64,000 nt of DNA from Gammaproteobacteria bacterium. Lineage in GTDB: Bacteria; Pseudomonadota; Gammaproteobacteria; UBA6429; Thiohalophilaceae. Each line of letters opens with the position of its first letter. Positions within the stretch are counted from its first letter, which is position 1. Below, in pieces: positions 1 to 64,000 of the stretch. The stretch is from assembly GCA_016194635.1 (NCBI GenBank), contig JACQBC010000030.1:124001-188000 (forward strand), read 5' to 3'. A program made the translations under genes and the position numbers. A model generated the notes under the pieces. The model made no database searches and was not told the DNA's origin. It saw nothing but the letters and a program-made list of their open reading frames with translations.

Positions 1-65
1 AAGACGGTAAATGCGGTGAAGGCAAGTGCGGTGGCGACAAGAAAGAAGGCGACACCAAGAAATAA
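1..65 (+). CDS. C-terminal tail of an HvfA/bufferin-like Cys-rich peptide precursor (partial)
   Basis: Only the last 20 codons are in the window, in the frame beginning at position 3 and stopping at TAA 63-65. They read as a Gly/Lys/Asp-rich tail with two KCG units (GKCGEGKCGG) and a charged end (DTKK). Repeated EGKCG units are the hallmark of HvfA/bufferin-type precursors, whose cysteines are modified by DUF692 (MNIO) enzymes and which are linked to copper handling. A DoxX gene follows 118 bp downstream, and DoxX genes are a usual member of such operons. The precursor body and any DUF692/DUF2063 genes would lie left of the window, so the assignment rests on a short motif plus context. Confidence 0.6.
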   Translation, partial: DGKCGEGKCGGDKKEGDTKK

Positions 66-112
66 ACCGGTTAGGTTCAGCGGTGAAACATTACCGCAGC
101 TCCTGTTCCACC

Positions 113-143
113 ACAACGGCGGATCATATCCGCCGTTGTTTTT
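113..143 (+). terminator. Rho-independent terminator after the Cys-rich peptide gene
   Basis: Perfect 11-bp stem (113-123 with 129-139), 5-nt loop, then a run of T. It ends transcripts of the peptide gene before the DoxX gene, so DoxX either has its own promoter or is reached by read-through. Confidence 0.9.
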
Positions 144-182
144 CACCTAGCTTTAAAAATCGTTTGAATATGTGGATAAACG

Positions 183-653
183 ATGAAGACTTTATTCGCC
201 CGCACCTATAACCTAGTATTTAGCCCATTAAACTCCCTCGGCCATTATCTTCCAGCCGCGGGACTACGCCTGCTGCTTGCTTATGAATTTTGGGAATCCG
301 GGATAGAAAAACTTCACGGAACTAACTGGTTTGGTGATATCTATGACAAGTTTCCGTTTCCATTGAATCTGCTATCAACAGACCTGAATTGGTTCTTGGC
401 CACCTGGTCAGAACTACTCGGCGCGACCGCTCTAGTACTTGGTCTGGCCACGCGTTTTTCTAGCATCACCTTGATTTTTGTTACCGTTATCGCCTGGATT
501 ACCAGCCATCCCGGTGGTTATTCGATTTCAAACGGTGGTTACAAATTACCCCTCATCTATGTAGTCATGCTCTTGCCCTTGCTGTTTTGTGGGCCGGGCA
601 AGTTGAGTCTGGATCACCTTATCAGCCGCAAATATAACCGGGAGAAACACTGA
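183..653 (+). CDS. DoxX family integral membrane protein
   Basis: A 156-residue protein with four hydrophobic segments (about residues 22-40, 72-92, 94-110 and 122-138), the size and layout of DoxX proteins. The first helix is followed by a WESGIEKL stretch matching the family's conserved FxxxGxxKL region. DoxX proteins occur with DUF692/DUF2063 genes and Cys-rich precursors in HvfABCD/bufferin operons, which fits the peptide tail just upstream, although a strong terminator separates the two. The exact biochemical role of DoxX in these loci is not settled. The gene is convergent with argG, 24 bp apart. The ATG at 183 lacks a strong ribosome site. Confidence 0.85.
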   Translation: MKTLFARTYNLVFSPLNSLGHYLPAAGLRLLLAYEFWESGIEKLHGTNWFGDIYDKFPFPLNLLSTDLNWFLATWSELLGATALVLGLATRFSSITLIFVTVIAWITSHPGGYSISNGGYKLPLIYVVMLLPLLFCGPGKLSLDHLISRKYNREKH

Positions 654-677
654 ATAATGGCTTCGGATTTAACCGCG

Positions 678-1889
678 CTAACGGTGTTTGTGTTTAGCAG
701 CGATGCGCATCCGCAAGGCATTGAGTTTAATAAACCCTTCCGCGTCTTTTTGGTTATAAGCGCCGGCATCGTCTTCAAAGGTCGCGATACTGGCATCGAA
801 TAAACTGTCGGTTGTGGACTTACGGCCAGTCACGATCACATTGCCTTTGTATAATTTCAATCGCACCAGACCATTAACCGTGACCTGGGAAGCATCGATC
901 ATGGCTTGCAGCATCTTACGCTCCGGCGACCACCAATAACCGTTGTAGATTAGACTGGCGTAACGCGGCATGAGATCATCTTTGAGATGCGCGACTTCAC
1001 GGTCCAAGGTAAGGGATTCTATCGCCCGATGCGCCTTAAGCAATACCGTACCCCCCGGGGTTTCATACGCACCACGCGATTTCATCCCGACATATCGGTT
1101 TTCAACGATATCAGCACGGCCAATGGCATTCGCGCCGGCCACTTGATTCAAGTGGGCCAGCACTTGCGCCGGGCTTAAACGTTTGCCGTCGATGGCTACC
1201 GCATCACCTTTTTCATAGGTCAGTTCGATAATCGTGGGCATGTCCGGCGCCTCTTCAACCGCGACACTCCACCGCCACATATCCGCTTCGGGTTCGAGCC
1301 AAGGATCTTCTAACACCCCGCCTTCATAAGAGATATGCAGTAAATTCGCATCCATCGAGTAAGGAGACTTATTGCCTTTTTTAAAGTCGATGGCAATGCC
1401 ATGGGTTTGCGCATACTGCATGAGTTTTTCACGCGAGGTCAGATCCCATAAACGCCAAGGAGCGATGATTTTCACATCCGGCATTAACGCATAGGCCCCC
1501 AGCTCAAACCGTACTTGGTCATTACCTTTGCCGGTTGCACCGTGGGAAATAGCATCGGCCCCAGTCAGCTTGGCGATTTCCACCAAACGCTTGGCAATCA
1601 ACGGCCGCGCAATCGAGGTCCCCAACAAGTATTCACCTTCGTAAATCGTGTTGGCGCGCAACATCGGAAACACGAAATCACCCACGAACTCTTCTTTGAG
1701 GTCTTCTATATATATTTCTTTGACGCCCATCTTCTGGGCCTTGAGGCGGGCCGGTTCAAGCTCTTCGCCTTGTCCGATATCGGCGGTAAAGGTCACCACT
1801 TCACAATGGTAGGTTTGTTCTAGCCATTTTAAGATGATTGAAGTATCCAAACCACCAGAATAAGCCAATACGACTTTGTTCACCGCCAT
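678..1889 (-). CDS. argG: Argininosuccinate synthase
   Basis: Condenses citrulline and aspartate with ATP to argininosuccinate, the penultimate step of arginine synthesis. The N-terminal ATP pyrophosphatase P-loop (AYSGGLDTS) is intact, and the 403-residue length matches the common bacterial ArgG class. The start is placed at ATG 1889. An in-frame GTG nine bases upstream is rejected because it lies in the Shine-Dalgarno GGAGG itself (complement of 1898-1902). It is the last gene of a minus-strand run after the MotY-like gene (47-bp gap from the annotated end) and is separate from argD-argF at 24-26 kb. The C terminus ends in basic residues. Confidence 0.97.
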
Positions 1890-1945
1890 AAGCCACACCT
1901 CCGAAGTTAACTCGAAAATATCAGGCGCGTATTATAACGGAAAAA

Positions 1946-3082
1946 CTAACCCTTTGGTTTTTTGTCACGGTGCAAAACAACCTGTACCTGATCGGATTTT
2001 ATCCCCAGCTGTTCTAACTTGGATTTTTGTTTGGTGTGGATTGTTATTTTAATCCGATCCTCGTCGATGCCCTTATGCAACAGGTAATCACGCACACTGC
2101 GGGCACGGCGTGTCGCTAAGCGGTAATTGTATTGCACCAATTCCTTGGTCTGAGAATACAATTCAATGTCGATCGATGAAATACTGGCGTCGGATTTGAG
2201 CACTTCGAGCACCGCTTCAAGTTGCTGGTTGGCTTGTTTTCCCAATTTAGAACTGTCGGTATTAAACTGCAACACACTTACATGTACTTGCTCAATGTCG
2301 TAACGCAATAACTGGGCACGGCAGGTATCAAATCCCTGCAACCCAGGGTTAAAATTTAACGCCGATAAAGTGATCTTCACATCGTCCTGACCCGCGCCAG
2401 CATCGTAAAATTGCAAGCTGGGTAACATTCCGGTTTTTAATTCCTCTAGCATGCGTTGTGCCCATGACGCCGAGGCCGTTAGGGTATTTTCTTCGGCTTC
2501 TAATTCAATTTCACCCAACTGGGTGGCATGGGTGTAATGCGACCATAACGGCGACTCAATGCTCAGCAAGGCCGTGCCACTGCCCAGCGGCGGATTATTC
2601 ACGTGCAATAGAAATTCTAAAGGTTGCCCCGTGCCCTGATGAAATTCGGCATAACCCAGATTGGGCAGCGGTTGCCGCAAGCTACACAAGACCTTGCTGG
2701 TCTGCACCTGCCAACCGCCCCCGTAACGGTTGTCGATGTACTGTACAGCGCCTTGTTTGAGCATGTTGGTAATCGACACGGGACCCTGCTGTAAAGGTAA
2801 CAGGACCTCGGCGCCGATCGGCGCTGATAAATTAGTGCTGGCCTTAGTCAGGGATGAGGAATCGTATTTTGCGTCCGGCGTGAGGGCGGGGCGGGGGGAG
2901 GGAGCTGGGACAGAAATAGGCGTTGGGTTGGCCGCTTCAGCACCGGCCGGCGCAGTAACAGGCTTAGGCGTATTGGCCGCAGGCCCTGCGACTTCACCAA
3001 AACGCGGGGCGGAGGCCAAAACCGGAACTGCCAGGACACCCAGCAGCAAGAACCCCAATCGATTGGCGGACAGGCACATCAT
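1946..3082 (-). CDS. MotY-like OmpA-family protein
   Basis: A 378-residue exported protein: signal peptide to about residue 25, a Pro/Ala-rich low-complexity stretch (about 30-75), a beta-rich region with the phrase CSLRQPLPNLGYAEF (about 130-145), and a C-terminal OmpA-like peptidoglycan-binding domain (about 260-375) with the typical RLATRRARSVRDYL helix. The middle region resembles the N-terminal domain of MotY, the T-ring protein of sodium-driven flagellar motors in Vibrio and Pseudomonas. No flagellar gene is visible here. It lies 41 bp downstream of the E2-E3 gene on the same strand and may be co-transcribed with the pdh genes. A general OmpA-like envelope protein is the alternative. 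Confidence 0.7.
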   Translation of the reverse strand: MMCLSANRLGFLLLGVLAVPVLASAPRFGEVAGPAANTPKPVTAPAGAEAANPTPISVPAPSPRPALTPDAKYDSSSLTKASTNLSAPIGAEVLLPLQQGPVSITNMLKQGAVQYIDNRYGGGWQVQTSKVLCSLRQPLPNLGYAEFHQGTGQPLEFLLHVNNPPLGSGTALLSIESPLWSHYTHATQLGEIELEAEENTLTASASWAQRMLEELKTGMLPSLQFYDAGAGQDDVKITLSALNFNPGLQGFDTCRAQLLRYDIEQVHVSVLQFNTDSSKLGKQANQQLEAVLEVLKSDASISSIDIELYSQTKELVQYNYRLATRRARSVRDYLLHKGIDEDRIKITIHTKQKSKLEQLGIKSDQVQVVLHRDKKPKG

Positions 3083-3123
3083 GCCTGGCTAAAAGCAATA
3101 TCGATGCCAAGGCAACGACGGGA

Positions 3124-6100
3124 TTACTTCTTTTTGGCGGTACGGCGGATCCGCGCGGCCAAGCGGCGGGCGAGATCACCAAACAATTCAGTCTGGGTAG
3201 GATGGGGGTGGATCGCCCTGCCCACCTGCTCCAAGGTCATATTGCCGGTCACCATCATCACGGCTTCACCGATCAGGGTGTCGGCATGGTCGGCGAGGAA
3301 ATGCACCCCTAGAACCCGTTGCGTGGCTTTGTCAGCGACCAATTTGATGAGCCCCTGGGTTTCATTAGTCATCATCGCCTTGGCATCGATCGCCAGTGGA
3401 ACCTTGATCTCGACGGCGTCAATGCCCTTGGCCTTGGCCTGTTCCACCGATAATCCGACAAACGCCGCTTGGGGACGGGTAAAGATCACCCCGCTGTCCT
3501 TGTCCTGGTTATAGGTATGGGCTATACCGCCGAGATTAGCCGCGGCAACCCGGCCTTGTTGACCGGCGGTATGCGCGAGCATGTAGCCGCCGATCACATC
3601 GCCCACGGCATAGATATGGGGTACCGACGTCCGGCAATGATTGTCCGCTTTGATGACACCTTTTTCCGTCACCACCCCCGCCTTGTCCAGGTGGAGAGGT
3701 TCCAGTTGCGGGCGTTTGCCCGTGGCCATGATGACATAGTCACAGGCGAAGGTCTTGGCCTTGCCTTGTGCATCGGTGTACACCAGTTTCATCAACCCCG
3801 GTTTGCCCCTGATCTCGGTAATTTTTACCGAGGTTTCGACCGATAGGTGTGGATCTGCATCCAAGATCGCCGCAAGCTGGGTGGCCACTTCGGTTTCTAC
3901 TTCCGCCAAGATGCGGTCCTTCACTTCCAGCAGCAAGACCTTGCTGCCGAAGTCCTGGAAGATCTGCGCCATTTCCACCCCAATGGCGCCGCCACCGATG
4001 ACGCCAATCTTGGCCGGCACATTCTGCAGCGACCAGACCGTATCCGAGGTCAACACGCCGCCGGATTTCAATCCCGCATCGGCGCCTTTAATCGGGGGAA
4101 TAAACGGCGGCGCGCCGGTGGCGATTACCGCCGCGCCAAAGCGGATGTTTTTTACTTTGGCGGCCGTTGTGGATTGCTTCGCGGGGCTGCCGGTAGTCGC
4201 GGCGGGAATAAAACGCGTGTACGGGTCGATCTTGCCTATATCGAGTATTGCAACGCTGTGGGCATCCACAAACTGCGCAAATCCTTGCAACACCTCGATA
4301 CGCACGCCTTTATCGGTTTTTAACGCCATCTCGCCGCGCGTTGTTAACACCTTGCGCCGAGTCTTATCCAATTTAGCCCAATTCAACTTCGGCTTGGTGG
4401 TACCTTCGATCCCCAAATGTTCATCGTGGGCGCGATCACGGATCCGATCCGCCGCTGCACGCCATGCCTTCGATGGGATACACCCACGCCATAGGCATTC
4501 GCCGCCAGGAAACGGCGCATCGTTGATCATGGCCACCTTGAAACCATGCTCCATCAAATCACGCGCGCAATCTTCACCCCCAGGACCACCACCAATAACC
4601 ACCACGTCGTAATCGTATTGGCCTTTTTTTAATTCGACCTCAGGGGATGCTTTGAGGGCAAGGTTTACAGCCGAGGCCGAGCCGTCGAGCCAGGTGGGAT
4701 TTTCTACAAACGATTTAAACACATTCAAAAATTTGGCCGCGTCCGCCCCGTTAACGATACGGTGATCCGCGGTCATGGTCACGGGCATCCCGTACGCCCC
4801 CGAGGTCGATATCGCAAAAATCGCTGAAGTCCCCGGCGATGGAATCGCATCAAAATACGCCACCCCCAACATCCCCATATTCGAGATGGTGAAGGTTGGA
4901 TTGGAATATTCATTGGGCTTTAGGCGGCGCAAGCGCGCGCGATTCACCAAGTCTCGCCAATTGTCATTCAATTCAGTCAGCGAACGGTTCATTACATCGC
5001 GCAACACCGGCACTACCAGTCCCATACCCTCGGTCTCAACGGCCAAACCCACGTCGATTTGCGGGCGTTCGATAATACGATCCTCGTGTTGATAGACCGC
5101 GTTGACCTTGGGATATTTCTGGATCGCCCTCGCCGCGGCCTTGGCGAGGGTGACGGTAAGGGAAAACCCCTTGGCCTTGGAGGCGGCCTGTAGGGCCGTT
5201 GGATCGATATTCACCGTCACCCGGAACAAGGGCATCGACAAGGAAAATTCCATATTGTGCGCCACGGCTTTTTCCATGTTGTCCATGGGTCGGCCTTCAC
5301 CGGGGACTTGATAGATGCGACGGGTCGAGGCGGCTTGTACATGACTGTTGAGTACATCCGCGGCGATAATCACCCCGCCCGGACCGCTGCCTTGGGTAAG
5401 GCTATTCAGATCAATACCGTGCGCGCCGGCCAGTTGCCGCGCATACGGCGTGGCCTTGATGCGGATAGGACGCGGCGCGGGTGTGGCTCCGTGCGGTTGC
5501 GCGGGGATGCGGGTTTTTGGTTTAGCCGTACCCGACGGCTCGGCCTTGAGTGGTACAACGGTTTCGACAGCCTTGGTGGGTAATGCCGAGATTTTCTCGG
5601 AGGTAACCACCGCGCTTGCGGTCGGAACGATATACGCAATAGCCTCCCCCACCGCCACAACGCTGTTCACGGCGGCGATCGGCCCGGAAAGGAATCCATC
5701 CCGAAAGATCTCCACATCCATGATGGCCTTATCGGTTTCAACCTGCGCGACGATATCACCGCGTTTGAGTTCTTCACCAATATTTTTATTCCAACTCACC
5801 AATAACCCTTCGGTCATGGTATCGGATAATTGCGGCATTTTGATCGGGTGTGTGTCTTTGGGAAGGGCCACACTTTGCGCGGCTTCAGCCGTGGGGGTTA
5901 CAGCGGTCGTCGTCGAGGTTACTGGGGTTGCATCACTGTTGTGTACAACCTCATGCGTGGTTGCTACTAAATATCCGATCGCATCGCCCACCAGCACCAC
6001 TGAATTGACCGCGCTTAGTGGACCGGACAAATAACCTTCGCGAAACACCTCCACGTCCATGATCGCCTTGTCGGTTTCAACCGTTGCCACGATCATGCCA

Positions 6101-6201
6101 CGCTCGATGAAATCACCGATATTTTTTTCCCAGCTCACCAGGGTCCCTTCGGTCATGGTGTCAGACAACTGCGGCATTTTGATACTATACGGATCGGCCA
6201 T
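3124..6201 (-). CDS. Fused pyruvate dehydrogenase E2-E3 (dihydrolipoamide acetyltransferase / dihydrolipoamide dehydrogenase)
   Basis: A 1025-residue single reading frame. Lipoyl domains lie at about 5-80 and 118-193, both with ETDKAIMDVE (lipoylated Lys 45 and Lys 158). A peripheral subunit-binding domain is at about 248-284 and the acetyltransferase catalytic domain at about 305-515. A complete flavin disulfide reductase follows at 530-1022, with FAD motif GGGPGG near 537, redox pair C569/C574 in GGECLWRGCIPSK, NAD motif GGGAIG near 736, and dimer-interface motif HPHPTQTE at 998-1005. The transferase motif reads DHRIVNG: His 480 is present but the usual Asp is Asn 484. It follows pdhA and pdhB by 67 bp, so one operon supplies all PDH activities. 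Full E2-E3 fusion is uncommon; E2 and E3 are usually separate chains. Confidence 0.95.
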   Translation of the reverse strand: MADPYSIKMPQLSDTMTEGTLVSWEKNIGDFIERGMIVATVETDKAIMDVEVFREGYLSGPLSAVNSVVLVGDAIGYLVATTHEVVHNSDATPVTSTTTAVTPTAEAAQSVALPKDTHPIKMPQLSDTMTEGLLVSWNKNIGEELKRGDIVAQVETDKAIMDVEIFRDGFLSGPIAAVNSVVAVGEAIAYIVPTASAVVTSEKISALPTKAVETVVPLKAEPSGTAKPKTRIPAQPHGATPAPRPIRIKATPYARQLAGAHGIDLNSLTQGSGPGGVIIAADVLNSHVQAASTRRIYQVPGEGRPMDNMEKAVAHNMEFSLSMPLFRVTVNIDPTALQAASKAKGFSLTVTLAKAAARAIQKYPKVNAVYQHEDRIIERPQIDVGLAVETEGMGLVVPVLRDVMNRSLTELNDNWRDLVNRARLRRLKPNEYSNPTFTISNMGMLGVAYFDAIPSPGTSAIFAISTSGAYGMPVTMTADHRIVNGADAAKFLNVFKSFVENPTWLDGSASAVNLALKASPEVELKKGQYDYDVVVIGGGPGGEDCARDLMEHGFKVAMINDAPFPGGECLWRGCIPSKAWRAAADRIRDRAHDEHLGIEGTTKPKLNWAKLDKTRRKVLTTRGEMALKTDKGVRIEVLQGFAQFVDAHSVAILDIGKIDPYTRFIPAATTGSPAKQSTTAAKVKNIRFGAAVIATGAPPFIPPIKGADAGLKSGGVLTSDTVWSLQNVPAKIGVIGGGAIGVEMAQIFQDFGSKVLLLEVKDRILAEVETEVATQLAAILDADPHLSVETSVKITEIRGKPGLMKLVYTDAQGKAKTFACDYVIMATGKRPQLEPLHLDKAGVVTEKGVIKADNHCRTSVPHIYAVGDVIGGYMLAHTAGQQGRVAAANLGGIAHTYNQDKDSGVIFTRPQAAFVGLSVEQAKAKGIDAVEIKVPLAIDAKAMMTNETQGLIKLVADKATQRVLGVHFLADHADTLIGEAVMMVTGNMTLEQVGRAIHPHPTQTELFGDLARRLAARIRRTAKKK

Positions 6202-6239
6202 AAAACTTCCTATTCGAGCAGTGGTAGGTCGGCTTTATA

Positions 6240-6258
6240 CCTCTCCCTCTGGGAGAGG
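6240..6258. repeat. Short intergenic palindrome of the CCTCTCCC/GGGAGAGG class
   Basis: An 8-bp perfect inverted repeat with a TCT loop in the 67-bp gap between pdhB and the E2-E3 gene. A related sequence lies at 61597-61640. Similar CT/GA-rich palindromes are common between genes in gammaproteobacteria. Here it could fold in the pdh mRNA and tune expression or stability of the E2-E3 part. Confidence 0.55.
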
Positions 6259-6268
6259 GCGAACTGAA

Positions 6269-7249
6269 TTAAATTTTACCCAGTACTTTCAAAGCGCCTT
6301 GATAGACGTCATCTGCGCTGGGAATGGCGGCTTTTTCCAGATGGGCGTTATACGGCACCGGTACATCGGCGGCATGAATCCGCACCGGCTGAGAATCCAA
6401 CGCAAAGAAACAATCTTCGATGATGCCGGTAATAATTTCCGCGCCCACGCCCACCGGCGCTTCGTCTTCCTCGGCCACCACCACCCGATGGGTTTTTTCG
6501 ATCGAACGGCGGATGGTTTCGCGATCAATGGGTTTTAGGGCACGCAGGTCCAACACTTCAGCACTGACTCCGTCTTTTTCGAGGCGTTGGGCGGCTTCCA
6601 AACACAAATGCACACTGAAGTTGTAACCGATCAAGGTAATGTCTTCGCCCTTACGCACGATCTCGGCACCTTCCAGCGGCCGGAAGAATTCACCCTCGGG
6701 CACGTCTTCTTTGAGGTTGTACATCCGTTCGTGTTCAATGATCACCACCGGATCATTGCAACGCACCGCCGACTTCAGCATGCCGTAGGCATCAATCGGT
6801 CCACGCGGCGTCACCACCCGTAATCCCGATGTGCTCATGAACATCCGCGCCAGGCGTGCCGAGTGTTGCGCGGCCAATTGATGGGCGGTGCCCCCGGGGG
6901 TGCGAATGACTAATGGACAATGCACCCGTCCACCCGACATATAACGGATCTTGGCCGCCGCGTTAACAATCGTGTCCAAGGCCAACAAGGCAAAATTGAT
7001 CGACATGATTTCGATAATCGGCCGCATCCCCACCATCGAAGCTCCTATGCCTATGCCGGTATAGGAATTTTCCGAGATCGGTGTGTCGATCACCCGTTCG
7101 GCGCCGTATTTATCGTATAAACCGGAGGTGGCCTTGTAGGTCCCCCCCGCCACACCGATGTCTTCACCCATCGCGATGACCAGCGGATCATTTGCCATTT
7201 CTTCATCGTGAGCACGTCGAATAGCTTCCCAATAAGCGAGCACGGCCAT
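6269..7249 (-). CDS. pdhB: Pyruvate dehydrogenase E1 component, beta subunit
   Basis: A 326-residue E1-beta of the alpha2beta2 type, the usual length. It has the transketolase-type pyrimidine-binding domain (MGEDIGVAGGTYKAT near 28, TPISENSYTGIGIGASM near 56) and a C-terminal transketolase domain (VLDLRALKPID near 235, EEDEAPVGVG near 258). With pdhA it decarboxylates pyruvate and transfers the acetyl group to the lipoyl domains of the E2-E3 protein. It lies 10 bp after pdhA on the minus strand. Confidence 0.95.
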   Translation of the reverse strand: MAVLAYWEAIRRAHDEEMANDPLVIAMGEDIGVAGGTYKATSGLYDKYGAERVIDTPISENSYTGIGIGASMVGMRPIIEIMSINFALLALDTIVNAAAKIRYMSGGRVHCPLVIRTPGGTAHQLAAQHSARLARMFMSTSGLRVVTPRGPIDAYGMLKSAVRCNDPVVIIEHERMYNLKEDVPEGEFFRPLEGAEIVRKGEDITLIGYNFSVHLCLEAAQRLEKDGVSAEVLDLRALKPIDRETIRRSIEKTHRVVVAEEDEAPVGVGAEIITGIIEDCFFALDSQPVRIHAADVPVPYNAHLEKAAIPSADDVYQGALKVLGKI

Positions 7250-7259
7250 AACTTACCTC

Positions 7260-8276
7260 TTAGTATTTATTCTGCAGGGGGCCGATCCAACGCGGGTTCG
7301 GATTATCGTCGAGTACATACTTGGTGAGCTCCGCAACACTGGGTTCGGGGCTCTGCTCGGCAAACTTGATGATGTCAGTTTCGATCTCGTGTTGGATCTC
7401 GTCCTGCATCTTTTTGATATCGGCCTCGGTGACAATACCAGCCTTGATCAAGCGCGCTTTAAAAATATTGATGGGATCGCGTTTCTCCCATTCAGCCTCT
7501 TCTTCCTTAGTACGATACCCTTTAGCATCCGACATCGAGTGACCGCGGAATCGGTAGGTGATAAATTCGATAAAATACGGTTTCTGTTCATTACGCACAT
7601 AATCGACGGCGTCCTTGGCGGCTTTCATCACCACCTCGATATCCATACCGTCATGTTGACTGGCCTTGATGTTATAGCCACAAACGCGTTTGTACTGATC
7701 GCGTACCGCCGTGGAGCGATCGATATGGGTACCGATCGCATACATGTTGTTTTCGCACACGAACAACACCGGTAAATTCCACACCGAGGCCATGTTCATG
7801 GTCTCATGAAAGGTACCTTGATTATTCGCGCCGTCACCTAAAAAACAAATGGCGATTTGTCCGGATTTTTTATGCTTGGCGCCCAAGGCTAAACCCGCTG
7901 CCAACGGGAAGGGCTGCCCCACCAGGGCATAGCCCCCCATAAAATTCGCGGTTGGATCGAAAATATGCATCGAGCCGCCACGGCCGCGCGATGACCCGGT
8001 TTCCTTGCCATACAATTCCGCCATCACTTCACGCGGCGGGGTACCGGATTTGATCGCATGAATATGGTCACGATAACCGGTAATGACGTAATCGGCCTTG
8101 TCCCCACCCCCGGTTTTAGCCATTTCCAACACCCCGGTAGCCACCGCTTCTTGCCCTGAATAAAGATGTAAGAATCCGCCAATCTTGCGCTCCATATACG
8201 CCTCAAAACAACGATCTTCAAAGCGGCGATAGAACAGCATTTCACGCAACAGGCGTTTCTTATCTGCATCAGTCAT
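7260..8276 (-). CDS. pdhA: Pyruvate dehydrogenase E1 component, alpha subunit
   Basis: A 338-residue E1-alpha with the thiamine pyrophosphate motif GDGANNQG ending in NN (about residues 146-176). The phosphorylation-loop region YRFRGHSMSDAKGYRTKEE is of the mitochondrial/cyanobacterial heterotetrameric type, unlike the single-chain AceE of enterobacteria. First gene of pdhA-pdhB-E2E3. The 216-bp gap to the divergent gene at 8493 must hold its promoter; I found no convincing -35/-10 pair there. Confidence 0.95.
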   Translation of the reverse strand: MTDADKKRLLREMLFYRRFEDRCFEAYMERKIGGFLHLYSGQEAVATGVLEMAKTGGGDKADYVITGYRDHIHAIKSGTPPREVMAELYGKETGSSRGRGGSMHIFDPTANFMGGYALVGQPFPLAAGLALGAKHKKSGQIAICFLGDGANNQGTFHETMNMASVWNLPVLFVCENNMYAIGTHIDRSTAVRDQYKRVCGYNIKASQHDGMDIEVVMKAAKDAVDYVRNEQKPYFIEFITYRFRGHSMSDAKGYRTKEEEAEWEKRDPINIFKARLIKAGIVTEADIKKMQDEIQHEIETDIIKFAEQSPEPSVAELTKYVLDDNPNPRWIGPLQNKY

Positions 8277-8492
8277 GTTGAACCCTTAATGTTGTGGGGC
8301 AAAAATCGGTCTGGCCAAATAACGGCCACGGCCTGGATAAAGGCGCGTATGATCGACTTTTTTTTATGGAAAATCAAGGAATTCCCCGTTGGGTAACTTC
8401 TCGAGTCAGATAAAATACCCATTAAAACAAACGTTTGCCAAAGACATGGGCTATGCTGCAATCAGCTTAACGTAACGGACAGATTATTCACC

Positions 8493-8909
8493 ATGATCCT
8501 AAACAGTGCAGACGCCACACCCCAGCACATTATTCAGCACTGGATTGAAGCCATGACCCGCTCGATCAACGAACGCGACCTGGATGTTCATATGCGTCTG
8601 GTGTCACCCAAGGTGCAGGTCTACGGCATGCCCAGCAAGGCAGTAATCAATTACAATGAATGGCGCGAACGCCGTCAGGGCGACTTCTCCGGCGGGGAAT
8701 TGCTATCCATTCGTTACGATATACAGCGAATAATCACCATGATGCCACGCCGGCTTTGTTTTGCGGCGCGCGAAAACTTGCTGAATACCACCGGCAAACT
8801 CATTATGCTGGATAAAAGCATTATCCTCGAAAAAGAAGCCGATAATATCTGGCGTGTCGTGGAAGAATCCATTAAAGACTGGAAGATTAAACAATACGCT
8901 GTGGTATAA
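8493..8909 (+). CDS. Conserved hypothetical protein, NTF2/SnoaL-like fold suspected
   Basis: A 138-residue soluble protein without signal or membrane segment. It starts with an amphipathic helix (QHIIQHWIEAMTRSINERDLD) and ends in beta-strand-like stretches (NIWRVVEESIKDWKI). Helical start plus strands ending in a W-R-V-x-E element resembles NTF2/SnoaL-like proteins, but no catalytic signature identifies a function. It is divergent from pdhA and 15 bp upstream of fumC, probably in the same transcript. Confidence 0.55.
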   Translation: MILNSADATPQHIIQHWIEAMTRSINERDLDVHMRLVSPKVQVYGMPSKAVINYNEWRERRQGDFSGGELLSIRYDIQRIITMMPRRLCFAARENLLNTTGKLIMLDKSIILEKEADNIWRVVEESIKDWKIKQYAVV

Positions 8910-8924
8910 CCAAGGAATACACCA

Positions 8925-10334
8925 ATGAGTGATAAACCCTTTCGGATCGAACGCGACAGCATGGGTGAATTGCACGTGCCCGCGGACGCCCTCTATGGCG
9001 CGCAAACCCAGCGTGCCGTGGATAATTTTCCCATCAGCGGGTTACGCATGCCGCGCGCATTTATTCGCGCACTGGGCTTGATAAAGTCCGCCTGCGCCAG
9101 CGCCAACCACCAGCTCGGCTTGCTTAGCGAGAATATCGCTGCGGTGATCCAACATTGCGCTGAAGACGTCGCCAGCGGATTACACGATGCACACTTCCCT
9201 ATCGATGTCTTCCAAACCGGGTCAGGAACCAGCACCAACATGAATGCCAATGAAGTGATTGCGAACTTGGCCACGCAAAAATTGGGAAGTAAAGTCCACC
9301 CAAATGACCACGTCAACATGAGCCAAAGCTCTAATGATGTTATCCCCACGGCGATCCACGTCAGCGCGTGTTTACTCATTGAAGAAAATTTATTACCCGC
9401 CTTGGCACATTTACAAACAAGCATCGATAAACGTGCTCAAGAGCTGCAAGCGGTGGTCAAAACCGGGCGCACCCATTTAATGGACGCGGTGCCGGTGACC
9501 TTTGGCCAAGAATTGTCGGCCTGGGCCACGCAGATCCGCCAAAACATGTACCGCCTGCAAGCCGGCTTAACCCGGTTGCGTGCCTTACCCCAAGGCGGCA
9601 CAGCGGTTGGAACCGGTATCAATGCCCACCCTGAATTCGGCAACAAAGTCGCTATGGCGCTTAAAGCGCGCACCGGTTTTGCGTTTATCGTGATGGATAA
9701 TTTATTTGTCGGCTTGGCCAGCCAAGACGCGGCGGTGGAAATGAGCGGCCAACTAAAAACCCTTGCCGTGAGCTTAACCAAAATCGCCAATGATTTACGC
9801 TGGATGAACTCGGGCCCGCTCGCAGGATTGGGTGAAATCGCGTTACCCGCATTGCAACCCGGCAGCTCGATCATGCCCGGAAAAGTAAATCCCGTGATCC
9901 CCGAAGCCGTCACTATGGTGTGCGCGCAGGTGATCGGCAACGATGCCACCATCACCCTGGGCGGGCTATCCGGTAATTTTCAATTAAATGTCATGTTACC
10001 GGTGATCGCCTATAACTTATTGCAAAGCATTGAGCTGCTCGCCAATGCTGCACGGGTGCTTGCCGATAAAGCCATTGCCGAATTCACCGTCAATCAAGCG
10101 AAGATCCAAGAAGCTCTGGATAAAAATCCCATCTTGGTGACAGCACTCAATCGTGTTATTGGTTATGAAAAAGGCGCGGCGATCGCCAAACAGGCCTATG
10201 CACAGGGTCGCTCCATCATCGAGGTTGCCAAACAAGAAACAGGCATGAGCGAGGCCGAACTAAAACAACTGCTCGACCCGGCAAAATTAACCCAAGGCGG
10301 AATTTCAGAGGGCGGGAGTGGCGCGGGCGGCTAA
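8925..10334 (+). CDS. fumC: Class II fumarate hydratase
   Basis: Interconverts fumarate and malate in the TCA cycle. This iron-independent homotetrameric type has the superfamily signature GSSIMPGKVNP (near residue 317), the substrate-binding stretch TGSGTSTNMN (near 98), and the HPNDHVNMSQSSND segment (near 125). Length 469, normal for FumC. The C terminus is Gly-rich (GGISEGGSGAGG), longer than usual. A ribosome site AAGGA precedes the ATG. sucC/sucD lie at 39-41 kb. Confidence 0.97.
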   Translation: MSDKPFRIERDSMGELHVPADALYGAQTQRAVDNFPISGLRMPRAFIRALGLIKSACASANHQLGLLSENIAAVIQHCAEDVASGLHDAHFPIDVFQTGSGTSTNMNANEVIANLATQKLGSKVHPNDHVNMSQSSNDVIPTAIHVSACLLIEENLLPALAHLQTSIDKRAQELQAVVKTGRTHLMDAVPVTFGQELSAWATQIRQNMYRLQAGLTRLRALPQGGTAVGTGINAHPEFGNKVAMALKARTGFAFIVMDNLFVGLASQDAAVEMSGQLKTLAVSLTKIANDLRWMNSGPLAGLGEIALPALQPGSSIMPGKVNPVIPEAVTMVCAQVIGNDATITLGGLSGNFQLNVMLPVIAYNLLQSIELLANAARVLADKAIAEFTVNQAKIQEALDKNPILVTALNRVIGYEKGAAIAKQAYAQGRSIIEVAKQETGMSEAELKQLLDPAKLTQGGISEGGSGAGG

Positions 10335-10436
10335 GGGTAAACTACCGCCGCCTAATTCCCTGTTTCACTTTCACCTGAAGTACAATAATAATTCGTCCCA
10401 GTTAAACCGATTCCATAACCTTAAGGTGTCATAACC

Positions 10437-10814
10437 ATGAGCATCACAGTGATTAAAATGATCCATATGGCCTGCGCAGGTATTTCCCTGGTAGGATTTA
10501 TACTGCGCGGTTTATTAAAAATGAAAAACAGTCCCCTCTTGCAGCAGCGCTGGATCCGCATCGTGCCGCATATTGTCGATACGTTATTAATAGTAAGCGC
10601 CATCGCGCTGGTTATCATGTTGCAACTAAATGTCCTGCAGCAACCCTGGTTGCTGGCAAAGATCGCCGGTTTGACGGTTTACATCTTTCTGGGTGTTGTA
10701 ACCTTGAAATTGGCGAAAACAGCCACGCTCCGCTGGACGAGTTTTTTCGCCGCGCTGATCGTATTTGTTTATATTCTCGCCGTGGCGCACTCCCACCTCT
10801 TATGGCCATGGTAA
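10437..10814 (+). CDS. SirB2 family membrane protein
   Basis: A 125-residue protein with four hydrophobic helices and the SirB2 pattern: first-helix [11 protein letters not shown], conserved [12 protein letters not shown] around residue 40, and a closing AHSHLLWPW. SirB2 was named for a Salmonella invasion regulator, but its biochemical role is unknown. The gene overlaps the start of pyrC by 13 bp, so the two are translationally coupled. Confidence 0.85.
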
Positions 10815-11845
10815 AAACACTCAGTCTCCTACAACCGGATGATTGGCATCTGCACGTACGTGACGGAGAATTTCTCGCCGACACCGTGCCAGATACAGCA
10901 CGCTGTTTCGCGCGCGCGATTATTATGCCCAACCTCAACCCGCCCGCGCTAAATACAGCCCAGGCGCTCGCCTATCGTCAGCGCATCATCGCGGCCCTGC
11001 CTGAGGGTAATCATTTCAATCCACTGATGACGTTATACCTCACGGATAACACACCACCCCAGGAAGTCGTCCGCGCAAAAAACTCCGGACAGATTCACGC
11101 CGTCAAATTATATCCCGCCGGTGCCACCACCCATTCTGACGCCGGGGTCACGAATATCGAACATACCTATCCCACGTTGGAAAAAATGGCCGAGATCGGC
11201 ATGCCCTTGTTGGTCCATGGAGAGGTCACCGATCCCGCGGTCGATGTGTTCGATCGTGAGCGCGCCTTTATCGACCGCGTGTTACAACCCCTGCGCGAAC
11301 GCCTACCTACATTAAAAATTGTGTTTGAACATGTCACCACCGCCGACGCGGTGCAATTCGTAGAACAGGCACCCGCCACAATCGCCGCGACCATCACCCC
11401 GCATCACCTGCTCTATAATCGTAATGCGATGTTTCGTGGTGGTATTCAGCCCCACTACTACTGCCTGCCGGTATTAAAACGCGAGACCCACCGCCAAGCC
11501 TTGCTCCAAGCCGCCACCTCCGGTAACCCGAAATTCTTTTTAGGCACCGACAGCGCCCCGCACGCGCGCCACACCAAAGAAGCAGCGTGTGGCTGTGCCG
11601 GTATTTACAACGCCCCGGTGGCCATCGAACTCTATGCGGAAGTGTTTGACGGTATCGGTAAACTCGACCGTCTCGAAGGTTTCGCCAGTTATTTTGGCGC
11701 GGATTTTTACGCCTTACCGCGCAACACCAGCACGCTTACCTTGCAACAACAACCCTGGCGGGTTCCTGCTAGTCAACGTTTTGGAAAAGAAACGATTATT
11801 CCATTGCGGGCGGGTGAACAGGTTCAGTGGCAGATAGTAAAATAA
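10802..11845 (+). CDS. pyrC: Dihydroorotase (PyrC, class II)
   Basis: Cyclises carbamoyl aspartate to dihydroorotate in pyrimidine synthesis. Metal-site residues are all present: DWHLHVRDG near residue 15 (the HxH pair), [12 protein letters not shown] near 101 (carboxylated Lys), LLVHGEV near 137, FEHVTT near 177, and LGTDSAPH near 249 (catalytic Asp). Length 347 matches E. coli PyrC. Two ATG codons six bases apart (10802 and 10808) could start it; both overlap sirB2. Confidence 0.97.
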
Positions 11846-11872
11846 GAGACACGCAGTAATACGATGTTACCG

Positions 11873-11992
11873 TTCACCTTCAGGCGGTGACCTCCCCTGC
11901 CGTGACCGTCGGCGATAGGGATGTCGCCGTCGAGCTTACAAGGACGTATTTACAGCGTGTCACGGCAGGGCAGGTCACCGCCTGAAGGCGAA
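11873..11992. repeat. Core-and-arm palindromic repeat, copy A
   Basis: Arms of 33 bp (11873-11905 and 11960-11992) match at 31 of 33 positions in inverted orientation. They enclose a 54-bp core with the shared phrases GTCGCCGTCGAGC and GGACGTATTTACAGCG. It lies between the convergent pyrC and TraB-family genes, where the hairpin could end transcripts from both sides, although neither side has a T-run. Confidence 0.85.
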
Positions 11993-12047
11993 TTCGCCCC
12001 TGTATCCACATCGATGTTTGCCATAACCCCCAACAGTTATAACAACC

Positions 12048-12064
12048 GGCGGGCATTGCCCACC
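12048..12064. repeat. Small GGGCA/TGCCC palindrome
   Basis: An imperfect palindrome, GGCGGGCATTGCCCACC, lies in the rest of the pyrC/TraB intergenic space. It is of the short GGGCAATGCCC class common in proteobacterial intergenic DNA. The remaining 12065-12099 holds nothing I recognise. Confidence 0.4.
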
Positions 12065-12099
12065 CTAGCTCCGGTGAATTTCATTTACCGCGCCAAACG

Positions 12100-12957
12100 C
12101 TAATACACAGGCGTGATACGGTAACCACGCTGGGTGAGCAAATGCAGAATCCCTTGTTCACCAGGTAAATGCAACGCCCCCACCGCGATGAAGGCGTTAC
12201 CTTCTTGTAAGCGCGCCTGCATTCTCTCGACCATACGATGGTTTCGATCTGTTATTAAGGATTGATTAAACCCGTGCATTAATTCTTCTGAACCGCTTTT
12301 CATTAAACTATCACTGTAACGTTGCAAGCCGGACAAATCGTGTTTGAGATAGAGTGCAATCAATTGCTGCAACTGTTGATCAAGTTTCGGAAAATTTTCC
12401 AAGGTTTCATCCAAAAGAATTATTTGTTGCTGCAGTGACAGTTTTTCAAACACGCCGATTTGTTCTTCGTAAGTCTCCAGCCCGTACACCGGTTTTTGTT
12501 GTTCAACCGCGTAATCATACAATAGACGATCCAGAAACAAGCCGGTTTGTGGTTTAGGCATGCTTAACTGCGCCATCACCGCCCAGGGTTTTAGCTGCCG
12601 CAACATCATTTCTGGAACGCCGTAACTCGCCATATAGGTGAGACAACGTTGATAACGCGTCCGGCCGATCAAACCGGGCAGCTCCTTGCCGTCTTGGATC
12701 AGCATGGCCATGGCGGCGGTCAAGGAATTTTCTAGATTCAAGTCCAGTTCGGCGGTAAAACTCCGGCTTTTATCCAATTGCGGTTTAATCGTATCGGCCA
12801 GTTGTAAAACGCGGGGGTCTTCCGAATGAATGGTCCCCAATAGATAACTGGTCGCTGTTTTTGACTCAATTTTCCATAAAATTCCGTCTTGGGCCAGCCC
12901 CGGTGTGGCAACAAATAACAGTACCCACAATAATCGCAATTGGATGGGATTGGACAT
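12100..12957 (-). CDS. TraB/GumN family protein
   Basis: A 285-residue protein with an N-terminal signal peptide (cleavage after about residue 22, GLAQ), so probably periplasmic or outer-membrane associated. The two diagnostic TraB/GumN motifs are present: LLGTIHSED near residue 39 and VGALHLPGEQG near 258. The family is related to TIKI-type metalloproteases, with the GTIH histidine and later Glu/His as candidate metal ligands. Substrate unknown. It stands alone, convergent with pyrC and divergent from rnt. Confidence 0.85.
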   Translation of the reverse strand: MSNPIQLRLLWVLLFVATPGLAQDGILWKIESKTATSYLLGTIHSEDPRVLQLADTIKPQLDKSRSFTAELDLNLENSLTAAMAMLIQDGKELPGLIGRTRYQRCLTYMASYGVPEMMLRQLKPWAVMAQLSMPKPQTGLFLDRLLYDYAVEQQKPVYGLETYEEQIGVFEKLSLQQQIILLDETLENFPKLDQQLQQLIALYLKHDLSGLQRYSDSLMKSGSEELMHGFNQSLITDRNHRMVERMQARLQEGNAFIAVGALHLPGEQGILHLLTQRGYRITPVY

Positions 12958-13027
12958 GATGCTGATCCTCTCGTTAATCCTTCATGATGGTATCAATTTA
13001 ATAGGGCATTCGTTATGCTGTTAAGCC

Positions 13028-13699
13028 ATGAACGATGAGAGCATGCGCATCACTTCCATTGCCCGCCGATTTCGCGGTTTTTTGCCCGTGGTCGTCGACG
13101 TCGAAACCGCGGGCTTTGATCCCGAACGCCATGCGCTGCTGGAAATCGCCGCCGTGCCCATCGTAATGTCCGACGTCGGCACCCTCAATCCTGGAGCCAC
13201 CATCGCCTGTCATGTACAACCCTTTGCTGGCGCGGAAATGGATCAACGTTCATTGGATTTTAATGGCATTGATCCCTACCACCCGTTTCGGCTCGCCAAA
13301 CCGGAAAAAGAGGCTTTAGAAACCTTATTTATGCCGATCCGGGCTTTGATCAAGGCGCATAAATGTTCACGCGCGATCCTAGTCGGCCACAACCCGTTTT
13401 TCGATTTAGGCTTTGTCCGTGCCGCCACCGCGCGTTGTAAACTGGAGAAAAAAAATCCCTTCCATGCGTTTAGTTCGTTTGATACCGCCACCTTAGGTGG
13501 CCTGGCTTATGGCCAAACCGTATTAGCACGCGTGGTGCAAGCGGCGGGAATGGGGTGGGAGGAAAAAGAGGCGCATAGTGCGATCTACGATGCCGAAAAA
13601 ACCGCGCATTTATTTTGTAACATTGTCAATCGCTGGGACGCTAAAGTGGGCATACCGCTGGCGAGCTTCGAGTCCAGTAGTGACACCGACGAGGTTTAG
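13028..13699 (+). CDS. rnt: Ribonuclease T
   Basis: DEDD 3'-5' exonuclease that trims tRNA and other stable RNA 3' ends. Exo I motif VDVETAG (D24, E26), Exo II region [10 protein letters not shown] (Asp near 127), Exo III motif [12 protein letters not shown] (His near 181, Asp near 186). Length 223 matches E. coli RNase T (215). The RNase T-specific phrases RFRGFLPVV and [14 protein letters not shown] distinguish it from DnaQ. Convergent with grxD, with only 4 bp between the stop codons. Confidence 0.95.
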
Positions 13700-13703
13700 A
13701 TCC

Positions 13704-14024
13704 TTAGGCGTTAACGGCCACCGTGTTCACTAACTTCTGCAATTCACCTTTCTGAAATAATTCCAAGGTAATATCGCAACCACCGATCAATTCCCCATTG
13801 ATATAGACCTGCGGGAAGGTCGGCCAATTGGCGTACTGCGGTAAGTTCTGGAAGATTTCCTGATCCATTAAAACATTCACATGCGCAAACGGTTTACCAC
13901 ACGATTGCAACGCCTGTGCAGCGCGCATCGAGAATCCACACTGCGGCAACTGGGGAGTACCTTTCATAAAAATCACCACGGGATTGGTTTTAACAATCTG
14001 ATCAATGCGTTGCAGGACATCCAT
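13704..14024 (-). CDS. grxD: Monothiol glutaredoxin, Grx4 type
   Basis: A 106-residue CGFS glutaredoxin. The active-site Cys 29 lies in PQCGFSMRA, preceded by the conserved lysine region FMKGTPQ. The glutathione-binding segment WPTFPQVYINGELIGGCD is at about 67-85. Such proteins carry glutathione-ligated [2Fe-2S] clusters and work in iron-sulfur trafficking. The 174 bp upstream, to the end of the amidotransferase gene, contain no supported gene. Confidence 0.96.
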   Translation of the reverse strand: MDVLQRIDQIVKTNPVVIFMKGTPQLPQCGFSMRAAQALQSCGKPFAHVNVLMDQEIFQNLPQYANWPTFPQVYINGELIGGCDITLELFQKGELQKLVNTVAVNA

Positions 14025-14198
14025 TTAGAAACCTCGTTGCTAATAAATCCCCTGCACTATGCAGGACAATTTCAAGTGTACACCGCCCGGCCGTCTCTAA
14101 ACCATATCTACGCAGGGATGGAGGGCGCTTGACGTGGAAAACCAACCAACAATCTACCGCGATATAGGGTATCGTGCCGCGCTTCTCAAGCTGCAAAT

Positions 14199-15992
14199 TC
14201 ACACCATCGACGGTGTTCTATCGATATTCATCTGTAACCAATATTCCAACAAGGCTAAATGCCAGACCTTGCTACCTTGCAAGCGCGTGAAGTGCTGGTC
14301 CGGCGTCGCCAATAACATATCGACGTGGCGGCGATTAAATAGTCCGCGTTGCTTACACGCCGCCGAATCGAGAATGGCTCGCACGAATCCCAAGAAATCC
14401 TCGCGCACGTATTTTAACGCCGGCACGGGGAAATACCCCTTGGGTCGATCGATCACCCCGTCGGGCACCCGGCCGCGCGCAATACGTTTGAGGATGTGTT
14501 TACCGCCGGAGGCCAATTTTAATTGCGGGGGTAATTGCGCCGCCAATTCTACCAAACGGTAATCTAAAAACGGTACCCGCGCCTCCAAACCAAACGCCAT
14601 GGTCATGTTATCCACCCGTTTAACCGGATCATCAACAATGAGTGTGGTCACATCCATGTGCAAGACACGATCAATAAACGTATCCGCGCGCGGGCTGGCG
14701 AGCAATTGCGCTACACTATGGCGGCTATGATCCTCGCCACGGTAGGCCGCTGTCACGGCATCTAAATATTCAGGATGGTCACGATCAAAATAATGCCGCG
14801 CGAAACGATCCACGTCGCTGCCAACCTGGTCCTGTTGCATACGTGGATACCAGAAATAACCCCCGAAGACTTCATCGGCCCCCTGACCGCTCTGTACCAC
14901 TTTAACCACTCGCGATACTTGTTCGGATAATAAATAAAACGCCACGGCGTCCTGGGCCACCATCGGCTCGGACATGCAGCGCACCGCTTCGGGTAAGCGT
15001 TGCAATACCTGATCGTTGGGAATTAAAAACTTGTGGTGGCGGGTGGGATACCGCGCCACGACTTGGTCTGAGTATTCAAACTCGCTGCCTTTTTCTTCGG
15101 GTTGATCTTCAAACCCAATCGAAAACGTCAGCAGATCCTCCACCCCTGATTCAACCAGCAAGGCCACCAGCAAACTTGAATCCAACCCGCCGGAGAGCAA
15201 TACCCCCACCGGGACATCGGCCACTACCAGGCGTTTATGCACCGCCGCGCGTAATTGCGTTAAAACAAGCTCGATCCATTCCGCTTCGCTACGCGGGGTT
15301 GCCGGACGAAGTGCCGATAGCTCCCAATAGCGGCGCGTGCTGATCGAACCGGTGGCGCTTAAGGTCATTGACGTGCCAGGGGATAATTTGCGGATCCCTT
15401 GCAAAATCGTGCGCGGCGCGGGGATCACCGCGTGTAGACTTAATTGATGATGCAGCGCAATCGGATCGATCTGCGTATCCACCTCTCCCGCGGCCAGCAA
15501 TGCTTGCGGGTTGGAGGCAAAACGAAATTGCCGAGACGATTGAGTATAATACAAGGGTTTAATCCCCAGGCGATCGCGAGCCACAAAGAGGGTTTGTTGA
15601 TGACTGTCCCAGATCACGAAGGCAAACATACCATCTAAATATTCCGGACAACGTTCGCCCCATGTGTGATAGGCCTTGATAATCACTTCGGTATCACCGT
15701 CACTTTGGAACTGATATCCCTGCGCGATGAATTGCGCGCGCAATTGCGGGTAATTATAAATCGCGCCGTTGAAAACAATGGTGAGCCCAAGGGTTGTATC
15801 CACTAACGGTTGATTAGAACGCGCGGTGAGGTCGATCACCGCCAGCCGACGTTGGCCCAATTGCACCGGCCCTTGTTGCCAACGGCCCTCGGCGTCCGGC
15901 CCGCGTCGCGCCAACAACGGCAACATCCGCGCCAACACCTGCCCATCAGGCTGCGCTTGATCAAAACGTAACTCGCCGCAGATTCCGCACAT
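14199..15992 (-). CDS. AsnB-family amidotransferase, probably N-acetylglutaminylglutamine amidotransferase
   Basis: A 597-residue glutamine-dependent amidotransferase. The class II glutaminase domain begins with nucleophile Cys 2 (MCGICGELRFD) and contains VFNGAIYNYP and DGMFAFVIWD. The C-terminal synthetase domain has the PP-loop VLLSGGLDSSLLVALL near residue 266. The opening CGELRFD, GPDAEGRW, and the overall length resemble the amidotransferase that amidates the osmoprotectant dipeptide N-acetylglutaminylglutamine more than classical AsnB. In other genomes that gene sits beside a GNAT/ATP-grasp synthetase and a peptidase; neither is adjacent here. Plain asparagine synthetase is the alternative. 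Confidence 0.8.
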   Translation of the reverse strand: MCGICGELRFDQAQPDGQVLARMLPLLARRGPDAEGRWQQGPVQLGQRRLAVIDLTARSNQPLVDTTLGLTIVFNGAIYNYPQLRAQFIAQGYQFQSDGDTEVIIKAYHTWGERCPEYLDGMFAFVIWDSHQQTLFVARDRLGIKPLYYTQSSRQFRFASNPQALLAAGEVDTQIDPIALHHQLSLHAVIPAPRTILQGIRKLSPGTSMTLSATGSISTRRYWELSALRPATPRSEAEWIELVLTQLRAAVHKRLVVADVPVGVLLSGGLDSSLLVALLVESGVEDLLTFSIGFEDQPEEKGSEFEYSDQVVARYPTRHHKFLIPNDQVLQRLPEAVRCMSEPMVAQDAVAFYLLSEQVSRVVKVVQSGQGADEVFGGYFWYPRMQQDQVGSDVDRFARHYFDRDHPEYLDAVTAAYRGEDHSRHSVAQLLASPRADTFIDRVLHMDVTTLIVDDPVKRVDNMTMAFGLEARVPFLDYRLVELAAQLPPQLKLASGGKHILKRIARGRVPDGVIDRPKGYFPVPALKYVREDFLGFVRAILDSAACKQRGLFNRRHVDMLLATPDQHFTRLQGSKVWHLALLEYWLQMNIDRTPSMV

Positions 15993-16057
15993 AAATTTAC
16001 GCCTGCTTTATAGCAGTTCAAATTTCGATCGGATAGGCGCTCACCGTAATAATATAA

Positions 16058-16103
16058 CAAGCATGATGCTTGACAAACAAACTCATAATGTGAAACATTT
16101 CAC
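16058..16103. promoter_or_regulatory. Two perfect palindromes upstream of the accessory island
   Basis: CAAGCATGATGCTTG (16058-16072) and GTGAAACATTTCAC (16090-16103) lie in the 185-bp space between the amidotransferase start and the first island gene. Their size fits operators for dimeric regulators. They could control either divergent unit. No regulator is identified. Confidence 0.4.
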
Positions 16104-16177
16104 GTTGCATCAGCTAACTCATTGATATTGCCACACTATTAATACTGCTAATCTCTTAACTCGGGAGGGATACCAAA

Positions 16178-16456
16178 ATGTCAGACAAAGATTTTATAAA
16201 CAACAAGCTGCTGCTCATGAAACAGGATAAGCAACCGGTTTTTGATGGGTTCGTTGGGCCATTACAGGAGATGGCGAAACAGGGAGAGCTAACTAAAAAA
16301 ATCAATATCCCTGCCGATGGTCAATGGTTTAGCGTCTCTTTTGATGCGGTTCAGGTAAAGGAAGATCGACTAGTTATTTCAGCAAAACGTATACAGGATG
16401 GGATGATGCCTAATCCGCACAATCCAACTGAAAAACAATATGTTGTTAATTTTTAG
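16178..16456 (+). CDS. Hypothetical protein, first gene of the accessory island
   Basis: A 92-residue soluble protein without signal peptide or recognised domain. A good ribosome site (GGGAGGGAT) precedes the ATG, so it is probably expressed. The second half alternates hydrophobic and polar residues (QWFSVSFDAVQVKEDRLVISAKR), suggesting beta strands. It leads the X/Y small-gene array and may belong to it functionally, but nothing in the sequence gives a role. Confidence 0.6.
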   Translation: MSDKDFINNKLLLMKQDKQPVFDGFVGPLQEMAKQGELTKKINIPADGQWFSVSFDAVQVKEDRLVISAKRIQDGMMPNPHNPTEKQYVVNF

Positions 16457-16474
16457 GGTACTCGTGCTGCCTAT

Positions 16475-16876
16475 TTGAGAGGCTTTTATGAGCCTCATCA
16501 TATACGGTTTGGTTGGCCATATATTTACTGGAGCATTCGCTCGTATGCCAATAGCTCAACAGCCACTGCAACACGAGTGTACGTTCAAGATTTTTTTGCA
16601 CACAATGAAATCCAAAAATTAATCCTGGCAATGGAAAGTGTGTATGGTACTACCAATATTCTGAATACATACATTAATGATAATTTAGTGCGTTTCCAAA
16701 TGGGTATTAAGGCTGGAAAGGCCCCGCAAGAAATCGAGAAGGTCTGGTCAAGAGGATTAATGGAAAGCCTCGGGTATCGCTTTGTAGAAGCAAATGATAC
16801 TGACGGCCCAAAAGGTAATTGGAACGGTGTTGCTGTACATTGGTGTAAGTATCAGCGCGACTTACAAGGATGGTGA
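16475..16876 (+). CDS. Family X small protein, copy 1 (possible toxin-tip remnant)
   Basis: Unrecognised. Residues from about 44 onward match the protein at 17558-17902: NEIQKLILAME, NILNTYINDNL, a W-S-x-GLMExLGY block, and closing VHWCK with one conserved Cys. The N-terminal 43 residues have no counterpart in copy 2, and the frame opens with TTG without a clear ribosome site, so the true start is uncertain. The conserved part may be the surviving end of a longer protein. A family Y gene starts 1 bp after its stop, suggesting a paired function. No signal peptide. Confidence 0.5.
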   Translation: MRGFYEPHHIRFGWPYIYWSIRSYANSSTATATRVYVQDFFAHNEIQKLILAMESVYGTTNILNTYINDNLVRFQMGIKAGKAPQEIEKVWSRGLMESLGYRFVEANDTDGPKGNWNGVAVHWCKYQRDLQGW

Positions 16877-16877
16877 C

Positions 16878-17222
16878 ATGTCAAAAAAACCCCATTTGTT
16901 CCTTTTTACCACGACACCTATCACGAAAATCCCTAAAGAATCCTTTGACGATTTTAAACACTGGGTATTGGTCGACGGGCTAAAACCATCGGTTGCGTTG
17001 CGAAAAATGATGGGCAAATATCAGTGTCCACAAGTGGACGTATCTGTTCCAATCGAATGTGTTAAGTTTACTTATCCTAATATTGATATTGCACTTAATG
17101 GTTTCATGTTCAGGATGATCGATTCAGCCTATCCCAATAGCGATCCCACACAATTCAGTGATAAGGATTTTGATCAGGGGTTGGCAGAAGTGCTTGCGCA
17201 TCCGATGAACCAACCAGTGTGA
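16878..17222 (+). CDS. Family Y small protein, copy 1 (possible immunity protein)
   Basis: Unrecognised, 114 residues, cytosolic. Start chosen at ATG 16878, just after the stop of family X copy 1; upstream in-frame starts lie within that gene. Shared family blocks: TTPITKIPKESFDDFKHW, DGLKPSVALRK, a beta-like FTYPNIDIALNGF, and the acidic end SAYPNSDPTQFSDKDFDQG. Copies 2 and 3 lie at 17229 and 17904. The first 40 codons are almost the same at DNA level as copy 3, a sign of recent duplication or gene conversion. Confidence 0.65.
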   Translation: MSKKPHLFLFTTTPITKIPKESFDDFKHWVLVDGLKPSVALRKMMGKYQCPQVDVSVPIECVKFTYPNIDIALNGFMFRMIDSAYPNSDPTQFSDKDFDQGLAEVLAHPMNQPV

Positions 17223-17228
17223 GTTCAG

Positions 17229-17570
17229 ATGGCAAAAAAACCAAATTTAGTCCTTATCACAACATTACCGATTACAAAAGTTCCTAGAGAGTCTTTTGAT
17301 GAGTACAAGCGCTGGGTATTGGTTGATGGACTGAAGCCGTCCATAGCGTTGCGCAAATTTATGGATACATATAATTGCCCAAAACCAGATACATCGATAC
17401 CCATTACTTTGGTTGAATATACTTTTCCTGATATAGACATCGCTCGCCTTGGATTTAGATTCAGAATTAACGATTCTGCTTACCCGAATAGTGACCCAAA
17501 GCAGTTCAGTGATGAGGATTTTGATAAAGGGATTGAAGAACTGTTAGCACTATCGCCGTGGCCGGTGTAA
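17229..17570 (+). CDS. Family Y small protein, copy 2
   Basis: A 113-residue paralogue directly following copy 1 (6-bp gap). Same blocks (PITKVPRESFDEYKRW, DGLKPSIALRKFM, DSAYPNSDPKQFSDEDFDKG) but more diverged from copies 1 and 3 than they are from each other. The acidic C-terminal third contrasts with the basic end of family X. Its last 13 bases overlap the start of family X copy 2. A family X copy does not directly precede it, so it may be an orphan cognate. Confidence 0.65.
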   Translation: MAKKPNLVLITTLPITKVPRESFDEYKRWVLVDGLKPSIALRKFMDTYNCPKPDTSIPITLVEYTFPDIDIARLGFRFRINDSAYPNSDPKQFSDEDFDKGIEELLALSPWPV

Positions 17571-17902
17571 AACAATGTAAATATTTGCTAAAGGGCTTTC
17601 TCATCCACTTGTTCAATCAATCCTACGACAAGAATGAACTCCAAAAACTCATTTTGGCGATGGAAGGAGAGTATGGAACCAGCAACATCCTTAACTCATA
17701 CATAAATGATAATTTGTTTCGTTTCCAATCTGGAATTAGATCCAAGAAAACACCGCGAGACATTGAAAAGGCATGGTCACATGGATTGATGGAGGGGCTG
17801 GGTTATCAACATGTAGAAGCTTTCGATACAGGACACCCCAAAGGCGATTGGAAAGAAGTTAAGGTACATTGGTGCAAAAGAAAACAAGACTTGAGAAGCT
17901 AA
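17558..17902 (+). CDS. Family X small protein, copy 2
   Basis: A 114-residue paralogue of the protein at 16475. The shared region begins at KNELQKLILAMEG (about residue 26) and runs to the end, including SNILNSYINDNLFRFQ, WSHGLMEGLGY, HPKGDWKEVKVHWCK and a basic tail (KRKQDLRS). Its first 25 residues are unlike copy 1 and overlap the preceding Y gene, so either this start is real and coupled, or only the downstream part descends from the ancestral protein. It is followed 1 bp later by family Y copy 3, repeating the X-then-Y order. Confidence 0.55.
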   Translation: MAGVKQCKYLLKGFLIHLFNQSYDKNELQKLILAMEGEYGTSNILNSYINDNLFRFQSGIRSKKTPRDIEKAWSHGLMEGLGYQHVEAFDTGHPKGDWKEVKVHWCKRKQDLRS

Positions 17903-17903
17903 A

Positions 17904-18239
17904 ATGACACATGATTCAAATTTAATATGTATATCCACAACACCCATCAATAAAATTCCCAAAGAATCCTTTGACGATTTTAAACACTGGGTATTGGCCG
18001 ACGGACTAAAACCATCGGTTGCGCTGCGCAAACTCATGGAAAAATACAGTTGCCCAAACCCAGATTCATCTATCACAATCCGCTTAGTTGAGTTTGCTTA
18101 TCCTGAGATTGATATATCGAGAAACAGTTTTACATTCAAAATTCATGGCTCAGGTTACCCCTATATCCAAGAAGATATTAATGATGATGACTTTGATAAG
18201 CTTATTGAAGAAATGCGCTTGCTTCCGCCTGGTATCTAA
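17904..18239 (+). CDS. Family Y small protein, copy 3
   Basis: A 111-residue paralogue. The N-terminal half (TTPINKIPKESFDDFKHW, DGLKPSVALRKLMEKYSCP) is almost the same as copy 1. The second half differs (IHGSGYPYIQEDINDDDFDKLIEEM) while keeping the acidic character. Variation concentrated in one half is what one expects of specificity determinants in immunity proteins, but this is inference. Confidence 0.65.
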   Translation: MTHDSNLICISTTPINKIPKESFDDFKHWVLADGLKPSVALRKLMEKYSCPNPDSSITIRLVEFAYPEIDISRNSFTFKIHGSGYPYIQEDINDDDFDKLIEEMRLLPPGI

Positions 18240-18351
18240 TTAAAGACAACAAATGCGAGTAAAATCACCATTTAGAAATATCTATATCCTAACATTGGTT
18301 TAATTCACGGATAATCGTTCTACTTTGCAACATTTTAGGAGAAGGGATCAG

Positions 18352-18468
18352 ATGACAATCTATTCACCCGCAAGAACATTTATGAATGATAAGTACACTT
18401 CACCTTATGTCGATACTAAAATTTCGCGCTCCACAAAATATTTGATTTTCTCAGCTCGGTTTCTATAA
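18352..18468 (+). CDS. Possible 38-residue ORF with a strong ribosome site
   Basis: The only candidate in the otherwise gene-free stretch 18240-18629. AGGAGAAGG lies 6-14 bases before the ATG, and the frame ends at TAA 18466-18468. The peptide (starts MTIYSPARTF, ends IFSARFL) is unrecognised and may be the surviving start of a broken gene. The rest of the stretch is AT-rich with no repeat or RNA I can support. Confidence 0.25.
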   Translation: MTIYSPARTFMNDKYTSPYVDTKISRSTKYLIFSARFL

Positions 18469-18629
18469 AACCATTCCGTACCGGATATCATCTAAATCGC
18501 GTAACCTGCGGATTCGACAGCGATTATCGAGGGCATCGAGCTTATAATTTTATTCGGTATCCACCATTTTAATCGCGTCGAGAACATGTTATATTTACCA
18601 CAAGCGGACAACAGGGAAATGGAAATTTT

Positions 18630-19507
18630 ATGTCTTCTATCATAAAACATTCAGTAGGCGCCTTTGGAAGAAATGATCCTCCTGATGTAATTAAAATTCA
18701 GCATTTGCTAAATCGTGTTTTGTCTTCTGGCGCAGAACCAAAAAAAATTAAAGAATCCGGGCATTGCGACTCCGCCACCGTTAACGCAATTTTCGAATTC
18801 CAGAAAAGAATCGGCGCCACCGTAATAGACGGACGCGTCGATAAAAAAGGTACAACCATCCGCAAACTATTAAGCACAACCAAAAATAATTCCTCATCAA
18901 CGTCCAATATTACCGCATTCATTAATAGTATATCTATCGCCAATCTAGTACGTTATCTTGAGTCCAATTCAGTGTTAAAAATAGAACAAGACCACCAAGC
19001 GAATAGTTCCGTAAAGGAATTATTGGGCAAGGAGGAGTTTAAACTACTCATCGCCACTATCTACACGGTGAAGCCGCCAACTCTAGTGAAGTCTCATGGC
19101 AAGCCATCGCATTTGTAATCAAGAATCGAGTTGGGAAATACGAGTGGATAAAACATACCACAATTTCTGACATCGTTAGAAAAACCGGATTTGATGCCTG
19201 CACTGACCGCAATGCGCCGTTTAAAGCCGCTGAAAAATACCTGAACAATCACGTGATTGACCATAGCCGCAGTCATGACCATATCGATAGACTGGTTGAG
19301 GTAATAACACCAATTTATCTCAATAAAGTCGAAGATTTTACACACAAAGCCGTGCTTTACTATAGCCCCAAAGCTCAATCTACATTTCACAAAAAGAATC
19401 CACAAAAATATCGAGAAAAGCCCAAATGGGAGTTTGACCAATTGACTGAGGTTAAGATTCCCGGTTTACTTGCAAGTGATGATTTTAAATTTTATAAATA
19501 CAAATAA
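18630..19507 (+). pseudogene. Frameshifted peptidoglycan-binding / SleB-type cell-wall hydrolase
   Basis: The first frame (18630-19118) encodes an N-terminal peptidoglycan-binding-like domain (about residues 1-80: DPPDVIKIQHLLNRVL, DSATVNAIFEFQKRIG) and a linker, then runs out in a spurious tail. Removing two bases at the ACAC of 19063-19066 restores IYGEAANSSEVSWQAIAFVIKNRVG, the opening of a SleB-like hydrolase (Hydrolase_2) with its catalytic Glu. The same frame then continues to the stop at 19507, ending IPGLLASDDFKFYKYK. The defect is a 2-bp AC duplication, recent or a sequencing error. No signal peptide, so delivery would need a secretion system. Three exported paralogues follow, the first at 24 bp. 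Confidence 0.8.
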
Positions 19508-19530
19508 CGGTAAAACTTAAGGAGTTTTCC

Positions 19531-20067
19531 ATGAAAGCCATTCGATTATTTTGTATTATTCTTGGTCTATCCATCTGTTTTTTGGCTACCGCAAAGAGTC
19601 CCTTAAAGACTGAATGTAAGACTACAGACTCCTGTAGTATTGTAGAAACTAAAACAGGTAAAATTTTAATAAAAGATTTACCAAATAACCCCGTTACTAA
19701 GGCGGTCGGGAAAAACCTTTTTGAAATTCACGCATCGTGCGGCTCACCCTGCTCTGTGTCATCTTTTTACAATGCCGAGAATGGACAATTATCAGAGTCT
19801 TTCCCGGATGTAGTTGCGCTATCCAGCAGCGGTAAAAAAGTGCTCTATGCCACCGACGGTCAAATCTTATGCGCGGATATGTTCCTGGCCAATCAACCCC
19901 CCTACCAAATCAAAACCAAGCTCCCACTATCGTCGACCGCCGCTACCGTATCCGCGATTGTCTCAGCAAAGTTTCTTTCTCCCACCCGGATCAAACTGAC
20001 GTATTTAAGCGGCAAAAAATACGCTGAGATTACTGAAACCATCGACCTTACGATGGAAAACAAATAA
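19531..20067 (+). CDS. Exported 178-residue protein, copy 1 (candidate immunity protein to the hydrolase)
   Basis: Signal peptide (MKAIRLFCIILGLSICFLATAKS, cleavage near residue 22), so periplasmic. Mature cysteines occur as CKTTDSC, CGSPC and one near ILCAD, compatible with disulfides. The DUF is unknown to me. It lies directly after the peptidoglycan hydrolase with ribosome site AAGGAG. An exported protein immediately downstream of a cell-wall hydrolase, in three paralogous copies, fits immunity against a periplasm-acting effector. The final third (STAATVSAIVSAKFLSPTRIKLTYLSGKKYAEITE) is the most conserved part among copies. Confidence 0.7.
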   Translation: MKAIRLFCIILGLSICFLATAKSPLKTECKTTDSCSIVETKTGKILIKDLPNNPVTKAVGKNLFEIHASCGSPCSVSSFYNAENGQLSESFPDVVALSSSGKKVLYATDGQILCADMFLANQPPYQIKTKLPLSSTAATVSAIVSAKFLSPTRIKLTYLSGKKYAEITETIDLTMENK

Positions 20068-20114
20068 ACTTCAACCGGAGACTCGCGACACGTTAAAAAT
20101 TTTTCTTATACCCT

Positions 20115-20238
20115 CGCCTACAAGAAAAATCCCCAGACTATCCCGATGATCCTGGCTGGGGCTTCACGCTCCTCACTCGGTTTCACATACCCGGGTTGCT
20201 GGCGGGTGATGATTTTGCGTTTTACAAAGACAAGTAAT
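20115..20238 (+). pseudogene. Remnant of a second hydrolase copy (C-terminal end)
   Basis: In two frames the DNA encodes KKNPQ and then GWGFTLLTRFHIPGLLAGDDFAFYKDK before TAA 20236-20238. This parallels the intact hydrolase end KKNPQ...KWEFDQLTEVKIPGLLASDDFKFYKYK. At least one frameshift separates the two parts, and everything upstream is lost. It marks an ancestral hydrolase in front of exported protein copy 2. Confidence 0.8.
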
Positions 20239-20258
20239 AATGTGTCGAGGAGTTTTCC

Positions 20259-20795
20259 GTGAAGCTACTGCGGTTTTTTTGCATTGTTGTTGGATTATCC
20301 ATCAGTTTATGGGCAAGCGCTAAGAATCCCATCAAGGTAGTCTGCCCCACCTCCGGCACGTGCAATATTATCGAGACTAAGACCGGAAAAGTATTGATTA
20401 ATACCCTACCCAACAAGCCCACAATTAACGCTAGGGGGGAAAATATTTTTGAAATCAACACATCTTGTGGTTCACCCTGCTCACACTCGGCATATTACGA
20501 CGCGAAAAGCAAGCAAATCTCAAAACTCTTCCCCGACGTAGTTGCTGTTTCGCCGATATATAAGAAAGTTCTTTATACCACAAAGGGGAAAATCCTGTGT
20601 TCTTCCATGTTTGGTCCAAACCAAGTACCTTACCCACTTAAAATGAAGAACCCTCTTGCTCGCACCGCCGTTACTTTTTCCGCGATTATTTCAGCTGAAT
20701 TTCTATCCCCCACTCAGGTTAAAATAGCCTATCTTACGGGTGACAATCGCGATGAGACTTCTGAAATAATCGACCTCGCCACGGATAAAAAATAA
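20259..20795 (+). CDS. Exported 178-residue protein, copy 2
   Basis: Same length and plan as copy 1: signal peptide to about residue 22, CPTSGTC pair, CGSPC motif, and a closing LSPTQVKIAYLTGDNRDETSEIIDL. It starts with GTG after AGGAG. It is the most diverged of the three in its middle part (YYDAKSKQISKLFPDVVAVSPIYKK), suggesting a different partner specificity. Preceded 20 bp upstream by the hydrolase remnant ending at 20238. Confidence 0.7.
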   Translation: MKLLRFFCIVVGLSISLWASAKNPIKVVCPTSGTCNIIETKTGKVLINTLPNKPTINARGENIFEINTSCGSPCSHSAYYDAKSKQISKLFPDVVAVSPIYKKVLYTTKGKILCSSMFGPNQVPYPLKMKNPLARTAVTFSAIISAEFLSPTQVKIAYLTGDNRDETSEIIDLATDKK

Positions 20796-20829
20796 ATTTC
20801 TTTTACTTTTACCTGACTACGCTGTCTAA

Positions 20830-20900
20830 GCCCCCGAGAAACACCTGCACAGTCACGTGACTGGCCATACCCGTAGTCATGATCATATCGATAGGTTCGT
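20830..20900 (+). pseudogene. Remnant of a third hydrolase copy (internal segment)
   Basis: This segment encodes EKHLHSHVTGHTRSHDHIDRF, matching AEKYLNNHVIDHSRSHDHIDRL inside the hydrolase at 18630-19507. It then runs straight into the ribosome site of exported protein copy 3. An in-frame stop lies just upstream at 20827-20829. It shows that copy 3 also once followed a hydrolase gene, with a deletion joining the middle of that gene to the next start. Confidence 0.8.
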
Positions 20901-20913
20901 TAAGGAGTTTTCA

Positions 20914-21450
20914 ATGAAAGCCAGCCGATTGTTTTGTATTATTCTTGGTCTATCCGTCTGTTTGTTGGCCGCTGCAAAAAGCCCTATAAAAACCCAATGC
21001 AAAACCGCAGACTCTTGCCGTATTGTGGAAACCAAGACAGGTAAAATCTTAATAAAAAATTTACCCAGTGAGACCACGACTAAGGCGGTTGGAAAAAATA
21101 TTTTTGAAATACATACATCGTGCGGCTCGCCCTGTTCCGCCTCATTTTATTACAATGCCGAGAATGGACAGTTGTCCGGGTCTTTCCCGGATGTGGTCGC
21201 GTTATCCAGCAGCGGTAAAAAAGTGCTCTATGCCACCGACGGTCAAATCTTTTGCGCGGATATGTTCCTGGCCAATCAACCCGCCCACCGAATCAAAACC
21301 AAGCGTCCACTAGCATCAACCGCCGCCACCGTATCCGCGATTGTCTCAGCAAAGTTTCTTTCTCCCAGCCGGATCAAGCTGACGTATTTAAGCGGCAAAA
21401 AATACGCTGAGATTACTGAAACCATCAACCTTACGTCGAAAAACAAATAA
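20914..21450 (+). CDS. Exported 178-residue protein, copy 3
   Basis: Start set at ATG 20914 after AAGGAG. An in-frame GTG at 20857 would add 19 residues that are hydrolase remnant and would spoil the signal peptide. The protein is very close to copy 1 (signal MKASRLFCIILGLSVCLLAAAKS; shared CGSPCSASFYYNAENGQL, SGKKVLYATDGQIFCADMFLANQP and C-terminal block), so copies 1 and 3 separated recently. Convergent with the HyuB gene, 23 bp apart. Confidence 0.7.
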   Translation: MKASRLFCIILGLSVCLLAAAKSPIKTQCKTADSCRIVETKTGKILIKNLPSETTTKAVGKNIFEIHTSCGSPCSASFYYNAENGQLSGSFPDVVALSSSGKKVLYATDGQIFCADMFLANQPAHRIKTKRPLASTAATVSAIVSAKFLSPSRIKLTYLSGKKYAEITETINLTSKNK

Positions 21451-21473
21451 GCTTCGGCTGGAGTCTCGACAGG

Positions 21474-23012
21474 TCAGGCCTTTTTCCCATAGCCCCCACC
21501 CCCCGGTGTTTCAACGGTTAATCGATCACCGGGATTCACTTGTAAACTCACCTTGGACGCCAGCAGTTGTTGATTTAAGCGATTTACACCCACCTTACCC
21601 GGCGCGCCTCCCTGCAACCCCCACGGCGCATGCCGGCGCCGTTCGGTTAACAAGGTCACGGTGGTGGGAGCGAGGAATTCAAATTCGCGGATGATGCCGT
21701 CCCCACCGCGGTGCGCCCCGTCACCGCCGGAATTTTTACGTAAGGCATAACGCCGTACCCGTAGCGGGTAATGTAATTCCAACACCTCCACCGGTGTGTT
21801 GCGGGTATTGGTCATATGGGTTTGGACGCCCGATTGTCCAGGATACAACACACCGCCACCCATCCCACCCCCGATGGTTTCGTAATAGTCCCACGGTTTG
21901 CCTTGATAATACCCCCCGATGGCAATGTTATTCATGCTGCCGTGGCTGGCGGCGGGAATACGTTCGGGAATCGCCTGAGCGAGTGCTCCCAATAAAACAT
22001 CCACCACCCGGGTACTGGTTTCAACATTACCCGCCGCTACCGCGGCGGGACGTTGCGCGTTGAGCAAACAACCTCGTGGCGCAGTAATACGGATCGGTGC
22101 GAAACTCCCGGCGCAGGCCGGTGTGTAGGCCGGCATCAAACAACGGAACACGTAATACACCGCGGCGGCGGCAACCGCCAAGGGACAATTGATATTACCC
22201 GCCACCTGTGAACAGGTATCGCTAAAATCCACGTCCACCTCTTGATCACGGACACGCACTGTCACGGCAATGGCAAGATCGGTATGCCCTACTCCATCAT
22301 CGTCCATGAGATCACTAAACCGGTAGTCGCCGTTGGGGAGGGTGGCGAGGGTGGCATGTGCTAAACGTTGCGCGTAGTCATTTAGCGCCCCAACGGCCTG
22401 CTGAAAATAATTTATACCCATAGCCTGGATAATTATTTGCAACCGTTCCACCCCCACCCGGTTGGCGCTGGCCTGCGCGGCAAAATCACCCCGCGCCGAG
22501 TCGCTATTGTGCAAGCCCGCGAGGATCCACTGTAAGCAATCGTCGTCCCATACACCGCGACGCAACAAATGCCGTGGCGAGATAACAATGCCCTCCTCCT
22601 CCAGGCTTGACGCGATCGGCATCGACCCGGGACTTTGACTGCCTATATCAGCATGGTGGGCACGGTTGGCGACAAACCCACACAACCTAGCGGTGTTAAA
22701 AACCGGTGCGATCAGCGTAACATCGGGTAAATGTGTACCCCCTAAATAAGGATCATTAACCACGATCATGTCGCCCGCCTGCCAATGAATAGGTTGCACG
22801 ATGTCGCGCATGGCGTAGGCCATGCTCCCTAAGTGCACGGGGATATGCGCGGCCTGGGCCACCATGGCGCCTTGCCGATCAAAAACCGCGCAGGAAAAAT
22901 CCAGACGATCACGGATATTGGGTGAAAACGCCGCATGTTGCAGCACAGCACCCATTTCTTCACAGACCGCGTTCAGTCGACTGGAAAAAATCGCCAGATC
23001 AATCGGGTTCAT
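21474..23012 (-). CDS. Hydantoinase B / oxoprolinase family protein
   Basis: A 512-residue HyuB-type subunit. It has the family opening (LAIFSSRLNAVCEEMG, LQHAAFSPNIRDRLDFSCAVFD), the metal-site-like GDMIVVNDPYLGGTHLPDV near residue 82, and the closing glycine-rich NPGDRLTVETPGGGGYGK. With HyuA these proteins hydrolyse N-methylhydantoin or 5-oxoproline in an ATP-dependent way. No HyuA gene flanks it on either side. Substrate cannot be told from the sequence. Confidence 0.9.
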   Translation of the reverse strand: MNPIDLAIFSSRLNAVCEEMGAVLQHAAFSPNIRDRLDFSCAVFDRQGAMVAQAAHIPVHLGSMAYAMRDIVQPIHWQAGDMIVVNDPYLGGTHLPDVTLIAPVFNTARLCGFVANRAHHADIGSQSPGSMPIASSLEEEGIVISPRHLLRRGVWDDDCLQWILAGLHNSDSARGDFAAQASANRVGVERLQIIIQAMGINYFQQAVGALNDYAQRLAHATLATLPNGDYRFSDLMDDDGVGHTDLAIAVTVRVRDQEVDVDFSDTCSQVAGNINCPLAVAAAAVYYVFRCLMPAYTPACAGSFAPIRITAPRGCLLNAQRPAAVAAGNVETSTRVVDVLLGALAQAIPERIPAASHGSMNNIAIGGYYQGKPWDYYETIGGGMGGGVLYPGQSGVQTHMTNTRNTPVEVLELHYPLRVRRYALRKNSGGDGAHRGGDGIIREFEFLAPTTVTLLTERRRHAPWGLQGGAPGKVGVNRLNQQLLASKVSLQVNPGDRLTVETPGGGGYGKKA

Positions 23013-23165
23013 ATTCTGGCAAGAATTTTAGGGGATTGCCGCATCGGTCATTTCTTTCCAAAGAATAGACTGCCAAAACTGCTATGAGCATAGTAAACTA
23101 GGCACAGCATTTTAAGCGCTTTGATCCTATCGCACTCAACAATCACAACGGGGAGTATCTCGACG

Positions 23166-23756
23166 ATGAATCCATTGACTTCTATTCCTGGCACTATCAT
23201 TACTGGAATCGTGCTGGCCATAGCCATTATATTTGGCCTGCACACCACAGGCACCGGTGGCAACCACATCGAATGGGCCGTCTGGTTCCACGTAGTGGTG
23301 GGTATTACCTGGATTGGCTTATTGTATTATTTCAATTTTGTGCAAACCCCCGCCATGGCCAAGGCCAAGGCCGACGGCACGGCGGGCGGTATCAGTAAAC
23401 ACGTTGCACCACGCGCCTTATTGTGGTTCCGTTGGGCCGCGGTATTAACCTGGCTTTCGGGCGTCGGGGCGCTTGCCGATATGCATATTCTGAAGGATGC
23501 GTTTATGTTTAATGGGCAAAATAATGCCGCCGCCCCCATTATCGGCATGGGTGCGTGGTTGGGCACCATCATGCTGTTTAATGTATGGGTGTTGATTTGG
23601 CCAAACCAAAAGAAAATCTTGGGTATCGTGCCGGCCAGCGACGATGAAAAAGCCAAAGCCGGTAAGATCGCCTTGATGGCGTCACGTATCAACACCGCCC
23701 TGTCTATCCCCATGCTGCTGGGTATGACCGCTTATGCCCACGGCCTGCCGTTCTAA
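23166..23756 (+). CDS. Urate oxidase N-terminal domain (PuuD-type) membrane protein
   Basis: A 196-residue membrane protein with about five hydrophobic segments. Conserved stretches HVVVGITWIGLLYYFNFVQ, WFRWAAVLTWLSG and GAWLGTIMLFNVWVLIWPNQKK are those of the Urate_ox_N family, the membrane part of PuuD urate dehydrogenase. The C-terminal cytochrome c domain of full PuuD is missing and no purine genes are nearby, so urate as substrate is uncertain. Start ATG 23166 follows GGGGAG; an in-frame start at 23121 has no ribosome site. Confidence 0.8.
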   Translation: MNPLTSIPGTIITGIVLAIAIIFGLHTTGTGGNHIEWAVWFHVVVGITWIGLLYYFNFVQTPAMAKAKADGTAGGISKHVAPRALLWFRWAAVLTWLSGVGALADMHILKDAFMFNGQNNAAAPIIGMGAWLGTIMLFNVWVLIWPNQKKILGIVPASDDEKAKAGKIALMASRINTALSIPMLLGMTAYAHGLPF

Positions 23757-23775
23757 GCGGTAGTCGCAATAAAGC

Positions 23776-23806
23776 TCCCGAACCCGCGGTCGAACCGGGT
23801 TCGGGA
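23776..23806. terminator. Strong hairpin after the Urate_ox_N gene
   Basis: An 11-bp perfect inverted repeat, TCCCGAACCCG/CGGGTTCGGGA, with a 9-nt loop, 20 bp after the stop. No T-run follows, so termination may be Rho-dependent or the hairpin may protect the 3' end. Confidence 0.6.
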
Positions 23807-23832
23807 TGACTACCTGCATCAACATTTGACGT

Positions 23833-23861
23833 TTGCGTTGTCACACCACTGGGACTAGAAT
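23833..23861 (+). promoter_or_regulatory. Candidate sigma-70 promoter for argD-argF
   Basis: TTGCGT (23833-23838) and TAGAAT (23856-23861) with 17-bp spacing, 68 bp before the argD start. The predicted transcript begins near 23868 and would include the terminator-like hairpin at 23884. Confidence 0.5.
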
Positions 23862-23883
23862 CGGTAACTCGATTGCATAACGA

Positions 23884-23906
23884 AGCGGCCTGAAGGCTGC
23901 TTTTTT
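23884..23906 (+). terminator. Terminator-like hairpin in the argD leader
   Basis: Stem AGCGGCC/GGCTGCT (7 bp with one G-T pair), tetraloop TGAA, then six T. It ends 22 bp before the argD ATG and lies downstream of the candidate promoter at 23833, so it could attenuate argD-argF. It could also simply terminate upstream transcripts if the true promoter lies between it and argD. Confidence 0.7.
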
Positions 23907-23928
23907 ATTTTGGGGATAACACAGGGAA

Positions 23929-25104
<1,176 letters not shown>

Positions 25105-25126
25105 TTCCCGCAAGGCGATTATTCTC

Positions 25127-26032
25127 ATGGCACTGCATTTTCTGACCCTTATGGATTTGGATAACACCACCTTACGGGGTTTATTGCGCCGCGCCTCGGA
25201 ACTTAAAGCCATGCAGTATGCCGGCAAAGACCACGCCTATTTTCCGCGGCGTATCATGGGGATGATCTTTGATAAATCTTCGACCCGCACGCGGGTCTCG
25301 TTTGAAACCGCCATGGCCCAATTTGGTGGGCACGCGATTTTTTTGTCACCGCGCGATACGCAACTTGGCCGCGGTGAGCCGATCGAAGATAGCGCGCGGG
25401 TGTTATCGCGCATGGTCGATATCATTATGATCCGCACCTTTGAACACAACAAGATTGAACGTTTTGCTGAGTTTTCCAGGGTGCCGGTGATCAATGCATT
25501 AACCGATCAATACCATCCTTGTCAGCTGCTCGCCGATATTCAAACCTACCATGAACACCGCGGCGATATCGCCGGCCGCCACGTGGCCTGGATTGGTGAT
25601 GGGAATAATATGTGCCACTCCTATATCGAGGCCGCGATTCAGTTTGATTTTCAGTTGCGTATCGCTACCCCCGCGGGTTATGAACCCAACCACGACATCG
25701 TCAAGCGCGCCGGTGATCGTGTTACTTTGCTGCGCGATCCGCGTGAGGCCGTGCACGGCACCGATTTAGTGGTCACGGACGTTTGGGCCAGCATGGGGCA
25801 GGAAGATGAACAGGCGCAACGCCGGCGTGTATTCTGTAACTATCAAGTCACCCCGGCTTTGATGGCCGTGGCGAAACCTGACGCCTTATTTATGCACTGT
25901 CTGCCCGCGCACCGCGGTGAAGAAGTCAGCGCCGAGGTGATCGATGCCGCTAACAGCGTGGTATGGGAAGAAGCCGAGAATCGGTTGCACAGCCAAAAAG
26001 CGCTGATTGAATATCTACTCACCAAGCACTAG
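25127..26032 (+). CDS. argF: Ornithine carbamoyltransferase
   Basis: Makes citrulline from ornithine and carbamoyl phosphate. Carbamoyl phosphate motif [10 protein letters not shown] near residue 47, HPCQLLADI near 127, and the ornithine-side [13 protein letters not shown] near 256 are intact. Length 301 is typical. The ATG at 25127 is used; upstream in-frame codons reach back into argD. In an operon with argD. Product citrulline feeds ArgG, encoded at 0.7-1.9 kb on the other strand. Confidence 0.97.
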
Positions 26033-26196
26033 GACTACTCCCACCCATCCAGGCATTGTTGAAGCCACACACAAAGTGGTTACCCCCGTCCTTACACCGC
26101 ACGACACAGACCAGGAAGCCCACCCGCACCACGCTGTTGGTTAATACACGATATTGCAGTGATTTTTTAATTCAGCAGGTCTTATTACTGAGTCAC

Positions 26197-26301
26197 ATGG
26201 AAAGGATACCCCCCCACCAAGACACGCCGTCAATACCTCCCTGTAGACTCGACAGCAGCGTCCCTGCGGCGGACGGCCTTGGTGGGGGGTATCCTTTCCA
26301 T
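26197..26301. repeat. Core-and-arm palindromic repeat, copy B
   Basis: Arms 26197-26221 and 26278-26301 are inverted copies apart from one extra C. Weaker pairing continues outward to about 26185 and 26315. The 56-bp core contains TACCTCCCTGTAGACTCGAC and GCGTCCCTGCGGCGGACGG, related to the cores of the other copies. It sits between convergent argF and the multicopper oxidase gene. The remaining 26033-26185 holds nothing recognisable. Confidence 0.8.
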
Positions 26302-26321
26302 ACGCCTCATTAGTAACACCC

Positions 26322-27704
26322 TCAATGTTCTCCATGAGCGCCACCTTTTTTAACATCCAACATGATCGTCTCCGAGGCTGTAGGTGCAGCTGCATTCGCC
26401 GGAGCACGCGTCGTAGGTAAGGGTTCACCGGTCCACTCGTAGGCCTGGGTACCTTCTGGTTGCTGATACCAGCCTGGATCAGTGTAATCCCCCGGCTTTT
26501 GATCCTTGCGTATTTTTACCACCGAAAACATCCCGCCCATTTCCACCGATCCATAAGGCCCCTCGCCGCCCATCATCGGCAAGGTATTCTCGGGAATAGG
26601 CATCTGCATCGCCCCCATATCGGCCATACCTGTATCCCCCATCACCATATAATCCGGTATCAAGCGGGTGATTTTGTCGATCACCGCGCTTTGATCCACA
26701 CCGATCATGGTCGGTACGTTATGCCCCATCGCATTCATGGTGTGATGCGACTTATGACAGTGCAACGCCCAATCGCCCGGATCGGTGGCGTCGAACTCAA
26801 TCGCCCGCATCTGTCCCACCGCGATATCGGTGGTTACTTCTGGCCAACGCGAGGCAAGCGGCGTCCAACCCCCATCGGTACCGGTGACCACAAATTCATG
26901 TCCATGTAAGTGGATCGGATGATTGGTCATGGTGAGATTGCCGATGCGGATCCGTACCCGATCGTATTGCCGGCACACCAGCGGATCGATACCGGGAAAG
27001 GCCCGTGAATTCCAGGTCCAGAGATTAAAATCCAACATGGTGTTGATGCGCGGAGTGGAACTACCGGGGTCCACGTCGTAGGCGTTTAAGAGAAAACAAA
27101 AATCGCGATCCACGCGGTGTTGTTTGGGATCGTTGGGATGGGTGATCCATAACCCCATCATACCCATGGCCATCTGACTCATTTCATCGGCGTGCGGGTG
27201 GTACATAAATGTCCCGGAACGTTTGGCGACAAACTCATAGACAAAGGTCTTGCCGGGTAGAATCGGCGGTTGAACCAAGCCGCTCACCCCATCCATGCCA
27301 TTGGGTAGGCGCTGGCCGTGCCAGTGAATGGTGGTGTGTTCCGGTAATTTATTGGTGACAAACAAACGCACCCTGTCACCTTCCACAACTTCGATGGTGG
27401 GTCCGGGGGACTGGCCGTTATAACCCCATAAGGTGGCCTTCATCCCCGGGGCAATTTCACGTAACACCGGTTCGGCGATTAAATGGAACTCTTTAACACC
27501 GTTTTTCATCCGCCACGGCAAGGTCCAGCCGTTGAGCGTCACCACCGGATAGTAAGGACGTCCATTGGGGGGATGTAAGGGCGGTTGGGTATCCGCCTTG
27601 TCCATGAGCGGCGCCTCGGGTAACGTCGCCGCACCGGCCTTACTCACCACGCCCGCCGCTATGAAGGCGGCGGCACTGCTCAGAAAATTTCGACGCGAAT
27701 ACAT
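26322..27704 (-). CDS. Tat-exported multicopper oxidase
   Basis: A 460-residue protein with a twin-arginine signal (SRRNFL, then a hydrophobic AAAFIAAG segment), so exported folded to the periplasm. All four copper-ligand motifs are present: IHWHGQ, YHPHADE, HPIHLHGHEF, and HCHKSHHTMNAM with the type 1 Cys and Met. The last 100 residues add a Met-rich stretch (MGDTGMADMGAMQMPIPENTLPMMGGE) likely to bind Cu(I). It probably oxidises Cu(I) as copper defence. Downstream of a TolC gene (30-bp gap) and a His/Cys-rich protein gene. Confidence 0.93.
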   Translation of the reverse strand: MYSRRNFLSSAAAFIAAGVVSKAGAATLPEAPLMDKADTQPPLHPPNGRPYYPVVTLNGWTLPWRMKNGVKEFHLIAEPVLREIAPGMKATLWGYNGQSPGPTIEVVEGDRVRLFVTNKLPEHTTIHWHGQRLPNGMDGVSGLVQPPILPGKTFVYEFVAKRSGTFMYHPHADEMSQMAMGMMGLWITHPNDPKQHRVDRDFCFLLNAYDVDPGSSTPRINTMLDFNLWTWNSRAFPGIDPLVCRQYDRVRIRIGNLTMTNHPIHLHGHEFVVTGTDGGWTPLASRWPEVTTDIAVGQMRAIEFDATDPGDWALHCHKSHHTMNAMGHNVPTMIGVDQSAVIDKITRLIPDYMVMGDTGMADMGAMQMPIPENTLPMMGGEGPYGSVEMGGMFSVVKIRKDQKPGDYTDPGWYQQPEGTQAYEWTGEPLPTTRAPANAAAPTASETIMLDVKKGGAHGEH

Positions 27705-27734
27705 AATAAAAATCCTTATAAGTTGGTTTGGCGA

Positions 27735-29150
27735 TCAGTGATCCGCCGCGGCGGCGGGGTTGATTGCCGGGTTGTTACTCATTACCACTGCATCGATCGA
27801 TGAACCGGTAAGCGCCATTTGTAAAGCCGAGTCCGCCATCCAATAATCGCGTAACGCCTCAATCGATGCGTTCACGGTCATGGCCTGCGAACGCGCATCC
27901 GCCAACAGGTCGAATACACTGATCAACATACCGTTATAACGCAGGAGGTTTTCGGCGGCGATCTGTTGCGTCAGTGGAATGATCTCGTCGCGGTAGTGTT
28001 TGACTAACGCATAAGCGGTTTGATAAGCGCTGTAACGTTCGCGCACTTCGGAACGGGCATTCACGGCAATCGCGGCGGCGCGGTTTACGGCTTGCTGATA
28101 GATCGCCTCCGCCTTGGCCACGCGCGCGCCACCCCCATCGAATAACGGAATTTGCAGTTCAATTTCGTATCCGTGCTGGGTAGTGTTTTGGTTGGAGGAA
28201 TTATTCAAATAACCGATATCCAATAAATTCACCCAACGCGTCGTCTTCGTTAAACCCAACGACTCCGCCAAACCCGCCAATTCGCGTTGCGCCATTAACA
28301 GATCCAAACGGTTGGTCATCGCCTGCGCCTCGGCGGCATCAACCTGCCGTGGGCCGGTGGGTAAATCGGGTAAACGTGCCGGCAGTTGCAATGACGTTGG
28401 GGAATCCAGCCCCAACAGACGTATAAGTGTTTCGCGTTGCGCCAGCAGGTTCTGTTTGGCGCGCGCCAATTGTAATGTGGCATCACTCAGCAAGGCTTGT
28501 TCCTGCGCTTGTCGCAGTTTGCTCCAGTTGCCCGCGCGCACCATGCCAGCGGCAAGTTCCGCTCCCGCCTGCGCCGCAACCTTGACTTGCTCAAGGTATT
28601 CGACGCTCTGTTGTGCGGCGACGCTGGCGTAATAGGCGCGGCGCGTGGCGTCGATGACCCGCAGTGCCTGGTCCGCGGCTCGCAATTGCGCCAATTCAAA
28701 ACGGCGTTGTTCGATACGCGTGGCGATCGGCATGGTAAAAATATTCAACACCGGCAACAGGATCGTACGTTCGTATTCAATTTCACTGCCACGGACCAAA
28801 CGTGCGAACCTTAGGGTCGGATTGCGCAAACGCCCTGCCTGCACCAGATCGGCTTCGGTAACGCCTAATTCGGCGTAATTCGCTTGCAAACCCTTATTAT
28901 TGAGCAAGGCGATATTAATAGCGTCATCGGCGCTAAGCGTTTTTTCCAACCGTGCCGCCACCGCCGCGGCGGCTGAATCGGCAGCCGGTTCGGAACGCAC
29001 CCAGGTGGGTTCATGGCCGCTGCGTTGTTGGGTAAACCGCTGTACCTGGTTAAATCCTCCATCCGCTGAGAAGGTTGCACACCCGCCCAGTAATAACACC
29101 ATGGTTAACGCGACGGTGTCCCGCGTGCAGCGCAACAGCGTAAATTGCAT
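27735..29150 (-). CDS. TolC-family outer membrane efflux protein
   Basis: A 471-residue lipoprotein-type TolC/CusC-like channel. Signal peptide ends in the lipobox LLLGGC, with Cys at about residue 24. The two repeated outer-membrane-efflux halves have long alpha-helical coiled coils (VAARLEKTLSADDAINIALLNN near 65; NRLDLLMAQRELAGLAESLGL near 280). It would form the outer channel of a tripartite metal pump, but no RND pump or adaptor gene is in the window. Organised with the copper oxidase, so copper export or tolerance is likely. Confidence 0.88.
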   Translation of the reverse strand: MQFTLLRCTRDTVALTMVLLLGGCATFSADGGFNQVQRFTQQRSGHEPTWVRSEPAADSAAAAVAARLEKTLSADDAINIALLNNKGLQANYAELGVTEADLVQAGRLRNPTLRFARLVRGSEIEYERTILLPVLNIFTMPIATRIEQRRFELAQLRAADQALRVIDATRRAYYASVAAQQSVEYLEQVKVAAQAGAELAAGMVRAGNWSKLRQAQEQALLSDATLQLARAKQNLLAQRETLIRLLGLDSPTSLQLPARLPDLPTGPRQVDAAEAQAMTNRLDLLMAQRELAGLAESLGLTKTTRWVNLLDIGYLNNSSNQNTTQHGYEIELQIPLFDGGGARVAKAEAIYQQAVNRAAAIAVNARSEVRERYSAYQTAYALVKHYRDEIIPLTQQIAAENLLRYNGMLISVFDLLADARSQAMTVNASIEALRDYWMADSALQMALTGSSIDAVVMSNNPAINPAAAADH

Positions 29151-29285
29151 ACTAAACTCCTACGACTATGAGTTTGCCGGATCGAAATCAGATCAATATC
29201 ACCAGACTCTACATAAATCATTTGTTAGTCGGCAAAACCCGTTCAATCCGGGAAAAGAATCCGTTTCTTAGCTTAAGTTGGGAAA

Positions 29286-29669
29286 TTAAAGGGCGAAATG
29301 ACGCGGTGGACGGTCGAGACGGTAGCAACTGAGTAATGGGAGCAGACGATCGTTCAATAACAGACTTGCTGTCATTAACCGATCCGTTACGAAAAAATCA
29401 GTGACGGCGGGCAGCAACATCGTCGCGTGGCAACAACAACTTTGGCATACACCACAGCTACAGGATGTTGATTTTGACCCGTGGTCTTGATGATGGAGGG
29501 CGTGGTGATGGTCATGGCGGGTAGTAGAAAGCTCTGCCGCCTCGCGGTGGACAACTCCCGTGCTGGGGAACGGTTGCCACCCCGCCCCACACTGCAACAG
29601 CGTCGCTGCCGCCAGCCCTTGCAGTGGGACAAGCAAAATAAGCAACCAAATCAGTAAGTGTTGACGCAT
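29286..29669 (-). CDS. Small exported His/Cys-rich metal-binding protein
   Basis: A 127-residue protein with a signal peptide (about residues 1-21). A His-rich stretch (DHHHALHHQDH, near 53-63) is followed by a Cys cluster (SCSCGVCQSCCCH, near 69-81), both strong soft-metal ligands. The C-terminal third is hydrophobic then basic. It precedes TolC and the multicopper oxidase on the same strand, and a sigma-70-like promoter lies directly upstream, so it probably leads a copper-responsive operon. Resembles DUF2946-type proteins, but I cannot confirm the family. Confidence 0.7.
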   Translation of the reverse strand: MRQHLLIWLLILLVPLQGLAAATLLQCGAGWQPFPSTGVVHREAAELSTTRHDHHHALHHQDHGSKSTSCSCGVCQSCCCHATMLLPAVTDFFVTDRLMTASLLLNDRLLPLLSCYRLDRPPRHFAL

Positions 29670-29685
29670 GAGAACGTATCAGAAT

Positions 29686-29725
29686 TATCTATACAAACTT
29701 TAAGGTTGGTCAAACCCTTTGTCAA
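29686..29725 (-). promoter_or_regulatory. Promoter region of the copper operon
   Basis: Two overlapping candidates on the minus strand: TTGACA (29725-29720) with TAAAGT (29702-29697) at 17 bp, and TTGACC (29713-29708) with TAGATA (29691-29686) at 16 bp. No clear CueR-type dyad is seen. Confidence 0.5.
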
Positions 29726-29859
29726 GGGTTGTCGGCGCGTCTTACCCGCCACCGCTAACGTACTACAGCCAAGATCGCTAGAATTACCTGCTTAGTACTT
29801 AATTTTTCTGCCGCTAAGCCGACAACCATAGCTGATCTGATCAGGAACTTTCCACTGCC

Positions 29860-32019
29860 ATGAACCCACCGCTACGTCTCGCCCGTGCGTTTCATGATGA
29901 TACGCTCTACGTAAATGCCGACGGCGGCAAGCGTGGTGTATTGCAGCGCATGCGACTCAACGTGGTGGTTTTATCCATGGTCTTATTGAGTTTGCTTTCA
30001 GTGTCAACCTGGTTTGTGATCCAACGCGGGCAACAGCAACTCATTGAACACCAGGCGTTGGAAGTCGCCGAAATCGTCGCGCAACTGGCCACCTCGGCGC
30101 GTTCGGTGTATGCCAACCAGGTGGTTGAGAAACTGCGTAAAGAGGGCACGGGTTCCCATGAATACTCCGATACCTTACCGGGTTATGTGCCACTGCCCGC
30201 CCAATTTCTTAAATTGCTCGGGCAACAAGCCAGTCGCAATCAGCAAGGTTTATACCGCTACCGTCCCCTTAGCAAATGGAATTTAGAAACCACGCAGGGA
30301 CTCAACGATGACTTTGAACATTGGGCCTGGCAACAACTGGAATCGCAAGACCAGCGCCAGCCGAGCAGACCCATCACCTGGCACCCGGTATGGCGGATCG
30401 AAATGGTCCAGGGTGAATCAACCTTGCGGTACTTACGCGCCGACCCGGCGTCCAGTCAGTCCTGTGTGGATTGCCATAACAACAGAGAACGCTCACCGCA
30501 GATTGTCGCGCGGCGCGTGGCACAGGGGCAAAGCGGCATTAAGCAATGGCAAGCCCATCAATTACTTGGTGCAGTTGAAGTTTTCGTGCCGCTTGGCAAA
30601 ATCGAAACCTTAGCCAAGACCGAACGCAATCTTGCCTTTTACACCGTCCTGGGGGTGGCGATCTTCGGTTTGCTGGTGATGGGGTTTTTTATTTATATCG
30701 ACACCAAACGGGTACGCGAATTAGCCCGCGAGTTAACCTGGCATGCGCAATACGACAAACTCACCGGTTTATTAAACCGCGTTTCATTTGACATCCGCCT
30801 GAAAGAACTACACACCCATGCCAAGCAATGGAAAGAACACCACGCGCTGTTATTCTTAGACCTCGATCAATTCAAAGTCATCAATGACACCTGCGGACAC
30901 ATGGCGGGAGATTCGTTATTACAAGAACTCAGCCCGTTATTAATCCAATGTATCCGCGATTCCGACACGCTGGCGCGATTGGGCGGCGATGAATTCGGTA
31001 TTTTATTACGCAACTGCACCCTTGAGCAGGCACAGCAGATCGCCGAGAAGATCCTAGGGATGATTCAACACTACGCCTTCGATTGGCACGGCAAGTTGTT
31101 TTCGGTGGGAGTAAGTATCGGTGTGGTGGCCATTACCCCGCACAGCGGCGACGTCGCCTCGCTCATGAGCGCCGCCGACATGGCCTGTTACGCCGCCAAG
31201 GATCAAGGACGCAACCGGGTACATATCTTAAGTGAGAAAGAAGAAGACATATTACAGTTGCGCGAACAAATGGAATGGCCGTCGCGGATTCAAACCGCCA
31301 TCAATAAAAACCAGCTACAACTGGCGATGCAATCGGCACGCGCCATCAACCCCGCACCTTTTAAGTATTACCACGAAATACTGCTGCGCTTATACGACGA
31401 ACAAGGAAACCCGATCCCCACCTACACCTTGATTGAAGCCGCCGAGCGTTACAACATCATGGATCGCGTCGATAAATGGGTGATCAACAAAACCTTCAGT
31501 CTGATCAGCACCGGCAAGATACCCCACGATGCCGACAACATCGTGGCGATCAACCTCTCGGGAACCACACTCAATACCAATAATTTTACCGATTATATCA
31601 GCGAGATCTTCGCCGCATTTCCGGAAATACCGCCCTCATCTATTTGTTTTGAGATCACGGAGACGGCGGCTATTTATAACCTAAAGAAGGCCAATACCCT
31701 GATCAAGGATCTAAAGAAATTCGGGTGCCGTTTCGCGCTGGATGATTTTGGTTCGGGTTTGAGTTCCCTAACCCAATTAAAAAATCTGAGTATCGATATC
31801 TTAAAAATTGACGGGGCCTTTATCCGCGACATTACCAATGACCATGTGGATCGCGCCATGGTGGCCTCGGTCGTTGCGATCAGCCGGGCGATGAACCTGC
31901 CGACGGTGGGTGAGTGGGTGGAAAACCAATCCATCCTCGACACTATTACCGCAATGGGGATCACCTTCGCCCAGGGTTATCATGTCCACAAACCTACATT
32001 GATTGTTGATGATAAATAA
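29860..32019 (+). CDS. Membrane-anchored haem-binding GGDEF/EAL c-di-GMP protein
   Basis: A 719-residue protein. Transmembrane helices lie at about 33-54 and 262-282, enclosing a periplasmic DUF3365-like sensor region. It holds a c-type haem motif, CVDCH, at 202-206. The cytoplasmic diguanylate cyclase domain has an intact GGDEF at 375-379 and inhibitory-site RDSD five residues before it. The phosphodiesterase domain follows, with EIL (506-508) in place of EAL but with FEITETA and DDFGSGLSSL retained. A redox- or ligand-sensing c-di-GMP switch is likely; which activity dominates cannot be told. Stand-alone gene. Confidence 0.88.
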   Translation: MNPPLRLARAFHDDTLYVNADGGKRGVLQRMRLNVVVLSMVLLSLLSVSTWFVIQRGQQQLIEHQALEVAEIVAQLATSARSVYANQVVEKLRKEGTGSHEYSDTLPGYVPLPAQFLKLLGQQASRNQQGLYRYRPLSKWNLETTQGLNDDFEHWAWQQLESQDQRQPSRPITWHPVWRIEMVQGESTLRYLRADPASSQSCVDCHNNRERSPQIVARRVAQGQSGIKQWQAHQLLGAVEVFVPLGKIETLAKTERNLAFYTVLGVAIFGLLVMGFFIYIDTKRVRELARELTWHAQYDKLTGLLNRVSFDIRLKELHTHAKQWKEHHALLFLDLDQFKVINDTCGHMAGDSLLQELSPLLIQCIRDSDTLARLGGDEFGILLRNCTLEQAQQIAEKILGMIQHYAFDWHGKLFSVGVSIGVVAITPHSGDVASLMSAADMACYAAKDQGRNRVHILSEKEEDILQLREQMEWPSRIQTAINKNQLQLAMQSARAINPAPFKYYHEILLRLYDEQGNPIPTYTLIEAAERYNIMDRVDKWVINKTFSLISTGKIPHDADNIVAINLSGTTLNTNNFTDYISEIFAAFPEIPPSSICFEITETAAIYNLKKANTLIKDLKKFGCRFALDDFGSGLSSLTQLKNLSIDILKIDGAFIRDITNDHVDRAMVASVVAISRAMNLPTVGEWVENQSILDTITAMGITFAQGYHVHKPTLIVDDK

Positions 32020-32090
32020 CGGCTCCAATAAGGATAAATACACTTTAATTTCTGATTTCTAAATCATTATTACTGGGCGTTGGTGTTAAT

Positions 32091-32210
32091 GTTGGTGATT
32101 GCCGGGTTGCCCGCGGCGGGTGACTCGCGGTAAATACATCCCTGTACGCTCGACGGCCGCATCCCTGCGACCGACGGTCACCCGCCGCGGGCAACCCTGC
32201 AATCACCAAC
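32091..32210. repeat. Core-and-arm palindromic repeat, copy C
   Basis: Arms of 33 bp (32091-32123 and 32178-32210) match at 32 of 33 positions in inverted orientation. The core is 54 bp and contains CGGTAAATACATCCCTGTAC and GCTCGACGGCCGCATCCCTG. Located between the convergent GGDEF/EAL and chemoreceptor genes, together with degenerate copy E. Confidence 0.88.
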
Positions 32211-32395
32211 AACAGCGAAGGAGAAATTTGAAATTGGTTTTTTTTGGCCAAACTCGTGATAATCATATGGCAGTTACAAAAAGGTAGACCCCTCCTAATA
32301 CAAGATCAGAATTGTTATTTGTTATAATCGAATCTCAAGACGACGAGTGAACTTCTTATCAAGATCACTAGCAATCCACGCCAGGTTATCCCGCT

Positions 32396-32544
32396 GGTAG
32401 TGGCGGGGTTGCTCGGTGCGGGTCACCGTCGGCGGCAGGCACAATGCACAGGGATGGGCAAGGTAGACAACGTCGGGAACAAGTTGTCGAGGGCTGTATT
32501 TACAGCGAGTACCCATACCGAGGAACCCAGCCACCACCCTCACC
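32396..32544. repeat. Core-and-arm palindromic repeat, copy E (degenerate)
   Basis: Arms near 32396-32424 and 32509-32544 are recognisably inverted (left GGCGGGGTTGCTCGGTGCGG, right CCATACCGAGGAACCC) but carry many mismatches. The core keeps CACCGTCGGCGG and GTATTTACAGCGAG and is expanded. It lies 185 bp from copy C in the same 610-bp convergent gap. The rest of 32020-32629 has no gene. Confidence 0.55.
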
Positions 32545-32629
32545 AATGCACGATAATAGTGTTTTTTCAATGAGAAATTAAAACATACCCCCGGTTCGGA
32601 ACATCTATATTAACGTTTGGAAGCACGAT

Positions 32630-34249
32630 TCAAACGGTAAACACTTTGATCGACTGATGCAATTCATCCGCTACCCGTTCCAGATCCTGGCTCTTGCTGG
32701 CGGTATGCTCGGCGCTTTCGGCGGCTTGTACCGCCAAGGTATTGATCGACACGATATTCTTGTTGATGTCTTCCGAAACCGAGGATTGCTCTTCGGCCGC
32801 CGTAGCGATATGCCGGTTCATGTCCGCAATCCGTGACACCGCTTGGGTGATGGTTGCCAAGGATTCACCCGCTTGCTGCGCCAGCGCCACTACCCCCTGG
32901 GTTTTGCCTTGGCTTTGACCCATCGCCTGCACCGCACCGCGCGAGCCGGCTTGAAGACGCTCGATCATACTTTGTATTTCGCGGGTGGATTCCTGGGTAC
33001 GACTGGCCAGGGTGCGGACTTCATCGGCCACCACGGCGAAACCGCGGCCCTGTTCGCCGGCGCGGGCCGCTTCGATAGCGGCATTGAGGGCTAATAGATT
33101 GGTCTGCTCGGCAATCCCACGGATCACATCCAATACACTTCCGATTTGTTCGGCGTTTTTCTCCAGGGCGGCGATGTTTTGCGCTGTCTCATTGACTTCG
33201 TTGGCGAGATCATGAATGGCTTGAACCACTTGATGAACCACTTGATTGCCGGAGCTTGCCTGTTTATCCGCGGAATGCGCTGCCTCTGAAGCCGCCGAGG
33301 CACTGCGCGCGACTTCTTGTACTGTGGCGGTCATTTGGGTCATCGCCGTGGCCACTTGCGCAATCTTGCTTTCTTGCTGGTTCATATTGAGTTTGGTATG
33401 CACACTGATGTCCACCAAATCTTTCGACGATCCGCCCAGTTGACCCGCGGTGTTGGCCACTTGCGTGATCAAGGTTTGAATCTTGCTGACAAACTGGTTA
33501 AAGGCCCCGGCCAACTCCGCCACCTCATCCTGCCCCTGGTCGTTGAGGCGCTGGGTTAAATCCCCATGTTCACCGGCAATATTGCGTAACGAAGCAATCA
33601 CGCCACTAAACGCCTGCTTGATGTTGCGAAGGATCAAGAACGCAACCACCGCCCCAAGCAGCAATGCAATCACGGTTAGCACTACCGCATTGCGCAGCGT
33701 CGTGGCCTTATCGTCAAGCATCGATTGACGAATCGCCATGGCGCGTTTTTCCTCGCTGGTGGCTAATTTCTGCACCGCGATACGCACCTGTTGCCAATGC
33801 GGGTGTTCCTCCTTGGTTAAGAGCTCATTGGCCGCATTGCCATCACCGGCTTGGATTAATTCCAAGGTTTTCAACTTCGCCGCGCGGCTGGCCTGCCAGT
33901 GGGTGTTGATAGTGTTTAATTCCGTCAGCGTTTCGTTATCCCCCTGCGCCGCCTTGAGCGCGGTTTGATACGCCACCTCAAAATTCTCAATCGATTGCGG
34001 AACAACTTTAAACGGCTCGGTGAGCGTGGGCTTGAGCACCAGATTGCGCAACGCAATCCCCGACAGCAGCCCCTCGGAGAACATATTTTGGTAAGCGGTC
34101 TGGCGAATGTAATTGTGGCTAAAAAACTCGTCGAACCGCTCGCTGGTGGAAAATACCCCCTTGGTCGCGGTTACGATAGCCAGCACAAACAGGGTAAAAA
34201 CGATGACAAAGGCCAATTGCAGCTTAAGCTGAATGCTCGCGGTATTCAT
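32630..34249 (-). CDS. Methyl-accepting chemotaxis protein
   Basis: A 539-residue chemoreceptor: transmembrane helices at about 10-30 and 188-210, a periplasmic four-helix-bundle-like domain (35-185), a HAMP domain (about 212-262), and a signalling domain. The conserved hairpin tip [20 protein letters not shown] is near residue 385. There is no CheR/CheB-binding pentapeptide at the C terminus. A strong ribosome site, GAGGAG, precedes the ATG. The ligand is unknown. No other chemotaxis genes are nearby. Confidence 0.95.
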
Positions 34250-34457
34250 CAGGGAGACTCCTCATTCATTGGGGCACGCGGGGCTAATCCCCCGCCGGGC
34301 TAACCCTATATCGGGCATATTAGTGAGAAAATTTAGCGATTTATGCCCAAAGGGTTCGGGTCAGGGTTGAAATTTTCTTGACCGGTTATGTCCGTAACGG
34401 TTACGGATTAATCTTAGGAGGGTGTAGCGTAAGCCCAGCGAGCGTCCTCTGCAGAAG

Positions 34458-34581
34458 GAACCTCTATTTTGTCTGGCTCCGGGTTGGTGTGACTCGCTGT
34501 AAATACGTCCCTGTACGCTCGACGGCCGCATCCCTGCGGCCGACGGTCACACCAACCCGGAGCCAGACAAAATAGAGGTTC
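34458..34581. repeat. Core-and-arm palindromic repeat, copy D (perfect arms)
   Basis: Arms of 35 bp (34458-34492 and 34547-34581) are perfectly inverted, enclosing a 54-bp core nearly the same as copy C (CGCTGTAAATACGTCCCTGT, CTCGACGGCCGCATCCCTGC). Unlike most copies it lies in a divergent gap, between the chemoreceptor and the ArnT-like gene. A further small palindrome, TCCGTAACGGTTACGGA, lies at 34390-34406; the rest of 34250-34704 has no gene. Confidence 0.9.
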
Positions 34582-34704
34582 TGATACGATAGGTTCTACC
34601 TCACACGATAATGACAAGTCTGTCGGTAAAATCCATTGTTCGATATACTTCATTTTCTTTGATCCTAATAACACACTCAATGCTTGTTAATACTTCATAG
34701 CAGC

Positions 34705-36595
<1,891 letters not shown>

Positions 36596-36689
36596 TCACA
36601 GGCGGCAATCCATCATAGACTAAAACCGGTAATTCCTGCCACCGATATATATAGCCGCTCAGTATAAGCAAGGCGTGCGTCATCACGCC

Positions 36690-38327
36690 TCAATCACCAG
36701 GCCCAAATCCCGAGGTCATTGGATAACGCCGATCCCGTCCAAAGGCGCGGCGGGTAATGCGTATCCCCGGCGCGGCCTGGCGGCGTTTGTATTCAGCGCG
36801 GTCCACCAGGGCGATCACCCGCAACACGGTCGGGGCGTCGTACCCGGCGGTGATGATTTGCGCCGCCGATTGATCCTTTTCAACATAACGCTCCAAAATC
36901 GCATCGAGGATGTCATAGGGCGGCAGGCTATCGGTATCCTGTTGGTCGGGGCGTAATTCGGCCGAGGGTGGCCGGTCGATCACCCGTTGCGGAATCACCG
37001 GCTGTTGGGCGTTACGCCATTGGGCCAAGCGATAAACCAAGGTCTTGGGCACGTCTTTGAGCAGATCAAACCCGCCCGCCATATCGCCGTACAGTGTCGC
37101 ATAACCCACCGCCATTTCGCTTTTATTGCCGGTGGTCAAGACGATTTTATGTTTCTTATTGGAAATCGCCATCAGGATTATCCCTCGACAACGGGCTTGA
37201 ATATTTTCTTCGGTGGTATCGGCCGCACAGCCGGTAAAACTGTCCCGCAGCAGGCTGTTAAACGCCTGGAACACCGGCTCGATCGAGATTTCTTGGTAGC
37301 GCACACCCAAAGTCTTTGCTTGCGCCTGCGCATCCTCCCGGCTCATCTGCGCCGTGAAGCGCGAGGGCATCATGACCGCCTCGAGGTGTTCGGCGCCAAT
37401 CGCATCCGCCGCCAGCACCAGTGTTAACGCAGAATCAATCCCTCCCGACAAGCCGATCACCGCTCCATCGAATCCGTTGTTAGTAATATAATCACGCGCA
37501 CCCCGCAGCAATGCCTGGTAGACACTCGCCTCCGGCGATAAGCGTGGAGCGATCGATTGCACCGGAATGAACAGGTTATCGTTCGCAAATTGCACCTCGA
37601 CACTATACAGGTTGGTGGCAAACGCCGGCGCACGCCACACCACTTCGGCATGGGCATTCAGCAACAACGATTCTCCATCGAATACCAACTCGTCCTGACC
37701 GCCCACAAGGTTGACATACAACAAGGCAAGACCGGTTTCGCGCACCCGTTGTTGCAAAACCTGCAGCCGTTCTAAATCCTTTTCCAAATGATACGGCGAG
37801 GCGTTCAAATTGATCAACCAACGCGCGCCCGCGGCTTTACATAACGCCGCGGGTTGCGCAACCCAGGCATCTTCACAAATCGTGATGCCGGTGGGGATCC
37901 CGGCGATAGTCACCACGCAGGCTTCATTACCCGGCACAAAATAACGCTTCTCATCAAACACACTGTAATTCGGCAGCGCTTGTTTATAATACCGGCCGAG
38001 GATCTTGCCCTGTTCGATCACCACCGCGGCGTTACGCAGACCTTGCGGATCGCGTAAACTCAATCCGATGATCGCCGTGATGCCGCTAATAGCGTGACAC
38101 AGTCGCTGCAAGGCCGCGTCCACGCGCTGCTGTAAATCCGCGCGCAATAATAAATCCTCGGGGGGATAACCCGTCAGGGTTAATTCCGGGAATACAATCA
38201 CATCGGCGCGATGTTGATCCCGCGCCGTGACACAAGCGTTGATAATTTTGCTGGCGTTATCTTCAATCGCACCCACCAGAAAATCCAGTTGGGCGATTAC
38301 CAGGCGAACAGTTTTAGTTTTATACAT
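36690..38327 (-). CDS. nadE: Glutamine-dependent NAD synthetase
   Basis: About 545 residues. The N-terminal nitrilase-type glutaminase domain (1-260) has VFPELTLTGYPPEDL (catalytic Glu) and TGITICEDAWV (catalytic Cys), and the C-terminal ammonia-dependent synthetase has the PP-loop IGLSGGIDSALTLVLA near residue 282. It converts deamido-NAD to NAD using glutamine. Common order nadE-glnB is seen here. Start ATG 38327 is preferred over a TTG four codons upstream; the ribosome site is weak. Confidence 0.95.
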   Translation of the reverse strand: MYKTKTVRLVIAQLDFLVGAIEDNASKIINACVTARDQHRADVIVFPELTLTGYPPEDLLLRADLQQRVDAALQRLCHAISGITAIIGLSLRDPQGLRNAAVVIEQGKILGRYYKQALPNYSVFDEKRYFVPGNEACVVTIAGIPTGITICEDAWVAQPAALCKAAGARWLINLNASPYHLEKDLERLQVLQQRVRETGLALLYVNLVGGQDELVFDGESLLLNAHAEVVWRAPAFATNLYSVEVQFANDNLFIPVQSIAPRLSPEASVYQALLRGARDYITNNGFDGAVIGLSGGIDSALTLVLAADAIGAEHLEAVMMPSRFTAQMSREDAQAQAKTLGVRYQEISIEPVFQAFNSLLRDSFTGCAADTTEENIQARCRGIILMAISNKKHKIVLTTGNKSEMAVGYATLYGDMAGGFDLLKDVPKTLVYRLAQWRNAQQPVIPQRVIDRPPSAELRPDQQDTDSLPPYDILDAILERYVEKDQSAAQIITAGYDAPTVLRVIALVDRAEYKRRQAAPGIRITRRAFGRDRRYPMTSGFGPGD

Positions 38328-38407
38328 GCAAACGACCAAATAATATCGGATGGCTATTCCGCAACAGTTATCGGTGGGCCATACATCCTAACGGCTATAA
38401 ATCCGCT

Positions 38408-39025
38408 CTACCGCTTATCATCGCGACGCCGCACATACAGGGTCTTGACCACGGTGGCGATGATATCACCGGTGCTGGTGACGACGTTGACATTTTTATC
38501 AAACACGTATTTTCCCAAGCTGTCCGCCTGGGTCTTGATGGTATTCAATTCATCCTCGGTCAAGACAAATCGCGCCCGCACGGTTTCCCGGCCGGGTTTA
38601 ATAAAATCGATCTTGGCCGCCTTATCCCATACGATATAACCAGGACCAAGGTTATTAATCAGCATCATCATGTAAAACGGATCGGTCATGGCATACAACG
38701 AACCGCCGAAGTGGGTGCCGACATAGTTTCGATTGAACCAACGCAAACGCATTTGCACGTGTATTTCGCGGTAATCCGGGCTGAGGTAAACTATCGTTAT
38801 CCCCGCGCCTCGAAACGGCGACCACCAGTTACCAAGCCGGCGCAACGCGTTGGCGGGAATTTTCTTGGCATAACGTTTTAATAATTGCGCCAGCAAATTA
38901 TCAACCCCTATATTCTTTAACAACAAGTAACGCTGAGCAATCCAAACCAACAAAAATCCACCTGGTTGACGCTGTAGACAACGCTGCGGTTGAAATCCGG
39001 TAGTGTCACTCAACTGCAGGGACAA
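38408..39025 (-). CDS. DUF4442 hotdog-fold protein
   Basis: A thioesterase-like hotdog protein with the DUF4442 pattern: WWSPFRGAGI, the core RWFNRNYVGTHFGGSLYAMTDPFY, and KIDFIKPGRETVRARFVLT. The frame opens with TTG at 39025 with no ribosome site, and its first codons overlap repeat copy G. The true start may be an internal codon near IGVDNLLAQ (about residue 39), so the N-terminal 38 residues are doubtful. Substrate unknown. Confidence 0.75.
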   Translation of the reverse strand: MSLQLSDTTGFQPQRCLQRQPGGFLLVWIAQRYLLLKNIGVDNLLAQLLKRYAKKIPANALRRLGNWWSPFRGAGITIVYLSPDYREIHVQMRLRWFNRNYVGTHFGGSLYAMTDPFYMMMLINNLGPGYIVWDKAAKIDFIKPGRETVRARFVLTEDELNTIKTQADSLGKYVFDKNVNVVTSTGDIIATVVKTLYVRRRDDKR

Positions 39026-39110
39026 TGCTCGGGGAAGTGCAAGTATCGCGATAGGCAGGATGCCGTGAGCGACTGTCGCCGTCGAGCGACAGGGAGGTAT
39101 TTATGCGATT
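39004..39110. repeat. Core of the palindromic repeat, copy G (arms lost)
   Basis: It shares long stretches with the expanded core of copy F, such as TCGCGATAGGCAGGATGC and GAGCGACTGTCGCCGTCGAG, and ends AGGGAGGTATTTATGCGA. No convincing paired arms flank it. It lies downstream of sucD and overlaps the doubtful 5' end of the DUF4442 frame. Confidence 0.65.
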
Positions 39111-39128
39111 CGTATCAACCTCATCGCT

Positions 39129-40037
39129 TTACCCTCGTCCCAACCCTCTCTCATAGGCAGAACTGCGATGCTCCAACGCCTGTTGCATCCGCGCGCCCAT
39201 CTCCGCCGGGGAATCACACACCGTGACCCCCGCGGCGCGCAACGCCTGCATCTTGCCCATCGCCGTTCCCTTACCAGCGGCGATGATCGCTCCGGCATGG
39301 CCCATACGTTTACCCGCCGGGGCCGCCACACCAGCGATATAAGCCACCACCGGTTTACTCACCCGTGTGCGAATATATTCGGCGGCGTGTTCTTCACTGC
39401 CACCGCCGATTTCACCGACCAGGATGATCCCTTGTGTCTGGGGGTCGGCCTCGAACAGGGCCAGGCAGTCGATAAAATCCAGCCCCTTAATGGGGTCGCC
39501 ACCGATACCGATGCAGGTGCTTTGGCCCAAACCGTTTTGCGTGGTTTGATACACGGCCTCATAGGTCAGGGTACCGGAGCGCGATACGATACCCACAACG
39601 CCGGGTTGGTGGATCACGCCCGGCATAATACCGATCTTACATTCTCCAGGTGTGATGACGCCGGGACAATTGGGGCCGATCAACTGGGCCTTACTGTCAC
39701 GCAAGGCGGCTTTGACGTTTACCATGTCCAGTACGGGAATACCTTCGGTGATACACACGATCACTTCGATACCCGCATCCGCCGCTTCTAAAATGGCATC
39801 GGCGGCGAACGCGGCTGGCACGTAGATCATGCTGGCCTTCGCCCCGGTGGCATTAACCGCCGCCTGCACGGTATCAAACACCGGCCGATCCAAATGGTGT
39901 TGTCCGCCCTTGCCTGGGGTAACGCCTCCCACCAACCGCGTACCGTAGGCAATTGCTTGTTGCGAGTGGAATGTCCCCTGTTGGCCGGTGAAGCCTTGGC
40001 AAATGACCTTGGTAGTTTTATCAACCAGAACCGCCAT
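39129..40037 (-). CDS. sucD: Succinyl-CoA synthetase, alpha subunit
   Basis: A 302-residue CoA-binding subunit. Rossmann CoA site ([17 protein letters not shown] near residue 13), [20 protein letters not shown] near 124, and the phosphorylated active-site histidine in [17 protein letters not shown] near 245. With SucC it makes ATP or GTP from succinyl-CoA in the TCA cycle. It begins 2 bp after sucC. Confidence 0.95.
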
Positions 40038-40039
40038 GG

Positions 40040-41200
40040 TTATCGGCCTCCACGCGCCTGAACGGCTTTTTGCGCCGCATCGGCTAAATCGGTCGCGGCG
40101 ATGATCGCCACACCGCTGTGGGCCAATAATTCTCGCCCGGCCAGGGCATTGGTCCCTTCTAAGCGAACCACCACCGGTACCCGCACGCTGACCTGTTTAA
40201 CCGCATCGATAATCCCTTGCGCGATCAGATCACAGCGCACGATCCCACCGAAAATATTGACCAGGATCGCCTTAACCTTGGCATCGGCCACGATAATTTT
40301 AAACGCCTCGGCGACTTTGGCGGCGGTTGTTCCACCCCCGACATCGAGAAAATTCGCCGGTGCGCCGCCGTAGAGTTTAATAATGTCCATGGTCGCCATG
40401 GCGAGCCCCGCGCCATTCACCATGCAGGCGATATCACCGTCCAAACTGACATAATTTAAACCGTGTTCATCGGCGGCGGCCTCCTTGCTGTCCTCTTGAC
40501 TACGATCGCGTAACGCGACTAAATCCGCATGCCGGTATAAACCATTATCATCACAATCGATCTTGGCGTCGGCGGCGAGCAAGCCTGTTGGAGTGAGCAC
40601 CAGCGGATTGATCTCCAACAATCGCAAGTCCTTGTCGATGAACAATCGATACAGGCCCTGCAGGATCGCGCTGAAGGATTTGATCTGCTCGGCCAGTGAG
40701 AGCGCATAGGCGAGTTGCCGGCATTGATAGGCTTGTAAGCCTACCACTGGGTCAATAAACACGTTAAAAATCTTCTCGGGTGTCTGACTTGCGACGGCTT
40801 CGATATCCATACCGCCGTGGCTGGAGGCCATGATCAGCACGCGTTGGCGTTCACGATCCACTAGCAAACTCACATACAATTCGCGTTGGATGATCAGCGG
40901 ACGTTCAATGAGTAGCCGCTGCACTGGATTTCCGGCCGGACCGGTTTGCGCGGTTAGCAAGGATCGTCCGATCAGTTGCTGCGCCATGGCCTGGGCCTCG
41001 TTGACACTGGCCACGTGTTTAACAGCACCGGCCTTGCCGCGACCCCCGGCATGAATTTGGGCCTTGACCACCCAGCTCTTTCCCCCCAGGCGTTGGGTTG
41101 CGTCCACCACCTGGGCCGCGGAGTCGATAACTTCCGCCTCAGGTACCGTGACGCCGTACAGGTGCAATAACGCCTTGGCTTGATATTCGTGTAAGTGCAT
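40040..41200 (-). CDS. sucC: Succinyl-CoA synthetase, beta subunit
   Basis: A 386-residue ATP-grasp subunit. N-terminal [16 protein letters not shown], nucleotide-site [13 protein letters not shown] near 46, and metal-binding [10 protein letters not shown] near 195. C-terminal [17 protein letters not shown] and [17 protein letters not shown] are typical. First gene of sucC-sucD; no sucAB is adjacent. The 138-bp gap to the divergent gene at 41339 would hold its promoter. Confidence 0.96.
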
Positions 41201-41338
41201 AACCCGTCCCGAACAAACACAGGCGTTATTGTGGAGGATTTATCCCGACTTGGAAAGGACAGCTTAGCGTTCACGCCTGTATCACAAGGGCATTCATGTT
41301 ACTATTTGCCGTCGCGTTTAACCTTTTAAAATATCCTT

Positions 41339-41575
41339 ATGGGCGTCCTGCGTATTTTGTTCTGGCTACTGATCGGTTGGCTGGTCTATCGGTTCATCCG
41401 CCAACTGGTGCATAAACCCACTTCCCGGCCCGCGCCACCCCAACCACCCAACATTGAACAAATGCTGCGTTGCGAACTGTGTGGATTACACGTGCCGCAA
41501 TCCGAAGCGATTGCATCCAAGGGCCATACCTATTGTTGTGATGATCACCGCCGCCGTGCTCAGTCCACGACCTGA
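41339..41575 (+). CDS. PP0621-like small membrane protein with a Cys motif
   Basis: A 78-residue protein: one N-terminal membrane helix (about 4-22), a Pro-rich linker, then a metal-finger-like module with CELCG near 44 and YCCDDHRR near 65. Proteins of this type often precede pilS-pilR in Pseudomonas and relatives, as here (6 bp before pilS). Function is not known; a role with PilS is suggested only by context. Confidence 0.8.
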   Translation: MGVLRILFWLLIGWLVYRFIRQLVHKPTSRPAPPQPPNIEQMLRCELCGLHVPQSEAIASKGHTYCCDDHRRRAQSTT

Positions 41576-41581
41576 TTAGGC

Positions 41582-43207
41582 ATGTCGCCGGCCTCACCTT
41601 TACTGACCAGTCGCAGCAGCATGCCCTCGGCCTACGATGAGTGGCGGTTATTGGCCTTGCTGAATCTGTTTCGCACCGGCATCGCCGCCGGTTTTTGTCT
41701 GTTATACCTCAGCGATCACCTACTCAGTCCCTTGGGTAGTCTACATCCGGTAGTTTTTTTTAAGGCCAGCCTGATCTATTTCGTGTTCGGTCTGATGCTG
41801 TGGATACTGATCACCACCCGTACCCTGGCGTTTAATTTACTGGTGTACGCCGGCGCCATCATCGACACCCTCTCCGTGACTACCCTGATGTACACCAGCG
41901 GCGGGATCGAAAGCGGTCTGGGGGTGTTATTGATCGTCACCATCTCCACCAGCGGTATTGTTGTGAGTCAGCGCGCCACCTTGGCGTTGGCGGCGTTCGC
42001 CACCTTGGTTTTACTCACCCAGCAATTTTATATCGGCGTTGAAAATATTAAACAAACCTCTTACCCGATCGCGGGGTTATTGGGCATTACCTATTTTGCC
42101 AGCAGCCTATTGGTGCATTGGTTATCCCGCCGCATCCGTGAAACCGAGGCCCTGGCGCAGAAGCGCGGCATCGACCTGGCCAACCTCGCGCAATTGACCC
42201 AGCATATTATTCAACGCATGCAAACCGGGGTGGTGGTGATCGATCAATTCAGCAGCATACGTTTGATCAATGAAGCCGCGGCGCACATGCTGGACATCCA
42301 TCAAACCGTCGCTGAATTGCCCCTGTACCGTGTCTCGCCCGACCTGGCCGAACAATGGCAACGCTGGTTTCAAGACCCGGCTTATATACCCAACCCCGTA
42401 CCGCTGCCAAAATTACACATCGACATTTTACCGCGCTTCGCCAAGATCGGTGAGAGTGAAGACGCCGGCGCTTTGATCTTCTTGCAAGACATGGCGGCAC
42501 TGGCGCAACAAGCACAACAATTACAACTGGCCTCCTTGGGCCGTCTTAGCGCCAGCATCGCGCATGAAATCCGCAATCCCTTGGGCGCCATCAGCCACGC
42601 CGGGCAATTGCTGGCGGAATCCACCCACTTGGATAAACATGACCTGCGCCTGACCCAAATCATCATCGATCACTGTAAACGTTTGAATACCATTGTTGAA
42701 GACGTGATGAGCGTCAGCCGCCGTCGCCCGTCACAAATTGAATTGTTGGAGCTACAGACTTTTTTGCAACGTTTTATCGCCGAATACACTACGGGACTAA
42801 ACATCGATAAGTCGTTGCTCGGCCTGGACATCAACCCAACCGATTTGCGGATCCGCTTTGACACCAGTCACCTACGTCAAATTCTGGTGAACCTGTGCGA
42901 TAACGCCTTGCGCCACAGCGCCAATGCCACCGCCCGTCCCAGGGTCATACTCCAAGCCGGTTTTGATCCTTCCGCGACTCGCCCGCACCTGGATGTGATC
43001 GACCACGGTAAGGGGGTGAGTGCCGAGGCCCTAGGGCATTTATTTGAGCCCTTTTTCACCACCGAGGCCAGCGGCACCGGATTGGGGTTGTATTTATCAC
43101 GTGAACTGGCCGAAGCCAATCAGGCGCATTTAAGCTATATTGGCAGGGCCGGAGAGGGCGGAATTTTCCGAATCACCTTCCAAGATCCGCGCCGCCAATT
43201 TGAATAA
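41582..43207 (+). CDS. pilS: Sensor histidine kinase PilS
   Basis: A 541-residue kinase with about six membrane helices in the first 185 residues, a PAS-like region (about 205-310), phospho-acceptor His 328 in SIAHEIRNPLGAISHAGQLLAES, and an ATPase domain (NLCDNALRH, DHGKGVS, GTGLGLYLS). The membrane topology and direct pairing with an NtrC-type regulator identify PilS, which senses pilin in the membrane and controls pilA. It is 2 bp from pilR. Confidence 0.93.
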   Translation: MSPASPLLTSRSSMPSAYDEWRLLALLNLFRTGIAAGFCLLYLSDHLLSPLGSLHPVVFFKASLIYFVFGLMLWILITTRTLAFNLLVYAGAIIDTLSVTTLMYTSGGIESGLGVLLIVTISTSGIVVSQRATLALAAFATLVLLTQQFYIGVENIKQTSYPIAGLLGITYFASSLLVHWLSRRIRETEALAQKRGIDLANLAQLTQHIIQRMQTGVVVIDQFSSIRLINEAAAHMLDIHQTVAELPLYRVSPDLAEQWQRWFQDPAYIPNPVPLPKLHIDILPRFAKIGESEDAGALIFLQDMAALAQQAQQLQLASLGRLSASIAHEIRNPLGAISHAGQLLAESTHLDKHDLRLTQIIIDHCKRLNTIVEDVMSVSRRRPSQIELLELQTFLQRFIAEYTTGLNIDKSLLGLDINPTDLRIRFDTSHLRQILVNLCDNALRHSANATARPRVILQAGFDPSATRPHLDVIDHGKGVSAEALGHLFEPFFTTEASGTGLGLYLSRELAEANQAHLSYIGRAGEGGIFRITFQDPRRQFE

Positions 43208-43209
43208 CC

Positions 43210-44562
43210 ATGAATGACGCACAACAAGTTTTAATCGTCGATGACGAACCCGATATTCGCGAGCTATTGGAGATCACCCTAACGCGGATGGGGCTACACA
43301 CCCGTAGCGCCGGTCACCTTGCCGAAGCGCGGGGATTACTCAGCCAACACAGTTTTGATCTTTGCCTCACCGACATGCGCTTGCCAGATGGCAGTGGGAT
43401 CGAATTGATACGTTCTATCCAACAACAGTACCCGCACCTGCCGGTGGCGATGATCACCGCCCACGGCAATATGGAATCGGCGATTGAAGCGCTCAAGGCC
43501 GGGGCCTTTGACTTTGTCGCCAAACCGGTGGATCTGCAAATATTGCGTAACTTAGTCAATGCCGCCCTACAGCTCACCCGCCGTCGGCCCGACGATAACG
43601 GCGGCGCGCAGCTCACCTTATTGGGTGACTCGCAGGTAATGCAAGGGATCCGCCGCACCATCGACAAACTCGCCCGCAGTCAAGCCCCGGTCTATATCAG
43701 CGGTGAATCGGGAGTAGGCAAGGAGCTGGTGGCGCGTTTGATCCACGATAAAGGTCCGCGCCGCGATAAACCCTTTGTCGCGGTGAATTGCGGCGCGATC
43801 CCCACCGAATTAATGGAGAGTGAATTCTTCGGCCACAAAAAAGGCAGCTTCACCGGGGCGATGGGGGATAAACACGGGTTATTCGCCGCCGCCGAGGATG
43901 GGACTTTATTCTTGGACGAAGTCGCGGATCTGCCGATGCACATGCAAGTTAAACTGTTACGCGCGATTCAAGAAAAGGCGATCCGGCCGATCGGCGCCAA
44001 CCAAGAGATCCCTATCAATGTGCGGATCCTCAGCGCCACCCATAAAGATTTGGCGGGGCTGGTACACCAAACCCAGTTTCGTCAAGACCTGTTCTACCGC
44101 ATCAACGTGATCGAACTCCATGTCCCCAGTTTGCGCGAACGCACCGACGACATTCCACAACTGGCGGAATTCTTCGTCCATAAAATCGCCCACGGCTGGC
44201 AATCGCGCCCACCCCAACTCAACGCCGATGCGCTACAGGCTTTAATCGCCTATCCCTTCCCGGGCAATGTGCGCGAATTGGAAAACATCTTAGAACGCGC
44301 CATGACCCTGTGCGAAGGTAACAGCATCACGAGCAATGATTTACAACTGCCCGCCATCACCGGTAGACCGTCGGCCAACGGCACGCTCACCGCCACCGGG
44401 CGGGATTCGCTGGAACTGGACCCGACCTTGTATGAAAAAGAACGCGAGGTGATCATGCGGGCCTTGGAGAAAACCCGGTTTAATAAAACCGCGGCGGCGA
44501 AATTATTGGGGATTTCATTTCGGGCGCTGCGCTACCGCATCAAGAAACTCGGTATCGATTAG
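43210..44562 (+). CDS. pilR: Sigma-54-dependent response regulator PilR
   Basis: A 450-residue NtrC-family activator. The receiver domain has phospho-acceptor Asp 55 in DLCLTDMRLPDG. The AAA+ domain (about 136-370) has Walker A GESGVGKE, the sigma-54 contact loop as GSFTGA, and Walker B TLFLDEV. The Fis-type helix-turn-helix closes the protein (NKTAAAKLLGISFRALRYRIKKLG). It should activate RNA polymerase-sigma-54 at pilA; a matching -24/-12 site lies at 57149. Confidence 0.94.
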   Translation: MNDAQQVLIVDDEPDIRELLEITLTRMGLHTRSAGHLAEARGLLSQHSFDLCLTDMRLPDGSGIELIRSIQQQYPHLPVAMITAHGNMESAIEALKAGAFDFVAKPVDLQILRNLVNAALQLTRRRPDDNGGAQLTLLGDSQVMQGIRRTIDKLARSQAPVYISGESGVGKELVARLIHDKGPRRDKPFVAVNCGAIPTELMESEFFGHKKGSFTGAMGDKHGLFAAAEDGTLFLDEVADLPMHMQVKLLRAIQEKAIRPIGANQEIPINVRILSATHKDLAGLVHQTQFRQDLFYRINVIELHVPSLRERTDDIPQLAEFFVHKIAHGWQSRPPQLNADALQALIAYPFPGNVRELENILERAMTLCEGNSITSNDLQLPAITGRPSANGTLTATGRDSLELDPTLYEKEREVIMRALEKTRFNKTAAAKLLGISFRALRYRIKKLGID

Positions 44563-44589
44563 CCGGTTTGCAGATCGTATGCCACCGCC

Positions 44590-44756
44590 GCGGGTCGGAG
44601 GGGTTGCACGCGTGGGTATGACCGTCGGCGACAGGGACGATGTACAGGGAAGTACCAGTGTCGCGATAGGCAGGATGCTGTGAGCGACTGTCGCCGTCGA
44701 GCTACAGGGAGGTATTGATGCGAGTCATACCCACGCGTGCAACCCCTCCGACCCGC
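44590..44756. repeat. Core-and-arm palindromic repeat, copy F (long core)
   Basis: Arms of 32 bp (44590-44621 and 44725-44756) are perfectly inverted. The 103-bp core is longer than in the other copies and seems composite: it begins CCGTCGGCGACAGGGACGAT and ends TCGCCGTCGAGCTACAGGGA, with an inserted segment shared with copy G. It lies between the convergent pilR and gspN genes. Confidence 0.88.
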
Positions 44757-44775
44757 AACACCGGTGCTGAAGCCC

Positions 44776-45570
44776 CTACCAACCCGCCAATTGTCCGCTG
44801 CGCGAGATCCAATAATTTCCGGCGCTGTCCGGCCGGCCGATAAAAGCTAAAAACTCCTGCAATTTAGGTTGATCAGCGACGCGCGGCGCCAAGGTGCCCT
44901 CAATCCGGTATTTACCGCTGGCTTGGATATCCAATTTAACGTTGATCTTAAGTTGACCCTGCTCGTTTTGATCGGTGATGGTAATCTTGGAATTATTATT
45001 CTGTGGCTCCATTTCCACCAACACATCCCCCAATTCAATCGAATACGGCGCGCGCAATGCCGCTTGTTGCCACACCACGCGGCCTTTACCGCGAAACAAC
45101 GCGTCTTTTTTGATCTCCAATGCAGTGATCTTACCCAATAGATTGCCGCTGATATTAACCGGAAAACCTCCAAACAAACCGTTCAGCTGTTCCGCGGGTA
45201 AACGCGCCTCGACATTCTGCAACGCGAGTTTGCCACCCAGCCCCAGCGCGAGATTGCCATTGCCTTGAATATTATTTTGTCCCAGCAGATGCAGATCCAG
45301 GTCCAAATTTCCCACCAATAGGCCGGCACTGTTCAAGCCCCAGGTTAAACTACCGAGCTTACTGCGGCCTAACCAGGCCTCTTGCGCCTCACCTTGCCAG
45401 ATACTGCCACGCAAGTTTTGTAATTTAAAAGTGGGATTGGCTTGTGTATTACCCAGCAGATACCCCGCTACCAGGCTGGCAGGTATGCCGATGAGCATAA
45501 ATACAATATAACAACCCCCTCCTAATAACAGGTAATTGCGCAATTTGGGTGTATTGATGGTGATCGCCAC
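44776..45570 (-). CDS. gspN: Type II secretion protein GspN
   Basis: A 264-residue protein with one N-terminal membrane helix (about 14-38) and a beta-rich periplasmic domain. The opening LRGSIWQGEAQEAWLG and repeated short strands match GspN. Its role in the secretion machine is poorly defined and many systems lack it. Last gene of the operon, 4 bp after gspM. Confidence 0.85.
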   Translation of the reverse strand: MAITINTPKLRNYLLLGGGCYIVFMLIGIPASLVAGYLLGNTQANPTFKLQNLRGSIWQGEAQEAWLGRSKLGSLTWGLNSAGLLVGNLDLDLHLLGQNNIQGNGNLALGLGGKLALQNVEARLPAEQLNGLFGGFPVNISGNLLGKITALEIKKDALFRGKGRVVWQQAALRAPYSIELGDVLVEMEPQNNNSKITITDQNEQGQLKINVKLDIQASGKYRIEGTLAPRVADQPKLQEFLAFIGRPDSAGNYWISRSGQLAGW

Positions 45571-45574
45571 AGTA

Positions 45575-46054
45575 TCAGCCTTCTAATAAGATGGTGCTTT
45601 TAACGTAGCCGCTGCTACCGCTGGTCTCGGCGTTAAATTCACGTATCGCCACCTGTTGTTGGGTTTGCAGTCCATCGAGCCAGAGCATAATCGCATCGAA
45701 GGAAGCATTACTGATAATCACCCGCACCTTCTGCCCTTCTTGTTGTACCTGGATGGCGTCGCCGAATTTACTGCGCGCGCTCAGTTCGATCACACTGTAG
45801 ATCGAACGCCCGGGGGTGCTCGCCCTGGCGCTGCTACGCGACAATTCACGCAACTCACCCATATTGTCTTGCATCCAGGCGATATCTTTTTGCTGTTGTT
45901 CAACCTTCTTGTGCAGCTTCCCCATTCCGCCGAACAACGGTGACCATAACAACTGATAACATATAACAACCACCAGGGCGGCACCTGCCGCGTATACGAT
46001 ACGGCGTTCACGTTCGTTTAGATTCGCCAGCAACGCCTTGAGTTGTTCTAACAT
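45575..46054 (-). CDS. gspM: Type II secretion protein GspM
   Basis: A 159-residue inner-membrane protein with a short cytoplasmic start, one helix (about 20-40), and a coiled coil (KLHKKVEQQQKDIAWMQ) before a ferredoxin-like periplasmic domain. It partners GspL in the inner-membrane platform. Its ATG overlaps the gspL stop (TGATG), so translation is coupled. Confidence 0.88.
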   Translation of the reverse strand: MLEQLKALLANLNERERRIVYAAGAALVVVICYQLLWSPLFGGMGKLHKKVEQQQKDIAWMQDNMGELRELSRSSARASTPGRSIYSVIELSARSKFGDAIQVQQEGQKVRVIISNASFDAIMLWLDGLQTQQQVAIREFNAETSGSSGYVKSTILLEG

Positions 46055-47277
46055 CAGCTCTTCCTCTGTTGTAATAACAAACGCACATCGGTGGAATCGC
46101 CGCGAGTAGAAGCGGATTGTACGTCGACGTTCCAGCCGGTTTGTTGCGTCAATTTATCCTTGAGGGCATCCAATTGGCTGGTGGATTTCAGGCTCAATTC
46201 GATATCCATCTTGCCATCCACATAGTGTACCGAACGCAAACTCAGCCCTTGGATCTGATTGAGCACCGGCCCGGCCAGGGTCAATATTTCCGGCAACACG
46301 CCCGCGCCGGCCCCTGATTGTTTACGCAGCGCCTTCATGCGCCGTTCCATGTCGATCCGTTCGCTGATGCCGTCGGGTTTCTTATCATTCGGAAAGGCTT
46401 GTTTATACTGTTGCGCCAATTGCTCGGCTAAAGTATTACTCTGACGGTACATCTGGATATAGCCGTACAGGTTAAACGCCAACTGCCAGGTCAGCCACAC
46501 CGCGAACAATGCCGCGGCGGTTAGCCAGGGCCTAAGGTGTTTTTTAAGATCCCGCTCGGCGCTGTAATTCCCCTGTAATAAATTCAACACCTCGCGCGGT
46601 TGGTAATGCCGCGCGAGGATACCGAAGATCCCATCACCGCAGGGCAATACGTTAAAAGAGATGCCTGCAGATTGTGTTTGCAACGCGGCCAGATGCGCAC
46701 TACGCCCGCAATCATACACGGCGACTTCATGCGGCCGGTTATCGGCGGCTTGTTCGTAAACATTATTGAGCAACAACGGCAAATTATCGTTGTCGGTGGC
46801 GAACATACCCAGGGGGGTACGTACCAAGGCGCGATCGGTTTCGATCACCACGCTCCAGCCCAAGGCCGGCAACACCATGACATCGGGTAACATCACATCC
46901 ACCCGGATACCGGCCGCGCGTAATTTGTTATGCCAGGTTTCAATCGTTTTGTGCTCGATCGCCGCCACCGTGTAGTACCCCTCCAGGGGTTGCTGCGCCA
47001 GCGCAAAATGGAGTTTATCGACATCTTCGACTAATTGATCTTCCACCGCGAAGGGTACCGCTTTTAATAGCTTGTTACGGTTGGTTCCCGGCAAAGCCAC
47101 TTGGGTGATGAACACGGTTTCACTGGGCACTAACACCACCACCTGCGAATGCGGCGCAAACGCCGACGCCTCTTGCAGACTGCCGCGTCCCAGCGGCCCC
47201 GCCGGTTGGCCACGCTCCATCATCTGCCAGCTGGCCGTGGTTGCGTCCGGATCGATGCGAATCAGCAGCATCCGCAC
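46054..47277 (-). CDS. gspL: Type II secretion protein GspL
   Basis: A 407-residue bitopic protein. The cytoplasmic actin-like domain (VLVPSETVFITQVALPG, KAVPFAVEDQLVEDV near 90) recruits the GspE ATPase. A membrane helix lies near 245-268 and a periplasmic ferredoxin-like domain follows. Length and arrangement are normal for the family. Two bp after gspK. Confidence 0.92.
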   Translation of the reverse strand: MRMLLIRIDPDATTASWQMMERGQPAGPLGRGSLQEASAFAPHSQVVVLVPSETVFITQVALPGTNRNKLLKAVPFAVEDQLVEDVDKLHFALAQQPLEGYYTVAAIEHKTIETWHNKLRAAGIRVDVMLPDVMVLPALGWSVVIETDRALVRTPLGMFATDNDNLPLLLNNVYEQAADNRPHEVAVYDCGRSAHLAALQTQSAGISFNVLPCGDGIFGILARHYQPREVLNLLQGNYSAERDLKKHLRPWLTAAALFAVWLTWQLAFNLYGYIQMYRQSNTLAEQLAQQYKQAFPNDKKPDGISERIDMERRMKALRKQSGAGAGVLPEILTLAGPVLNQIQGLSLRSVHYVDGKMDIELSLKSTSQLDALKDKLTQQTGWNVDVQSASTRGDSTDVRLLLQQRKS

Positions 47278-47279
47278 GC

Positions 47280-48212
47280 TTACAACCCTCCTTCGCTACG
47301 CGCAATCACGCGCAGTGATTTTGCATCAATCCGGTACATAATACTTTGCAAGGTTGCATGGATCCGGCCTACCTCGGCGGTGGCGGTCAGCATGAAATAT
47401 TTGCTGCTGACGGTTAAACCCATGGTGTTGAGTTTTTTGCCCTTGATCAGCGGGTGTTGCAAAAACTCCTCGACACTCTTGAACGGATCTTTATTCCGCT
47501 CGGTGATCAAAGTGGCGGCGTCTTCCGCGCTCAAATCTTCCACGATACATTGCAACACCCCGGCGGGCGCGGTGTTTACATTAATATCGGTCACTTGCGA
47601 CAGGGCCGTGACATTGGGCTGCAGATTTTTGTAGATCTCGTTGGTCATACCCTTCACCAGTAATAACTCGCTGGGGCTTTGCATAAATTGATTGGCGGTC
47701 CGGTAGGGCGTGGCGCCGTATAAATAATCCACGTCCTCGGCTCCGCCGGGCACACGCACTTCTTGATCAGCATCCATCCAATCGACAATCGCGTTAAGCA
47801 GGTCGGGCGAGGCCTGCGCATTGACCAACATGCGACGGAATCGATCAAACTCCACCGATCCGTCCTGGGCATTGGCCAGGGTATTCAAATTAAACCGCCC
47901 TTGCAGATCTTCAACCTTGCCGCTGATCTGGCCACCCTCCAACGGAATTTTAGTCAACTGGGTGGCCCAATCGTCTTTAAACGAGTCGGTATCGTTGTTG
48001 TTGCGATCCCGCATCAAGACATTGCGTGCCCAGTCCTCCGCCCCCAGTAAATATAAATAGGCTTGTTCATGGTACAAGACATTCTCGCTACGGCGAAAAT
48101 TCACGTAGTTACGCGTGGTCATCGCGGTTGCCGCGATGGTGGCCAGACTGACCACCAGGATCGCGGTAATCAATGCAATCCCTTGGCTAGGTTTATACCG
48201 CATCAACGTCAC
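47280..48212 (-). CDS. gspK: Type II secretion minor pseudopilin GspK
   Basis: A 310-residue large pseudopilin. The N-terminal hydrophobic segment GIALITAILVVSLATIAATAM follows a short basic leader. As in other GspK proteins the position corresponding to pilin Glu 5 is not Glu. The large helical domain includes FNLNTLANAQDG and a helix-hairpin-helix region. It caps the GspI-GspJ tip of the pseudopilus. Confidence 0.92.
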   Translation of the reverse strand: MTLMRYKPSQGIALITAILVVSLATIAATAMTTRNYVNFRRSENVLYHEQAYLYLLGAEDWARNVLMRDRNNNDTDSFKDDWATQLTKIPLEGGQISGKVEDLQGRFNLNTLANAQDGSVEFDRFRRMLVNAQASPDLLNAIVDWMDADQEVRVPGGAEDVDYLYGATPYRTANQFMQSPSELLLVKGMTNEIYKNLQPNVTALSQVTDINVNTAPAGVLQCIVEDLSAEDAATLITERNKDPFKSVEEFLQHPLIKGKKLNTMGLTVSSKYFMLTATAEVGRIHATLQSIMYRIDAKSLRVIARSEGGL

Positions 48213-48213
48213 C

Positions 48214-48831
48214 TTACTGCTCGGCCAAAATAAAAAATCGATTTATCCGCCCCAGGTCCGGGGTTTCAACCCGAATCTCCACCGCCCGCGGCATGCTACT
48301 CATCGCGGTTTGAAACTGGGGCGGTGGCCAGGAGGTTTGCCACTGGTCACTCGTGTCTAAATAACGCACCTCGAATTTATCCACGTTGTTCAACAACGCA
48401 CTGCGTTGCGGTTGCGCGTCTTGGGCGCGATCCAAGGTGTTCCAGGTTAAGCGGTATAAAGTGTGATCTTTCACCCCATAACCAACCCGTTGCATGACAC
48501 TGCGCAGCGCATGCGCCGGATTGCGTACCCCGGTGCGGGTGAACTCCAAACGGATATCCCCCAATTCCGCCCCGATAAACGCCGCGCGGGTCTCGCCGTA
48601 TTCCCCACGGATCGTGCGCGGCACGACTTCGGTGACATCATCCCCGATGCGTAAAAACGCCAACTGTAGTTCCCCCAAGCGATCCGCGGCCTGCTGGGTT
48701 TGGGTCTTGGCATCCATAATATTGCGTAATCCGGAGTAGGCCATGTAAGAAATAATGGCGAAGATTGACATCGCCACCAATAATTCAAATAAGGTGAAGC
48801 CATGGCTGAGCCGCGCCGTTGGAAAGCTCAT
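48214..48831 (-). CDS. gspJ: Type II secretion minor pseudopilin GspJ
   Basis: A 205-residue pseudopilin with the prepilin site HG|FTLFELLVAMSIFAII at residues 10-11. The start is ATG 48831, overlapping the gspI stop by 4 bp; a longer in-frame reading to 49059 only shadows gspI. The C-terminal RAVEIRVETPDLGRINRFF is typical of GspJ. Confidence 0.93.
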   Translation of the reverse strand: MSFPTARLSHGFTLFELLVAMSIFAIISYMAYSGLRNIMDAKTQTQQAADRLGELQLAFLRIGDDVTEVVPRTIRGEYGETRAAFIGAELGDIRLEFTRTGVRNPAHALRSVMQRVGYGVKDHTLYRLTWNTLDRAQDAQPQRSALLNNVDKFEVRYLDTSDQWQTSWPPPQFQTAMSSMPRAVEIRVETPDLGRINRFFILAEQ

Positions 48832-49217
48832 GTGGGCTTTCCCAAAAACGCCACCACCGAGGCGGTGGGCGCGTCGGCTTTTTGCGCTTGCGGTTGCACG
48901 GCGACGTCCAGACGGCGCACCGAGGCATCGGGGGTGGTTTTCACCTCCAGGGTCCATTTCCAAGTAATATCGCCCATCTCGGCCGTGCCGTTGGAGGTGC
49001 CAACCGCCGGCCAGGTACGTTGCAGGCGCAACTCGACCACCTTGTTCATCGCCACCCATTCGGCAAAGGTTTTTTCTTTTAAGTAGATCGACGTGCTGGT
49101 TGCGGAACTCACCGCATTGATTGCCGCCGCCAAACCGATCGCAATCACCGCCAAGGCCACCAACACCTCCAGCAAGGTGAACCCCGTAAACGCTCGTCTG
49201 TAATGTGATCTTGGCAC
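48828..49217 (-). CDS. gspI: Type II secretion minor pseudopilin GspI
   Basis: A 129-residue pseudopilin. Leader of about 10 residues, then TG|FTLLEVLVALAVIAIG with the conserved Glu at +5. ATAINA-like first helix end and WVAMNKVVELRL fit GspI. It nucleates the pseudopilus tip with GspJ and GspK. Seven bp after gspH. Confidence 0.93.
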   Translation of the reverse strand: MPRSHYRRAFTGFTLLEVLVALAVIAIGLAAAINAVSSATSTSIYLKEKTFAEWVAMNKVVELRLQRTWPAVGTSNGTAEMGDITWKWTLEVKTTPDASVRRLDVAVQPQAQKADAPTASVVAFLGKPT

Positions 49218-49224
49218 AGTGGAC

Positions 49225-49767
49225 TCAACCCTGATCCGCCGGTGTGATTAATTCCAGCTTGCCGTCGTCGCCGGCACGGATGCGAAATTGCACGCTCTCA
49301 TCGCTGGATCGCAGGATCAATTCAAACGGCGAGATCTCGCCACTGGATAAGATATACACGCGCGCCGGTTCGGGTTTAGCAGGCTTTTTATCCGCCTCGG
49401 CGTTATTTAAATTACTTAAATCCAGCGGACTTTTATCCGCCACCAAGGACAGCTGCATACCCACCTGTAAGGTCCGCGTGCGGAACATCTTGTCCTGATC
49501 CATGGGTTGCCAATCGGTGGTTTCGTAGGTCTCGAATCCATATTCATGCGGCTCCACCGCCAGCGCCATCTCTTGGCCTTGAATGATCGCTTCCTCGCGC
49601 GCCAGATTGATCAAGGCATAAATGCGCCGCATCTCCACGTCCATTTGCGCCGAGATATCGCCCGTACTGATTGACAAAGTGGCCACACTGAGGATGATGC
49701 CGATCATCACCAGCACCACCAGCAGTTCAACCAGGGTAAACCCCGCTGCGGTCTTAATTCTTGGCAT
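49225..49767 (-). CDS. gspH: Type II secretion minor pseudopilin GspH
   Basis: About 180 residues from ATG 49767, giving the leader MPRIKTAAG before FTLVELLVVLVMIGI (Glu +5). In-frame ATGs at 49785 and 49815 would give longer leaders lying further inside gspG. With this start the overlap with gspG is 14 bp. GspH links the tip complex to the GspG shaft. Confidence 0.9.
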   Translation of the reverse strand: MPRIKTAAGFTLVELLVVLVMIGIILSVATLSISTGDISAQMDVEMRRIYALINLAREEAIIQGQEMALAVEPHEYGFETYETTDWQPMDQDKMFRTRTLQVGMQLSLVADKSPLDLSNLNNAEADKKPAKPEPARVYILSSGEISPFELILRSSDESVQFRIRAGDDGKLELITPADQG

Positions 49768-50203
49768 GCCCGGTGGTGATCTCATCGAGGTTCCAATTTC
49801 CGATGTCATCTTCAATCGAGTTTTCGTCCTTATTCTTGGAATAGACGTCGATCTCCCCGTGCACCCCGGGATTCAAATACTGGTAGTCATTGCCCCAGGG
49901 ATCCTTGGGTAATTTTTTAATATACCCTCCTTGTTTATACCGCTTGGGTTCGGGGGCCAACGACGGCTTCTGCACCAAGGCGTCCAAACCTTGATCGGTG
50001 GTGGGAAACGAAAAATTATCCAGCTTGTATAAATTCAGGGCCTCTTCCAACACCCGGATATCTTGCTTGGCTTTATTAATCCGCGCCTCATCGGGCTTAT
50101 CCATGATCTTCGGTACAATCACCGCGGCTAAAATCCCCAGAATCACCACCACCACCATCACTTCAATCAGGGTAAACCCCTGACTATGTTTACGTTGCTT
50201 CAT
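49754..50203 (-). CDS. gspG: Type II secretion major pseudopilin GspG
   Basis: 149 residues from ATG 50203: leader MKQRKHSQG, then FTLIEVMVVVVILGILAAVIVP. The GspG calcium/core signature is present (YKLDNFSFPTTDQGLDALV, KDPWGNDYQYLNPG, DVYSKNKDE). It forms the pseudopilus shaft and must be made in excess. The 95-bp gap to gspF with a strong hairpin may allow separate control or mRNA processing. Confidence 0.95.
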   Translation of the reverse strand: MKQRKHSQGFTLIEVMVVVVILGILAAVIVPKIMDKPDEARINKAKQDIRVLEEALNLYKLDNFSFPTTDQGLDALVQKPSLAPEPKRYKQGGYIKKLPKDPWGNDYQYLNPGVHGEIDVYSKNKDENSIEDDIGNWNLDEITTGHAKN

Positions 50204-50240
50204 ACACACTCCACACACTCATTGTTAAAACCCGTCTTAC

Positions 50241-50290
50241 AACCCGCGTCCTCACCGCCCCCTCTGCCTCTGACAAAGGGGGCGCGGGTT
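50241..50290. terminator. Bipartite hairpin between gspF and gspG
   Basis: Outer pair AACCCG/CGGGTT (50241-50246 with 50285-50290) and inner pair CGCCCCCT/AGGGGGCG (50256-50263 with 50277-50284). A partial terminator or a processing/stabilising structure at the 5' side of gspG mRNA are both possible. No long T-run follows in the direction of transcription. Confidence 0.55.
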
Positions 50291-50298
50291 AAATTTAT

Positions 50299-51522
50299 TT
50301 AATGCACTAAATCATTCATATTAAAAATAGGCAGTAATATCGCCAGCACGATCACCAACACCACCCCGCCCATCACTAAAATAAGGATCGGCTCCAGCAT
50401 GCTCATCATTAAACTGATCGAGGTTTCTTGCTCGCGTTCCTGGTTGCTGGCGGCGCGTTCTAACATCTCTTCTAATTTTCCGCTAACCTCGCCCGAGGCG
50501 ATCAAATTCACCGTCATCGGGGGGAAATAACCGCTTTGTTCCAAGGAACGCGCCAGCGGCGCGCCTTCACGGACCTTTTGCGCGGCACGCTCCACCGCTT
50601 CACGCATCGGTAGATTGCTGACGACGTGCGCGGAAATCCGCAACGACTCCAGCACCGGCACACCGCTGGCGGTAAGAATGCTCAAGGTGCGGGCAAAACG
50701 GGCAGTGTTAATTCGGCGCACGAATCTGCCAATGATCGGCACGCGCAACATATACCTGTGGTAAGTGTATTTTGGTCCTGGTTTACGCAAGGTATACACC
50801 GTGGTAACCGCACCCACTATCAATACGATCAATACCAGCCATAACCAGTGCCGAAAGAAACCGCTCACCGCGATCAACATCCGCGTTAATAACGGTAACT
50901 GTTGATTCATATCCTCGAACACCTTGACCACTTCCGGTACGACATAGGCTAATAATCCCGACACCACCAGGATCGACATCGTGGTCAACAACGCCGGATA
51001 AAACAGCGCCATTTGCACCCGCTGGCTTAAATGCTGACGCGCCTCGGTGTAATCGGCGAGTTTTTCCAACACCCCGTCCAAATGCCCGGACTGTTCGCCG
51101 GCGGAGACGGTTGCCCGGTACAATTCGCCGAACACATGGGGAAATTTCCCCAGGCCATCCGCCAGGCTGTGGCCTTCCATGATGCGCGAGCCCACACCCA
51201 TCATCAGGCTTTGCAGGCGCGGTTTTTCCGATTGGCGCGCGATGGTTTGCGCGGCCTCCACCAAGGGTATGCCCGAGCGCACCAGGGTCGCTAATTGCCG
51301 CGTGAGCAAGGCCAAATCCGAGGCGCTGATGCCGCGGCGCAGCTTAAAAACCGATTTGCGCGTATGGGGTTTATTTTCGTGGTGCGCAACCTCATCCACT
51401 GCCAAGGGGATCATCCCTTGTTCGCGCAATTGCTGGCGGATCTGGCGCGGCGAGTCGCCTTCCAATACGCCCTTGCACTCCTTGCCGCCTTTATCCAGCG
51501 CACTGTATTCAAACGCACCCAT
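50299..51522 (-). CDS. gspF: Type II secretion inner-membrane protein GspF
   Basis: A 407-residue platform protein with two T2SSF domains (about 70-195 and 275-400) and three membrane helices (near 170-192, 220-243 and 375-400). Characteristic phrases: ALLTRQLATLVRSGIPLVEA, the glycine-rich SGEVSGKLEEMLERAA and EPILILVMGGVVLVIV. Six bp after gspE. Confidence 0.95.
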   Translation of the reverse strand: MGAFEYSALDKGGKECKGVLEGDSPRQIRQQLREQGMIPLAVDEVAHHENKPHTRKSVFKLRRGISASDLALLTRQLATLVRSGIPLVEAAQTIARQSEKPRLQSLMMGVGSRIMEGHSLADGLGKFPHVFGELYRATVSAGEQSGHLDGVLEKLADYTEARQHLSQRVQMALFYPALLTTMSILVVSGLLAYVVPEVVKVFEDMNQQLPLLTRMLIAVSGFFRHWLWLVLIVLIVGAVTTVYTLRKPGPKYTYHRYMLRVPIIGRFVRRINTARFARTLSILTASGVPVLESLRISAHVVSNLPMREAVERAAQKVREGAPLARSLEQSGYFPPMTVNLIASGEVSGKLEEMLERAASNQEREQETSISLMMSMLEPILILVMGGVVLVIVLAILLPIFNMNDLVH

Positions 51523-51528
51523 GTCGGT

Positions 51529-53055
51529 TTAATCCTCGCGCGTCACGCGCAATACTTCTTCCAGCGAGGTATCACCGAGCAAGATTCGGCGCACCCCGTC
51601 TTGCCGGATACTCGGCCAGAATTGCCGCGCGTGGGCTTCCAGTTGGTGTTCCCCCGCGCCGTCATGAATCATGCTGCGTAGCTCATTGTCGATCTCGATC
51701 AGCTCATAGATGCCGGTACGGCCGCGATAGCCCAGGAAATTACACTGCTCGCAACCGGTGGGTTCGTAGAGTATCGGCGGATCGGCCGTGGCGAGATCTA
51801 ATAAATCACATTCCTTGGCATCGGGTAAATGCGGCCGTTTACAGGCCGGGCACAATAACCGCACCAGGCGTTGCGCCAAAACACCCACCATGGTCGAGGA
51901 TAATAAAAACGGTTCCACCCCCATGTCGCGCAAGCGGGTGATCGCGCCAATCGCGGTATTGGTATGCAAGGTGGAAAATACCATGTGGCCGGTCAAACTG
52001 GCCTGGATCGCAATCTCCACGGTTTCCAAGTCACGGATCTCACCGACCATCACCACGTCCGGATCTTGGCGCAAGATCGCGCGCAGTCCGCGCGCGAAGG
52101 TCAGCTCGACCTTGGTATTTACCTGGGTCTGCCCAATGCCGTCGATGTAATATTCAATCGGATCTTCCACCGTCATGATGTTGCGGCTGGTATCGTTCAA
52201 ACGGCCTAAGGCGGCGTACAAGGTCGTGGTTTTACCCGAGCCGGTGGGCCCGGTCACCAGTAAGATACCGTGGGGCTTATTGATCAACCGGTCCATGCTG
52301 ACCATCACCTCCGCGGCCATGCCCAGATGGATGAGGTCCAGCCGTCCGGCTTGTTTATCCAATAGCCGCAACACCACCCGTTCACCGTGCCCCGAGGGCA
52401 GGGTTGAAACACGTACGTCTACGGCGCGGCCGGCGATGCGGAACGAAATCCGCCCGTCTTGCGGCAGGCGTTTTTCGGCGATGTCCAGTTTAGCCATGAC
52501 TTTCACCCGCGAGGTGATCAACGGGGCCAGCGCGCGCGGCGGCTGCAAGATTTCGCGTAACACCCCATCCACCCGCAGGCGCACCACCAGGCGATTTTCA
52601 AACGGTTCAATGTGAATGTCGGAGGCGTTTTCTTTCACCGCTTGCGCCAACAGCGCGTTGATCAAGCGAATGATCGGCGCGTCGTCTTCGGTTTCGAGCA
52701 GGTCTTCGGGCTCGGCCAGTTCTTGCGCGATACTGGCGAGATCCAATTCATCGCCCAGCCCTTGCATCATTTCCTGGGCCTGGTTGGCGCCGGTTTCATA
52801 GTGTTGCTGCAGGAGTTTCTCGAATTCCTCGGCGCTGACTTTTTGCAACACCAGGGGTAATTTGAAATGCCGCCGGATCTCCACCAGCGGGGTATTGCTG
52901 GCCCCCGCGCGGTAAATAACCTCAATCGAACTGGTTCCGACCGTACTAATGAGCACCCCGTGTCGTTTGGCGTAGGAATAGCTCAAGGCCCGAGGCGTGG
53001 CCGCGGCCTCGCCCAGCGGGACTACCACCACATCATTGAGTAACTCGTCCTGCAT
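51529..53055 (-). CDS. gspE: Type II secretion ATPase GspE
   Basis: A 508-residue secretion ATPase. The N-terminal GspL-binding region is followed by Walker A GPTGSGKTTTLY near residue 270, an Asp box (VEDPIEYYIDGIGQTQVN), Walker B (ILRQDPDVVMVGEIRD) and His box. The tetracysteine zinc motif has CPACK near 400 and CEQC near 435. Its ATG lies inside the 3' end of gspD (23-bp overlap). Confidence 0.96.
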   Translation of the reverse strand: MQDELLNDVVVVPLGEAAATPRALSYSYAKRHGVLISTVGTSSIEVIYRAGASNTPLVEIRRHFKLPLVLQKVSAEEFEKLLQQHYETGANQAQEMMQGLGDELDLASIAQELAEPEDLLETEDDAPIIRLINALLAQAVKENASDIHIEPFENRLVVRLRVDGVLREILQPPRALAPLITSRVKVMAKLDIAEKRLPQDGRISFRIAGRAVDVRVSTLPSGHGERVVLRLLDKQAGRLDLIHLGMAAEVMVSMDRLINKPHGILLVTGPTGSGKTTTLYAALGRLNDTSRNIMTVEDPIEYYIDGIGQTQVNTKVELTFARGLRAILRQDPDVVMVGEIRDLETVEIAIQASLTGHMVFSTLHTNTAIGAITRLRDMGVEPFLLSSTMVGVLAQRLVRLLCPACKRPHLPDAKECDLLDLATADPPILYEPTGCEQCNFLGYRGRTGIYELIEIDNELRSMIHDGAGEHQLEAHARQFWPSIRQDGVRRILLGDTSLEEVLRVTRED

Positions 53056-55615
53056 TTCCGTCCCCTGGCGGCGGCAATAAGGGTAAGTTGGAGTCTACCG
53101 GAGCGGCGGGTTCGGTGCTGGGGTCACTGGGGAGGGCCCCGCCACCGGGGACAGGCGTCGCCGCAGGCGCGGTGGGTGCCGGTTCGGCAGGAATCGCGGG
53201 CGTCTCCGGTTCAACCGCCGGTGGTTCGGCCGGCAGCGGGATATTCGGGCTCAACGGCGGCGGACCGGCGGGAAGGCTGGGTGCGGCGGAAGACGGTTGC
53301 GACGGCGCGGGCTTAGCGGCCGGGGCTGTTTGCGGCGGCTCCGCGAGTTTCTGAGCTGGACTTGGGGGGGGCACGGCACGCCGAGTGGTCTCGGCCGGGG
53401 GTTGGCTCGGCGGGCGTAGCGAGGCCGGTCGGCTCAACTCTTCGCGCTGGCTCGAATCCTCGTAAGCGGGGGGCAATTTTAACAATTCCGCGATTTCCGG
53501 CAGCAAGGGCGCCACCTCGTCCGACATTAAGTTCACACCCTTCTGCCGCATCAGTAGCTGCTGGGCGCGGATATAGTTGTATTTTTCGGTGGTAATGGCG
53601 CCGATGCTCTTTTCATCCTTCATGATCATCGGATGTAAGAACACCATGAGGTTGGTTTTAACCTTGGTGGTCTTTTGATAGCGGAACAACCATCCCAACA
53701 GGGGAATATCACCCAGCCCCGGAACTTTTTGCTCGGCCTCGCGGACGTTGTCTTCAATCAAGCCGCCCAGCGCGACGATTTGGCCGTCATCCACCACCAC
53801 ACTGGTTTTTATCGAACGTTTATTGGTGATGATATCCGAGGCCACCGAGCTGGAGGCGACATTGGAAACCTCTTGGGTCACGTCGAGTTTAATCGCGTCC
53901 CCTTCGTTGATCTGCGGTTTGATCTTGAGGGTTATGCCCACGTCCTTGCGTTCGATGGTTTGAAACGGATTGGAGGGGGTGGTCCCGCCGCCGGTATTGC
54001 TGAACGAACCGGTCACGAAGGGCACGTTTTGACCGACCACGATCTGCGCCTCTTCGTTATCCAGGGTCACCAGCGAGGGCGTCGACAGAATATTAGTATA
54101 GGCATCCCCGGCCAGCATGGATAACAACGCCCCGATCTTGGTGCTACTGTTAAAATTCCCAAACCCGACATTAAAACCTATCGGCGAGGGGGGCGACGCC
54201 AGGTTCGCATAGGCCGTAATCGGCGTGCTCAAGTTAAAATTCACCAACCCAATCGCATTTCCACTCTGACGCCCATCCACCGCCCACTGTACCCCCAGTT
54301 CTCGCGAGGCATCGGTGGAGACCTCGGCGATCACCGCCTCGACCATCACTTGGGCGCGGCGCACATCCAATTGCTGAATCACGGTCTTCATGGAGCGGAA
54401 CAGATCGGCCGGAGCACTGATCACCAGGGCATTGGTATTGGCATCCGCCTGAATCGTGATATCGCCCCCCGGCCCCGGCGGCTTGGCAGCCCCCGCCTTG
54501 CCTTGGCTAATACCTGTTAACACCGGCACCAAGTCCTTGGCCACCGCGTTACGCAGATAAACCACATGGGTGTTGCCCCCCAATTCCATCGGGGTGTCTA
54601 AATGGGCGATCAAGGTGCGTTGCCGCAGACGAGCGCTTTTATCGCCGCTGATCAACAGGCTGTTGGTGCGATCATCGGCCACGATCTTAGTACGCTCTTG
54701 CGGCGACTTGGGGTCGCGCCCGCCCGCGTCGAGCTGGCCGAGGATCCGCACAATCTCCGAGGCCGAGGCGTGTTGCAGCGGGATCACTTCCACTTCGTCG
54801 CCGGTGACCTGGTCGATGCGGTTGATAATCGTCACCAGCCGCGCGATGTTGGAGGCGGAATCGGAAATGATGATCACATTCGAGGTCGGGACCGCCGCCA
54901 GATGCCCGCGTTGCGGCACCAGGGGCCGCAAGATTGGCACCAGTTGATTGGCGTCGACGTGTTTCACCTCGATCACATGGGTGACAATTTCATCGCTGTC
55001 CGAGTCATAACGCGGGTTCATATTCTCGATGGCATCTTGCTTGGCGTTGGCGTCCGGAACGATCTTGATCACATCCTTGCCCGGCACCGCCGCATAACCG
55101 TGCACCTTGAGGATCGACAAAAACACCTCGTAGATCTGCTTGGCGTTCATCGGCCGCTGCGAAATGATCGTGACTTTGCCCTTCACCTGCGGATCAATGA
55201 TGAAATTCTTGCCGGTGTATTTTGACACCGCCTCGATGATGACGCGGATATCGGCGTCGGCAAAATTCAGCGTAAAGGAACCCTTGGGATTGGCCCCTGG
55301 AAATGGTGTTGGGCCGAGCGCTACGCTATTCGCGGCAGTGGCCGGGTCCGCCGGCGACACGTCCGCGTCTTGCACGGGGATAGCCGGTGTGGCGGATCGC
55401 ACCTGACTGCCCGTGGCCAACGGCGGGTTCTTGGCCACCGGCATCCGTCCGCCGCTGGTCGGCGCCAGTTTGGCTTTACGTTTCACGGCCTTGTGTTTTT
55501 TCTTGACGGGGCTTGTCATGGCCGCCTCTTCGGCCGCTTGTAGCGTAGACTGGAACACACCGTTGGCCATCCACAACCCGACCGTAACACCCACTACCCA
55601 CCACTGCTTCTTCAC
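53033..55615 (-). CDS. gspD: Type II secretion secretin GspD
   Basis: An 860-residue outer-membrane secretin with signal peptide (about 1-28), a Lys/Ala-rich linker, N0 domain (FTLNFADADIRVIIEAV near 112), repeated N1-N3 domains, and a secretin core (GQNVPFVTGSF, ERKDVGITLKIKPQI). The last 130 residues form a Pro/Ala-rich tail (PPSPAQKLAEPPQTAPAAKP) longer than in most GspD proteins. No separate pilotin gene is seen in the operon. Overlaps gspC by 4 bp and gspE by 23 bp. Confidence 0.95.
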   Translation of the reverse strand: MKKQWWVVGVTVGLWMANGVFQSTLQAAEEAAMTSPVKKKHKAVKRKAKLAPTSGGRMPVAKNPPLATGSQVRSATPAIPVQDADVSPADPATAANSVALGPTPFPGANPKGSFTLNFADADIRVIIEAVSKYTGKNFIIDPQVKGKVTIISQRPMNAKQIYEVFLSILKVHGYAAVPGKDVIKIVPDANAKQDAIENMNPRYDSDSDEIVTHVIEVKHVDANQLVPILRPLVPQRGHLAAVPTSNVIIISDSASNIARLVTIINRIDQVTGDEVEVIPLQHASASEIVRILGQLDAGGRDPKSPQERTKIVADDRTNSLLISGDKSARLRQRTLIAHLDTPMELGGNTHVVYLRNAVAKDLVPVLTGISQGKAGAAKPPGPGGDITIQADANTNALVISAPADLFRSMKTVIQQLDVRRAQVMVEAVIAEVSTDASRELGVQWAVDGRQSGNAIGLVNFNLSTPITAYANLASPPSPIGFNVGFGNFNSSTKIGALLSMLAGDAYTNILSTPSLVTLDNEEAQIVVGQNVPFVTGSFSNTGGGTTPSNPFQTIERKDVGITLKIKPQINEGDAIKLDVTQEVSNVASSSVASDIITNKRSIKTSVVVDDGQIVALGGLIEDNVREAEQKVPGLGDIPLLGWLFRYQKTTKVKTNLMVFLHPMIMKDEKSIGAITTEKYNYIRAQQLLMRQKGVNLMSDEVAPLLPEIAELLKLPPAYEDSSQREELSRPASLRPPSQPPAETTRRAVPPPSPAQKLAEPPQTAPAAKPAPSQPSSAAPSLPAGPPPLSPNIPLPAEPPAVEPETPAIPAEPAPTAPAATPVPGGGALPSDPSTEPAAPVDSNLPLLPPPGDGNAGRVTQ

Positions 55616-56565
55616 ATTGACACCCGTAACTCAATTCGTTGCCCGCCCCGTAATACCCCCAGGGTGATAGTCCCGCCGTTATTGGACATGATCGATTGCA
55701 TCACCGCCGGATCCGTGGCCGGACTGCCGTTGACATCCACCACCACATCGCTGGGTTGCAAGCCAATCGCGGCCATCACCTGCGGATCCCGGTGCGTGAA
55801 CCTAAATCCCTTCAGCACACCGTCCTCTTGGTAGGGATCGATGCGCACTTGGTTCCAAAACTGATCCGGCCGGGTCACCAATTCCTGACGGAGATCACGC
55901 AAGCGTTCAGCCCCCGAGGCGGGGGTGGTACGCGCCGGCGCGGCGGCCGAGAGCGCCGGGTTATACAGCGTGGCGCGCCCCGGCCGGGTGGGTTGCCCGG
56001 GCAGATCCTTGCCTTCGGTGGGCATGCTCAAGGTTTCATAATTGCCACTGCGATTCAGAATAATCCGATCCGGATAGACCTCCTGCAGCGTTACCCCCGG
56101 CACCACCGTATCGCCGCGCACGTAGACTTTTTCTTGGTTTTGGTCGTCCGCCACGATGGCCATGGAGTTCTCTGGGATATCCGAGGCGAACACGCCGCGC
56201 AAGGACAGTTTCAAACCGGTCTTGACGGCATTGATTGCCGCCCCGGCCGGTCCGGTGGCGACCGACGGCATCCCGAAGATATGCAAATTGGCGACGGCTT
56301 GTAAACGCGGTTGTTGGGTTGGGGCTTGGCGCGCCGCGGGTAAAGACACGCTCGCGTTGCCAGGGGTGGGCGCGGGGGAAAAGATCAACCAGCTGATATC
56401 CGCCGCCGCTTTCGCCAATAAGATCACCAGCAGCACTTCGATCATTTTGGGCGCCCGCCGCAACCACTTTTCCAAGGACATAGGGGTGAACAGCGACGCC
56501 CACTCCTGCGTGGCGCGATACACCTTTGCCTGCACCTGTTCTACCTTCATTAAATTACTGATCAC
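55612..56565 (-). CDS. gspC: Type II secretion protein GspC
   Basis: A 317-residue inner-membrane clamp: one helix (about 42-62), the homology region (LHIFGMPSV, LSLRGVFASDIPENSMAIV near 130-150) that binds GspD N0, a Pro-rich linker, and a C-terminal PDZ domain (IGLQPSDVVVDVNGSPATD near 270). First gene of the twelve-gene operon gspCDEFGHIJKLMN; its promoter must lie in the gap facing pilA. Confidence 0.93.
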   Translation of the reverse strand: MISNLMKVEQVQAKVYRATQEWASLFTPMSLEKWLRRAPKMIEVLLVILLAKAAADISWLIFSPAPTPGNASVSLPAARQAPTQQPRLQAVANLHIFGMPSVATGPAGAAINAVKTGLKLSLRGVFASDIPENSMAIVADDQNQEKVYVRGDTVVPGVTLQEVYPDRIILNRSGNYETLSMPTEGKDLPGQPTRPGRATLYNPALSAAAPARTTPASGAERLRDLRQELVTRPDQFWNQVRIDPYQEDGVLKGFRFTHRDPQVMAAIGLQPSDVVVDVNGSPATDPAVMQSIMSNNGGTITLGVLRGGQRIELRVSM

Positions 56566-56745
56566 TCGCTGGACTGTACTTAGGGCCGTAGTGGGACTGC
56601 TCCGCCACCCATCATGAAAATATAATTTTTTAAATAATCAATTAGTTATATAGTGTAGTTAATTCATTAAATGAAGTGAAGAGCCTACCGTGGCTTATTT
56701 TACCCCATAGCGATGACAAGAATATGGGTAGGAATCCCCAACTCT

Positions 56746-56775
56746 TTAAATCAAACCCGGTTAAATCAAACCCGG
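56746..56775. repeat. Tandem 15-bp direct duplication in the gspC-pilA gap
   Basis: TTAAATCAAACCCGG occurs twice head to tail (56746-56760, 56761-56775). It lies in the 741-bp divergent gap 56566-57306, which has no gene I can support. It could be replication slippage or a pair of protein sites. Confidence 0.5.
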
Positions 56776-57148
56776 GCCCGCCCCCCTGGTGTCAGCGCGT
56801 GTGGGGAGTTTTTGTAGTCATTTTCAAAAGTACTCAGCAGGGTCACTGTCCTAAGGACTCGCTTGCTTGACAAGCAACTCACCTAGCGCGTAAACGTTTT
56901 AGAGGGGTGCTGAAGAAAAAATCGAAACTGACTAAATTTACTTCTAAACCGACCAAAATAGTCACTCTGTGACATTACGGGATTAAAAGTACAAGCAATA
57001 CACCTTGCGCTAACCTCTACCCCACCCCCCTCAACACCGTCATCCACACGGCATTAGCGTGAAGGTGATCACAGAAAACCGGTCGATCTGGAACAATTCA
57101 CCCCTGACGTCGATAATTGCTCTATTCTTTGGCAATATTGAAATTTAT

Positions 57149-57164
57149 TGGCACATAAGCTGCT
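57149..57164 (+). promoter_or_regulatory. Sigma-54 (RpoN) promoter of pilA
   Basis: TGGCAC-N5-CTGCT, with GG (57150-57151) and GC (57162-57163) exactly 10 bp apart, matches the -24/-12 consensus (TGGCAC-N5-TTGCA/T) at all but one core base. It lies about 145 bp before the pilA ATG, giving a leader of about 130 nt. PilR, encoded at 43210, is the expected activator. Confidence 0.7.
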
Positions 57165-57306
57165 AACGTAACACCCAACTTCAGTTCACGTAATGGTTTG
57201 CCGCTACAGGCCAGGAGGCAGGCGCGGTAAACAAGGCCAGGGCGGCGACGTAACCGGTTTTTTTTAGGAGTTCGGCGTTTAACTTACACTATTTGGAGAG
57301 AGCATT

Positions 57307-57771
57307 ATGAAATCAGCAAAAGGTTTTACCTTAATTGAATTGATGATCGTCGTGGCGATCATTGGGATCTTGGCGGCGATCGCGATACCGGCGTATCAGG
57401 GTTATATTTCACAATCGCAAATCAATTCGCATATTGATAACGTTGATATTGCAGTACGATATATCCGAAATGAGTTCGCAAAAGGTGCTGCTGGCGGTAC
57501 CTGCACTGCGGGCAGCAGTGCTGGATTGCTTACTGCATTGAACGAAGGTGGAAAACGTGCCATTGGTGGTGCAGCCGCAGCAGCGTTTGTCGCGTCAGGC
57601 GTCACAACTCAAGGTACCGTACAAGTTGATGCAACAGGTACATATGTAAACGGTTGCCCCCCAGCTGGCTCAGCTGTTACCATTGTGGGTAACCCAATTA
57701 CCGGTTTGGCGTACCCGACAAACGCTCCAATGACTGGTGTAGGCGGTGCTATAACTTTTTCTCTACAGTAA
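57307..57771 (+). CDS. pilA: Type IV pilin, probable major subunit
   Basis: A 154-residue type IVa prepilin. Leader MKSAKG, cleaved before [24 protein letters not shown], with Glu +5. The globular part is Ala/Gly-rich ([13 protein letters not shown]) with two Cys (TCTAG near 60, NGCPPAG near 118) able to form the usual disulfide loop. Strong ribosome site GGAGAG, sigma-54 promoter and downstream hairpin all point to high regulated expression. Confidence 0.92.
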
Positions 57772-57785
57772 TTTCGACGTAAAAC

Positions 57786-57815
57786 TTATGGTCAGGGGAA
57801 ATACCCTGACCATAA
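57786..57815 (+). terminator. Hairpin between the two pilin genes
   Basis: A perfect 12-bp stem TTATGGTCAGGG/CCCTGACCATAA with a 6-nt loop and a T-rich but interrupted tail (TTACTTTCTT). It probably stops most pilA transcripts so that the second pilin is expressed at a lower level. Confidence 0.75.
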
Positions 57816-57839
57816 TTACTTTCTTACCACAGAGCGATT

Positions 57840-58223
57840 ATGAAACAACATGGATTCACGCTAATCGAGTTGATAATCACTGTAGCCATTCTGGCTATTA
57901 TCACTGCCATTGCCATCCCTGCCTATAACGGTTATATCCTGACTGGAAATCAAGCCACCTGTAAGAACGTGGTCGCGGCGATTCAATTGGCGGAAGAGGA
58001 GTATCGTTTACAAAACAATGTTTATATGGACGGGGATGTTCCAGGGACGGCAACCACTAATTTGGGTACCAAAACAAGCAATATCTTTGTTCCTACCACG
58101 GATGCCACGGCCGGTGAGTGTACTTATTCCGTAACGGGTTCGACTCCAGCCACCTATGTCGTCACGGCAACCGGAAAGAACGGTAAAATTCCTTCCAGTT
58201 GGACCTATGTGTTTACGAAATAG
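57840..58223 (+). CDS. Second type IV pilin-like protein
   Basis: A 127-residue prepilin. Leader MKQHG, then FTLIELIITVAILAIITAIAIPAY with Glu +5. The globular part has two Cys (ATCKN near 40, GECTY near 98) and ends TWTYVFTK. It resembles PilE/ComP-type minor pilins. It lies 68 bp behind pilA across the hairpin, so it may be a minor subunit or an alternative pilin. Confidence 0.85.
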   Translation: MKQHGFTLIELIITVAILAIITAIAIPAYNGYILTGNQATCKNVVAAIQLAEEEYRLQNNVYMDGDVPGTATTNLGTKTSNIFVPTTDATAGECTYSVTGSTPATYVVTATGKNGKIPSSWTYVFTK

Positions 58224-58241
58224 GGTTAGCGCGCCTAGGAT

Positions 58242-58277
58242 GTAGGGTCGTTGGGCCGGTTGGTGTGCCCAACCTAC
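58242..58277. terminator. Hairpin after the second pilin gene
   Basis: GTTGGGC/GCCCAAC (58250-58256 with 58267-58273) extended by GTAGG/CCTAC. No T-run. It belongs to the GGTTGGGC-type intergenic palindromes. The rest of 58224-58435 has no supported gene. Confidence 0.5.
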
Positions 58278-58435
58278 GGGTTTGCTGTTTGCTATAGCAC
58301 ACTCAAATATCCCTCCTCTTAACCTTTAGCTCGGCTTGTCCGATAATGGGTTCAAAGACCGGGCCCGTGGTGGTTGCATTGCGCGGCCATTGTGTCTATA
58401 AACGGAAGCTCGCAACTTTAATAACCCAAGGTTTC

Positions 58436-60160
58436 ATGGCTACTCCTAATCCTGCGCTCCAACTCAGCGGCCTGGCCCGGCGGCTGGTGCTTGACGGCCT
58501 GGTGCCCGAGGCGCGAATCGCCGAGGCCCAGAACAAGGCCGCGCAGCAAAAGATCCCCCTGGTCACCTACCTGGTCGGCCAAAGCATTGTGAAATCGGCC
58601 GATCTGGCCCGCGCCGCCTCGGAGGAGTTCGGGGTGCCGGTGCTGGACCTCGACACCACCGATATCGACCCGGACGTGGTCAAGCTGGTGGACGAGAAGC
58701 TGGTGCGCAAGCACAACGCTCTGCCGGTGTTCAAGCGCGGCAACCGGCTGTTCCTGGCGGTCTCCGACCCCACCAACCTGGCGGGTTTGGACGAGATTAA
58801 ATTCCATGCCGGGATGACCGCCGAGCCCATCCTGGTACAGGATGACAAGCTCGCCAAAACCATCGAGAAGGCCCTCTCCGCCGCCGATACCATGATGTCG
58901 GACCTCGCCCAGGCCACCGAACTGGATGACGTGGAGTTCACCGACGAGGATGCGGCCTCGCTGGCCAATCAAGACGTGACTTCCTCCGAGGTTGACGATA
59001 CCCCGGTGGTGCGGTTCATCAATAAAGTGCTGTTGGACGCGATTAACAAAGGCGCCTCGGACATCCATTTCGAGCCCTATGAAAAAAACTACCGGGTGCG
59101 GCTGCGGCTGGACGGGATGTTGCACGAAATCGCCGCCCCGCCGGTGGCCATGGCGCCGAAGTTGTCGGCGCGCATCAAGGTCATGTCGCGGCTGGATATC
59201 TCCGAACGCCGGGTGCCGCAGGACGGGCGGATTAAACTCAATCTTTCCAAGAGCAAGGCCATCGATTTTCGTGTCAACACCTGCCCGACGTTATACGGCG
59301 AGAAGATCGTGTTGCGTATTTTGGATTCCAGCGCCGCCAAGCTGAACATCGACGTGCTGGGCTACGAGCCCGAGCAAAAGCAGTTGTACCTGGATGCCCT
59401 GGCGAAACCCTACGGCATGATCCTGGTGACCGGCCCGACCGGGAGCGGTAAAACCGTGTCGCTGTACACCGGGGTGAGTATCTTGAACCAGCCCGGGGTG
59501 AACATCTGCACCGCCGAAGATCCGGCCGAAATTAATTTTCCGGGGATCAATCAGGTGAACGTCAACGTGAAGGTTGGCTTGACCTTTGCCACGGCGCTGC
59601 GGGCCTTTCTGCGCCAAGACCCGGACATTATTCTGGTCGGTGAAATCCGCGATTTGGAAACGGCGGAGATCGCCATTAAGGCCGCCCAGACCGGCCATTT
59701 AGTGTTATCGACCCTGCATACCAACGACGCGCCGCAAACCCTCACCCGCCTGGCCAATATGGGCGTGCCGCCGTATAACATCGCCTCCTCGGTGAATTTG
59801 ATCATCGCCCAACGCCTGGCGCGCAAGCTCTGCGCCCATTGCAAAGTGCCTTTAAAAATCCCCAAGGAAGCCCTCTTGAAAGAGGGATTTACACCCGACG
59901 AGGTCGCCAGGAATATGACCATCTACGGTCATAAGGGCTGTGAGCAGTGCACCGATGGCTACAAAGGCCGGGTGGGGATCTACCAGGTCATGCCGGTGTC
60001 CGAGGAAATGGGGCGGATCATCATGTCGGGTGGCAATGCCATCCAATTGGCCGACCAGTCACGCCAAGAAGGCATTCCGGACCTGCGTCAGTCGGGATTA
60101 AAAAAAGTCAAGGACGGGATCACCAGTTTGGAAGAACTCAACCGGGTCACGGTGGAATAA
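58436..60160 (+). CDS. pilB: Type IV pilus assembly ATPase PilB
   Basis: A 574-residue pilus extension motor. The N-terminal MshEN-type domain (about 1-150; LARRLVLDGLVPEARIAEA) is a c-di-GMP-binding region in relatives. The motor core has Walker A GPTGSGKTVSLY near 330, Walker B (LRQDPDIILVGEIRD), and a tetracysteine zinc motif with CAHCK near 467 and CEQC near 503. Start ATG 58436; an in-frame upstream ATG would add 30 untypical residues. Confidence 0.96.
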   Translation: MATPNPALQLSGLARRLVLDGLVPEARIAEAQNKAAQQKIPLVTYLVGQSIVKSADLARAASEEFGVPVLDLDTTDIDPDVVKLVDEKLVRKHNALPVFKRGNRLFLAVSDPTNLAGLDEIKFHAGMTAEPILVQDDKLAKTIEKALSAADTMMSDLAQATELDDVEFTDEDAASLANQDVTSSEVDDTPVVRFINKVLLDAINKGASDIHFEPYEKNYRVRLRLDGMLHEIAAPPVAMAPKLSARIKVMSRLDISERRVPQDGRIKLNLSKSKAIDFRVNTCPTLYGEKIVLRILDSSAAKLNIDVLGYEPEQKQLYLDALAKPYGMILVTGPTGSGKTVSLYTGVSILNQPGVNICTAEDPAEINFPGINQVNVNVKVGLTFATALRAFLRQDPDIILVGEIRDLETAEIAIKAAQTGHLVLSTLHTNDAPQTLTRLANMGVPPYNIASSVNLIIAQRLARKLCAHCKVPLKIPKEALLKEGFTPDEVARNMTIYGHKGCEQCTDGYKGRVGIYQVMPVSEEMGRIIMSGGNAIQLADQSRQEGIPDLRQSGLKKVKDGITSLEELNRVTVE

Positions 60161-60331
60161 CCGGCCTAGATCAGGCTGAACACCCCGGGATAAAAACCCG
60201 GCTTGTGATGCGGGAAACAGGGATATTTAAATCCGTCCCGAGTCGTTCCAGCTGTAGTCTAGGTCACACACGGCGTGAGAATTTATCTGCTATTCTTCGT
60301 CTATTCCAAGGTTTTTTAACAGGTTATAGCT

Positions 60332-61561
60332 ATGGCTGAACGTGCGATTCGAAGTAACGATATCTTCCAGTGGGAAGGCCGCGACCGGCGTGGCCAAAAA
60401 GTCAAAGGCGAACTGGGCGGTCACACCGCCGCGATGGTCAAAGCGACGCTGCGCAAGCAAGGCATCAGCGCCTCGAAGGTGCGGAAAAAAGGCAAACCCC
60501 TGTTTAGCAGCCGCGGCAACGCCACCCCCAAGGACATCGCGATTTTCAGCCGCCAGCTCGCCACCATGATGAGCGCGGGCGTGCCCCTGGTGCAGGCGTT
60601 TGACATCATCGGCCGGGGCCATGACAAAAAAGGCGTGCAGGATTTATTACTCACCGTTAAAGCCGATATTGAAGGCGGTAGTTCGCTCACCGATTCCTTG
60701 GCCCGCCACCCGCTGTATTTTGATGACCTGTATATCAACCTGGTTGGGGCCGGGGAACACGCCGGTATCCTGGACAATGTGCTCGATAAAATCGCCACCT
60801 ATAAGGAAAAAACCGAATCGATCAAGGGCAAGATTAAAAAAGCCCTGTTTTATCCCACCGCGGTGCTGGTCGTGGCTTTCTTGATCACCGCGATTTTGTT
60901 GATCTACGTGGTGCCCGAGTTCGCCAAACTGTTTACCGGGTTTGGCGCGGATTTACCCGCCATGACTAAATTCGTGGTGAATCTCTCGACCTTTTTCCAA
61001 TCGTACTGGTGGGCCATCTTCGGTAGTATCGGCGGTGCGATTTTCGGTGTGATTCAAGCCAAGCGGCGTTCGCGTAAATTCAATGAAGCGATGGATCGTT
61101 TCCTGCTCAAGGTGCCGATCATCGGGACGATTCTCACCAAGGCCGCCATTGCGCGGTATGCCCGTACCCTGGCCACGATGTTTGCGGCCGGTGTGCCCCT
61201 GGTCGAGGCGATGGTCTCGGTGGCCGGCGCCGTGGGTAACGTGGTTTACGGCGAAGCGGTGAAACGCATGCGCGATGAAGTCGCCACCGGTACCCAATTA
61301 AACGTGGCGATGCAAAAAACCCACTTGTTCCCCAACATGGTGGTGCAAATGACCGCCATTGGCGAAGAGGCCGGTTCCTTGGATGCGATGCTGAGCAAGG
61401 TCGCGGATTTTTTCGAGGAAGAGGTCGATAACGCGGTGGACTCGATGAGTTCGTTGCTGGAGCCCTTTATCATGGTGATCCTCGGCACCCTGGTGGGGGG
61501 ACTGGTGATCGCGATGTACATGCCGATCTTCCAAATGGGCAAGGTGGTCAGCGGGCATTAA
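60332..61561 (+). CDS. pilC: Type IV pilus inner-membrane platform protein PilC
   Basis: A 409-residue paralogue of GspF with two T2SSF domains and three membrane helices (near 175-198, 228-250, 378-400). Typical phrases: AIFSRQLATMMSAGVPLVQAF, GAGEHAGILDNVLDKIATYKEKTE, and AIGEEAGSLDAMLSKVADFFEEEVD. It lies 171 bp after pilB. The gap has a short hairpin (CCGGG/CCCGG near 60183-60199) but no gene. Confidence 0.96.
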   Translation: MAERAIRSNDIFQWEGRDRRGQKVKGELGGHTAAMVKATLRKQGISASKVRKKGKPLFSSRGNATPKDIAIFSRQLATMMSAGVPLVQAFDIIGRGHDKKGVQDLLLTVKADIEGGSSLTDSLARHPLYFDDLYINLVGAGEHAGILDNVLDKIATYKEKTESIKGKIKKALFYPTAVLVVAFLITAILLIYVVPEFAKLFTGFGADLPAMTKFVVNLSTFFQSYWWAIFGSIGGAIFGVIQAKRRSRKFNEAMDRFLLKVPIIGTILTKAAIARYARTLATMFAAGVPLVEAMVSVAGAVGNVVYGEAVKRMRDEVATGTQLNVAMQKTHLFPNMVVQMTAIGEEAGSLDAMLSKVADFFEEEVDNAVDSMSSLLEPFIMVILGTLVGGLVIAMYMPIFQMGKVVSGH

Positions 61562-61596
61562 ACCCCCGCCGCCATGCAATAAGTCGCCTTGCCGAT

Positions 61597-61640
61597 CCTC
61601 CCTCTCCTTTCCGGGGGAGGGCCGGGGTGAGGGGCGTGGA
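61597..61640. repeat. CCCTCTCC/GGGAGGG intergenic repeat
   Basis: CCTCCCTCTCC followed by GGGGGAGGGCCGGGGTGAGG folds as a hairpin. It is of the same class as the palindrome at 6240-6258. It occupies the pilC-pilD gap. Confidence 0.5.
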
Positions 61641-61672
61641 TCAAACGCATTCCAACCAATCCCCTCAACACA

Positions 61673-62593
61673 ATGACGCCGATAATGCAGCTGTTAGACG
61701 TTTTCAGGCATAGCCCTGCCTTGTTCTTGCTCGCGGTAGTCCTGTTCGGCTTGCTGGTGGGGAGTTTTCTCAATGTGGTGATTCACCGTCTACCACGGAT
61801 GTTGCACCGTCGTTTTAAGTCCGAGTGCCTGGGATATTTTACCGAGCACCAGCCCGAGTGGCTGAGCGCGAATAGCGCCCACCTGGTCTTAGCAAATGAA
61901 AAATTCAATTTGGTGGTGCCGCGTTCGCGCTGTCCCCGCTGCGGGCATATGATCACCGCGCTGGAGAATATTCCCGTGATCAGTTACCTGCTGTTGCGCG
62001 GCCGTTGCGCGCAATGCCACGACAAAATTTCATGGCGTTACCCGCTGGTGGAATCCCTCAGTGCGCTGCTCGCCGCCGTGGTGGCCTGGAAATACGGTGT
62101 CACCGCCCTCACCGGATTCGGCTTGTTGTTAACCTTTGCGCTGCTTGCCCTCACTTTTATCGATTACGATACGCAATACCTGCCGGATGAAATCACCCTG
62201 CCGTTCATTTGGCTGGGATTGTTGATCAACCGCCAGGAAATTTTCACGGATTTAGCGTCGGCGCTGTGGGGCGCGGTGGCGGGCTATCTGCTGTTATGGT
62301 TCGTCTACCAGGTGTTTAAATTGATCACGCGCAAAGAAGGCATGGGGTTTGGCGATTTCAAGTTACTCGCCCTGCTCGGGGCCTGGCTGGGCTGGCAGGT
62401 GTTGCCGGCGATTGTGATTATTTCTTCGTTGATCGGATCAATAGTGGGTATTTCCCTCATCGTGTTGCGTCGGCACGATCGCCATAAACCCATCCCGTTT
62501 GGACCCTACTTGGCGGGAGCGGGATGGATAAACTTGGTCTGGGGTAACGCGATCCAGAATTTTTATTTTCATTCGATTCTCGGCATGCCATGA
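61673..62593 (+). CDS. pilD: Prepilin peptidase / N-methyltransferase PilD
   Basis: A 306-residue polytopic aspartic protease that cleaves and N-methylates prepilins. Cytoplasmic zinc loop CPRCGH and CAQCHDK at about 82-107. Catalytic Asp pair lies in FIDYDTQYLPDE (near 163) and GMGFGDFKLLALLGAWLG (near 225). It is the only prepilin peptidase in the window and so probably serves the PilA-type pilins and the Gsp pseudopilins. Two ATGs (61673, 61685) are possible. Confidence 0.95.
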   Translation: MTPIMQLLDVFRHSPALFLLAVVLFGLLVGSFLNVVIHRLPRMLHRRFKSECLGYFTEHQPEWLSANSAHLVLANEKFNLVVPRSRCPRCGHMITALENIPVISYLLLRGRCAQCHDKISWRYPLVESLSALLAAVVAWKYGVTALTGFGLLLTFALLALTFIDYDTQYLPDEITLPFIWLGLLINRQEIFTDLASALWGAVAGYLLLWFVYQVFKLITRKEGMGFGDFKLLALLGAWLGWQVLPAIVIISSLIGSIVGISLIVLRRHDRHKPIPFGPYLAGAGWINLVWGNAIQNFYFHSILGMP

Positions 62594-62602
62594 TGCTGTC
62601 CT

Positions 62603-63214
62603 ATGTTCATCATCGCACTCACCGGCGGTATCGCCAGCGGTAAAACCACCGTCGCGGGGCTTTTTTCCCGTCACCGGGTTCCGATCATCGACACGGATGT
62701 GATCGCGCGCGCGTTGGTGGAGAGGGGCCAACCCGCGTTGCAAGACATCGTCGCCCGCTTCGGACGGGAAATTTTACTCGCCAACGGTGAATTAGACCGC
62801 GGCGCGTTACGCAGGCGCGTATTCAACAACCCTGACGAACGCCAGCACCTCGAAGCCATCCTGCACCCGAAAATCCATGCCGAAGTGACGCGGCGCGTCG
62901 CCGCCACCGCGGCGTCATACGGCATGGTGGTGATTCCACTGTTGGTCGAATCCCGCCAAGCCTATCCCCGCGACCGGGTGCTGGTGGTGGATACTAGCCG
63001 CGAGTTGCAGTTAGCGCGCTTGGGTCAGCGCGCGGATCTGAGCGCCCAAACCGCGCACCAGATCCTCGCCGTCCAGGCCAGCCGTGAGGCGCGCCTGGCC
63101 ATCGCCGACGATGTCATTTCCAACCTCGGCACGGTCTCTGATTTAACCGCGCAGGTCGATGCCCTGCACCACCGTTATTTCCAATTGGCCCACAGCGTGA
63201 CGCACACGTCGTGA
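62603..63214 (+). CDS. coaE: Dephospho-CoA kinase
   Basis: A 203-residue P-loop kinase making CoA in the last step of its synthesis. Walker A LTGGIASGKTTVAG at residues 6-19, DTDVIAR near 31, and the lid RDRVLVVDTSRELQLARL. Standard neighbour between pilD and zapD in gammaproteobacteria; 9 bp after pilD. Confidence 0.95.
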   Translation: MFIIALTGGIASGKTTVAGLFSRHRVPIIDTDVIARALVERGQPALQDIVARFGREILLANGELDRGALRRRVFNNPDERQHLEAILHPKIHAEVTRRVAATAASYGMVVIPLLVESRQAYPRDRVLVVDTSRELQLARLGQRADLSAQTAHQILAVQASREARLAIADDVISNLGTVSDLTAQVDALHHRYFQLAHSVTHTS

Positions 63215-63332
63215 GATAGCATCTACCCTGCCCGACACAAACCACACCCCACCCCCAGAGAACATCGCTTTGGCTTGCTCAAATGCGGACAGTCCCGCAC
63301 AATTCACCTTTGCGGATTACCCCAGTATTGTG

Positions 63333-64000
63333 ATGACTGAACCGGTTATATACGAACAACCCCTTAACGAGCGCATGCGGACCTATATCCGGCTGGAGCA
63401 TTTATTCAAACAGGCCTTGTATACCCTGCGCGGTTATTCGGTGTGGGACAGCCGCGCCACGTTCACAACGCTGGTCGACATCATCGACATCCTGACCCGT
63501 TCGGATTTTAAGGCGGATATGCTCAAGGAATTAGAGCGGCAACAAAATGCCCTGGCCCCGCTCATGACGCGGCAGGGGGTTGATCACGAACACCTGTCGC
63601 AGGTATTAAACGAATTGCGCAAAACCCAAGAAAGCTTGCACGGCGTCAGCAGCCCGCTGGGACAGGGGATACGCGAAGACGATTTATTCAGTACCCTGCG
63701 TCAACGCCATACCGTGGCGGGCGGAGATTGCGCGATGGACTTGCCGGCCTATCATTTATGGCTGCAGCAAAGCCCCGAACAACGCATCGACGCTTTAGAG
63801 CTGTGGCTAAAATCACTGGAAATTGTCAACCAACCGATAACCCTGATGCTGAGCATCGTCCGCGCGAGCGCTGATTTACGCACCCAATTAGCCCCGCAAG
63901 GCTTCTACCAACAAACCGTGGATACGGCGATACCGTTGCAGATCATCCGCGTGAGTATTACTAAATCCAGCAGTTATTTCGCGGAAATCAGCGCGGGCAA
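63333..64000 (+). CDS. zapD: Cell division protein ZapD (partial, runs off the window end)
   Basis: 222 codons are visible, without a stop. It has the family opening YEQPLNERMRTYIRLEHLF, followed by helices (DIIDILTRSDFKADMLKELERQ) and GGDCAMDLPAYHLWL near residue 130. ZapD (DUF1342) cross-links FtsZ filaments. ATG 63333 is chosen because the family motif begins nine residues later; GTG 63330 is possible. Position after coaE is the usual one. Confidence 0.93.
   Translation, partial: MTEPVIYEQPLNERMRTYIRLEHLFKQALYTLRGYSVWDSRATFTTLVDIIDILTRSDFKADMLKELERQQNALAPLMTRQGVDHEHLSQVLNELRKTQESLHGVSSPLGQGIREDDLFSTLRQRHTVAGGDCAMDLPAYHLWLQQSPEQRIDALELWLKSLEIVNQPITLMLSIVRASADLRTQLAPQGFYQQTVDTAIPLQIIRVSITKSSSYFAEISAG

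Follow-up and report, generated by a model that had tools for sequence, protein, structure and literature searches.

One reading frame for E2 and E3

In textbook pyruvate dehydrogenase (PDH) complexes, E3 is attached by non-covalent binding, and the E2 subunits assemble into a cubic or icosahedral cage. What kind of complex can be formed when the two enzymes are halves of a single polypeptide? The question is raised by a gene in the 64,000-nucleotide stretch of gammaproteobacterial DNA analysed here (the window). Positions 3124 to 6201, read on the minus strand, form a single ATG-started frame of 1025 codons with zero internal stops. Its first methionine is aligned in 19 of 19 rows of an alignment (A1) that combines the window protein with 18 full-length relatives of the same taxonomic order. 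The plus-strand reading of this interval is broken by stops and yields no protein.

The chain opens with two lipoyl domains (aa 5-79, positions 5965-6189, with lipoyl Lys45; aa 119-191, 5629-5847, with lipoyl Lys158; all features given here lie on the minus strand). These are followed by the peripheral subunit-binding domain (PSBD; E3_binding, aa 248-284, 5350-5460; PF02817, 46.1 bits, cut-off 23.7) and the E2 acetyltransferase core (2-oxoacid_dh, aa 304-503, 4693-5292; PF00198, 161.8 bits, cut-off 23), whose catalytic residues are His480, Ser440 and Asn484. Trp504 (4690-4692) occupies the position of the canonical C-terminal knob. A linker (aa 507-528, 4618-4683) leads to a complete E3, consisting of the FAD and NAD domains (Pyr_redox_2, aa 531-883, 3553-4611; PF07992, 210.1 bits) with the redox disulfide Cys569/Cys574, and of the dimerisation domain (Pyr_redox_dim, aa 904-1008, 3178-3492; PF02852, 98.6 bits) with His1000/Glu1005. 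All Pfam matches exceed the gathering scores, Biotin_lipoyl matching two stretches. The original prediction of an E2-E3 fusion with these domains in an uninterrupted 1025-residue frame, made with no strand given, is thus borne out at exact coordinates. The Pfam scan found no E1 domain in the chain, setting it apart from the OdhA/KGD type, in which E1o is part of the E2 chain, and no NCBIfam model among the best 25 of 78 matches spans both halves.

Conservation was assessed in a second alignment (A4; 73 rows), made of the window protein and 72 of the 109 other complete fused frames, chosen by hand for spread. Lys158, Arg255, Ser440, His480, Asn484, Trp504, Cys569, Cys574, His1000 and Glu1005 are each present in 73 of 73 rows. 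Lys45 is found in all 60 rows having letters at its position, the remaining 13 being gapped.

Occurrence of the fused gene

An assembly or frameshift artefact could in principle have joined two genes. Nothing found at the window gene favours this, and one other locus (L198, near a contig end) does have its E3 split over two frames. However, the 18 full-length relatives align end to end with the fused protein (70-79% identity), E2 and E3 sequence share one frame in 80 of the 80 loci kept from the named genome collection, and 119 distinct fused frames were collected in all. Of these, 110, the window's included, are complete in both the E2 core and E3; they come from many assemblies, one of them belonging to the isolate Thiohalophilus thiocyanatoxydans DSM 16326. 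The probability of an artefact is practically nil: chance and assembly error are excluded as the origin of the fused frame. Among the nine incomplete frames, six run off a contig end; besides L198, the others are L166, a second, truncated copy of the gene in the window, and L106, in which the E3 match begins at profile position 37.

The fusion had been expected to occur in a limited clade. Instead, of the genomes sampled across the class, 79 of 369 gave a match, representing 57 of 274 genera. A draw of 397 genomes from the phylum, of unspecified class mix, gave three matches, the window's own genome among them, and all belong to the same class. Two Azospirillum plasmid matches (H1 and H10, out of 10 matches listed from at least 5000 records) looked continuous and were considered as a convergent fusion; they proved to have separate E2 and E3 frames that nearly touch.

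Operon context and predicted cycle

The fused gene lies downstream of genes for the beta (6269-7249; NF006667, 375.7 bits, cut-off 321) and alpha (7260-8276; TIGR03182, 416.2 bits, cut-off 393.85) subunits of PDH E1. The same arrangement is the rule among fused frames with enough flanking sequence: E1 beta lies upstream in 107 of 111 cases and E1 alpha in 52 of 55. The window's genome has no E2 besides the fused one, and the association of the latter with PDH-type E1 alpha and beta, both above the NCBI cut-offs, identifies the product as part of a pyruvate dehydrogenase complex. Judging from gene content, the operon very probably encodes such a complex from three polypeptides rather than four: E1 alpha, E1 beta and the E2-E3 chain. 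In the predicted cycle, E1 would decarboxylate pyruvate and load acetyl groups onto the lipoyl arms. The neighbouring E2 core would hand the acetyl group to CoA, and the arm would be re-oxidised by the E3 in which the chain ends. E3 would be held covalently, one per E2, and the PSBD that is kept would be left free for E1.

The E3 half and glycine cleavage

The fused E3 combines Pyr_redox_2 and Pyr_redox_dim with the redox cysteine pair and the His-Glu pair of dihydrolipoamide dehydrogenases. It scores 363.4 bits with the Lpd equivalog model TIGR01350, below the cut-off of 408.8, although this is still the best-scoring NCBI model. It is called a predicted dihydrolipoamide dehydrogenase here on the strength of residues, context and exclusion, and not of the TIGR01350 cut-off. 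Could it be a related flavoprotein, for example MerA- or transhydrogenase-like, with another task? The missed cut-off, a match to the MerA model (289.2 bits) and an unusual active-site surround (ECLWRGC, not TCLNVGC) would fit that idea. Yet Lpd is the top NCBI model, the Cys-x4-Cys pair, His1000 and Glu1005 are invariant, the closest PDB matches of this part are E3s, and the genome offers no alternative E3 candidate for PDH or glycine cleavage; a different function is thus very unlikely.

E3 of this type was found only in fused form. Scores of at least 744 bits were obtained in 78 of 370 class genomes, the top standalone E3 reaching 362, and no standalone E3 of the fused type was seen among these 370. 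In the window's genome (99% complete), 21 Pyr_redox_2 places reduce to two proteins with a dimerisation domain, the fusion and MerA; the check proposed earlier, for a separate lpdA serving the operon, thus found none. MerA was considered as a second dihydrolipoamide dehydrogenase and rejected, as it passes the cut-off of the MerA model (565.6 bits against 454.45). The fused E3 hence seems to be the sole candidate for this activity in the genome.

The same genome carries GcvT, GcvH and GcvPA, with scores above cut-offs. Since these glycine cleavage genes are present and the genome yielded no further dihydrolipoamide dehydrogenase, the tethered E3 probably re-oxidises GcvH as well. A genome of the same genus (G006) has GcvH and a single Pyr_redox_dim protein, the fusion; four further genomes (G001, G024, G031 and G032) all have GcvH, and their Pyr_redox_dim proteins besides the fusion, seven in total, are without exception glutathione or mercury reductases. 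The one that differs among the seven genomes, G023, carries a further Lpd-like gene, which at 369.3 bits likewise misses the cut-off. Cleavage of the chain after synthesis, or production of E3 alone from an internal start, would likewise account for GcvH service by supplying a free E3. The linker is variable and modelled with low confidence, as this would allow, and 25 of the 73 A4 rows have a methionine after the Trp. This methionine is not conserved, however, the window protein having leucine; linkers inspected by eye share no common cleavage motif, and the E3 type stays fused across the lineages sampled. Release of a free E3 therefore appears improbable, and service of GcvH by an E3 still in the chain is the reading retained below.

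The subunit-binding domain

Because the PSBD is strongly kept (Arg255 in 73 of 73 A4 rows), it must presumably still act, most likely by binding E1. It is plausible that E2 and E3 stand in a 1:1 ratio and that the PSBD is not needed to recruit E3. In the E3 of B. stearothermophilus, Asp344 and Glu431 are PSBD contacts. Asp is found at the former position in 58 of 73 fused E3s (A4). At the latter, Glu occurs in none of the 73, which have Ser, Ala, Thr, Gly or Gln, versus 6 of 10 standalone E3s adjoining an E2 (from a set of 17, leaving out three glutathione-reductase-like proteins and four whose active site reads CLFEGC). As Glu431 is also absent in 4 of these 10, the pattern gives only a faint hint that the fused E3 may have lost PSBD binding.

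E2 core and assembly

The acyltransferase motif of E2, HRxxDG, contains an Asp; its His is represented by the invariant His480, but instead of the Asp the fused chains have Asn484 in 73 of 73 rows. The titles of the Azotobacter E2p entries 1dpb, 1dpc and 1dpd name Asn614 together with Ser558 and His610, with the same four-residue spacing from His as in the fused E2; an active E2p with Asn thus appears to exist.

Active E2 is a trimer and active E3 a dimer. Since each state is needed for activity, a chain containing both would link trimers through dimers. In the usual cage, trimers meet in the knob-and-socket contact, built from H7 and H2 (PMC9681731). The C-terminus of the fused E2 core is not free, Trp-Leu-Asp being followed by the linker, and the Trp is present in 110 of 110 complete frames. 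In 27 of 27 uncut fused E2 cores from the taxonomic order, the PF00198 match stops at profile position 227-228, versus 231-232 in 18 of 18 standalone E2s. Compared with 10 standalone E2s, the H2 region is 7-8 residues shorter and the hairpin about 12 shorter, part of which may reflect E2p versus E2o, as these 10 look, on reading, mostly OGDH-type. The unfused Thermoplasma E2 is likewise short in both regions, with smaller gaps, so a shortened E2 is not necessarily a fused one. The shorter H2, together with a Trp and linker in place of a free hydrophobic C-terminus, suggests that E2 trimers are joined by E3 dimers without a knob-and-socket cage, a proposal to which we give close to an even chance.

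A conservative alternative has a somewhat lesser, still considerable chance: an ordinary cubic 24-mer core, in which Trp504-Leu505 serves as a small knob while E3 dimers are carried on linkers over the twofold edges, only the holding of E3 being altered. The modelled E2 core (mean pLDDT 71.3 to 88.1 in five models) resembles cores of both the cubic and the icosahedral type (Z about 25-28; 28.2 with 9j1w_A, 204 residues aligned, 1.9 Å). In the structural alignment the model matches canonical cores right up to their final residues, and Thr503-Leu505 is predicted to form a three-residue turn, so a Trp-Leu knob of small size may persist; the residue after the Trp is hydrophobic (L/M/I/V) in 72 of 73 A4 rows. 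Linkers span 7-37 residues in the 110 complete frames, and the 48 frames of the group holding the window's family have the longer ones (14-37; in the window protein, aa 508-517 have pLDDT below 50 in a full-chain monomer prediction with pTM 0.56). Against a 24-mer stand the shortened socket (H2), the profile end lost in all 27 cores, and the linkers of the other group, which in 60 of 62 frames have at most 10 residues and leave little room to exit a closed cage.

Comparison with known complexes

The system shares its domains with PDH of the mitochondrial or Gram-positive layout, with heterotetrameric E1: E1 alpha, E1 beta, a lipoyl-PSBD-acetyltransferase E2, and E3. There, E3 is a separate, PSBD-bound subunit, whereas here it is the C-terminal part of E2. 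In gonococcal 5u25 (602 aa, matching from residue 124) and Neisseria P64K (1ojt), the chain likewise carries an additional part ahead of E3. This extension is a lipoyl domain; unlike the partner here, it does not have the length of an E2 catalytic core.

Actinobacterial OdhA/KGD (an E2o-E1o fusion; PDB 8p5t, 8p5v, 8p5r and 2xt6) likewise fuses a trimeric acyltransferase to a dimeric component, and the interior hairpin of E2 is altered in both. The partner there is the E1 of oxoglutarate dehydrogenase, and not E3. OdhA is a homohexamer, a precedent for a trimer-dimer fusion, and takes its lipoyl arm in trans (PMC10415282), whereas the chain here carries lipoyl domains and PSBD of its own. Actinobacterial AceF/DlaT, whose E2p is reduced to trimers, has the same fold (6zzi, Z 25.7), and its E2 C-terminus likewise deviates from the knob-and-socket contact (PMC10415282, PMC9681731). 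It has three residues inserted close to a free C-terminus, where the fused chains have Trp, linker and a whole E3.

No paper describing an E2-E3 fusion was found in the open-access literature, to which the search was confined, subscription papers being outside its scope. An old report on PDH genes of Thiobacillus ferrooxidans may exist. The available part of an NMR review (PMC6270654) treats the E2-E3 subcomplex and its interface; the words fusion and fused are absent from that part.

Tentatively, and with rather more doubt than confidence, a large part of the Gammaproteobacteria might possess a cage-less PDH in which E2 trimers are cross-linked by E3 dimers (as a closed hexamer, 12-mer or network), an OdhA-like solution reached separately; in lineages like the window's, the tethered E3 would be the only dihydrolipoamide dehydrogenase. 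If so, the glycine cleavage system of such lineages would of necessity have to contact the PDH complex, which raises the question of how one E3 serves both while unable to leave. A covalent E2-E3 chain widespread in free-living bacteria, including at least one isolate, provides a natural test of how far the number and position of E3 limit the cycle, and of the need for any cage.

Trees of the E2 and E3 halves

The two halves group differently. In the E2-core tree, the window's family joins the Acidiferrobacter- and Muproteobacteria-type fusions (support 100); in the E3 trees, one made from all 110 complete frames and one from 52 picked by hand, it joins the other large group. The E2 tree and AU tests used the 52-frame set minus L190, L191, L193, L159 and L160, mostly long branches. 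With the E3 data, one common clade was not rejected (p 0.098); with the E2 data, the E3 grouping was rejected (p 5e-9). The pattern is at most suggestive of an exchange of E2 halves between fused genes.

The E2-E3 fusion gene and its neighbours

The pyruvate dehydrogenase (PDH) E2-E3 fusion gene occupies positions 3124-6201 (minus strand) and consists of one open frame of 1025 codons with an ATG start. Its product scores above the Pfam gathering thresholds for two lipoyl domains, a peripheral subunit-binding domain (PSBD), the acyltransferase core of E2 and the two domains of E3, bearing out the original observation of a full E2-E3 fusion in a single, uninterrupted 1025-residue frame. The genes immediately upstream, also on the minus strand, encode E1 beta (6269-7249) and E1 alpha (7260-8276), each above the NCBI cut-off for pyruvate dehydrogenase; the gaps between the three genes measure 67 and 10 bases. 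The downstream neighbours, ArgG and a protein in which MotY_N and OmpA domains occur, have no relation to the complex. The window also encodes, at 14199-15992 (minus), an N-acetylglutaminylglutamine amidotransferase (TIGR03104, 931 bits; cut-off 570), a compatible-solute enzyme.

Distribution of the fusion

The fusion is no artefact. By our reading of the matches, the window protein is matched over its whole length in 19 of 40 genomes of the order, the window's included; G002 has a complete fused frame with one lipoyl domain, the match is in pieces or cut in nine genomes (G003, G004, G017, G020, G023, G025, G029, G030 and G035) and confined to a 38-residue stretch in G009, and no match to the window protein was found in ten of the 40 (G007, G008, G010-G015, G034 and G036). 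The 18 full-length relatives align with the window protein end to end at 70-79% identity. A named genome collection yielded 442 pattern matches, with a relative encoded in 360; the loci analysed were the best 80 of these 360, and E2 and E3 sequence share one frame in all 80. Titles of the 80 loci are mostly those of MAGs labelled Gammaproteobacteria, Proteobacteria or Chromatiales; also named among them are Acidiferrobacter, Muproteobacteria, Thiohalobacter and the isolate Thiohalophilus thiocyanatoxydans DSM 16326. Two of the 80 give other groups (L059, Desulfobacteraceae; L069, Spirochaetia); we suspect mislabelling.

With partial matches counted, 79 of 369 genomes sampled across the class (57 of 274 genera) matched at E <= 1e-120. 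In the phylum sample, 3 of 397 genomes matched, the window's own among them, and all three belong to its class. A profile of the E3 part reached 744 bits or more in 78 of 370 class genomes (counted by eye), while the best standalone E3 in these 370 scored 362 bits; G272, additional to the 78, gave two pieces at 453-460 bits. Seventy-three of the 78 matches lie in frames of at least 786 amino acids and were taken as fused by length. The frames of G336, G185 and G390 are shorter yet extend into the E2 core, the fusion of G023 is divided by a contig end, and the remaining match is a 442-amino-acid frame in G789. Because of this separation in score and the mostly fusion-like length of the frames, E3 of the fused type appears to exist only inside the fusion.

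A total of 119 distinct fused frames was collected, with E2 core and E3 complete in 110 (the window's included). Two lipoyl domains are present in 92 of the 110, one in 17 and none in a single frame whose start is cut. Where enough flank was available, E1 beta was found upstream of the fused frame in 107 of 111 cases and E1 alpha in 52 of 55; the four missing E1 beta genes may be an effect of distance limits, with over-long open frames in at least two. At L198 (G070:C120, from a bin 86% complete), close to the end of the contig, a frameshift that may or may not be real divides the E3 part between two overlapping frames.

The fused E3 as sole E3 candidate

Lpd is the best NCBI model for the E3 part, though the score against this equivalog (363.4) is under the cut-off of 408.8; its best matches among the solved structures listed are E3s. 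Its active-site stretch reads ECLWRGC, against TCLNVGC in common E3s. The window's genome (99.07% complete) contains one E2 core, so that a separate 2-oxoglutarate dehydrogenase (OGDH) E2 is lacking. The proposed check for a separate lpdA serving the operon found none there, the two Pyr_redox_dim proteins being the fusion and MerA (565.6 bits, cut-off 454.45). The gene for the latter (G000:C37, L161 6787-8259, minus) lies near a frame looking like a MerR-type regulator. Glycine cleavage, for which E3 is required, is represented by GcvT, GcvH and GcvPA. In G006, from the window's genus, the fusion is the one Pyr_redox_dim protein and GcvH is present. GcvH is likewise found in each of G001, G024, G031 and G032; apart from the fusion, these four genomes have seven Pyr_redox_dim proteins, and every one of them passes the cut-off for a glutathione or mercury reductase. 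G023 has one additional Lpd-like protein, at 369.3 bits likewise under cut-off. Among these seven classified genomes (the window's, G006, G001, G024, G031, G032 and G023), the fused E3 is thus, to judge by gene content, the only E3 candidate in six. An lpd hidden in an assembly gap is unlikely because six assemblies agree. Some genomes of the order, such as G037 and G038, carry a separate E2 with its own adjoining E3, an arrangement resembling an OGDH operon.

L169, L170, L181 and L182, from four genomes also bearing the fusion (G023, G021, G004 and G035), each encode a standalone E3-like protein whose active site reads CLFEGC and which has AIHPHPT close to its C-terminal end. These proteins score 286-319 bits against the fused-E3 profile, compared with 137-232 in one piece for the other standalone E3s in the comparison. 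Elsewhere in the window's genome, G000:C36 (L162 4947-9724, minus) encodes proteins of the DsrK and DsrC/TusE families that exceed their cut-offs, and alongside them an NAD(P)-binding protein that we take to be DsrL; this suggests a sulfur-oxidising host with a reverse Dsr pathway.

Catalytic residues and the retained PSBD

The window protein was aligned with 72 proteins hand-picked for spread from the remaining 109 complete frames. All 73 sequences share lipoyl Lys158, PSBD Arg255, E2 residues Ser440, His480 and Asn484, and E3 residues Cys569/Cys574 and His1000/Glu1005 (numbering of the window protein). Asn484 stands at the place of the usual Asp. Since structure-entry titles for Azotobacter E2p name Ser558, His610 and Asn614, an Asn in the E2 active site appears to have a precedent. 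Judged by its components, the complex is a PDH and should function as such.

Arg255 lines up with Arg135 of the Bacillus stearothermophilus domain; at the place of that domain's Arg139, 72 of the 73 sequences have Gly, Ala, Ser or Thr. If holding E3 were its sole task, the fused PSBD would be idle. Because PSBDs bind E1 in complexes with heterotetrameric E1, recruitment of E1 would be the natural remaining task of the retained domain.

E2 core, knob and linker

Canonical E2 trimers are joined to one another by a hydrophobic C-terminal 3-10 helix (H7), which inserts into the neighbour's H2/H7/H4 pocket (PMC9681731). In actinobacterial E2p this contact is lost by a C-terminal insertion, and OdhA, an E2o-E1o fusion with the hairpin inside the cage replaced, forms a homohexamer in which E2 is trimeric and E1 dimeric (PMC10415282). 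Matches to PF00198 stop at position 227-228 of 232 in all 27 uncut fused cores of the order and at 231-232 in all 18 standalone E2s (47 rows, setting aside the OdhA-like fragment G004:C201, which ends at 225, and the contig-cut core of G030). When 21 hand-picked cores of the 110 were compared with 10 standalone E2s of the same order (OdhA-like L180 set aside), the fused cores proved shorter by 7-8 residues around H2 and by about 12 in the hairpin preceding the catalytic His. Part of this difference could be that between E2p and E2o, the standalones looking mostly OGDH-type; alignment to solved E2p and E2b cores also shows gaps at these sites, though some are of smaller size. L180 itself (G004:C201, 634-2175, plus), a contig-end fragment in a bin of the window's order, matches the two-in-one oxoglutarate dehydrogenase model NF008907 at 628 bits, under the whole-protein cut-off of 878, and may be contamination.

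Trp occupies the place of the canonical hydrophobic knob in all 110 complete frames. By our own measure the E2-E3 linker spans 7-37 residues across these frames: one group of 62 frames has at most 10 residues in 60 of them, and the group containing the window's family has 14-37 in all 48. The full-length predicted model has a mean pLDDT of 84.8 and a pTM of 0.56, and its pLDDT drops below 50 in the linker (508-517); five models of the E2 core alone scored 88.1 at best and 71.3 at lowest. Compared with solved cores (Z up to 28.2), the last residues of the core model coincide and a three-residue turn is seen at 503-505, which argues for a knob that is reduced and tethered, not plainly absent. 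Since E2 is necessarily trimeric and E3 necessarily dimeric, a chain holding both must connect E2 trimers by way of E3 dimers; such links might either replace the cage or add to it. Among the 60 of 242 structure matches listed, no solved chain spans both halves, and the fused layout is absent from the solved structures listed in this and two further comparisons. An open-access literature search, with most subscription journals outside its scope, found no paper on an E2-E3 fusion; proteins of this layout can probably be seen in public databases.

History of the two halves

The trees of fused E2 cores and fused E3 parts disagree, and the E2 half has possibly been swapped between fused genes; an AU test on the E3 data did not reject a common history (p 0.098). 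In the E3 tree the parts from all 110 complete frames group together, apart from the 17 standalone sequences included (support 0.943), so that a single fusion event is the simplest reading for E3; for the fused E2 cores, support for a single group is low (0.221). In G036 (100% complete) no fused E2-E3 was found and the sole E2 looks OGDH-type; the fusion is present in its genus mates G033 and G035. PDH has possibly been lost patchily, as in G036.
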